From Opitutales bacterium (GTDB lineage: Bacteria; Verrucomicrobiota; Verrucomicrobiia; Opitutales; Oceanipulchritudinaceae), in NCBI GenBank assembly GCA_020831525.1, contig JAFIGH010000052.1:1-34952 (forward strand): a stretch of 34,952 bases of DNA, written 5' to 3'. Position numbers and translations under genes: made by a program. Numbering within the stretch: position 1 is the stretch's first letter; the number at the start of each line of letters is the position of its first letter. Positions 1 to 34,952 of this stretch are shown one piece after another. The notes under the pieces are model-generated. The model saw only the letters and a list, made by a program, of their open reading frames with translations. It was not told where the DNA came from and did no database searches.

Positions 1-622
1 CCGAAACCGCCGGACCCGGCCGGCGTTACGGATTCCGGGTTTTTGGGACAGGCTCCAACTACGGTGTTTGAACAGGAGGAAGCAGAGGTAGCGGAGGGAT
101 TTTGCCGCTTTCGCGGATGGCTGTGCAGATCCTGAAATCTGCGCCCTCAAGGAACAAGTTTCACGGTTTCTCGCCTCTGCTTCCTCTGCGTCCTCCTGTA
201 AATACTGCGGCGGATACGCCGAGCGCAGGCTTGGGCTGCCGCTCAACCGCCGCTCAACTACGGTGTTTGAACAGGAGGAAGCGGAGGTAGCGGAGGGATT
301 TTGCCGCTTCCGCATATGGCTGTGCAGATCCTGAAATCTGCGCCCTCAAGGAACAAGTTTCACGGTTTCTCGCCTCTGCTTCCTCTGCTACCTCCTGTAA
401 AATCTGCGGCGGATACGCCAAGCGCAGGCTCGGGATGCCGCTCCACCGCTCTTCAACCGCAGTGTTGAACAGGAGGAAGCAGAGGAAACGGAGGGATTCT
501 GCCCGCTTCCTTGGACCATGGCTTGGATGGGATTGCCTGCTGCCCGAAAGGAGTCAGGCACACCGATTCGCCTCTCTGCTTCCTCTGCTACCTCCTGTAA
601 AAACTACGGCGGATACGCCGCT
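1..622. other. Gene-free repeat region at window start
   Basis: No convincing gene is visible in the first 620 bases. Short open frames on both strands repeat the same peptide fragments because the DNA itself is repeated. The stretch is occupied almost entirely by three tandem units of about 198 bp, described separately. The first 70 bases show only a short GC-rich inverted motif (ccgccgg/ccggcgg-like) and no gene start. Confidence 0.6.
71..606. repeat. Tandem array of three ~198-bp hairpin units
   Basis: Three units begin with AACAGGAGG at 71, 270 and 468, so the period is 198-199 bp. Each has a purine-rich left arm (AGGAGGAAGCAGAGG type) and, about 100-115 bp later, a pyrimidine-rich right arm (CCTCTGCTTCCTCTGC then CCTCCTGT; 174-199, 373-399, 572-599) that is nearly its reverse complement. 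Units 1 and 2 also hold an inner hairpin, GCAGAT/ATCTGC (125-130 and 137-142 in unit 1). The spacer between units starts with a 'CTGCGGCGGATACGCC' motif. The array resembles a non-coding palindromic element rather than a CRISPR, since whole units are repeated and there are no unique spacers. Its function is unknown. Confidence 0.75.
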
Positions 623-1024
623 CTACCGGTCCGCGCCGGGAAGCATCAACCGGTGAACTCCGTCAATCAATTTGCCTACTTTGAAGTTGATCAATAGCCC
701 AACCGGAATGTCCAGCAAGCGCATGTAACTCAGCAACTGTGCCTTGTGGATGGCCAATACCTTATCCACACACTTCGCCTCGACGAGCAAAGCGTCCTCC
801 ACAAGCACATCGCAGCGTAAGTTCTCCTCCCGCGAAAAGCCCTTGTATTCAATCTTCACATACTTTTGCGTCGTGTGCCGGATATCCCGAAGATCGAATT
901 CACGGCAAAGGCACCATTCATAGATGGACTCTATCAGTCCCGGCCCCTTGTCACGGTGAACTTCAATCGCACTACCAATCACCGTTTCCGTCAACGACGA
1001 TGCCTTGATGAATTTCGGGTGCAT
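623..1024 (-). CDS. GxxExxY family protein (PD-(D/E)XK-like fold)
   Basis: This 133-residue protein belongs to the GxxExxY family, known from many environmental bacteria and related in fold to PD-(D/E)XK nucleases. Its biochemical role is not established. The signature is visible as G29-L-I-E32-S-I-Y35, preceded by the usual helix 'TETVIGSAIEVHR'. Further on are 'LRCDVLVEDALLVEAK', the likely D-x(n)-E-x-K core, and 'QLLSYMRLLDIPVGLLINF', which is typical of the family's C-terminal half. The frame is open upstream to 1183, but homology begins at ATG 1024, where AGGAAAT lies just upstream as a ribosome site. The upstream extension reads through repeat DNA. The gene sits alone between hairpin repeats, and its last codons abut the third tandem unit. 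Confidence 0.85.
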   Translation of the reverse strand: MHPKFIKASSLTETVIGSAIEVHRDKGPGLIESIYEWCLCREFDLRDIRHTTQKYVKIEYKGFSREENLRCDVLVEDALLVEAKCVDKVLAIHKAQLLSYMRLLDIPVGLLINFKVGKLIDGVHRLMLPGADR

Positions 1025-1140
1025 ATTTCCTAGTTCATGGTATCCGAAGCAACTTGCCAAGCCGCAATGTGCCAAACTTTCCTGCTGCAATTTGCTGAAC
1101 GCTCCGGGTCCCGCTCCACCGCTCTTCAACCGCTGTGTTT

Positions 1141-1240
1141 GAACAGGAGGTAGCGGAGGGATTTTGCCGATTCCCTGGACCATGGCGTGGATGGGAAGCC
1201 TACAAGGAGTCAGGCAAACAGCGTCTCACCTCTTCTGTAA
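1141..1240. repeat. Degenerate copy of the AACAGGAGG hairpin element
   Basis: The left arm GAACAGGAGGTAGCGGAGGG at 1141-1160 matches the tandem array. The right arm is eroded to 'CACCTCTTCTGTAAAAT' near 1227-1243. The interior shares 'CCATGGCGTGGATGGGA' and 'GGAGTCAGGCA' with array unit 3 (about 517-560), so this copy is closest to unit 3. Confidence 0.6.
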
Positions 1241-1324
1241 AATTTCCCGCTTGAGGGTCGCTTTTCAACCGGAAGTGCACAGGAGGCAGCAGAGGTAGCG
1301 GAGGCCATTCCGCCGCACTTTTTC

Positions 1325-1412
1325 ACCACCGATTCCACGAGCAGCACGGATACTCTTCCACCGTGGCTCTCAACCGTCTCATCCGTGATAATCTGTGCTA
1401 TCCGTGGTTCCG
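1325..1412. repeat. ACCACGGAT-type inverted repeat, copy A
   Basis: The left part reads 'CACCGATTCCACGAGCAGCACGGAT' in two blocks and the right part ends in 'ATCCGTGGTTCCGAA'. The ends are imperfect reverse complements (ACCACGGAT / ATCCGTGGT). Similar elements lie at 1646-1738 and 2646-2699, and each is followed by a 'TTCGGTTGG'-like tail. No coding function is seen. Confidence 0.55.
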
Positions 1413-1645
1413 AATATTCGGTTGGTAAGCCTTTGCGCCGCACTCTCTTACCGCCCGCTCCGCTCAAGGACGCAAAGCAAGGGCGCGAAGGTTTTGTTTC
1501 GGGTGCGGTTGCCGAGCCTCTGCGCCTGTGAAAACTACGGCGGATCCGCCGCGCGCGCACTCCGTGTGCCGCTCCACCGCTCTTCAACCGCTGTGTTTGA
1601 ACAGGAGCAAGCAGAGGAAACGGAGGCGGTTGCGCCGCACTATTG

Positions 1646-1738
1646 AACCACCGATCCCACGACCAACACGGATTCCTCTCCGCCGCGCGCACCACAGGCG
1701 GCCTTATCCGTGATCCTTCGTCCTCCGTGGTTCCGAAA
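1646..1738. repeat. ACCACGGAT-type inverted repeat, copy B
   Basis: This is a second copy of the element at 1325. It starts 'AACCACCGATCCCACGACC', continues 'AACACGGAT', and ends 'CCTCCGTGGTTCCGAAAAT'. The interior differs from copy A while the ends are kept, as expected for an element recognised or folded through its ends. Confidence 0.55.
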
Positions 1739-1849
1739 ATCCGGTGTTGGCGGGATGGAGGGAAGGCGTGGCGGGAATGCGGCGGAGGGACGGTTTGCAA
1801 TGGGGGAGGGCAGTGGGAGATGGAGCCGGTGGTCGGGTCGCTTGTTCCC

Positions 1850-2254
1850 TTACACCGACCAATCTTCCCATGCGACGCCCTCGATGCGCGGGAAGTCGGC
1901 GGTGTTGAGGGTGGCGACGGTGAGTTGGCGCAGGGAGGCGGTGGCGGCGATGAGGAGATCGAGATCGGCAACTGTTTGCCCGGTGCGCTGTTGGCGGGCC
2001 TTCGCCCGGGCAAAGGTGTGCCACACGGCTTCATCGGCAGGGAGGACGGTGAGGCGGTTTTCGAGAAGGGCACGGTATTTTTCGCGGCGTCGCGGCGCGT
2101 CCTCGAGGGCAAGCCCGAACTCTACTTCCGCAATTGTGACGATGGAGACCCCGCAGTCGGCATCCCCCGCTTCTTTCCACCGCAAAAGACAGGCTTCCAC
2201 CGGTTTCCGGCGCAAGGGCTGGCTGAAGACGCTGGTGTCGAGGAGGTAGCGCAT
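1850..2254 (-). CDS. vapC: PIN-domain ribonuclease toxin (VapC family)
   Basis: A 134-residue type II toxin of the VapC family, predicted to be a magnesium-dependent endoribonuclease. The acidic pocket is complete: D6 in 'YLLDTSVF', E43 in 'VTIAEVEFG', D99 in 'VADLDLLIAATA' and D120 in 'LNTADF'. The start is the ATG at 2254, whose A is also the last base of the antitoxin TGA stop (TGATG junction), so the two are translationally coupled. An upstream extension to 2302 only reads antitoxin DNA in another frame. The gene pairs with the Phd-like antitoxin directly upstream and is expected to share its promoter and operator near 2531-2558. Confidence 0.9.
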   Translation of the reverse strand: MRYLLDTSVFSQPLRRKPVEACLLRWKEAGDADCGVSIVTIAEVEFGLALEDAPRRREKYRALLENRLTVLPADEAVWHTFARAKARQQRTGQTVADLDLLIAATASLRQLTVATLNTADFPRIEGVAWEDWSV

Positions 2255-2523
2255 CAGTCTTCGGCAAACGGACTTTCCCGGCGATCCTGCCGCATCCGCC
2301 ACACTTCCGGAAACTCATCGGGCGTATCCCCGTGGCACACCGTCCACTCCTTCCACGCCGTGTGGATATCCGGCCTTTCGTTGAGCACCGCGGGCGGCGG
2401 CGGACTGATCATGACGAAAGGCTTGCCCCGGCGGCTGACCAAGACCGGCTCACCCGTGCGCGCAATCTCCGCGCAAACGGACGGCAAGGTGGTTTTCGCC
2501 TCAAAGATGCCGATCGTTTTCAT
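2254..2523 (-). CDS. Phd/YefM-type antitoxin
   Basis: This 89-residue protein matches the prevent-host-death fold. The N-terminus 'MKTIGIFEAKTTLPSVCAEIARTGEPVLVSRRGKPFVMISP' is the DNA-binding and dimerisation half, with the family's 'G-x-P-V-x-V-S-R-x-G-K-P' segment at about residues 24-35. The C-terminal half would bind and neutralise VapC. The start at 2523 is chosen because homology begins there and GGAG lies just upstream, although only one base separates it from the ATG. The longer frame to 2607 lacks support. An 18-bp palindrome and a TTGACA box lie immediately upstream, the arrangement expected for autoregulation. Confidence 0.88.
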   Translation of the reverse strand: MKTIGIFEAKTTLPSVCAEIARTGEPVLVSRRGKPFVMISPPPPAVLNERPDIHTAWKEWTVCHGDTPDEFPEVWRMRQDRRESPFAED

Positions 2524-2530
2524 ACTCCGA

Positions 2531-2548
2531 ACCAACCAGATGGTTGGT
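2531..2548. promoter_or_regulatory. Palindromic operator upstream of the Phd/VapC operon
   Basis: ACCAACCA-GA-TGGTTGGT is a perfect inverted repeat with 8-bp arms and a 2-bp centre. It lies 8 bases before the antitoxin start codon. It sits between a TTGACA box and the start codon, so a bound antitoxin would block RNA polymerase. Assignment as the operator is inferred from position and symmetry. Confidence 0.7.
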
Positions 2549-2552
2549 CTAT

Positions 2553-2558
2553 TGTCAA
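2553..2558 (-). promoter_or_regulatory. Candidate -35 box (TTGACA) of the Phd/VapC operon
   Basis: Read on the minus strand this is a perfect TTGACA. A 17-base spacer places the -10 position at a poor hexamer (TTGGTT) inside the right half of the palindrome, so the -10 is uncertain. Confidence 0.4.
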
Positions 2559-2645
2559 GAGGGGAAAAACGGCTCTCAGAATCCGGAGTTCGGCGATGAA
2601 GGGCCATTTGCTTTTCCGAACCTCAATCTCTGTCCGCGATAATTC

Positions 2646-2699
2646 TACCACGGATTCCACGAGCCGCACGGATGCTCTTCCACCGTATTCGTGGTTCCA
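2646..2699. repeat. ACCACGGAT-type inverted repeat, copy C
   Basis: This is a shorter copy: 'TACCACGGATTCCACGAG' on the left and 'CACCGTATTCGTGGTTCCAA' on the right, followed by 'AAATTCGGTTGG'. It has the same ends as the elements at 1325 and 1646, with the interior reduced to about 25 bases. Confidence 0.5.
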
Positions 2700-2840
2700 A
2701 AAATTCGGTTGGAAAGCCTTTGCGCTCTTCGCGGCCTTCGCGGTTCAAAACTCCCGTTGGAAGGCTTCTCCGCCGCACTCTCTTACCGCCGCGCGCAGGC
2801 TCCGGGGTCCCGCTCCGCCGCCGCCCAACCGCGGTGATTG

Positions 2841-2972
2841 AACAGGAGGAAGCAGAGGAAGCGGAGGGATTCTTCTCATTCTGTAAACGGGGGTTCAGAT
2901 TCTGAGATCTGCGGCCTCAAGAATCAAACCACACGGTTTCTCACCTCTGTTTCCTCTGCGACGTCCTGTAAA
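2841..2972. repeat. Complete copy of the AACAGGAGG hairpin element
   Basis: The left arm AACAGGAGGAAGCAGAGG starts at 2841 and the right arm 'CACCTCTGTTTCCTCTGCG' plus 'TCCTGTAAAAACTGCGG' ends near 2972. The inner hairpin survives in altered form (CAGAT-TCTG-AGATCTG region, about 2897-2911). A further left arm begins 195 bp later at 3036, showing the same near-198-bp spacing as the array at 71. Confidence 0.65.
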
Positions 2973-3278
2973 AACTGCGGCGGATTCGCCGCACGCACGG
3001 GGTGCCGCACCACCGCCGCTCAGCTGCGGTGTTTGAACAGGAGCGGGGCTTCTGTGCTGCGGTCGGCGGTGCGCCGTGACGCGGCTCGCCGCCTACATCC
3101 GCACGGAAATGCCTCGCCGCGGCGGACTGCCGCACGCCGGGCCGCTCGGTTAAGCCCAGCATGGTGCGGGCGAAGCCCGCCATGGATTGCGTTTCGACAG
3201 GCTCAAGGTTTTGCCGCGCAACGACGACGCCCAACCGTAAGGGCAACGGTCCCCGCCTTTGCGGTTGCCCCCCATGTC

Positions 3279-3295
3279 GCGGCCCTTCAGGCCGC
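3279..3295. repeat. Hairpin GCGGCC-CTTCA-GGCCGC
   Basis: A perfect 6-bp stem closes a CTTCA loop. The same loop with different stems recurs at 34593-34611 (CTTCA) and 34788-34804 (TTTCA). No uridine tract follows, so it is not a classical terminator. Confidence 0.55.
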
Positions 3296-3315
3296 CGTGT
3301 TCTACTCCGCACATA

Positions 3316-3334
3316 CCCGGCCCGTCGGGCCGGG
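3316..3334. repeat. Hairpin CCCGGCCC-GTC-GGGCCGGG
   Basis: A perfect 8-bp inverted repeat with a 3-base loop, followed at 3347-3359 by GGCCC-TTC-GGGCC. Both lie in a cluster of dissimilar GC-rich hairpins with no gene between them. Confidence 0.55.
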
Positions 3335-3492
3335 CTGAACGGTTTCGGCCCTTCGGGCCTGCGTTGCCACGAAACCGGCCCGCCGCGCACCACGGCACCC
3401 CGCGCAGCCAACGCCCGGCACGGCACCGCGGCACCCCGCGCAGCCAAAACACCGCCTGAAAACCCCGGCGCCAACGGCGCGATACTCCTCAG

Positions 3493-3511
3493 CCCAGGGC
3501 AGCGCCCTGGG
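3493..3511. repeat. Hairpin CCCAGGGC-AGC-GCCCTGGG
   Basis: A perfect 8-bp stem with an AGC loop. It belongs to the 3279-3787 hairpin cluster downstream of recA. A terminator role for recA is possible only in the broad sense of a strong stem, since there is no T-run on the minus strand. Confidence 0.5.
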
Positions 3512-3766
3512 AACGAGGGCAACGCCGCCATCCCGCGCGCCGAAGGTGCGCGACGGCGGGTCCGCTCAGGCCCCATGTTCCGCAGCGTCAAACCGCATTG
3601 GCGCTCCGGTGAAGCCGTGCATCATGCGGGCAAAGCCCGCCCTCGAGTGCGTTTATCCTTTCACCGCCTTTGCCGCGCAACAACGCCGCGAAAACCGCAA
3701 AGGCGGCGGTCCCCGCGGGTTCTCCGGAGGATGCGGAGTCGATTTGAAACGACCGGATATCTTCGA

Positions 3767-3787
3767 GCACCCGGTTTATCCGGGTGC
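3767..3787. repeat. Hairpin GCACCCGG-TTTAT-CCGGGTGC
   Basis: A perfect 8-bp stem with a 5-base TTTAT loop, about 200 bases beyond the recA stop on the minus strand. It is the strong hairpin closest to the recA 3' end and could contribute to transcript stabilisation or termination. Evidence is structural only. Confidence 0.45.
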
Positions 3788-3986
3788 CATTGCACCCTGC
3801 CGCCCGACCGGGGGCTTGGACGGGTGCCCGGCTGCACTCTTTATCTTACCACCCGCGCCTTGCCCCCGGGGACGGACAAGAATGTTCGTGCTCCGTTTTC
3901 ATCCGTGCCCGATTTGCCGGTTGATGCACGGCTTTTCCTAAACAACTCCAACTCCGCTGCTTGGCTCCCTACAGCGCCCCGGGAAA

Positions 3987-5060
3987 TCACTCTTCTTTGG
4001 CGACGGATTCGTCGTCGGTGGTGCCGAGGCTGGCGCCGCCGGTGACCTGGACTTTCTCGTAGATGGCGGCGACGACTTTGTCGAAAACCTCCTGATTCTC
4101 GGCGAGGTATTGCTTGGCGGCCTCCCGGCCCTGCCCGATGAGGTCGCCGTCGTAGGAGATCCACGAGCCCTTCTTTTCGAGGATCTTGTGTTCGATGCCG
4201 AGATCGAGGACGGAGCCGGTGCGGGAGATGCCCTCGTCGTACATGATGTCGAACTCGCACTCGGTGAAGGGCGGGGCGACCTTATTTTTGACGACCTTGA
4301 GGCGGGTGCGGTTGCCGATGACCTTGCCGGAGGGGTCTTTGATCTGGCCGATGCGGCGGATGTCCATGCGCTGGGAGGCGAAGAACTTGAGGGCGCGCCC
4401 GCCGGGCTGCGTCTCGGGGTTGCCGAACATGACGCCGATTTTCTCGCGGATCTGGTTGGTGAAGAGGCACACGCAGGCGGTGCGGTTGATGGCGGCGGTG
4501 AGGCGGCGCATGGCCGAACTCATCATGCGCGCCTGGAGGCCGACGGTGCTGTCGCCGAACTGGCCGTCCAGCTCGCTCTTGGAAACGAGGGCGGCGACGG
4601 AGTCGATGACGATGATATCGATGGCACCGCTGCGGATGAGCGTCTCGGTGATGTTGAGGGCGTCTTCGCCGCTCTCCGGCTGGGCGACCATGAGGTTGTC
4701 GATATCGACGCCGACGACGCGGGCATAGCGGGCATCGAGGGCGTGTTCGACGTCGATGAAGACGGCGTTGCCCCCGGCGCGCTGCGCCTGCGCGATGACG
4801 GCGAGACAGAGGGTGGTCTTGCCGGAGGACTCGGGCCCGTAGATCTCGCAGATGCGCCCGCGGGGGAGCCCGCCGACGCCGAGGGCGAGGTCGATGGAGG
4901 GGCAGCCCGTGGGGATGACTTTGACGTCCAGCTTGGTCGACTCGCCGAGGCGCATGATGGCGCCGTCGCCGAATTGTTTGTTGATGGCGGAGAGGGCGAA
5001 GTCGAGCGACTTGGCGTCGCCGGTGCTGATGGTTTTTGACGGTGTTTTGCGTACGGCCAT
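3987..5060 (-). CDS. recA: Recombinase RecA
   Basis: RecA forms ATP-dependent filaments on single-stranded DNA, drives homologous pairing and strand exchange, and activates LexA cleavage where LexA is present. The 357-residue protein is full length. Visible motifs are '[15 protein letters not shown]' (about 26-40), Walker [10 protein letters not shown] (75-83, K81), the catalytic glutamate E105 in 'DVEHALD', Walker B 'IIVIDSV' (149-155), and '[25 protein letters not shown]' in the L2 region (split around residue 214). The C-terminal tail is short and only mildly acidic. The start at 5060 gives the family N-terminus. The upstream frame to 5111 is unsupported, and no Shine-Dalgarno is evident before the ATG. 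A RelE-fold gene is transcribed divergently, leaving a shared 190-bp control region. Confidence 0.98.
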
Positions 5061-5250
5061 GGTGAAGCTGTGTGGTTGGAAAGAGATGCGGATTGAAAAG
5101 GCGCGCCGCACGGGAGGGCAAACGCAAACCTTGCGCCGGAGGATGGGGCGGCGTCATTCCATGGCAAGCGAAAAAAGGTGTTCCTTTGTTCAGTTTGGCT
5201 TGTGCTTGCGTCGGCAGGCAACTTGGGTAGCTTCCCTATCGTACATCGCC

Positions 5251-5670
5251 ATGCCAGACGCTCCGCCATCGACAGAACCGCATTTCCAGACGCTCGCGCG
5301 CCGGGCGCGCTCGCTGTACCAAGTGACGTTCAGCGACCAGAGCATGGAAACGCTCAACAAGCTGGCGGTGGAAGACCAGTTGCGGCTTGTCGACCGGATC
5401 AGCAACCTGAGCCCGGAGCAGCTGGAGAACCCCGATGAAAGCATCGGCCGGTTCCACCGCGGCGGCAAGACCTACTACCGCGTCCGGGCGGGCGACTTCC
5501 GCTGCTATTTTGAAGTCACCGGAAACACGCTTTTCAGCCACTACATCCTGCACCGCAACAGCATGGCGGACTTTATCTACCGCAACAAGCTGCCGGCCAC
5601 GGAGGAGACCATGGCCGAGCAAACGAACTCGTTCTGGAAATACCTTGAATCCCTGAAGAAGGGCGACTAG
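5251..5670 (+). CDS. RelE/ParE-fold protein without partner antitoxin
   Basis: A 139-residue protein whose centre resembles the RelE/ParE toxin fold: 'IGRFHRGGKTYYRVRAGDFRCYFEVTG' (in two blocks, about residues 70-96) followed by 'FSHYILHRNSMADFIYR'. The N-terminal helices 'MPDAPPSTEPHFQTLARRAR' and 'EDQLRLVDRISNLSPEQL' and a C-terminal 'NSFWKYLESLKKGD' extension are not typical of plasmid toxins. No antitoxin gene is next to it, so it may be a domesticated housekeeping relative rather than an active toxin. The start at 5251 is the first ATG before the conserved part. The frame is open far upstream but antisense to recA. It is followed 48 bp later by pssA and may form an operon with it. Confidence 0.75.
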   Translation: MPDAPPSTEPHFQTLARRARSLYQVTFSDQSMETLNKLAVEDQLRLVDRISNLSPEQLENPDESIGRFHRGGKTYYRVRAGDFRCYFEVTGNTLFSHYILHRNSMADFIYRNKLPATEETMAEQTNSFWKYLESLKKGD

Positions 5671-5718
5671 GCACCCCGGCGGTGCTCCGGACCTCACCGG
5701 GGCGCGGCGACCGAACCC

Positions 5719-6639
5719 ATGGAGACTCCGGAGAAGCCCCTCTACAGCGACGCCCGCGAGGCGAGCCATATCTATTTCCTGCCCAACCTGATGACGGCGG
5801 GCAACCTGTTCTGCGGGTATGTCGCTGTCATCCGCTGCATCCAGGCGAAGTTCACGGCGACGGCGGACGAGGCGGCGGTAGCCCTCGATACAATCGCACG
5901 CACCCCGCAGGAATACTACGAGCAGGCGGTGTGGTTCATCCTTGCGGCGGTGGTCTTCGACATCCTCGACGGGCGCATGGCGCGGCTCACGCGCAAGGAA
6001 TCGCTCTTCGGCAAGGAGTTCGACTCCATCGCGGACATCGTGTCGTTCGGGATGGCCCCGGCGCTGCTCGTGTTTTTCCTCCTCCTCTCGCCGACAGCGG
6101 AGTTTCCCCTCGTGCGCACGCTGGGCGGGTTGGTCGGTTTCTTTTACCTGCTCTGCGCGGCGGTGCGGCTGGCGCGCTACAACGTCCTGACCTCGCCTCT
6201 GCTCAAACCGGCGGCGGGAATTCCGAAGTATGACTTCATGGGCCTGCCCGTGCCCGCCGCGGCCGGGATGATCTCGTCCCTCGTTATGGTCATCAACCGC
6301 ACGGAGTCGCAGGTGTTCACACTCTTCCTGCCCGTCATCCTCATCCTCATCGCGGTGCTCATGGTCAGTCCGGTGCGCTACCCGAGCCTGAAGACGATCG
6401 GATTCCGCACGCGCATGGGCTTCCGTTCGTTCATCCTCATCGCAGTCGTCATCGTCGTCGTTTTCATGTTCCATTACTGGGCGATCGCGGCGGTCTTCGC
6501 CGCCTATGTGCTCTACGGGCTGGCCGCTCATGTCTTCCCCGGACGGCTGCCCGACCTTTTTTTCCCGCCCACAAAAACTTTTCCACAGGAGCCCGCGAAC
6601 GACTCCGGTGGAGACGGTGAACAGAGTGTGGATAAGTGA
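5719..6639 (+). CDS. pssA: CDP-diacylglycerol-serine O-phosphatidyltransferase
   Basis: This integral membrane enzyme transfers a phosphatidyl group from CDP-diacylglycerol to L-serine, the first step toward phosphatidylethanolamine. The CDP-alcohol phosphotransferase signature is complete: D84-G85-x2-A88-R89-x8-G98-x3-D102-x3-D106. The N-terminal 'FLPNLMTAGNLFCGY' and the later 'MVSPVRYPSLK' segment are characteristic of the PssA branch over other CDP-alcohol transferases. Several hydrophobic helices follow, notably 'SFILIAVVIVVVFMFHYW' near the C-terminus. At 306 residues it is somewhat longer than the usual 240-270, partly through an insertion at about 45-66. The C-terminal codons contain two sequences that read as DnaA boxes (6579-6587, 6627-6635). 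Confidence 0.93.
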   Translation: METPEKPLYSDAREASHIYFLPNLMTAGNLFCGYVAVIRCIQAKFTATADEAAVALDTIARTPQEYYEQAVWFILAAVVFDILDGRMARLTRKESLFGKEFDSIADIVSFGMAPALLVFFLLLSPTAEFPLVRTLGGLVGFFYLLCAAVRLARYNVLTSPLLKPAAGIPKYDFMGLPVPAAAGMISSLVMVINRTESQVFTLFLPVILILIAVLMVSPVRYPSLKTIGFRTRMGFRSFILIAVVIVVVFMFHYWAIAAVFAAYVLYGLAAHVFPGRLPDLFFPPTKTFPQEPANDSGGDGEQSVDK

Positions 6640-6806
6640 AGGGTTGCTCTTGTGCCCGCTCCCGCGCCCACTTCGCTCCACTGCTTCCCGACAACGGGGT
6701 AGTGCCGTAACTCCATGAGGCCGAAGCCCTTGACCCGGTTGCCGACATATCCACGGACTATAAGAAGAAGAAGAGTGTTTTAGATTCTAATCTATATACA
6801 TAGTCT
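6579..6806. other. Candidate origin-like region before dnaN
   Basis: The segment combines TTTTCCACA (6579-6587), a perfect DnaA-box complement TGTGGATAA (6627-6635) and a weaker ATATCCACG (6747-6755, two mismatches to TTATCCACA). An AT-rich stretch at about 6757-6806 ('TATAAGAAGAAGAAGAG', 'TTTTAGATTCTAATC', 'TATATACATAG') is exceptional in this GC-rich window. The segment lies between pssA and dnaN, and dnaN often flanks chromosomal origins. The first two boxes are inside the pssA 3' end. dnaA itself is not in the window, and a perfect box also occurs inside an unrelated gene at 772-780, so this remains a candidate. Confidence 0.45.
6627..6635 (-). promoter_or_regulatory. DnaA-box match (TTATCCACA on the minus strand)
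   Basis: An exact match to the consensus 9-mer, overlapping the last codons of pssA and 245 bases before the dnaN start. It could serve origin function or DnaA control of dnaN. A single match of this length can also arise by chance. Confidence 0.45.
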
Positions 6807-6815
6807 TCCGCCTGT

Positions 6816-6831
6816 GTCCGCCGGGGCGGAC
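6816..6831. promoter_or_regulatory. Inverted repeat in the dnaN leader
   Basis: GTCCGCC-GG-GGCGGAC is a perfect 7-bp inverted repeat with a 2-bp centre, located 48 bases before the dnaN ATG and just after the AT-rich stretch. It could be a repressor site or a leader hairpin. Nothing shows which. Confidence 0.35.
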
Positions 6832-6879
6832 GAATTTGCTTTGCAATGGAGGCCTCAACCCCTTGAATTCGCCCCGTAT

Positions 6880-8010
6880 ATGAAATTTACGATCAACCGG
6901 GATCACTTCTCCAGCGGCTTGCAGCAGGTGCTCAACGTCGTCGGCACCCGGGCCACGATGCCCATCCTCAGCAACGTCCTCATCGAGGCTGGTGAAGACG
7001 TTATCTCGCTGACGACGACGAATTTGGACCTTGGGATCTCCTGCCGCATCAAGGCTCAGGTGAAAGAACGGGGCAGCCTCACCCTCCCGGTCCGCAAGCT
7101 CTTCAGCATCGTGCGGGAGCTGCCGAGCCTCGAAGTAGACGTGGAGACCTACTCGAACAACCAAGCCAAACTTACCTCGGGGACCTCTCTCTTCCGCATC
7201 ATGGGCATCGGGGCGGACGAGTTTCCGCCGTTGCCGACCTTTGCCGACGAGCACAGCTTTGTCCTCCAGCAGACGGATCTCCACCGCATGCTCAAGAGCG
7301 TGTCCTACGCCCAGTCGACGGACGAGACGCGCTACATCATGAACGGCGTCTTCTTCTCTTTCGACGAGGACAAGCTGACCCTCGCCGCAACCGACGGGCG
7401 CCGCCTCGCCGTCATGAGCAAGGAGCTGGAGGTGACCGACGAGAACCGCGGCAAGCTCATCCTCCCGGCCAAGACCGTGGCGGAGGTCGAGCGGCTCCTC
7501 GGGCAGGGCGACCAGGTGCGCATCGTCTTCAATGAGCGGCAGGTGGCCTTCGAGATCAACACCGGCGACGATGCCCGCGAAGGCGGCCTCACGGACAGCA
7601 TCTACCTCGTCTCGAAGATCGTCGAAGGCAACTACCCGAACTACCGGCAGGTGATCCCGAGCGAGAACGACCGGCACATCCGCCTCAACCGCGAATCCTT
7701 TGCCAACTGCGTGCGCCGCGCCGCGCTCGTGACGAGCGAGAAGAACAACTCGGTGAAGGTCCATGTGAAGGAGAACGTCCTCGAGGTGACCGGGTCGAGC
7801 GCGGAGGTCGGCGACGCCAATGTGTCCATTCCCGTCGACTACGAAGGCCCGGACGTGACCGTTGCCTTCAACCCCGCCTTTCTCCTCGATCCGCTCAAAG
7901 CGCTCTCCCGTGACGAAGTCATTTTCGAGTTCAAGGACGAGCTGAGCCCCGGTGTCGTCCGCACGCCCGACAGCTTTCTCTGCGTCGTCATGCCGTTGCG
8001 GTTGAGCTGA
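6880..8010 (+). CDS. dnaN: DNA polymerase III beta subunit (sliding clamp)
   Basis: The beta clamp encircles DNA as a dimer and tethers DNA polymerase III and other factors. The 376-residue product is full length, with three clamp domains. Recognisable are the N-terminal '[36 protein letters not shown]' start (in blocks), '[14 protein letters not shown]' in domain 2 and the terminal 'VVMPLRLS', the conserved MP-x-RL end that forms part of the protein-binding pocket. The start at 6880 matches the family. The frame opens further to 6814 but only through leader DNA. No Shine-Dalgarno lies within 20 bases of the ATG. An origin-like region lies upstream and an unknown membrane protein gene follows after 72 bp. 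Confidence 0.97.
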
Positions 8011-8082
8011 TTCCGCCGGCGGTTCCCCGGGGTGCGTCGGTCGGCGGACCTCCCGCGCCGCGGACCGCGTCCAAGGCATCCC

Positions 8083-8967
8083 ATGTATGGCACTGATTGG
8101 ATCCTTCCCCTGGTTGCTGCCGGTTTGGCGGCCCTGCTCCTCTTTTGGTTGCGACTGCGCATGGACTCCGTCTTTGTCGGCGTCCTTTCCCGCTGGGCGC
8201 GCTGGCTGTTCGCGGGGATAGCCTTCGGGTGGGCGCTGCACACCTTTGCCTATCCGGACTACGAACCCGTTCTCCTCGGTCTCGTCGGGCTGCTCTTCTG
8301 GTTCGTGCTCGACACCACCTACAACTATCTCGCGATCAAGGCGTTGAGCCGCAGCGGCCTGCCTCTGTTTCCGCGCTTTGCAGAGAGCGAGGGGCAGGAT
8401 ATCTGGCCGAATGAACCGCGCTTTCTCCGCCTCCGCGAGACCATCCGGCGGCACCGCTTCGAGCGGCGGAAGACCCTCACCGCCACCATTGCCGAGGGGA
8501 TCACCCTGCGCCTCGCCGTCTTTTCCAACAAGGACCGGACGGTCCTGCTCAGCGTCTATTTGCTTCCGGTCGCGCGTACGCGGCTCTCGGCTTTCATTGC
8601 CTTGCAGAGCGAGACGACGAACGGCCACCGCATCGTCACCGACAATATCTCGATTCCCTTCGGCGGATTTTATCCTGAGAAATGGTCGGTGGAACGGCGG
8701 CCCTTGACGCACAATTTCGAGACGCTCCTCACCCGGCATCTCGCCCGCGTCGATGCCCGCGGCGAACGCCTAGCCGCCATCGAAGACGATCCCCTCGAAC
8801 GCCTCAACGCCGATCAAAAAACACTCGAAAAGCTCAACCGCGATTTGGGTTTCCTCGCTCCGCGCGAAGACGCCGAAGACGAAGGCACAATCAGTGCGGC
8901 GGGCCGCTACCGGGTGTGGAAAGAAGCGTGGATGCTCGGCTACCTCGCCCGCCCCCTGCGCTACTGA
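8083..8967 (+). CDS. Unknown membrane protein downstream of dnaN
   Basis: I do not recognise this 294-residue family. Three hydrophobic helices are visible at about residues 5-23, 40-55 and 62-82. The cytoplasmic or periplasmic remainder is soluble and includes 'SESEGQDIWPNEPRFLRL'-like and 'TDNISIPFGGFYPEKWSVERRPLTHNF'-like segments (about 92-225) and a charged helical region (about 235-275). It ends 'RYRVWKEAWMLGYLARPLRY'. The start at 8083 places a hydrophobic helix at the N-terminus, and the longer frame from 8032 adds only an Arg/Pro-rich stretch. It follows dnaN in the same direction and may be co-transcribed. Confidence 0.7.
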   Translation: MYGTDWILPLVAAGLAALLLFWLRLRMDSVFVGVLSRWARWLFAGIAFGWALHTFAYPDYEPVLLGLVGLLFWFVLDTTYNYLAIKALSRSGLPLFPRFAESEGQDIWPNEPRFLRLRETIRRHRFERRKTLTATIAEGITLRLAVFSNKDRTVLLSVYLLPVARTRLSAFIALQSETTNGHRIVTDNISIPFGGFYPEKWSVERRPLTHNFETLLTRHLARVDARGERLAAIEDDPLERLNADQKTLEKLNRDLGFLAPREDAEDEGTISAAGRYRVWKEAWMLGYLARPLRY

Positions 8968-9121
8968 GCCGCCGTGCAAGGCGGCGGTGCCCGCCGCATT
9001 CCAAGGCGCTGCGCGCTTCATTCCCGCAGGTGCGGCCCGCCATGGACTGCCTAACAGGCTCAACGGTCCTGAGCAAAGCCGAAGGGCGGTGATCCTTCAC
9101 CGCCTTTGCGCGCTGCAAGTG
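8968..9121. repeat. Dispersed palindromic repeat cluster between convergent genes
   Basis: This short convergent gap contains the block 'GGGCGGTGATCCTTCACCGCC' in two halves (GGCGGTGA/TCACCGCC arms, about 9086-9105). It also has a 'CTCAACGGTCCTGAG' stretch, a 'CCGCCATGGACTG' stretch and 'ATTCCAAGGCGCTGCGCGC'. The same blocks recur at 34688-34770 in the opposite orientation and partly near 3170-3215, 3610-3720 and 12640-12690. The strong stems may act as a bidirectional terminator for the facing genes. Confidence 0.55.
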
Positions 9122-11638
9122 CTATTGCAGCTTCGCCTCAACCCGGAAGTAGCGGACGGCCTCGGCCGGGGAAAACCGCCATGACAGGCGCTCCAGCGAG
9201 GGCGACAGTGCCTCTGTGTCGAGCGGAGAATGCGCCGGGGCCGCTTCGCCCGCATGGAACTCGGCAAGAACCGTCCAATCCCGCAGGTCGCTGCTCCCCA
9301 GAAGCGTCAGCACCGCGTCGGCGGCTTCGAGATTGCGGGTAAAGACGAACTTGCTTTCCGCCGGGCCGGCGTTTTCCACCCGCGGCAGCCGGGTTTCGCC
9401 CGAGGCCGAATTGCCTGAGGGGTCGAGGTCGGTGTCGTGGTGGAGACCGAGGGCGTAGACAAGGCCGAGCGGAAGGCCCCGCCATTCCGGCGCAGGCGCG
9501 GTGAGATCCGCGTCCGCCGGATATCCGGCGGTCACCAGCCATTGGGCGACAGATTGTCCCGGCCCGGGTTCCACCGCTTCGAGGAGAAAGGCCATTCCGG
9601 ATAGCTGAAGACTGTTGTGTCCCCCGCGCATGATCATTCTCCAGCGGGAGCCGTTCAAGGCCGGGTCGATCAGCAATTCCTGTGCGGTGTGGCGGCCGGA
9701 AAAGGAGGGGACAGTCAGGAATTGCGAAGCGCCGTCGGCATGGGCGATGAATTCCAGCTCCACCGGATCGCGGTGGGACGGATTGCCCGCGCTGACGAGG
9801 ATGATACCCGCGACGCGGTAACCTTCTTCGAATTCCAGCTCGAACGTCGCGGAATCCTTCGGCGAATACCATTTGGTCGATGTGCTGCCGTCGAAAAGCT
9901 CGGCCAGCCCTTCGCCGGCCGACGCATTGTCGCTGTCCACGCCGATAAGAAAATACGCCGTCTGCAACCACGAGACCATCGTCACCGGCGCAAGGACCGA
10001 GTCGTTGTCGTCGCCGGGATTCTCCGGCTCCGGCTCTGGTTCGGGTTCCGGTTCTGGGTCGTTTTGGTTGAGCCCCATCGTTACGGAGTTCGCAAGGTTG
10101 AGGCGGCCGCCGGAGACGCAGAGGTCGGCCAGCGCGTCGGATGTGTCGACACCGGAGAGGAGCAGATCCACTACGGTCTGCCACGGGCGGTTTTCATCCT
10201 GCGCGTAGAGAAGGGCGGCGGCGGACGAGACCAGCGGCGTGCTGTAGGAGGTGGCGCTGGCAGGCGCGAAGAGGTCGACGCGCGTTTTGCTGAAACTCGA
10301 CGAGCTGGCCTTGGTGTCGCTCAGGGTGGAAGCGCCCACGGTGATGATGTTGGGCTCGGTGCAGGCGGCAGGGTAGACGGGATTTTGGTCGAGGTTGTTG
10401 TTCGCGTTGCCCGCCGCCGCGACGAGGATGGCGTTGAGTTCAGAGCCCGCCTGCCGGGCGATTTGTTCCCAGTAGGACTTGCCGCCGCCGCCGACAAAAC
10501 TGCAGTTGATGATCTTGGCCCCGTTGTTCAGTCCGTAAATGGCCGCGCTCAGTGCATCGAAGAGGCTCCCGCCCCCGCTGGAGGCGTAGACGACCGGCAT
10601 GATCGTCACCTGTCCCGCCGGAGAGGCGCCGCCGATGCCGTTGTCGTTGATGGCGCCGGCGATGCGGGCGACCGCGCTGCCGTGCGAGGACTTCGTGTTC
10701 ACATTGTTGCTGCTGTTGCCGAAGTGCCAGCCGTAGACGTCGTCGATGTAGCCGTTGCCGTCGTCGTCGACACCTGTGTTGGGAATTTCGTTCTCGTTGA
10801 TCCATGTGTGCAGGTCCGGATCGTCGATGTCGTGGCCGTTGTCCACGGCGGCGATGACGATGCGCTTGCCCGAGGCGGTCACCGCTCCCTGCGGCATGAG
10901 TGCCCATGCCGGTTCCGGGTCGACCTTCTTGAGGTGGTGCTGGTGCGGGTAGTTGGGGTCGTTCACGGCGGTTGCGAAGACAAGGTCGTGCAGGCCGGCC
11001 TCGGTGACGTCGGCGCGATGTTGCACGGCACCGAGGGCGGCGTCCACGGCGTCCATGTCGATGGTGTCGAGGCGCACGCGCGCCAGACCGAGTTCCGCCA
11101 GATAGCCGATTACCCGGGCGGACCCGCCGAGCGCGGCCAGCAACGCGTCCGCGGCGGCGGTCTGCACAAGCAGCTCGTCGGCATGAGCCGCCCCCGTCCA
11201 CACCGTTTGCCATTCGCCGTCCGGCCCCGGCGTCCAGCGGCTGCTGAAGCGCACCGGACGCGGGAACTCATCGGCGTGGAACACGATATCGACGGCATGG
11301 GTGCCATCCGGCTTCGCGACAACCCGGTGTTCGAGAATTTCCACGACCGTGGCCTCAACCATGGGCGAGCGGCGGACCGTCTCGAAAAGCAGGGCGGCGG
11401 GCGTAAGTTCGTCGGACAGGCGGCGGGCCGTTTCGGTGGCGGCGGGCAACGCTTCAGCGCGCGCCGGCAAGGCGGCCCCGGCACTCCCGCGCGCTTCGGC
11501 GCCGGACGGTGCGTCAGAGAAATCGACTGCTGTCGCAATACCGCTGTCGCCGAACCGCAGCAATAAGAACGCGGTCAGCACGGTCAGCATGACAAGGCAG
11601 GCCGTCGCTCGGCGGCAGGATCTGGACATAAACTTCAT
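9122..11638 (-). CDS. Secreted subtilisin-family (S8) serine protease with discoidin-like domain
   Basis: An 838-residue exported endopeptidase. Residues 1-38 form a signal peptide with a long hydrophobic core (CLVMLTVLTAFLLL). A prodomain-like region spans about 60-225. The S8 core follows with catalytic D266 ('IAAVDNGHD'), H319 ('SSHGSAVARIAG'), oxyanion N411 ('VAAAGNANNN') and S464 in 'ATSYSTPLVS'. The serine motif is unusual: the common G-T-S-M-A reads A-T-S-Y-S. A calcium-loop-like 'DDDGNGYIDD' lies at 291-300. An EP-repeat linker (about 527-541) leads to a discoidin (F5/8-type) domain ('LAELFDGSTSTKWY'). The C-terminus 'AVRYFRVEAKLQ' resembles verrucomicrobial exoprotein ends. The start at 11638 gives the best signal peptide; 11629 is possible. 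Confidence 0.9.
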   Translation of the reverse strand: MKFMSRSCRRATACLVMLTVLTAFLLLRFGDSGIATAVDFSDAPSGAEARGSAGAALPARAEALPAATETARRLSDELTPAALLFETVRRSPMVEATVVEILEHRVVAKPDGTHAVDIVFHADEFPRPVRFSSRWTPGPDGEWQTVWTGAAHADELLVQTAAADALLAALGGSARVIGYLAELGLARVRLDTIDMDAVDAALGAVQHRADVTEAGLHDLVFATAVNDPNYPHQHHLKKVDPEPAWALMPQGAVTASGKRIVIAAVDNGHDIDDPDLHTWINENEIPNTGVDDDGNGYIDDVYGWHFGNSSNNVNTKSSHGSAVARIAGAINDNGIGGASPAGQVTIMPVVYASSGGGSLFDALSAAIYGLNNGAKIINCSFVGGGGKSYWEQIARQAGSELNAILVAAAGNANNNLDQNPVYPAACTEPNIITVGASTLSDTKASSSSFSKTRVDLFAPASATSYSTPLVSSAAALLYAQDENRPWQTVVDLLLSGVDTSDALADLCVSGGRLNLANSVTMGLNQNDPEPEPEPEPEPENPGDDNDSVLAPVTMVSWLQTAYFLIGVDSDNASAGEGLAELFDGSTSTKWYSPKDSATFELEFEEGYRVAGIILVSAGNPSHRDPVELEFIAHADGASQFLTVPSFSGRHTAQELLIDPALNGSRWRMIMRGGHNSLQLSGMAFLLEAVEPGPGQSVAQWLVTAGYPADADLTAPAPEWRGLPLGLVYALGLHHDTDLDPSGNSASGETRLPRVENAGPAESKFVFTRNLEAADAVLTLLGSSDLRDWTVLAEFHAGEAAPAHSPLDTEALSPSLERLSWRFSPAEAVRYFRVEAKLQ

Positions 11639-11995
11639 CGGCGGGTTAGACTTGGGATGACGGTTTTGAATGACACCCATTTGCACGCGCGCGTGAGTTG
11701 GCAACAACGGCGTATCCAAATCTGCCCGAAGTTTTACCGGACTGTAACACCGCGCGCCGCAGGAACCGCAGGTCGCCCAAGTCGGACCCCCGCCCGCGTA
11801 AAGCGCTCCTTACATTCATTTGCCGCGTCCTTCGACGTTCGCCCCCGCGGTCTCGGTTGGGGCCGCGAGCCCGGCAACTATGTGCGGAGACAATGGGATG
11901 CGATTGAGAGTCCCGTTATACCCCTGCGGAGCGGCGGAGATGACAATCTGCTTTTACGCTCGCCATGGGGGTTCAGGGTGTTTTGCTATCGGGCT
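11639..11995. other. Divergent control region between protease and lemA
   Basis: About 357 bases without a gene. It must contain the promoters for the subtilase (leftward) and lemA (rightward), but I see no convincing -35/-10 pair. A 'AGTTTTACCGGACTGTAACAC' patch, in two blocks near 11729-11750, is the least GC-rich part and the most promoter-like. No repeat-family copies were noticed here. Confidence 0.4.
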
Positions 11996-12598
11996 ATGTC
12001 TGGTGCAATGATCACGCTCTTGGTCCTATTGGGCTTTTTCGTGCTGCTCGCGTTGTACGCGGTGGCGGTGTACAACAGCTTGGTTTCGCTGCGGAACCGT
12101 TTCAAGAATGCCTTCGCGCAGATCGATGTGCAGTTGAAACGTCGCTACGACCTGATCCCGAACCTCGTGGAAACGGCGAAGGGCTACCTGAAGCACGAGC
12201 GCGAGACGCTGGAAGGGGTCATCAAGGCGCGCAACGCAGCGGCCTCGGCGGAGTCGAAGGCGGCGGCGGATCCCGGCGATCCCAACGCGATCAAGGGCCT
12301 TATCGGCGCGGAGACGGCGCTGACCGGAGCGATGGGGCGGTTTTTTGCCCTCGCGGAGGCGTATCCCGACCTGAAGGCGAACCAGAACATGATGCAGCTC
12401 ACAGAGGAGCTGTCGTCGACGGAGAACCGCGTGGCATTTGCACGGCAGGCCTACAACGATAACGTGATGTCCTACAACACGCGGCGCGAGCAGTTCCCGG
12501 CAGTCATCTTCGCGGGCGCTTTCGGCTTCCAGCCGGCGACCCTTTTCGAGATCCAGGACGCCGGCGAACGCGAGGCGCCGAAGGTGTCCTTTTCCTGA
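11996..12598 (+). CDS. lemA: LemA family protein
   Basis: A 200-residue membrane-anchored coiled-helix protein. One N-terminal transmembrane helix ('MITLLVLLGFFVLLALYAVAVYN' in blocks, about 5-26) is followed by the family core 'SLRNRFKNAFAQIDVQLKRR' and 'YDLIPNLVETAKGYLKHE'. The later 'LKANQNMMQLTEELSSTENR' and 'FARQAYNDNVMSYNTRREQFP' segments are also diagnostic. The exact function of LemA is unclear. It is often encoded beside an M48 peptidase, as here, which supports a membrane-quality or stress-related role. The start could be 11996 or the ATG at 12008, and the longer frame from 11657 covers the divergent control region. The next gene begins 269 bases downstream. Confidence 0.92.
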   Translation: MSGAMITLLVLLGFFVLLALYAVAVYNSLVSLRNRFKNAFAQIDVQLKRRYDLIPNLVETAKGYLKHERETLEGVIKARNAAASAESKAAADPGDPNAIKGLIGAETALTGAMGRFFALAEAYPDLKANQNMMQLTEELSSTENRVAFARQAYNDNVMSYNTRREQFPAVIFAGAFGFQPATLFEIQDAGEREAPKVSFS

Positions 12599-12867
12599 TC
12601 CCAGAACGGGTGACGAAACCGACCGTATGCGCGCTATCCGGATATCGAGCGCGAAGCGCCTTGGAGTGCGGCGGGGACCGCCGCCTTCGGTGTTGCGCGA
12701 AGTAGCCCTGTGTCCGGTGCGCTGCCCGGAATGGCTCTCGGATGAGCAGGTGGCTCGAAAGTGGAGTGGGCGTCTCGCCCGCTGTTTGCGGAAGAGCGGC
12801 ATCCACAACTGAGCGCCGCTCTTTTTCGCATCCCCGCCTATTCAGCCAATCCAGCAAACTTACCTCC
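12599..12867. other. Intergenic region between lemA and the M48 peptidase
   Basis: This gap holds a fragment of the dispersed repeat family: 'GCGCGAAGCGCCTTGGA' (about 12649-12665) is the reverse complement of a block at 34752-34768, followed by 'GGCGGGGACCGCCGCC'. No gene is seen. The pair lemA/M48 is therefore probably not translationally coupled. Confidence 0.45.
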
Positions 12868-14835
12868 ATGGACTTCTTTCAATCGCAGGAAAAGGCGCGC
12901 AAGCGGACGATGCTCCTCGTCGTGCTCTTCGTCGTGGCCGTGATTCTTATTATCGCGGGCGTCTACGCCACGTTCACGGTGGCGGCGGCGTTCATGGTGG
13001 AGGAGACCCGTCCTCATGGGGAGACCGGGCCGGCGGTGAGCCTGTGGAGTCCGGGGCGGGCGCTTTTTGCGGCGGTCGTGGTTTTGGGCGTCGTGGGTTT
13101 TTCCGCGATGGGCAAGATCGCGAAGTTCTCGCGCGGCGGCGGGCCGGCGGTGGCGGAGTCGATGGGGGCGCGCCGCATCGATCCGGGGACGCGTGATCCG
13201 CAGGAGCGGCGCTTTTTCAATGTCGTCGAGGAGATGGCCATTGCGAGCGGCCTGCCGGTGCCGGCGGTCTATGTGCTGGACAAGGAGGAAGGCATCAACG
13301 GCTTTGCGGCGGGCAACCGTCCGGACGACGCGGCGGTGGCCCTCACGCGCGGGGCGCTGGAGGCACTCGACCGCGATGAATTGCAGGGCGTCGTAGCGCA
13401 TGAGTTTAGTCACATTCTCAACGGCGACATGCGCATGAACATCCGGCTCGCGGGTGTGCTCTTCGGATTGCTCGTGCTCTCCATCATCGGCAACGGGCTG
13501 CTCCGCGCGGCTTTCCGCGGCAGTCTTTATCGCGGCATGACGCGGCGCGGGGGCGGGCGGGGAAACAACGGCGGCATGCTCGTCATCGCGTTTGTCGGCG
13601 TGGCTCTCTTTCTCCTCGGGCTCATCGGGCAGTTTTTCGGGCGGCTGATCCAGGCGGCGATCTCGCGGCAGCGCGAGTTTCTGGCGGACGCCGCCGCCGT
13701 GCAGTTCACGCGCAATCCGCAGGGGATCAGCGGCGCCCTGCAGCGCATCGGGGCGGCCTCGCGGCGCGGCAAGGTGGAGGATTCGCAGGCGGAGACGGCG
13801 GCCCACTTCTTTTTCGCCAACGCCATGCACGTGCGCGTCAACGGCTTGCTCGCCACGCACCCGCCGTTGCCCAAGCGCATCCGCGCGGTCGATCCGGCGT
13901 GGGACGGAAAGTACGAGGCGCGCAAGAAGCGCCCTGCACCGGCTCCGGCACCGAAGGAACCGGCGAAAGCGGCGGGCGGGCGGTCCGGCGGCGGCGCGCC
14001 CCTCTTTGGGCATGGAGGATCGACGCAGGAGAAGATTGCCTCCGGCGTGGCCCTCGCGGCGTTTCTTCAGGCCATCGGCAGTGTCTCGCCGGAGGCGGTG
14101 GCCCGCGCGCGCGAACTCATCGCGGGCTTGCCGGAGGCCCTCCGGGAGGCGGTCCACGAGCCGCAAGGATCGCGGGCGACGGTGGCGGCCCTCCTCCTCG
14201 GTGCCGATTCCGACGTGCGTGCGAAGCAGGTGGCGCTCCTGCGCAAGGCGTTTTCGGATGAATTTGCCCTGCGCGTGACGCGGCTCTTTCCACATACCTT
14301 CGCGCTTGCTGACACGGGGCGCATGCCCGTTCTCGAACTGTGCCTGCCGGCCCTCAAACAGGGCGCGGACGATGCGGACGCCTTTGTCGACCGCATGCGC
14401 GAGGTGGCCGATGTGGACGGACAGTTGCACTTGTTTGAGTGCCTCATCCTCGCCGTGTTGGAGGCGCGCCTGCGCGGAACCAAGGGTGTGCGGGAGTCCG
14501 CCGCGCGGCTCGACGGCCCGGCGGCGGCCACCGTCCTCTCCGGCTTTGCACGGATCGAGGCCCCCGACGAGGCCGGGGCCAAGGCGATCTTTACCGAAAC
14601 CATGAAGGAACGCGGTATGTCCGGGACGGATTTCAACCCGCCCGAGGACAATGCCGCCCTCGAGCGCGCGCTAGTAAAGCTGCGCGGGCTCAATCCCGGT
14701 GACCGCAAGCAACTCCTTTCCGCTGCGGCGTGTATCGTGTGGCACAACGGCGAAGTGTCGCCCGCCGAGGGCGAGTGGCTACGCGCCCTTGCCGCCGTCC
14801 TCGAGTGCCCGGTGCCGTCCATGGCGGAAAAATAG
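12868..14835 (+). CDS. M48 family membrane metalloprotease with TerB-like C-terminus
   Basis: A 655-residue HtpX/Ste24-type zinc peptidase. Two N-terminal hydrophobic helices (about 14-42 and 64-80) precede the catalytic domain with HEFSH (178-182; H178 and H182 bind zinc, E179 is catalytic) and the third ligand E270 in 'SRQREFLAD'. Two more helices lie at about 196-213 and 237-258. 'LLATHPPLPKRIRAV' at about 327-341 closes the peptidase domain. A low-complexity Pro/Ala linker leads to a long C-terminal region (about 390-655). Its end, 'CIVWHNGEVSPAEGEWLRAL' and onward, resembles a TerB-like helical domain. The start at 12868 gives the proper N-terminus, and CCTCC precedes it instead of a Shine-Dalgarno. 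Confidence 0.92.
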   Translation: MDFFQSQEKARKRTMLLVVLFVVAVILIIAGVYATFTVAAAFMVEETRPHGETGPAVSLWSPGRALFAAVVVLGVVGFSAMGKIAKFSRGGGPAVAESMGARRIDPGTRDPQERRFFNVVEEMAIASGLPVPAVYVLDKEEGINGFAAGNRPDDAAVALTRGALEALDRDELQGVVAHEFSHILNGDMRMNIRLAGVLFGLLVLSIIGNGLLRAAFRGSLYRGMTRRGGGRGNNGGMLVIAFVGVALFLLGLIGQFFGRLIQAAISRQREFLADAAAVQFTRNPQGISGALQRIGAASRRGKVEDSQAETAAHFFFANAMHVRVNGLLATHPPLPKRIRAVDPAWDGKYEARKKRPAPAPAPKEPAKAAGGRSGGGAPLFGHGGSTQEKIASGVALAAFLQAIGSVSPEAVARARELIAGLPEALREAVHEPQGSRATVAALLLGADSDVRAKQVALLRKAFSDEFALRVTRLFPHTFALADTGRMPVLELCLPALKQGADDADAFVDRMREVADVDGQLHLFECLILAVLEARLRGTKGVRESAARLDGPAAATVLSGFARIEAPDEAGAKAIFTETMKERGMSGTDFNPPEDNAALERALVKLRGLNPGDRKQLLSAAACIVWHNGEVSPAEGEWLRALAAVLECPVPSMAEK

Positions 14836-14904
14836 AACTTTTTTCGGGCAGAGTAGACAAATCATGGGGGCGGCGGCGCTTACCCGGCAAATGTGCTCGG
14901 CACT

Positions 14905-15417
14905 ATGGCGTCTGAACGGTTGCAACAAGAATGGCAGGGCTGGCTCGCGGAGTACGGTCCGCGCCTCCTCCTTTTCGCGCGGCAGCAGGCCCGGCATCGC
15001 TACGATGCCGAGGACCTTCTCCAGGAAGCGTGCGCACGCGCGTGGCGGCAGCACGGACGCAACGGCGGGGGTGTTCCCCATCCGCGTTTCTTCTTTCAAG
15101 CCATCCGCCGTGTCGCCGTCGACTGGGCGCGCAGTGAAGACCGCCGACACCGCCGGGAGGATTCCTACGGGCTGGACGCGCCGCCGCACGACGACTTCGA
15201 ATGCCCGCTCGAAGCGGACGAACGCCGCCGTGAGCTGGAAACAGCCGTCCACCGCCTCCCCGTGCACCAGCAGGAGGTCCTCGTCCTGAAAATCTGGGGC
15301 GGCCTGACTTTCGCGGAGATCGCCGATGTCGTCGGTATTTCCGCCAACACCGCCGCTTCACGCTACCGCTACGCGCTCGACCACCTGCGCAACGACCTCG
15401 CCACCCTCGCGTCATGA
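14905..15417 (+). CDS. ECF-type RNA polymerase sigma factor
   Basis: A 170-residue group 4 sigma factor. Region 2 is visible as 'YGPRLLLFARQQARHRYDAE' followed by 'DLLQEACARAWRQ'. Region 4 is 'LPVHQQEVLVLKIWGGLTFAEIADVVGISANTAASRYRYAL' (in blocks), containing the helix-turn-helix that reads the -35 element. It should direct RNA polymerase to a small stress regulon, plausibly including its own operon. The ATG at 14905 was chosen; an in-frame GTG at 14893 would add four residues. The stop overlaps the next gene's start by ATGA, so the two are translationally coupled. Confidence 0.92.
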   Translation: MASERLQQEWQGWLAEYGPRLLLFARQQARHRYDAEDLLQEACARAWRQHGRNGGGVPHPRFFFQAIRRVAVDWARSEDRRHRREDSYGLDAPPHDDFECPLEADERRRELETAVHRLPVHQQEVLVLKIWGGLTFAEIADVVGISANTAASRYRYALDHLRNDLATLAS

Positions 15418-15902
15418 ACCGTCCCGACAACGATCCACTCGAAGCCGAACTCGCCGGGCTGCGGCCCAAGCCGCTCCCGCCGGTGCTGGAGCAACGTCTG
15501 CGCGCGGCCCCGGTGCGGGGTGCTGCGGCGCGTCTCCCGGCGCTCTGTATGCGGGCACGCTTTATCCTGCCGCTTGCCGCCGTCCTCTTCCTCTCGCTCG
15601 GGGGAATCGCCGTATGGATGTGGACGCACGGCGACGCCGACCCCGGGTCCCCCGCCGTGGCGCGGACCGATCCGGCCGACACCGCCGCGCCCTCGCCCCG
15701 CATGCGGCCCGTACGCGCGGAGAACTACCTCGCCAACCGTATCGACGAAGGGGTGTTCATCGTGGGCAATCACATCGCGGCGCGCCAGTACCGCTACCAG
15801 TTTGTCGATACCGTCGTGTGGGAAGACCCGCGCGATGGCACCACCGTGGAGATGTCCGTCCCGCGGGAGGAGATCGTCCTCGTCCCCATTCATTCATTCT
15901 AA
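15414..15902 (+). CDS. Single-pass membrane protein, probable anti-sigma factor
   Basis: A 162-residue protein starting in an ATGA overlap with the sigma gene. A short cytoplasmic N-terminus contains 'DPLEAELAGLRPKPLPPVLE', a pattern I associate with proteins following ECF sigma genes in Verrucomicrobiota. One transmembrane helix spans about 50-70 ('FILPLAAVLFLSLGGIAVWM'). The periplasmic part ends 'GTTVEMSVPREEIVLVPIHS'. No zinc-binding His-x3-Cys-x2-Cys motif is present, so it is not a classic ZAS-type anti-sigma. The role is inferred from gene order and topology. Confidence 0.7.
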   Translation: MNRPDNDPLEAELAGLRPKPLPPVLEQRLRAAPVRGAAARLPALCMRARFILPLAAVLFLSLGGIAVWMWTHGDADPGSPAVARTDPADTAAPSPRMRPVRAENYLANRIDEGVFIVGNHIAARQYRYQFVDTVVWEDPRDGTTVEMSVPREEIVLVPIHSF

Positions 15903-15908
15903 TCAACC

Positions 15909-15914
15909 AAGGAG
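15909..15914 (+). promoter_or_regulatory. Strong ribosome binding site of the PDZ gene
   Basis: AAGGAG lies 4 bases before the ATG at 15919. It fixes the start of the PDZ gene and is one of the few strong Shine-Dalgarno sequences in this window. Confidence 0.7.
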
Positions 15915-15918
15915 TATC

Positions 15919-17073
15919 ATGAACCCGGTCCATTTCATCCGCAGATTTTCCTTTCTCCTCTGTTTCCTGCCTGCGTGCCTTTTCGTGCCCGCGCTTTCCG
16001 CCGCCGATGCGGACACCTCGGAGATCCGCACGGAGGCCGAGCGCTTGCGCGAAGAGTTGCGCGCCGAAGCCGCTGAAATCCGGGCTGAGGCCGAAGCCAT
16101 CCGCCGAGAAGCCCGCGCCATCGCCTCCGAAGCCCGCGCCGAGGCCCGTGCGGGCCGTGCGGAAGCGCTTTCCCGCGCCTTCGCATGGCAATCCGGCGAG
16201 GGTGCCGCCGGTCCCCGGCCCTTCCTCGGCGTCGCGACCGAGCCGCTCCCCGCCGTCCTGCGCGACTACATCGACATTCCCGAGACGGAGGGCTTGCTTG
16301 TCGTCCGGGCGGTCGCCGGGCAAGCCGCCGCCAAAGCCGGAGTACGCGATAATGATATCCTGCTGACAGTAGGCGGTGATCCGGTGAACTCCCCCGCTGA
16401 GTTGTCGCGGAGGCTCGCCGGTCGCGCGCCGGGCGATGAAATCAATCTCCGTATCCTGCGACGGGGCGAAGTGCTCACCCTGCCGGTCGTCCTCGGGCAG
16501 CGTGAATCACCCGTCGGCCGGTGGGTGCCGGAGAACCTCGGCAAAGAGATTTCCGCCGCCGTCATCGCCGCTATGAACGACGGCGGCGAGGGTGGCGCGC
16601 GCATCCTCGAGTCCGTGCGTGAGTGGATCCCGGGGTCCGTGCGCGTCGTTGTCGATGACGAAGACCGGATCACCGTGGACCTCACCGAACTGCGTGAAAA
16701 CCTCGGTGACCTGCGCGAGAAGCTCGAGGCCATGCGCCGCGCGGAGTCGGAGGACGCGGCCGGTGACATCCATGTGGAAACGGATGACGCGGGAACCCGC
16801 TCGACCCTGACCCACCTGCGCTCGGGCAATTTCACTCTGGAGTCGAACGAAGGGCGAGCCGTCGTCACCGGCGCCGGCCCCGGCCGCCGCGTGCTCGTGA
16901 CCGCACCCGACGGCGAGATCCTCCACGAAGGTCCCCTGCCCGGCGACGACACCTCCGCCATCCCGCAACCCGCACGGTCCCTCGTCGACCGTCTCCTCGA
17001 AACCGTCGCCCGCCTCGACCTGCCCGAAGACGCCGACCTTGACGTAAACCTCACCCTCCCGCGGGGTGAGTGA
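15919..17073 (+). CDS. Secreted coiled-coil and PDZ domain protein
   Basis: A 384-residue exported protein. Residues 1-28 are a signal peptide ('FSFLLCFLPACLFVPALSAA'). An alanine/glutamate/arginine-rich helix at about 33-88 repeats 'EAERLREELRAEAAEIRAEA'-like heptads. A PDZ domain follows (about 100-195), with 'PFLGVATEPLP' and 'AAAKAGVRDNDILLTVGGDPV'. No protease triad is present, so this is a PDZ adaptor rather than a DegP-type protease. The rest (about 200-384) has no family I recognise. It is the last gene of the sigma/anti-sigma operon, and a link to sensing or relaying envelope stress is inferred from that context. Confidence 0.82.
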   Translation: MNPVHFIRRFSFLLCFLPACLFVPALSAADADTSEIRTEAERLREELRAEAAEIRAEAEAIRREARAIASEARAEARAGRAEALSRAFAWQSGEGAAGPRPFLGVATEPLPAVLRDYIDIPETEGLLVVRAVAGQAAAKAGVRDNDILLTVGGDPVNSPAELSRRLAGRAPGDEINLRILRRGEVLTLPVVLGQRESPVGRWVPENLGKEISAAVIAAMNDGGEGGARILESVREWIPGSVRVVVDDEDRITVDLTELRENLGDLREKLEAMRRAESEDAAGDIHVETDDAGTRSTLTHLRSGNFTLESNEGRAVVTGAGPGRRVLVTAPDGEILHEGPLPGDDTSAIPQPARSLVDRLLETVARLDLPEDADLDVNLTLPRGE

Positions 17074-17402
17074 GGCGGTTCAGCGAGTGCGACACCTTCC
17101 AACCGCGGTGCCTCGCTGAAGCGTCCGCTTACGGAGCGCGCGGCAGCGCATGCAACACAGCCGTACTTTCAGAAGAAATCTACGACGTTAGTGATTGATT
17201 CATCCCGGTCGGCGGTTAGGGTCTGCGCCCTATGTGAGTTGGGCGAAAACGCGGTTGCACATCGCGTTCGAATGCGCCAGCAGACGACAACGACGAATGG
17301 GAGAGCGATTCCCGTTTGCAGAGGTTTGTTCTTTGGATCGTTGCCGTGGCACTGATCCGGGGGCGGGGGCAAAGTCCGGCGACGCAGGGTTCTCTCCACG
17401 GC
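17074..17402. other. Gap between the convergent sigma operon and uvrA
   Basis: About 330 bases without a gene. Apart from the inverted repeat at 17079-17120 nothing stands out. Short open frames at 17169-17399 and 17195 onward lack family resemblance. No tRNA-like fold was recognised. Confidence 0.4.
17079..17120 (+). terminator. Inverted repeat after the sigma operon, possible terminator
   Basis: TTCAGCGAG (17079-17087) and CTCGCTGAA (17112-17120) are perfect 9-bp complementary arms separated by 24 bases. The structure begins 5 bases after the stop codon. No T-run follows, so it may act as a 3' stabilising stem or Rho-dependent end rather than an intrinsic terminator. Confidence 0.45.
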
Positions 17403-20400
17403 TCAGGTTTGCGCCTTCGCTCTTTTCCGGGCTTGCGTCTTCGTTTTCCCGCTGCCGTCCGGGCGGCGGGTTTTCTTTCTTTTCGCCGGGGCGGGGGCGG
17501 AGAGGACTTCGCGGAGGAAGGGTGCGGTGGGCGATCGTTTGTCGCGGGCGAGATCTTCGACGGTGCCTTGGAAGAGGAGTTCGCCGCCGGCTTCACCGCC
17601 TTCGGGGCCGACCTCGACGACGTAGTCGGCTTCGGCGATGACGTCGAGGTTGTGCTCGATGACGACGACGGTATGGCCTTGGTCGACGAGGCGGTTGAGG
17701 AGTTCGACGAGGCGTTCGGTATCCGACTGGTGGAGACCGATGGTGGGCTCTTCGAGGATGTAGAGGTTGGGGCGCACGAGGCCGCGCTTGCGGTCGTCGA
17801 GGGTGGGGAGGCCTTTCGCCAGTTCGGTGACTAGCTTGAGACGCTGCGCTTCCCCGCCGGAGAGGGTGGGGCTGGTCTGGCCGAGGGTGAGGTAGCCGAG
17901 GCCGGTTTCGACCATGAGTTCGAGGATGCCGCGGAGCCGCTGGTGGAAGGCGAAGAAACGGGCGGCATCCTCAAAGGTCATTTCGAGAACGTCGGCGATG
18001 GACTTGCCGTTCCAGTGGATGTCGAGGAGTTCGGGACCGTAGCGGCGGCCGCCGCAATCGTCGCAGGGGATGTAGGCGTCGGCGATGAAGTTCATCTCGA
18101 GCTTCACGCGCCCGGCGCCCTTGCAGGATTCGCAGCGTCCGCCCTTGGTGTTGAACGAGAAGGTGCCGGGGGAGTACCCGCGCATCTTGGCTTCGGGGAG
18201 GTTGCCGAAGTAGGCGCGGATGATGTCGAAGGCTCCCGTGTAGGTGGCGGGGGTGGAGCGCGGGGTTTTGCCGATGGGGCTCTGGTCGACCTCGATGGCC
18301 TGGCGGAAGGTGTGGCCGTGCAGGAGTCGCTTGAAGGCGAGGCCCCCGGCGCGGGCACCGGCGAGGCGCGCTGACTTCGCCCGCACGGCGGTCTCGACGC
18401 CGGGGCGCAGGAGGTCGCGCACGAGGGTGGACTTGCCCGCGCCGGAGATGCCGCAGACGACGGTGAGGCGGCTTTTGGGCAGGAGCAGGACGCCGCCTTT
18501 GAGGTTGCGCAGGGCGGGTTGTTCGAGGACGCACCATTCGTCCGGTGCGGTTTTGCGGCGCGCGTGGTAGGCGGGCGGGAGCGGGCGGCGGGCACCGCGG
18601 AGCGGGTGGGGCATGCCGTTGTGCAGGTAGCGTCCGGTGAGCGAGCGGTCGATCTTCGCGATCTCGTCGAGGCGGCCGCATGCGAGCAGTTCACCGCCGT
18701 GGCGGCCCGCGCCGGGGCCGAGGTCGATGATGCAATCGGCGGCGCGCATGGTGTCGATGTCGTGCTCCACGACGAGGAGGGTGTTGCCCTTTTCGCGGAG
18801 GGCGCGGAGAGAGTCGATGAGGCGGGCGTTGTCGCGCGCGTGGAGGCCGATGGAGGGCTCGTCGAGGACGTAGAGCACACCGGAGAGGTTGCTGCCGAGC
18901 TGCGCGGCGAGTCGGATGCGCTGGGCTTCGCCGCCGGAGAGCGTGTTGGTGGCGCGGTCGAGGGTGAGGTAGTCGAGGCCGAGCCCGCGCATGAACTTGA
19001 GGCGTTCCTCCACTTCGGGAATGACGTCGCGCGCGACGGCCCGGCCCTTGGCGTCGAGGCGGAGGGCGCGCAGGCGCTCCATGAGTTCGTCGGAGGTGAG
19101 GGCGAGGAGGCCGGGAAGGTTGAGGCGCGGTCCGTTCTTGAAAAACAAATACACAGAGCGGGCGGTCCCGCCGAGGCGCGTGCCTTCGCAGGCGGGGCAG
19201 GGATCTCCCGGGCCGGCGTCCTCCGGCACGTCTTCGAAGCGCTCGTCTTCGGCCATCCACGGGTAGATGCGGCCGTGGCCGCGGCAGGTGGGGCACCATC
19301 CGCGCGCGGAGTTCCATGAGAAGTGCTTCGGGTCCAGCTCGGGAAAGGCGAGGCCGGTGGCGGGATCGGTCCGCTTGGTGGAGAACCATGCAATCTCGCG
19401 GCCCGCGCCGTCGACGAGGAGGCAGGCACCCTTGCCGATGCGCAGGGCGGTTTCGACGGCTTCGGCGGGTGAGGCGGCCTCGCCCGCCACGGTAAAGGCG
19501 GGCTTGCGGGAGCGGCCGGCGCGGGCGATGTGGGCGACGGCGACTTCGACATCGTGTTCCCGGTAGCGGTCGAGTTTCGTGAAGCGATCCGTCTCGACGA
19601 GCGCGCCATCGGTGCGCAACCGCGTGTATCCGTGGGCGCGCGCCCAGTCGGCGAGGGGCTGGTGGTGGCCCTTGCGTCCGCGCACGAGGGGGGCGAGGAG
19701 GAAGTGTGTCGCGCCTGCTTTGGGCGGGCTTTTGGCGAGGGTCTTTTCGAGGGCGGCGGTGATCTCGCCGGGGGTGAGTGAGACGAGGGGTTCGCCCGTC
19801 ACGGGGCTGCACGGCACACCGATGCGTGCGTAGAGAAGGCGCAAATACTGGGCGACTTCGGTGATCGTGGCGACCGTGGACTTGCGCGTGCCGCGGGTGA
19901 CGCGCTGCTCGATGGCGACGGCGGGCGGGATGCCGCGGAGTTCGTCGATGTCGGGGCGCGGCAGTTGCTCCACGTATTGGCGTGCCCATGCCGACATGGA
20001 CTCCATGAAGCGCCGCTGGCTCTCCGCGAAGATGATGTCGAAGGCGAGCGAGGATTTGCCCGAGCCGCTCACGCCCGTGACGACGGTGAGGGCACGGCGG
20101 GGGATCTCGATGGTGAGGTTTTTGAGATTGTGTTCGCGCGCGCCGGTGAGGAGGAGGCTGCCGTTGCTCCCGTTGGCGGAGGGCGCGGCGGTGCCGTAGG
20201 GGGCGGGATCTTCGGCGGCGGCGGCGAGGACGGGCGGGGCCGGGGCTTCGGCGGCGGGGTCAAGGGCGGTGCGGAGGTAGGGGGCCGTCTCGGTTTTGGC
20301 TTTGGCGAGACGGGCGGGCGTACCCTCGAAAACAAAGCGTCCGCCCTCTGCGCCCGCGCCCGGACCCAGCTCAAGAATCCAGTCGGCGGCCGCGAGCACG

Positions 20401-23081
20401 TCGGTCTGGTGCTCGATGACGATGAGGCTGTGGCCGAGGTCGACGAGCTGCTGGAGGACGGCGAGGAGCCGCTTGACATCCTCTCGGTGGAGGCCGGTGG
20501 TCGGTTCGTCGAGAAGGATGAGCGCGCGGTCGACGGTGCCGCCGAAACGCGAGAGGTATTTGACAAGTTTGAGGCGCTGCGATTCGCCGCCGGAGAGGGT
20601 GTTGAGCGGTTGGCCGAGCGTCAGGTAGCCGAGGCCGACGGCGGCGAGGGATTCGAGCCGGTGGCGCACGCGGGGCTCGCGGGCAAAGAAGAGAAGCGCT
20701 TCGTCGACGGTGAGGTCGAGGATGTCGGCGGCGCTCTTGCCCGCCCACTGCACGGCGAGCACCTCCGGCGCGAAGCGGCGGCCCCCGCAGGTCGGGCAGG
20801 GCACGTAGACATCGGCCATGAACTGCATCTCGATCTTTTCGTAGCCGAGTCCCTCGCAGGTCGGGCAGCGCCCGTGGCCGCTGTTGAAGGAGAAGTGCGA
20901 GGCGGTAAAGCCACGGGAGCGGGCGTCGTCGGTGCGCGCGAAGAGCTGGCGGATATGATTCCACGCGTCGACAAAGAGGACCGGATTGGAGCGCGGGGTG
21001 CGGCTGGCGGGCGACTGGTCGACGAGGACGATTTCGCCGAAGCCGTGGTCGGGCTCGATGGAGCGGACGGCGGCGGGGTCGTCAACCGCTTTTCCCGCGC
21101 GCGCAAGGAGACCTTGGTGGATGACGTTGTCGAGGAGGGTGGATTTGCCGGAACCGCTCACACCGCTGAGGGCGACGAAGCGCCCGAGCGGGATCTTCGC
21201 CGAGAAGTCGTCGAGGTTGTGCTTAGCGGCACCCTCGATACGCAGCCACGCCTGCGCCTTTGTGCGGCGCACGGAGCGGCGGTGCGCCGGCGGAGGCACT
21301 GTCTTTCGCCCGGAGAGGTAGGCGCCGGTGACGGATTCCGGGTGCTCCGCGAGTTCGGCGGGCGGACCCATGGCGACGATCCGGCCGCCCTTGGCACCCG
21401 GCTCGGGGCCGATGTCGACAATGAGGTCGGCGGCGCGCATGACGGCTTCGTCGTGTTCGACGACGACGACCGTGTTGCCCGGCGCGGTGAGGCTGCGGAG
21501 GATGCCGATGAGCCGGTCGATGTCGCGCGCATGCAGGCCGATGGACGGTTCGTCGAGGACGAAGAGTGTATCGACGAGGCTGGTACCGAGGCAGGTGGTG
21601 AGGCTCACCCGCTGCGTTTCGCCGCCGGAGAGGCTGCGCGAGGAACGGTCGAGGGTGAGGTAGCCCACGCCCACGGATTCGAGGTAGCGCAAGCGGGTGA
21701 GGATGGCGTCGAGGGCGACATCGACACGCTTGTCCCCCGTGGTGGCGGCTTTGGATTCGAGGAGCGGAAGCAACTCCGAAACAGGCTGGCGGTAGAGGTC
21801 GGGCAGGGTGCGGCCCTCCCACTTCCAGAGAAGGGCTTCGGGGATGAGGCGGGTGCCCTTGCAGTCCGGGCAGGTGACGTAGGCGCGGTATTTGGAAAGA
21901 AATACGCGCACGTGCATCTTGTAGGTGTTGCCCTCCAGCCACTCGAAGAAGCGGCGCACGCCGTACCATGCCTGCGGCCATTCGCGTCCGTCTTCCCCGT
22001 AGCCGGGCTCGCCGTCCATGACAAAGGCGCGCTGCGCTTCCGTCATCTCACGCCACGCCACGTCGGCGGGGACCCCGTGTTTGCGGCAGGCGCGGAGGAT
22101 GTCGCGCTGGCTCTCCGAGTAGACCGCTCCTTGGAAGGCGCGGATGGCGCCGTCTTTGAGGGAGAGCGTGGTGTCGGGAATGACGAGCCGGTCGTCGATG
22201 GTGATGATCCGGCCGAACCCGCGGCAGCGCGGGCACGCCCCGAGGGGCGAGTTGAAGGAAAACAGGTTGGGCACGGCGGGGCGGTAGCGCTCTCCTGTCT
22301 CAGGGGAGTGAAGGCCCTCCGAGTAGGCGGCGAGGCGGGTGCCGGACTCGTCGAGGATTTCCAGCTGTCCCTTGCCGAAGTGGAGTGCGGTGGCGGCGGC
22401 TTCGAGGAAGCGGTTGCGCGTGCCCGCGGCGATCTTCAGGCGGTCCTGGACGACGGCCAACTCGGTGCGGTCTCCGAGATCCTCCGGGCGCAGCGCGTCG
22501 ATCCGCTCGAGGCCGCGCCCCTCCGCGGCGGCGCGGGTGTATCCCTGCGCGGCGAGGGAATCGAGCACCGTCTTCCACGGCAGCTTCGGCCCCCGCCGCA
22601 CGCGGAAGGCAAGGAGGACGCGCCGCCCCGCGAAGGCGCGCGCGACCTTCTTCCAAATGGTCGCGGGGCTGTCGTCTTCGATGGGCTCGCCTGTCGCCGG
22701 GTCGATGAGGCGGGCGCCGTGCGCAAACCACACTTTGAAGTAATCGCACAGCTCTGTCATTGTCCCGACCGTCGAACGCGAGGTGCGCACCGTGTTGCGC
22801 TGCTCGATGGCGATGGACGGGCGGATGTTCTCGATGGAATCGACCTGCGGCCGGTCCATCATCTCAAGGAACTGGCGGGTGTACGGGCTGAAGGTCTCCA
22901 CATAGCGCCGCTGCCCTTCCGCGTGCAGGGTCTCGAAGACCAGCGACGACTTGCCCGCGCCGCTCAGGCCCGTGACCACGATCAGCTTGCCGAGCGGCAG
23001 ATCGAGGTCGAAGCCCTTGAGGTTGTTCTGCCGCGCCCCGCGGATGCGGATGCTCTCCAACTGTTCTGCCGTCTTCGCCAT
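17403..23081 (-). CDS. uvrA: Excinuclease ABC subunit UvrA, tandem-duplicated form
   Basis: UvrA finds bulky DNA damage and loads UvrB in nucleotide excision repair. This protein has 1892 residues, twice the usual 940, and contains two complete UvrA halves joined by an Ala/Pro-rich linker at about 940-975. Four Walker A motifs are visible: GLSGAGKSS (38-46), GVSGSGKST (640-648), GVSGSGKSS (1003-1011) and GISGAGKST in the last quarter. Four ABC signatures also occur: [24 protein letters not shown] and LSGGEAQR. Zinc-finger CxxC pairs occur in both halves (for example CPRCRG, CPTCEG/CPTCGG, CPTCRG/CPACEG, CESCKG/CDDCGG). A basic tail ends the protein. Double-length UvrA is, as I recall, also known in Chlamydia and other PVC members. 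The start at 23081 begins at [20 protein letters not shown]; the frame is open to 23165. Confidence 0.97.
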
Positions 23082-23140
23082 GAGGGGAAAAAGAGCGAGA
23101 ATCGCACACGCCGGACGCCCCCGCAAGAGTGCGGCGCTCA

Positions 23141-23177
23141 TTGACAGGCGCAGCCATGGGAGCATATTGATGCAATA
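23141..23177 (+). promoter_or_regulatory. Promoter and possible operator of the VapB/VapC operon
   Basis: TTGACA at 23141-23146 is followed after 16 bases by CATATT (23163-23168), a 4/6 match to the -10 consensus. A small inverted repeat, ATTG-ATG-CAAT (23166-23176), overlaps the -10 and could bind the antitoxin. Transcription would begin close to the ATG at 23178, so the mRNA may be nearly leaderless. Confidence 0.5.
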
Positions 23178-23441
23178 ATGAGGACAACAATTGACATCAG
23201 CGATGCGCTATTGGCGGAACTCCGTCAACGGGCGGCGGATACGCGGCGGCCATTTCGGGCGGTGGTGGAGGATACCCTGCAGGCGGGATTGGCGGGGGCC
23301 GGTTCGGCGCGGACATCGTCCTCCCCCCCGAAGCTCAAGAGCTACCCGCTGGGGATCAAAGCGGCCTATCGCGGTGTCAGCCTGAATCAGCTTTATGACC
23401 AGCTGGAGGCTGAGTCCACCTTGAGCGTGGCCGAAGAATGA
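23178..23441 (+). CDS. vapB: VapB-type ribbon-helix-helix antitoxin
   Basis: An 87-residue antitoxin. The N-terminal strand and helices 'MRTTIDISDALLAELRQRAA' and 'DTRRPFRAVVEDTLQAGL' are typical of small ribbon-helix-helix DNA-binding antitoxins. The C-terminal half, with 'KLKSYPLGIKAAYRGVSLNQ' and an acidic end, would embrace the toxin. It overlaps the toxin gene by ATGA at 23438-23441. A TTGACA promoter lies just upstream, and the gene begins about 96 bp from the divergent uvrA start. Confidence 0.85.
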   Translation: MRTTIDISDALLAELRQRAADTRRPFRAVVEDTLQAGLAGAGSARTSSSPPKLKSYPLGIKAAYRGVSLNQLYDQLEAESTLSVAEE

Positions 23442-23881
23442 TCGTTCCGGACGCCAATTTGCTCATTTACGCCTACGATGAGCGATCCGCCTACCATCGG
23501 AAAGCCAAAGCGTGGTGGGCGTCGACGCTGGCCGACGGTGTTCCGGTGGGCATACCCTGGGTCGTGATCTTGGCCTTCACTCGATTGACGACGCATCCGC
23601 AGATTTGTGAGAACCCGCTGTCTGTCTCCGAGGCACGCGGAATTGTCTTGGGTTGGCTTGAGTACCCGCACGTGCGGGTCCTGCAACTCTCGGAAAGGGC
23701 GCCCGAGCGGTTTTTTGATCTCTTGGAAGAGGCGGGAAGCGGCGGTAACTTGGCAACGGACGCGGTCATCGCGCTTCATGCCATGGAGCACTCTGCCAAA
23801 GTCTTCAGCAATGACCGCGACTTTGATCGCTTCTCCGGAGTCCGACGGGTGAATCCTTTGGATAGAGAGGGGCGCTCTTAG
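23438..23881 (+). CDS. vapC: PIN-domain ribonuclease toxin (VapC family)
   Basis: A 147-residue PIN toxin of the branch that begins 'MIVPDANLLIYAYD'. The acidic residues D5, D108 ('NLATDAVIALHA') and D126/D128 ('SNDRDFDRF') are present. The glutamate usually found in the second PIN helix is replaced by 'WVVILAFTRLTTHP', which I believe is normal for this branch (TIGR00028-like) and not a defect. It is translationally coupled to the vapB gene through an ATGA overlap. It differs in sequence from the VapC at 1850, so the two modules are independent acquisitions. Confidence 0.9.
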   Translation: MIVPDANLLIYAYDERSAYHRKAKAWWASTLADGVPVGIPWVVILAFTRLTTHPQICENPLSVSEARGIVLGWLEYPHVRVLQLSERAPERFFDLLEEAGSGGNLATDAVIALHAMEHSAKVFSNDRDFDRFSGVRRVNPLDREGRS

Positions 23882-23904
23882 CGTTTTAGCGCAACCGTGC
23901 CGGC

Positions 23905-24126
23905 ATGAAACGAGCGACCATCTATATTGAAGAAGACCTCCACAGGGCATTGAAGATAAAAGCCGCGGAGGTGTCGTCTTCGGTCTCGGAACTTGTGAAT
24001 CAATCGATTCGTGAATCACTTGCTGAGGATCTTGAAGACCTTCAGGCATTTAAAGAGCGTGAGTCTGAGCCCTCACTCGACTTTGAAACATTCCTGAAGG
24101 GATTGAAGTCCAATGGCGCGCTATAA
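23905..24126 (+). CDS. CopG/RHH-type antitoxin
   Basis: A 73-residue ribbon-helix-helix protein: 'MKRATIYIEEDLHRALKIKA' and 'AEVSSSVSELVNQSIRESLA' form the DNA-binding fold, followed by an acidic C-terminal arm expected to bind a RelE-like toxin. It overlaps the following relE-like start by 14 bases. Local base composition is lower in GC than the neighbours, suggesting acquisition. The partner toxin is truncated (see next entry), so this antitoxin may be an orphan. Confidence 0.82.
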   Translation: MKRATIYIEEDLHRALKIKAAEVSSSVSELVNQSIRESLAEDLEDLQAFKERESEPSLDFETFLKGLKSNGAL

Positions 24127-24466
24127 GATTGAGATCAAGCGATCAGCAGCGAAGGAGCTTGAGAAAATCGCAGGAAAGACTCGGGAACAGATCGTCAAAA
24201 AGATTAGGTCTCTTGCTGACGATCCGCGGCCGCCGCAGGCGAAGAAGCTTTCAGGGCACCCAGAACATGCGGCCAAACGCGGGCGAAGTAGTCGCGCGTG
24301 CGCTCGAACTCGGTGGCGTGCTCCGCGTGGCGGGCGGCCAGTTCGGCAAACCCGAGGTGGGTCAGGAGCACTTGTGTGCGTCCGTCGTCGCTATCCTCCA
24401 GCGCGAGGACGACCCAGGTGTGGTGCTGACGGGCGTTGGGCAGTTGCGGCGGTGCGTTCCAAGTGA
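24113..24466 (+). pseudogene. Truncated RelE-family toxin
   Basis: The first 48 codons (to about 24256) read as a normal RelE N-terminus: 'MARYKIEIKRSAAKELEKIA', 'GKTREQIVKKIRSLADDPRP' and 'PQAKKLSG'. After that the frame runs antisense through the SRPBCC gene and yields Arg/Gly-rich sequence without RelE character. The expected 'RVRVGDYRIIYEI'-type catalytic half is missing. The likely cause is a recombination or insertion that joined the SRPBCC gene's 3' end to the middle of relE at about 24250-24262. The toxin should be inactive. Confidence 0.8.
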
Positions 24467-24818
24467 AGGCCAGCATCCGCTCCGGCGCATACGCGAGAAT
24501 GCGGCAACCCTCCGAGCCCCGCTGCCCCTCCGGAGCGTCCTTCGGCAGAAAATACAGTTCATAGGCTCCGCCGAGCCGCAGTTCGATGTGGCTCTCCGGA
24601 GCGAAGAATGTCGCAACCCCTTCGGAAGTGGTCCACCGCCGCCACACTTCGGCCCGGGGCAAATCCACCGTCATTTCCACTTCTATATGGGGAATTGTCA
24701 CTTGCGGAACTTTCATGTCGGGAGCCGCTCCATCGGCAACGTCGGTCGCCGGCACCGCCGAAGAGGGCGAAACGCATACGGCGAAAAGCATTATCAGAAG
24801 AAATGTCGGGCAACGCAT
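24204..24818 (-). CDS. Exported SRPBCC (AHSA1-like) domain protein
   Basis: A 204-residue protein. Residues 1-21 are a signal peptide ('FLLIMLFAVCVSPSSAV'). The rest is a START-like SRPBCC fold: 'VEMTVDLPRAEVWRRWTTSE' with 'GVATFFAPESHIELRLGGAY' is the AHSA1 pattern, followed by 'ERMLAFTWNAPPQL' and 'TQVLLTHLGFAE'. Such domains bind hydrophobic ligands; the ligand here is unknown. The last 14 or so residues ('ASSPAAAADRQQET') are encoded antisense to the relE fragment, so the C-terminus was probably remade at the fusion point. The ATG at 24818 is preceded by CTTTCCTCCT, not a Shine-Dalgarno. Confidence 0.82.
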   Translation of the reverse strand: MRCPTFLLIMLFAVCVSPSSAVPATDVADGAAPDMKVPQVTIPHIEVEMTVDLPRAEVWRRWTTSEGVATFFAPESHIELRLGGAYELYFLPKDAPEGQRGSEGCRILAYAPERMLAFTWNAPPQLPNARQHHTWVVLALEDSDDGRTQVLLTHLGFAELAARHAEHATEFERTRDYFARVWPHVLGALKASSPAAAADRQQET

Positions 24819-24952
24819 AGGAGGAAAGACTTCTGATTGTCAACCGTCACTCCGCCGCCGTGTCAAGGCAGGCGTCGCCGGTCCTCGAAGGGTCGTGCGT
24901 TCCAGAGCGATTCGGGCGTTGACGGTAGCACCACGACTGTCAGAATAACGCG

Positions 24953-26623
24953 ATGTTCTCTCGCTTGTCCTATGCTTTTGCCGGAGGCCTCCCGTACAGG
25001 TCCGGCGTGATATTCCTTGCGGCATTTGCCGCGCTCGCGGGAGGCGTTTTCGCCGCCGCGGGTTCGCTTGCGGAACGTCTGGAGGCGTTCTCGCCTCCGG
25101 TCGGTGGCGCGGTTGTGCGGATGGGAACGCCGGGGGCCTACGAGACCGCGACGACCGGCGTTGTTCCCGGGGGCGTCCCACCGGAGCAGGTTGTATACGA
25201 GATCGGGTCGATCACAAAGCTCTTCACTGCCCTCCTCCTCGCCCAGGCGGTCGTCGAGGAACGGGTCCGGCTGGACACGACGGTCGCTGAGATTCTCGGT
25301 TCGGACTTCGACTTTGCCGACGAACGGGTGGGCCGTATCCGGCTCGTGGAATTGGCCACCCACACATCCGGGTTGCCGCGCTTGCCGGAAAATCTGGCCG
25401 ATGCGGCCGATCCCGCCGATCCCTACAACGGCTACGACAGCACCCGTTTGCGCGCGTTTCTCGCCATTCACCAAATGAAGGAACCGGAAGAGGCGGGCGC
25501 GTATCCGGTCGCCTATTCCAATCTCGGGCCGGGGCTCCTTGGGTACCTCCTCGGTCACATGGAAGAAAACACCTTCGAGGCGGTTTTGCGGGAGCGGATT
25601 CTCAGGCCGCTCGGCCTGCACGATACTCATTTCTCCGTGCCGGAGGCGGCGGCCGCACGTGTCGTGCCGCCCTTTTCCGGAGTCGAGGAGGTCCGGCCAT
25701 GGAACTTCGACAGCCTTGCCGGTTGCGGCGCTTTGCGGTCGACAGTGGCGGACCTCACCCGCTTCGCCGAGGCTCTCCTTGCGCCCGAGGCGAGCCCTTT
25801 CGCCGAAGCGATCCGCCTCCTCTTTGAGCCGCGCGCTCCTCTTGGCGGAGGGCATATGGGACTGGGCATCTTTCTCGAATCCATTCACGGGGAACAACGC
25901 GCGTTTCACGACGGCGGAACCGGTGGGTATTCCGCGAGCCTGATCCTCACTCCGGCCACTCGCCATGCAACCATTGTTCTGGCGAATCAAGCGGGCGGCT
26001 TTGCTACCCGCGTGAGCACAGGTTTGCTGGCGCCCGATGCCGACGGGGATCCGGCGCCCGTCAGTAGCGCGGCGGATCCCGCCCTTTCCCTTGCGGCTTA
26101 CGAGGGCGAATACCGTCTTAGCGCGGACGCGCTTTTCCTCATCCGGGCGCACGAGGATCGTCTCTACCTGCGCCTCACCGGACAGATGGCGCTCCCTGTG
26201 CGCCCCCTCGGCGGGCATCGCTTTGAGAACGCCGATGTCGGGGCCGTGATCGAGTTTGCCACCGGAGAGAGCGGCGACGTCGAGCGGCTCACCCTCCATC
26301 AAAGCGGGCGTAGTTTGCCCGCGCCGCGGATTCGCCAAACCCCGCGTTACGACCTGCTACTGCCCGAAGGTGCCGCGGAAGCCTACGCGGGGCGCTACGA
26401 GCTTGCCGCCGGGATGGTCTTCGACGTCCGCGCGGTCCGGCGTCAGTTGATTGTCCAACTCACCGGCCAGCCCGCCATTCCCGTCCTCGCAGCCGGCGGC
26501 GACCGGTTCGAATACGATGTCGTTGTCGCCGCGATCGAATTCCAGCGCGGGGAGGACGGAGCGGTCAGCGGTCTTGTTCTTCACCAGAATAACCAGGAGA
26601 TGCCCGCCCGGAGAATCGAATGA
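24953..26623 (+). CDS. Secreted beta-lactamase-fold serine hydrolase
   Basis: A 556-residue class C beta-lactamase/esterase family protein. An N-terminal hydrophobic stretch (about 17-36) acts as a signal peptide or anchor. Catalytic motifs are S86-I-T-K89 (SxxK), Y188-S-N190 (YxN) and 'HDGGTGG' in the position of the KTG box. Residues from about 390 on carry two related beta-rich segments, 'YEGEYRLSADALFLIRAHED' and 'YAGRYELAAGMVFDVRAVRR', each followed by 'LYLRLTGQ'/'LIVQLTGQ' repeats. These are like the C-terminal DUF3471-type extensions of such hydrolases. The substrate is unknown; roles in peptidoglycan or ester hydrolysis are possible. It lies alone, 134 bp from the divergent SRPBCC gene. 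Confidence 0.9.
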   Translation: MFSRLSYAFAGGLPYRSGVIFLAAFAALAGGVFAAAGSLAERLEAFSPPVGGAVVRMGTPGAYETATTGVVPGGVPPEQVVYEIGSITKLFTALLLAQAVVEERVRLDTTVAEILGSDFDFADERVGRIRLVELATHTSGLPRLPENLADAADPADPYNGYDSTRLRAFLAIHQMKEPEEAGAYPVAYSNLGPGLLGYLLGHMEENTFEAVLRERILRPLGLHDTHFSVPEAAAARVVPPFSGVEEVRPWNFDSLAGCGALRSTVADLTRFAEALLAPEASPFAEAIRLLFEPRAPLGGGHMGLGIFLESIHGEQRAFHDGGTGGYSASLILTPATRHATIVLANQAGGFATRVSTGLLAPDADGDPAPVSSAADPALSLAAYEGEYRLSADALFLIRAHEDRLYLRLTGQMALPVRPLGGHRFENADVGAVIEFATGESGDVERLTLHQSGRSLPAPRIRQTPRYDLLLPEGAAEAYAGRYELAAGMVFDVRAVRRQLIVQLTGQPAIPVLAAGGDRFEYDVVVAAIEFQRGEDGAVSGLVLHQNNQEMPARRIE

Positions 26624-26759
26624 AGCTGATGAAGAGTCCGACTCGGGAATCATGCCGGGGATTTCCTGCGCCGTGCGGATGGTAACGCCGACCTCCCGCA
26701 AGGCGGGCGGCATAGCTGTTGGCGCAGCGCATGCGAACAATGGAGTGCGGACAAGCCGG

Positions 26760-26886
26760 GTGCCCGCGTGCGCGTATGGCCCGCATATCCGAGCGGCTAC
26801 TGCGGACAGAAGTCGAAAACGCTTGGCGTGCCCAATCCGCGTTTCGTAGAAAAGCCCGACTGCAAACCACCATCCATGGACTCTCA
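26760..26886. repeat. Dispersed ~125-bp repeat, copy 1
   Basis: About 80 % identical by eye to 27926-28045. The core GTCGAAAACGCTTGGCGTGC and the adjoining CCAATCCGCGT are unchanged in both copies, and both end in a CCATGGAC motif. Copy 1 lies directly before the DUF4160 gene. No inverted ends or transposase were found, so this may be a remnant of a mobile or non-coding element. Confidence 0.7.
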
Positions 26887-26888
26887 AA

Positions 26889-27125
26889 GTGCCTACGATT
26901 GAAGACATCGGTCCCTATAAGTTCTTTTTCTACTCGGCTGAGGGAACAGAGCCTCCACATGTCCACATCAGGCGGGACCGGTGCACGGCGAAATTCTGGT
27001 TGTCGCCGGTTCGGCTGGCGCGTTCCCGTCGATTCAGCGATCATGAGTTGCGTTCCTTGCAGAATTTGGTAGAAGAGAATAAAGATAAGATACTGGAGGT
27101 ATGGAATGAACATTTTGACCGTTGA
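26889..27125 (+). CDS. DUF4160 protein
   Basis: A 78-residue protein matching DUF4160: 'PTIEDIGPYKFFFYSAEGTE', then 'PPHVHIRRDRCTAKFWLSP' and 'FSDHELRSLQNLVEENKDKI' are hallmark segments. The start codon is GTG at 26889, the only in-frame start that gives the family N-terminus. It overlaps the DUF2442 gene by 20 bases. DUF4160/DUF2442 pairs are widespread small two-gene modules, suspected to be toxin-antitoxin-like; no activity can be assigned from sequence. GC content is lower than in the surrounding housekeeping genes. Confidence 0.88.
   Translation: MPTIEDIGPYKFFFYSAEGTEPPHVHIRRDRCTAKFWLSPVRLARSRRFSDHELRSLQNLVEENKDKILEVWNEHFDR
27093..27100 (+). promoter_or_regulatory. Ribosome binding site of the DUF2442 gene
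   Basis: CTGGAGGT contains GGAGG, six bases before the ATG at 27106. It lies inside the DUF4160 coding end, so the second gene can be translated independently. An ATG at 27101 opens a two-codon frame only. Confidence 0.6.
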
Positions 27126-27417
27126 AAGAGAAGCATTCGCCCAGTCGGTTGGGTTTACGGAGGATTCGATGGTTGTTTACCTTGTCGACGGACGATCCGT
27201 CTCCGTCCCGTTGGCGTGGTATCCGCGCCTAAGCTCGGGAACAAAAGAAGAGCGGGAGGATTACGAGTTGATCGGGGATGGCGAGGGTATCCACTGGCCC
27301 GGTCTCGATGAGGATATAAGTGTGGAGGGAATTATTGCCGGACGCGGGTCCGTCGAGTCGGCGGAGTCTCTGAATCGCTGGCTCAGTGCACGCAGCCCCT
27401 CGAACCCGTCGGAGTGA
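27106..27417 (+). CDS. DUF2442 protein
   Basis: A 103-residue protein with the DUF2442 pattern: 'DSMVVYLVDGRSVSVPLAWY' followed by 'PRLSSGTKEEREDYELIGDG' and 'IHWPGLDEDISVEGIIAG'. The last segment (G-I-H-W-P-x-L-D-E-D-I) is diagnostic. It is encoded with and after the DUF4160 protein and probably forms a complex or module with it. Function is unknown. Confidence 0.9.
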   Translation: MNILTVEREAFAQSVGFTEDSMVVYLVDGRSVSVPLAWYPRLSSGTKEEREDYELIGDGEGIHWPGLDEDISVEGIIAGRGSVESAESLNRWLSARSPSNPSE

Positions 27418-27698
27418 GCAATGGCTTTCATCTGCGGCTCACTGCCACGTTCTGCTTCGAGCGATCCGAGGCGCTTTATGTCCATTGAAAGTCCGGACGT
27501 TTTCAAGGAATAGTCGAACGGGCACTATTGCTCCGCCGCCGCCGAAGGCTATGGCGCGACAGGGTGTTGCGGCGTCGGGCGGATTCCGCTGAGCGATTGG
27601 AAAGGCTGGAGAGTTCTACGATGGCCGTTACCGGAACCCATGCCGGAACGCCTGGCGGCAGGATGGCGAACGGCAGGTGCGCGCAGATGGTGGTAGCG

Positions 27699-27832
27699 CT
27701 CGGCTTAGCCGAGGGATCGTACGGTTGCACGCCTTCGTGCGCCAGGACCGACCGCCAAGATGGCAGTCGGCTACGGTGGACGGGCTGGCCGGTGGGTATC
27801 GGGCCGCGGGTGTGCGGCTGGAAGGCCGCAAC
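27699..27832. repeat. Cluster of four short hairpins
   Basis: CTCGGCT-T-AGCCGAG (27699-27713), GCACG-CCTT-CGTGC (27727-27740), CCGACCGCCA-AGA-TGGCAGTCGG (27748-27770, one mismatch) and GCGGC-TGGAAG-GCCGC (about 27816-27832) follow each other within 135 bases. The stems are unrelated in sequence. Similar clusters lie at 3279-3787 and 34593-34880. Confidence 0.55.
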
Positions 27833-27925
27833 TGACTGACCTTGACACCTCTGAACCGGTTGAAGCTTGGTCGGCAGTCCGGCGGCGGCGTGGTGCGGAC
27901 CATAGGTCTCGCACCTACTATGGCG

Positions 27926-28045
27926 GTGCCCGCGTGTGCCCCGCATATCCTGGCGGCCATTGCGGGCAGAGGTCGAAAACGCTTGGCGTGCCCAATCCGC
28001 GTATCGTAGAAAAACCCTACTGCGAATACTACCCATGGACCCTCG
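27926..28045. repeat. Dispersed ~125-bp repeat, copy 2
   Basis: This is the partner of 26760-26886 in the same orientation, sharing a 31-base identical core and many flanking matches. It follows the DUF4160/DUF2442 pair, so the two copies bracket that module as direct repeats. Confidence 0.7.
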
Positions 28046-28075
28046 CCTACAGTTGAACCACTTCTCGCGGCCTCG

Positions 28076-28125
28076 ACTGTGCGACAGCGCAGAGGGGGCC
28101 GCCGCCTTTGCCAGGGCCTCGGTGG
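28076..28125. repeat. Left flanking repeat of the AT-rich membrane gene
   Basis: ACTGTGCGACAGCGCAGAGG and the following GGGCC...CAGGGCCTCGG resemble 29042-29091 in the same orientation (about three quarters identical by eye). The two bracket the gene at 28190. Confidence 0.5.
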
Positions 28126-28189
28126 ACAGGTGTGAGGGTGCCGAGTGCCGACAGACGACGGGCTTTCCTGCCATAATGCCAGAAGAGCG

Positions 28190-28987
28190 ATGAAGTTAAG
28201 AAAATTGAGAACAACGGCCTATCTTAAATGGGGTTGGCAAAAGAAGGCGTGGATTTGGACTTTTGGGTTCTCTGTATTTTTTGCGTTAATGAGTTGGCCG
28301 ATGCTGAGTTCTTTGCCAAAGCCGGAAAAGGTGGATGTCGCAACGATTACCGCAAAGGGAACTCGAACAGATGCGATCGTGAAATCGATTCGTGAGAATA
28401 GGAGCATATCGGTGAATGGGCAGAACCCTATACTGATTGGGCTTGTATTTTCTGATGCAGGCACGGAGCGATTTGTTGAGCATCAGACGATGGACTTCGC
28501 CTATGTCAGCACGCTCAGTGTAGGAAACGCTGTGCCCATATTGTATTATCAAGGAAAAGCGGTGATCGACGGTATAGGATATTATCGGTTTCCGTACGGA
28601 ATTTTCAATCTGTTCTATGTCATTCCTGTTGTTTTCACTGTGATTCCCGGAATATATCTTGTCTGGTTTTTCCGTAGAAAAGTGAAACTCTATACGGTCG
28701 GTTTGGAATCCCAGGCTGTAGTGGAAAGTCTCGAACCGTTGTATTTTATCAGGTCTATCGGATTTCGGTCGCTATCAAAACATCAATACAGGGTATATTA
28801 CAGCTTTATTGATCAAAACGAAAACGTTGTCACCGGCTCTGAAGTGATCACCGATAAGTTGAAGATCGATTCACTGTCGAAGGACAGTGTATTGGATATC
28901 TTGTATCTGGATTCGGATCCCGAGATAAACTGCCTCTATGAAAAATTCCTCGTTAAGCAGAGCGAGAGCCGGCGAGGCGCGACATGA
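28190..28987 (+). CDS. Two-helix membrane protein with DUF3592-like segments
   Basis: A 265-residue protein with a basic N-terminus and two transmembrane helices (about 21-41 and 138-161). The segment between them ('TDAIVKSIRENRSISVNGQN', then 'LVFSDAGTERFVEH' and 'SVGNAVPILYYQGKAVI') resembles DUF3592, a small beta-rich domain with a 'G-x-x-V-x-V-L-Y-x-x' turn. The part after the second helix ('GLESQAVVESLEPLYFIRSI', 'YRVYYSFIDQNENVVTGSEV', 'SVLDILYLDSDPE') looks like a second such segment. Function is unknown. The gene is clearly more AT-rich (about 43 % GC by eye) than its neighbours and is flanked by direct repeats, which suggests acquisition. The start at 28190 precedes the basic N-terminus; the frame is open to 28145. 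Confidence 0.72.
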   Translation: MKLRKLRTTAYLKWGWQKKAWIWTFGFSVFFALMSWPMLSSLPKPEKVDVATITAKGTRTDAIVKSIRENRSISVNGQNPILIGLVFSDAGTERFVEHQTMDFAYVSTLSVGNAVPILYYQGKAVIDGIGYYRFPYGIFNLFYVIPVVFTVIPGIYLVWFFRRKVKLYTVGLESQAVVESLEPLYFIRSIGFRSLSKHQYRVYYSFIDQNENVVTGSEVITDKLKIDSLSKDSVLDILYLDSDPEINCLYEKFLVKQSESRRGAT

Positions 28988-29041
28988 CAACCCCTGCCGG
29001 TCGTGCCGTTTCGGTGTATGGGCTTGACCAGGTGACATTGC

Positions 29042-29091
29042 ACTGTGCGACCGTGCAGTGGAGGCCCCCTCCTTCGCCGAGGCCTCGGCGA
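29042..29091. repeat. Right flanking repeat of the AT-rich membrane gene
   Basis: ACTGTGCGACCGTGCAGTGG and the following 'CCGAGGCCTCGGCG' are a degenerate direct copy of 28076-28125. This copy lies between the membrane gene and the 3' end of the helicase gene. Confidence 0.5.
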
Positions 29092-29174
29092 ATTTAAGAA
29101 GATTCCATTCACAGGAACCGGCTTCGGGAAGGACATCGCGCAATCCCGGCCGCGGCACCGTGGGGTCGAAATCA

Positions 29175-32100
29175 TTATCCCCCTGTGGAGGACGGTGACT
29201 CCGGTTCCGGCGGGCGGATCTTCAGGAATCCGCCGGTCTCGTGGAGTTCTCCGGCACCGAGGAGTTGTGCGATGGATTCGTCGACGAGGGCGGCGAACTC
29301 GGCGGTGGTGCGGGAGAGGCCGAGGAGGCGGGCGACGGCGGGGGGTGTTTCGGCGCGGGCGATGCCGTGGTTGCGCTCGATGAGGCGGCGGACGGCGGCG
29401 GCGATTTCGGAGGCGGGGATTCGCTCGGGCATGCGCAGGGAGGCGGAGGCGACGGCGCTGCGGTCGCGCAGGCGGGTCTCTTGGGCGGGGAGGGCGAGGG
29501 AAGGCGCCGTCGTCAACGATGGATCCGTTTTCGCATTCGAATTCGACCGCGTTCTGAACAGCGGTCTGGATGAGGCGGCCGGCCCGCTTTGCGCCCCAGA
29601 GGTCGCGCAGGCGGACAAGCACTTCCTCGCGGTGCACGGGTCCTTCGGCTTCGACCGCGCCGCGCACGTATGCGGCCAGTGCCTCAACTGGAGTTTCGTT
29701 GAGCGGCGTCGGCGGCGGGGTCGCGCTGAATTCGGTGTAGGGCTCGGCAAGCCCGTCCATGGCGTGTTCCGCGTCGTCGCTTTCCTGCCACTGGATTTCG
29801 ATACCGGTGGAGCCGCTTGCGGCCCGGCGGGGGGTCTTCCTCCGGGCCGCCTCGATGGCTTTGAGGACCTTGGCTGTCTGCTCGCGCGGGCGGAGGAACC
29901 AGTCGGCGCTCCAGATGCGGTGAAGCGTCCAGCCGTGGTCTTCGAGGACCGCCTGGCGCTGGCGGTCGCGCTCGCGGGCGGACCGCGACGAATGGTAAGC
30001 CGCGCCGTCGCACTCGATGCCGAGAAGGTAGCGTCCCGGCGTTTCGGGATCGACGACGGCGAGGTCGATGAAGAATCCCGCCACGCCGACTTGGGAGTGG
30101 ACGGTGTGCCCCCCGGATTCGAGGGCCGCCTTGACGGCTTCCTCAAAGGGCGAATCCGGCTCGCGCCCGGTGTGCGGGTCGGCTGTGCCGAGAATGCCCG
30201 TCTCGGCGTAGTGGAGGAAGGTCTTCAGAGCGGCCACGCCCGCTTTCGGGCTGCGGGCGAGGTCGATGTCGTCGGAGCGGATGGAAGAGAAGACTTCGCA
30301 GCGGTTTTTCGCGCGTGAGATGAGGACGTTGAGGCGCCGCTCGCCGCCCTCCCGGTTCAACGGGCCGAAGTTCATCGCGAAGTACCCGCTCTGATCGCGC
30401 CCGTAGCCGACGGATATGAAAATGACATCGCGTTCGTCGCCCTGTACGTTTTCAAGGTTCTTGACGAAGAAGGGCTCGTGCGGGTGGGCGGCAGCGAAAA
30501 AGTGCTCCCGTCCGGGATCTTCGCGTCGGAGGCTTTCGAGTTCGTCGATGATGGAATCGCGCTGGCTCACGGAGAAGGCGGCCACGCCGAGGGAGAGCCC
30601 GGGGTGCTCGCGGGCGTGCCGCATGACAGCCTCGGCCACGGTCCGCGCCTCGACGGGGTTGTCCTTGCGGCGGGCGCCCCGGTTGTAGACCGCCTCCGGC
30701 AGGTGGTGGAACTTGAGCCCGAACTCCGGATGCTCGGCCAGCGGGCTCGGAATTATGTAGAGACCGTCGCCGTAGAACTCGCGGTTGGAGACGGCGATGA
30801 GGGAGCCGTGGCGGCTGCGGTAATGCCAGCGCAGCATTTTGCCCGGGAGACCGCGGCCCTCGGCAAGGGTGAGAATGCTCTCCATGTCGCCGGCGGCGGC
30901 AAGGGGATCGTCGTCTTCGTCTTCCTCCTCGTCCGTCGTGTCGATGCGGGCAAAGAAATGCGAGGGCGGGAGCTGCTTCGAGTCGCCCACCACCACCATC
31001 TGGCGTCCGCGCGCGATGGCCCCGAGCGCGTCGACGGGTTTCACCTGGCTCGCTTCGTCGAAGATCACGAGGTCGAAGCTCACCTTGCCGGGCTCGAGAA
31101 ACTGCGCGACGGAGAGCGGGCTCATCATGAAGACCGGCTTGATCGCCTGGACGGCGCTTCCGGCGGTGCCGATGAGGCGGCGGATGGACATGTGGCGCCG
31201 GGTTTTGGCGATTTCCCCGAGGACGATACCCAGCGCGCCGACGGCGCCCTGCGGGGGTGGTTTGACGGCGGCGTGGGCGGCGAGAACTTCGTAGCGGGCG
31301 ATGGCAATACGGGTTTCGTCGAGTTTGCGGAATCTTCCGATGAGCTTTTCGTGGGATTCGCCGTCAAAGCGTTTCAGCTCCGGGTGGCGGTCGACGACCT
31401 CCTCGAAGAGGCGGCGGTAGGCCGCGCGGCGGAAGTGCACGAGAGCGTCGGCGGGGCTGGTCGCGCCGGCTTCGAGCGAGTCCACGATCATCCCGAGGCC
31501 GGTCGTCCGCGCCGTATCGGCAAGGCGGTCGTATTGAATCCACGCGGAGAGGCCTTCCGGATGCGCCGCCCAGCGGGCAAGGCAGGCGGCGAGGTCGTAC
31601 ATGGGCGCTTCGGCGCTTTCGGCTTTGCCAAGGGCGCGGCGGAGATCGAGCGCGAGCGAGGTGATCAGCGTTTCCCAATGCGTGGTGAAGGCAGTGAGGG
31701 CGGCGGCGGCGGACGCCATGGCCGCGCGGACCTCTTCCCGGTCCGGGCCAAGGGCGAGAATGCGGCGGACTTCGCGGGCGGTCGGGGCGTCTCCGAGGTC
31801 CAGCGTCCATCGGGTGATCCGGTCCAATTTTGTCCAATCGGAATCAAGACCGGACCAAAGCGCGCCGAAAGCATCCGCTCCGGTTGTCGACAACTCCTTG
31901 ATACGATCACGGCAAAGGCGCCCATCGATCATCCGGTCGAGGAGGTGGAGGCGCTCCTCGGTCCGGCGCGGGAGGCTGCGGGGATCGCGGAGAAACCCGC
32001 GGATCCGCGCGAGGGCGCGGCGATAGTCGCCCCGCAGAAAGCGGAAGAGGCTGTGGCCGTGGGCGGCGACGGCGCGGCGCGCATCCGTGAAGTCCGCTTC

Positions 32101-33867
32101 CCATGCGTCGGGGGTGAAGGCGGTGCCGATTTCGTCGTGAATTTCCCGGTACTTCAGGCCGTTTGTCAGCAAATCCCGGATGCCCGCCGGATGGCTTTCC
32201 CAGACCGGGCTGCCGATGGCTTCCGGATTATGTTCCGGCGCGTCCACTGCTTTTGCCGCGAGGGACCGGGCGTGATCGACCGCGCCGGGCGTGTCCGGGG
32301 CGGGGCGGCCCAGCAGGGCGCACAGACGGTTGCCCGCGTCCTCCAGCGCGGACAGGAGAGGCGGCGTCTCCGCGACCCGCGCGTGGATCTCCTCCGCTTG
32401 GAATTTCGAGAGGAAATCCGCCCGCACGCCGCGCCATGGGTGATCTTCCACCGCCCCGATGCCGGCAAGGCGCTGTGCGAGCAGGTCCACGGTGTTCTCC
32501 CGCTCCTCCATCTCCGCCGGTGTCCAATCCTCCCCGCCGTCGAGGGAACCCCGCGGGGTCTCCGCCGGGTCTTGGTCCATGCGGGCGAGCTGACCGATGA
32601 TTTGAAAGGGCGTCAGTGCGAAGGGCGGCAGCGGCGTGTTCAGGAGGGCGGCGTGGGCGTTGAGTTCATCGCGCGCCTTGCGGAGCTGCCCGAGTTTGCG
32701 TTCGATCCCCTCGCACACGGGCCGCCCTTCGCGGAGCGTCCGGCCCAACTCCTCGACAAAGGCCTTCTTGCTCGTCGTGTGGCTGTGCAGCTCGACCGCG
32801 AGCGGACCGAGGCCGATCTGTTCGATCCGGCGGCGCACCACTTCCAGCGCGGCCATCTTTTCCGCCACGAAGAGCACCTTCTTTCCATCGAGGACAGCGG
32901 TCGCGATGAGATTGGTGATGGTCTGCGATTTTCCTGTCCCCGGGGGACCCTGGATGATCAGGTTGCGGCCGCCGCGCACTTCTTCGATGGCGAGCGCCTG
33001 CGACGTGTCGGCATCGACCACGTGGTTGAGCCTCTCCACCGGCAGGAGGGCGTCGAGACTCTCCGATTCGTCGACGATGTCGGCGGTCGGGGCGAAGCCG
33101 TCGCGCAGCAGCGCCTGGATCAGCGGATGCTCGTCGAGGTCCGGTCCGCCTTCCCAGTTGTCCGCGTCGAGATCGCGGTACATAAGAAACTTCGAAAAGG
33201 AGAAGAAGCCGAGAACAACGGCGTCGGGAAGCACCTCCCAGCGCGGAAGCGAAGCGACGGACCGCGCCACGGCCTCGAAGTACGCCGGGGGCGAGAACTC
33301 GTCGTCGAATTCGAAAGCGGGCAGCTTCACCCCGAATTCCGTGAGGCGGGCGCTCAGGGTGAGGTTGTCGCTCGGGTCCTCCTCAAGGGCTTCGAGGTGG
33401 AACCGCGAAGCGACGTTGGACCGTTCGAGGCGCACCGGCACGAGGAGAAGGGGAGCGAAGCGCTCGACCGACGATTGCTCGTCTTCAAACCACTTCAGCT
33501 GACCGAGGGCGAGGTAGAGAATATTCACCCCTTGTTCCTCGATGTAGATCCGTGCGTCGGTGTGGATGGACAACAGGCGGCTTTGCAGGGCGGTGGCACC
33601 GAGCGTGGTCCGGAGCCCGCCGGTGCGTGCCGACGGGCGGCGGCTGCCCTCGGTCTCCGGGCCGCTTTCCTCTGCCGCCGGAATGAAGGTCAGCTTGCGC
33701 CGCTCGCGCACGAGCGATGCAAAGACGTCGCCGCCTTGTTCCGTGTCCACGCGCACGAGCTTCGCCCGCTCGCTCGTCGGTATGCTGAGCAGACGGTTGC
33801 GGGTCGAAAGCTCCAGCAGATGCCGCCGCGCTTTCTCCAGTTCACTGCGGATATCAGCGCGGGCCAT
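29175..33867 (-). CDS. DUF4011/SF1 helicase/PD-(D/E)XK nuclease/DUF3320 protein, with a frameshift
   Basis: A giant helicase-nuclease of about 1563 residues if the shift is corrected. The N-terminus 'SELEKARRHLLELSTRNRLL' is DUF4011. SF1 (UPF1/DNA2-like) helicase motifs follow: Walker A GPPGTGKS (307-314), 'VIFDEAS' (934-940), 'VVVGDSKQLPP' (958-968), 'WHYRSRH' (1014-1020), 'VQGDERDVIFIS' (1141-1152) and 'LNVLISRAKNR' (1179-1189). A nuclease with D1268, E1285 and D1287 ('FIDLAV...LLGIECDG') resembles Vsr/MTES_1575 types. The DUF3320 end ('MPERIPASEIAAAVRRLIER') is in the +1 frame: the reading frame must lose one base in the GGG run at 29498-29500, after F1456. Uncorrected, the frame continues as Arg/Pro-rich junk to 28936. 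Such proteins are associated with phage-defence islands. The start at 33867 lacks a Shine-Dalgarno. Confidence 0.88.
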
Positions 33868-34017
33868 GCGGAGGAAAGGATGCCATTGGAATCACTGCGG
33901 ACGGCATCCTTCCGGAACGCGCGCCAAAGGCAACCGCGAATCCCGGGCGGTTGGATCAGAGGGGGCGCTTCCTTCTTGAATCGATGCCTTATCTTTGGTT
34001 CGGTTGTCGCGCCAGGG

Positions 34018-34025
34018 AAAGGAGA
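34018..34025 (+). promoter_or_regulatory. Ribosome binding site of the small membrane protein gene
   Basis: AAAGGAGA lies 4 bases before an in-frame TTG (34030) and 13 bases before the ATG at 34039. The spacing favours TTG initiation, which would add three residues, but the ATG was kept as the conservative start. Confidence 0.45.
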
Positions 34026-34038
34026 GACTTTGGCAAAT

Positions 34039-34578
34039 ATGATTTGTGCACACTTCAAGTTCGACGGGGACGTAACGCAGGATCTTCTCCGCGAGTTCGC
34101 CCGCCATGGAATCCAGGCCGACTCGGCGTCCGCCGGTTATTCCCTGACACGCGGGCGGACAAAGGTGTCTTTCTCTGTCGAGAGAAACGATGAAGGGGTA
34201 TATATCGTTCAGGTTTTCTCGACGTGCTTCTATCCGTTTTCCCGAAGCAATGCCTTGGCGAAGGATGTCAGTTCGATCATTGCCGGATATGGCGGCGAGG
34301 GGACGGATATGCTGGAAAATATGCTTCCGCCGCGCAAGAGGCGGACGGTGAGGACGTTGCACATGGTTTCGGCGGTGTCACTCCTTTGCTTCGCCGCGAT
34401 TGGTTTGTATTCTCATCTCACACACGGAAGCGCGGAACACATCTTCAAGGAATCCGCGCTGTGGACCGTCGTTGGTCTGGTGCTTGCTTTGGGTGTGCTG
34501 GGCGGCCAGTTCGGTGTTCCCCTCTTGGTCGGCACGCACAAGAAAGACGATCAGAAGAAATCCGGTGGAGCGGGATGA
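34039..34578 (+). CDS. Unknown small two-helix membrane protein
   Basis: I do not recognise this 179-residue protein. The N-terminal ~95 residues are soluble and mixed alpha/beta ('FKFDGDVTQDLLREFARHGI', 'TKVSFSVERNDEGVYIVQVF'). A basic stretch 'PPRKRRTVRT' (97-106) is followed by two transmembrane helices (about 108-126 and 141-164) and a lysine-rich tail. It is transcribed divergently from the DUF4011 helicase, separated by about 170 bases, so the two could share control. The frame is open upstream for kilobases only because it lies antisense to the helicase. Confidence 0.7.
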   Translation: MICAHFKFDGDVTQDLLREFARHGIQADSASAGYSLTRGRTKVSFSVERNDEGVYIVQVFSTCFYPFSRSNALAKDVSSIIAGYGGEGTDMLENMLPPRKRRTVRTLHMVSAVSLLCFAAIGLYSHLTHGSAEHIFKESALWTVVGLVLALGVLGGQFGVPLLVGTHKKDDQKKSGGAG

Positions 34579-34592
34579 CCGGTCCGCCGGAG

Positions 34593-34611
34593 CGCGGTCC
34601 TTCAGACCGCG
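34593..34611. repeat. Hairpin CGCGGTC-CTTCA-GACCGCG
   Basis: A perfect 7-bp stem closes a CTTCA loop, 15 bases after the preceding gene's stop. It shares its loop with 3279-3295 and nearly with 34788-34804, while the stems differ. It could end the transcript of the small membrane protein gene, though there is no T-run. Confidence 0.6.
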
Positions 34612-34687
34612 ATAGGCAACTGTCCTCGGGAATGCGGTCGTACCAGATTCGACGCCGCGGTAGGGGAAAGATCGTGGATGCGCGGCG

Positions 34688-34770
34688 AAGGCGGTGAAGG
34701 ATCACCGCCCTTCGGCATCGCTCAGGTCCTGAGCCTGTCGAACGGCAATCCAAGGCGCTTCGCGCTCGTT
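34688..34770. repeat. Dispersed palindromic repeat, reverse copy
   Basis: This copy contains GGCGGTGA-AGGA-TCACCGCC (34690-34709), GCTCAGG-T-CCTGAGC (34720-34734) and 'TCCAAGGCGCTTCGCGCT'. It matches the reverse complement of 9040-9107 over most of its length, with substitutions. Confidence 0.6.
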
Positions 34771-34787
34771 TCCGCCGTCGTCTAGGG

Positions 34788-34804
34788 CAACCCTTTCAGG
34801 GTTG
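34788..34804. repeat. Hairpin CAACCC-TTTCA-GGGTTG
   Basis: A perfect 6-bp stem with a TTTCA loop, part of the constant-loop hairpin family. Confidence 0.55.
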
Positions 34805-34823
34805 GATCGGCGGGTCAGCGGAT

Positions 34824-34853
34824 CCCATGGTAGGCCTGTCGGCCAACCATGGG
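34824..34853. repeat. Long hairpin CCCATGGT...ACCATGGG
   Basis: The arms CCCATGGTAGGCC and GGCCAACCATGGG pair over 13 positions with one A-A mismatch around a TGTC loop. Ten bases later CAACCGC-GTT-GCGGTTG (34864-34880) forms another perfect 7-bp stem. Confidence 0.55.
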
Positions 34854-34952
34854 CTGTCACCGGCAACCGCGTTGCGGTTGGCGCAACAGGAGATTACGGG
34901 TGTGAGACAAAAAAGTTCGCTTGTCAGGCTGCATTCCTGATTTGCCCCCAAA

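Follow-up and report, generated by a model that had tools for sequence, protein, structure and literature searches.

In the excerpts of PMC7198777 and PMC4674748, an oriC beside dnaN with dnaA located apart is described for the cyanobacteria Synechococcus elongatus PCC 7942 and Cyanothece ATCC 51142, and origins overlapping membrane-protein genes are described for substrains of Synechocystis PCC 6803. Another closely comparable system is the basal unwinding system (BUS) of Bacillus subtilis oriC and its homologues, in which, according to the sections of these papers drawn on here, a DnaA box is followed by a short spacer rich in G+C, then by phased triplets, on the same strand and with the last T conserved, and by AT-rich DNA (PMC6669920, PMC8287927, PMC5295017). 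The published rule for a BUS comprises a DnaA box with at most two mismatches, a spacer of 0-16 bp and at least three consecutive 3'-NAN-5' triplets. Regarding the central base of these DnaA-trios, passages of PMC10721633 report that cytosine, unlike G, T or U, replaces the central adenine in B. subtilis with a similar strand-separation rate, that cytosine-substituted trios allow faster growth in vivo than those with G or T, that the central amine contacts Asn187 of DnaA, and that the sequences which DnaA homologues recognise are possibly varied. Part of PMC8287927 likewise suspects the existence of deviant trios that have no central A.

The window analysed in the present study is a whole contig (C112) of 34,952 bp from the 5.30-Mb draft genome, in 184 contigs, of a member of the Opitutales (G000), the DnaN of which is 98% identical to the DnaN of two Opitutales MAGs. 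Judged from its sequence and from that of its relatives, the junction of pssA and dnaN in this contig (about 6579-6803) is very probably the chromosomal origin, oriC. The features of the region are as follows.

5719-6639, plus strand: pssA (CDP-diacylglycerol-serine O-phosphatidyltransferase); NCBIfam TIGR00473, 115.8 bits, cut-off 107
6579-6587, plus strand: DnaA box 1, TTTTCCACA, one mismatch to TTATCCACA, within the pssA 3' end
6627-6635, minus strand: DnaA box 2, TTATCCACA, perfect, overlapping the last pssA codons and ending just before the stop codon
6747-6755, plus strand: DnaA box 3, ATATCCACG, two mismatches, adjoining the triplets (BUS-like)
6756-6759, no strand: spacer GACT, 4 nt, its length set by an ungapped model
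6760-6774, minus strand: five phased triplets, 3'-TAT TCT TCT TCT TCT-5', DnaA-trio-like and C-centred, on the strand that DnaA would hold
6778-6803, no strand: AT-rich stretch with a palindrome, a likely duplex-unwinding element; the AT-richest 30-mer of the contig begins at 6778
6880-8010, plus strand: dnaN (DNA polymerase III beta clamp); NCBIfam TIGR00663, 293.9 bits, cut-off 137.65

The NCBIfam matches over their cut-offs bear out the gene names pssA and dnaN given by the sequence-only reading. pssA also lies on the same strand as dnaN, 258-401 bp before it, in three complete relatives of other families (G047, G050 and G020), and is found 1.7 kb before dnaN in G006 and tens of kb off in G036 and G051; in genus g6, it is inverted. 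The dnaA gene of the window genome is on a different contig (C97), and is not adjacent to dnaN. As in the cyanobacterial origins, at least as the excerpts describe them, the candidate origin lies before dnaN, dnaA is separate, and there are few boxes and an AT-rich stretch, whereas the phylum is another one, the box is TTTTCCACA there and TTATTCACA-like here, pssA lies upstream, and the triplets are C-centred. The layout from box to AT-rich DNA is that of the BUS, the triplets of which, in the sections drawn on, read 3'-[G/A]AT-5', whereas those of this family of sites read 3'-T[A/C]T-5', with T as the first base and often C at the centre. In E. coli oriC, the bound strand of the unwinding region is pyrimidine-rich, which resembles the triplets of the window; unlike E. 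coli oriC, the origin in the window is at dnaN.

The one perfect and two imperfect DnaA-box-like sequences described by the sequence-only reading are present, and their coordinates place the first two in the 3' end of pssA. Its remark that boxes in a gene end are unusual did not hold as a peculiarity of this genome, since relatives repeatedly have a box on the minus strand roughly -220 to -323 from dnaN: counterparts of box 2 occur on the minus strand at a similar distance in G001, G002 and several further relatives, and the position of box 1 is kept in G002, and in G001 as TTTTTCACA. Just 3' of box 2 (6643-6653), a block, GTTGCTCTTGT, is partly kept in eight aligned family members and matches no box consensus. 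Box 3 is the best match of a model trained without the genus of the window and lies at -133 from dnaN; the box beside the triplets is weak in the window (ATATCCACG) and weaker in G001 (four mismatches). TTWTNCACA occurs three times in the window against 0.46 expected, and one of 100 shuffles reached three; the third copy (762) is far from the cluster in a separate ORF. That ORF (623-1183, minus strand) belongs to the GxxExxY family and contains a perfect TTATCCACA at 762. Across 47 genomes, 23 TTWTNCACA sites fall in the 500 bp before dnaN (0.99/kb), compared with 0-0.19/kb in each of 23 further 500-bp bins up to 6 kb from the gene, so that boxes cluster above chance before this gene. Since TTATCCACA shows no enrichment genome-wide (14 sites versus 12 for a reversed control), the arrangement and its conservation carry weight, not single boxes. 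Boxes alone do not define the conserved element described below either, because only 7 of the 14 plus-strand TTWTNCACA sites listed before dnaN are its own box.

The exceptional AT-rich stretch and the palindrome that had been noticed before dnaN were both found, next to the boxes. The AT-richest 30-mer (from 6778, 80% AT) and 40-mer (from 6759, 78% AT) of the whole 35-kb contig are located here, the palindrome TAGATT-CT-AATCTA occupies 6781-6794, and TAGATTCTAATCT of the AT-rich stretch is kept in G001 and G002. The 1-kb bin of lowest G+C (0.478) is 28001-29000, and the ORF at 28145-28987 has no Pfam match. Elsewhere in the window, an ORF with a MamQ match precedes one whose first half matches HtpX protease and which extends far at the C terminus (11657-14835, all below cut-offs); MamQ is related to LemA. 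The ORF at 24953-26623 carries a Beta-lactamase domain (PF00144) and DUF3471, each above its cut-off.

An ungapped position matrix was started from a handwritten seed; after refinement over 43 genomes, of which 34 were used, it yielded TTATTCACA-NNNN-ATAATAATAAGAAT, namely, a box, a 4-nt spacer, phased triplets and an AT-rich stretch. The mean G+C of the spacer is 63% in 38 genomes. The best match of the matrix was 94-133 bp before dnaN in all six held-out loci, and was before dnaN in 37 of 49 loci with the training loci included, the element starting 76-243 bp before the gene; in the other 12 dnaN regions, the element was not the best match near dnaN. A sequence-only model (R1) was built from 25 of these elements, with the genus of the window and G047, G050 and G020 left out. 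In its whole-genome searches, a first look picks candidates, of which at most 150 per genome (105 in the class search) are scored, and "best" refers to the best of those. In the window genome, where 150 of 156 candidates were scored, the best match is the site in the window (E 4.9e-5) and the next has E 0.22, which leaves a single such site. Among the candidates scored, the best match was at dnaN in four of six held-out genomes (G000, G002, G047 and G050), and in the last three of these it was the only match up to E 10; the match at dnaN came second in G020 (0.286 versus 0.234 elsewhere), the element was missed among the at most 150 candidates in G001, and no match was found at dnaA in the held-out genomes. 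DnaN itself has second, divergent homologues (31-34% identity) in G002:C297, G093:C27 and G063:C34.

In a class-wide search of 57 genomes, 11 had an R1 match at E<=0.01, eight of which were 22-88 bp before dnaN: G000, G029 (in training), G050, G105 and G100, and outside the order G093, G060 and G087. The matches away from dnaN were in G094, G058 and a second copy in G089. Among the candidates scored, the order of the window accounted for matches in six of nine genomes, five at dnaN, compared with five of 48 genomes outside it, three at dnaN. The element of G105 has a poor box, ATAAACCGC. In a search of 13 genomes, G033 (not in training) had a match at dnaN with E 0.0105; matches with E 0.03 to 0.84 away from dnaN in G005, G009, G017, G030, G032, G035 and G042 may be due to chance. 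A plain pattern (a box with at most two mismatches, 4 nt and four N[T/G]A) matched seven times in 1.57 Mb sampled from five genomes; three of these were the element where expected, in G047, G020 and G007, a repeat in G047 accounted for another three, and one was elsewhere in G020, with none in the sampled DNA of G050 and G051.

The triplets were read with the box oriented toward them as in Bacilli, so that the bound strand is 3'-T[A/C]T-5'. A reading on the upper strand (TAA/GAA) was rejected: Bacillaceae and lactobacillus origins (L032 and L034, by eye) show that the bound strand is the complement, with its last T conserved. Measured against the published BUS rule, the window has a box with two mismatches (ATATCCACG) and a spacer of 4 bp, and no box in 6480-6899 is followed by three NAN triplets at any spacer of 0-16; by its sequence, the site is thus BUS-like in layout and is not classed as a BUS under that rule. 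In the fixed register, 32 genomes score at least 19 with the matrix; of the 128 central positions in their triplets 1-4, 71 are A, 53 C, four T and none G, and G or C occupies only 19 of 256 flanking positions. The number of central C rises with the G+C of the fetched locus (Spearman rho 0.52, p 0.002, n=32, kinship not corrected). With 38 genomes (score of at least 13), at least three NAN in a row are present in 12, and at least three N[A/C]N in 32. The seed had A on the bound strand at centres 1-3 and 5 and C at the fourth, and the matrix partly favours regularity as such; since the seed had A there, C at the centres of the first three triplets is not derived from it. When any register and any spacer of 0-16 was allowed in the 330 bp before dnaN, with letter shuffles as the control, the strict rule was satisfied in 25 of 49 genomes versus 9-19 in shuffles, and the rule allowing C in 41 versus 19-32. 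Under the latter, box 1 of the window passes as well as box 3, and, therefore, only the fixed register carries weight. The DnaA of the window genome was aligned to 8btg_A, the numbering of which fits the residues named in the excerpts of PMC10721633; the capture residues Asn187, Ile190, Ile193, Arg202 and Glu228 of B. subtilis correspond to N207, L210, I213, R222 and E248, such that the residues of the BUS mechanism are present, with Leu for Ile190.

A minimum in GC skew had been proposed as the test of the origin, and in 20-kb samples from the three complete relatives the origin-type change was found at dnaN, not at dnaA. In G047 (4,815,747 bp), samples have negative skew between 2.16 and 4.538 Mb and positive skew between 4.558 Mb and, via zero, 2.06 Mb, with dnaN at 4.547 Mb. 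The change in G020 (2,633,965 bp) is at 2.294 Mb, beside dnaN (2.2922-2.2933 Mb), and the cumulative skew is locally lowest 404 bp ahead of the start of the gene. The coarse bracket in G050 (4,320,198 bp) spans 3.72 to 0.20 Mb, and the sole sampled stretch inside it, the dnaN-bearing 4.223-4.243 Mb, runs from negative to positive and is negative again in its last 4 kb. The distance from dnaA to dnaN is about 268 kb in G047, 1.02 Mb in G020 and 1.94 Mb in G050. Averaged over up to 49 dnaN regions, skew is negative in 10 of 10 upstream 1-kb bins and positive in 10 of 10 downstream (n per bin 2 to 49); single genomes are noisy, with downstream above upstream skew in 36 of 48 regions with both sides and the opposite order in 12. 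In the window contig, which belongs to a draft genome, only a local change is visible: cumulative skew is lowest 2.3 kb past the start of dnaN and about 2.4 kb from the element, close to it and not on it. Another cluster of boxes (four in 1.5 kb, on contig C180) was considered as a rival origin and rejected, since its skew is positive in all eight 2-kb bins without a sign change. In family f35 of the class (G067 and G094), the genomes are one-contig records with dnaN starting some 1.8 kb in, and these records may thus begin at dnaA-dnaN, unlike the order of the window.

The element is not confined to dnaN. In genus g6 (G007, G012, G014 and G016), the matrix found none in the four dnaN regions; R1 located it elsewhere in G007 (E 2.9e-6), G012 (2.4e-6) and G014 (0.005), and found none among the candidates scored in G016. 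In these three genomes, it precedes a gene with its best NCBIfam match to F0F1 ATP synthase subunit a (TIGR01131; 97.3, 95.6 and 98.5 bits, under the cut-off of 102.6), and a subunit c gene then follows (39.3, 39.5 and 43.5 bits, under the cut-off of 43.95), with TrmB on the other side of the element in G007. The oriC of E. coli is likewise near atp genes. One more box-like site lies between the moved element and the subunit a gene (L214 398, L215 1643 and L217 1508). The moved element of G007 is at 299 kb and dnaN at 458 kb, and the skew is too weak to separate the two as the change point. In G051, the best element is off dnaN at 537 kb of contig C2; skew is negative over 300-400 kb and positive over 660-760 kb, although a sample at 440 kb is positive as well. 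G089 has two copies, L251 (G089:C1:1490250-1490700) and L252 (G089:C2:107800-108300), one at dnaN and one elsewhere, which are alike over a 79-column local alignment; that at dnaN was found by the matrix and was unreported by R1 among the candidates scored. The second copy may be a second origin, a titration site or a rearrangement.

Considering these results, other explanations of the site need to be weighed. The boxes might regulate transcription of dnaN, with the TATAA-like element as a -10 box and the origin elsewhere; the start of the element 76-243 bp before dnaN in the 37 regions with their best match there, and TATAAT-like words within it, accord with such a promoter. However, skew changes sign at dnaN in the complete relatives, conservation has a 3-nt period, and g6 has the element beside F0F1 ATP synthase genes in three of four genomes and not at dnaN, because of which it is no mere dnaN promoter; this relocation, read from sequence, would be the best argument on the point, and we regard a DnaA-controlled promoter as highly improbable. 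More improbable still is an origin at dnaA, as in most bacteria, in which case the pssA-dnaN site would bind DnaA secondarily, by titration. A pair of box-like sequences some 320 bp upstream of the dnaA of this genome (L001 2693-2712; starts 2693 and 2704), TTTTCCACA and TTATCAACA, would fit it, and possibly reflect autoregulation instead; among nine further dnaA regions, skew is also without a clear sign in G045 and G036. An origin at dnaA was nevertheless rejected on the skew around that gene, which keeps a single sign across the five bins of G050 and likewise of G020, shows no lasting change at the dnaA of G047 (base 382), and is mostly negative (four of five bins) on contig C97 when the location of dnaA was checked as the sequence-only reading had proposed; R1 gave no match at dnaA either, among the candidates scored in the held-out genomes. 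The box cluster, the AT maximum, the conservation and the skew change at dnaN in three relatives instead support the origin which that reading had suspected here, as far as sequences can indicate. Points that weigh against it are the 12 dnaN regions where the element is not the best match, the 12 with the opposite skew order, the offset of the skew minimum in the window contig, the scarcity of the element at dnaN outside the order, the weakness of box 3, and the two box-like sites near dnaA.

It is a separate matter whether the triplets are DnaA-trios. A plain AT-rich unwinding region at the same place, where base composition alone would produce both the regularity of 3 nt and the A or C at the centre, is conceivable and appears rather unlikely. 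Such a region would account for the relationship between central C and locus G+C (Spearman 0.52 over 32 genomes, kinship not corrected), for three consecutive NAN in only 12 of 38 genomes at the fixed register, and for the many shuffles that satisfy the any-register rules, the C-allowed rule alone not being specific; moreover, the alignment was picked by a matrix that favours regularity. On the other hand, at the fixed register G+C letters occupy the central position (53 of 128) but rarely the flanking ones, and G is absent from the centre of the bound strand, which disfavours free composition because G would then equal C in frequency and the flanks would be touched. We lean slightly toward the reading that Opitutales origins carry natural C-centred DnaA-trios, in which A and C, the exocyclic amine of which fits the DnaA pocket, are swapped at the captured centre and little else changes, G+C-rich genomes take C, and the module moves between loci (dnaN, atp) independently of dnaA; the shuffle control brought this leaning down a little from a somewhat firmer one.

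At such an origin, DnaA would bind both boxes located in the 3' end of pssA as well as the weak one at 6747. An ATP-DnaA filament would extend from this last box across the 4-nt spacer, reach the lower strand of the triplets at 6760-6774 and capture the central amino base (A or C) of each. The AT-rich stretch at 6778-6803 would then melt, with the helicase loaded there, and forks would leave both ways, dnaN being read away from the origin.

What is new in this finding is the C-centred triplets, whereas a dnaN-side origin is of a known kind. A search of the literature by title or abstract start found neither a dnaN-side origin nor a DnaA-trio in Verrucomicrobiota or Opitutales; DoriC may hold predictions for this phylum, and the location of the origin may therefore be known already. 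The excerpts of PMC10721633 and PMC5295017 do not mention natural trios with a central C.

For much of this order, which is large and consists mostly of uncultured members, the present results locate the origin at dnaN and apart from dnaA, and a record rotated to dnaA (e.g. G047) consequently does not begin at its origin. They also suggest that origin finders demanding a central A overlook a class of origins. Taken together, these loci provide naturally occurring examples on which to examine amine recognition as the model of DnaA-trio capture, a model that rests, in the excerpts consulted, on altered B. subtilis scaffolds and origins, and an unusual variant of DNA opening in this order would make the biochemical cytosine result testable in nature.
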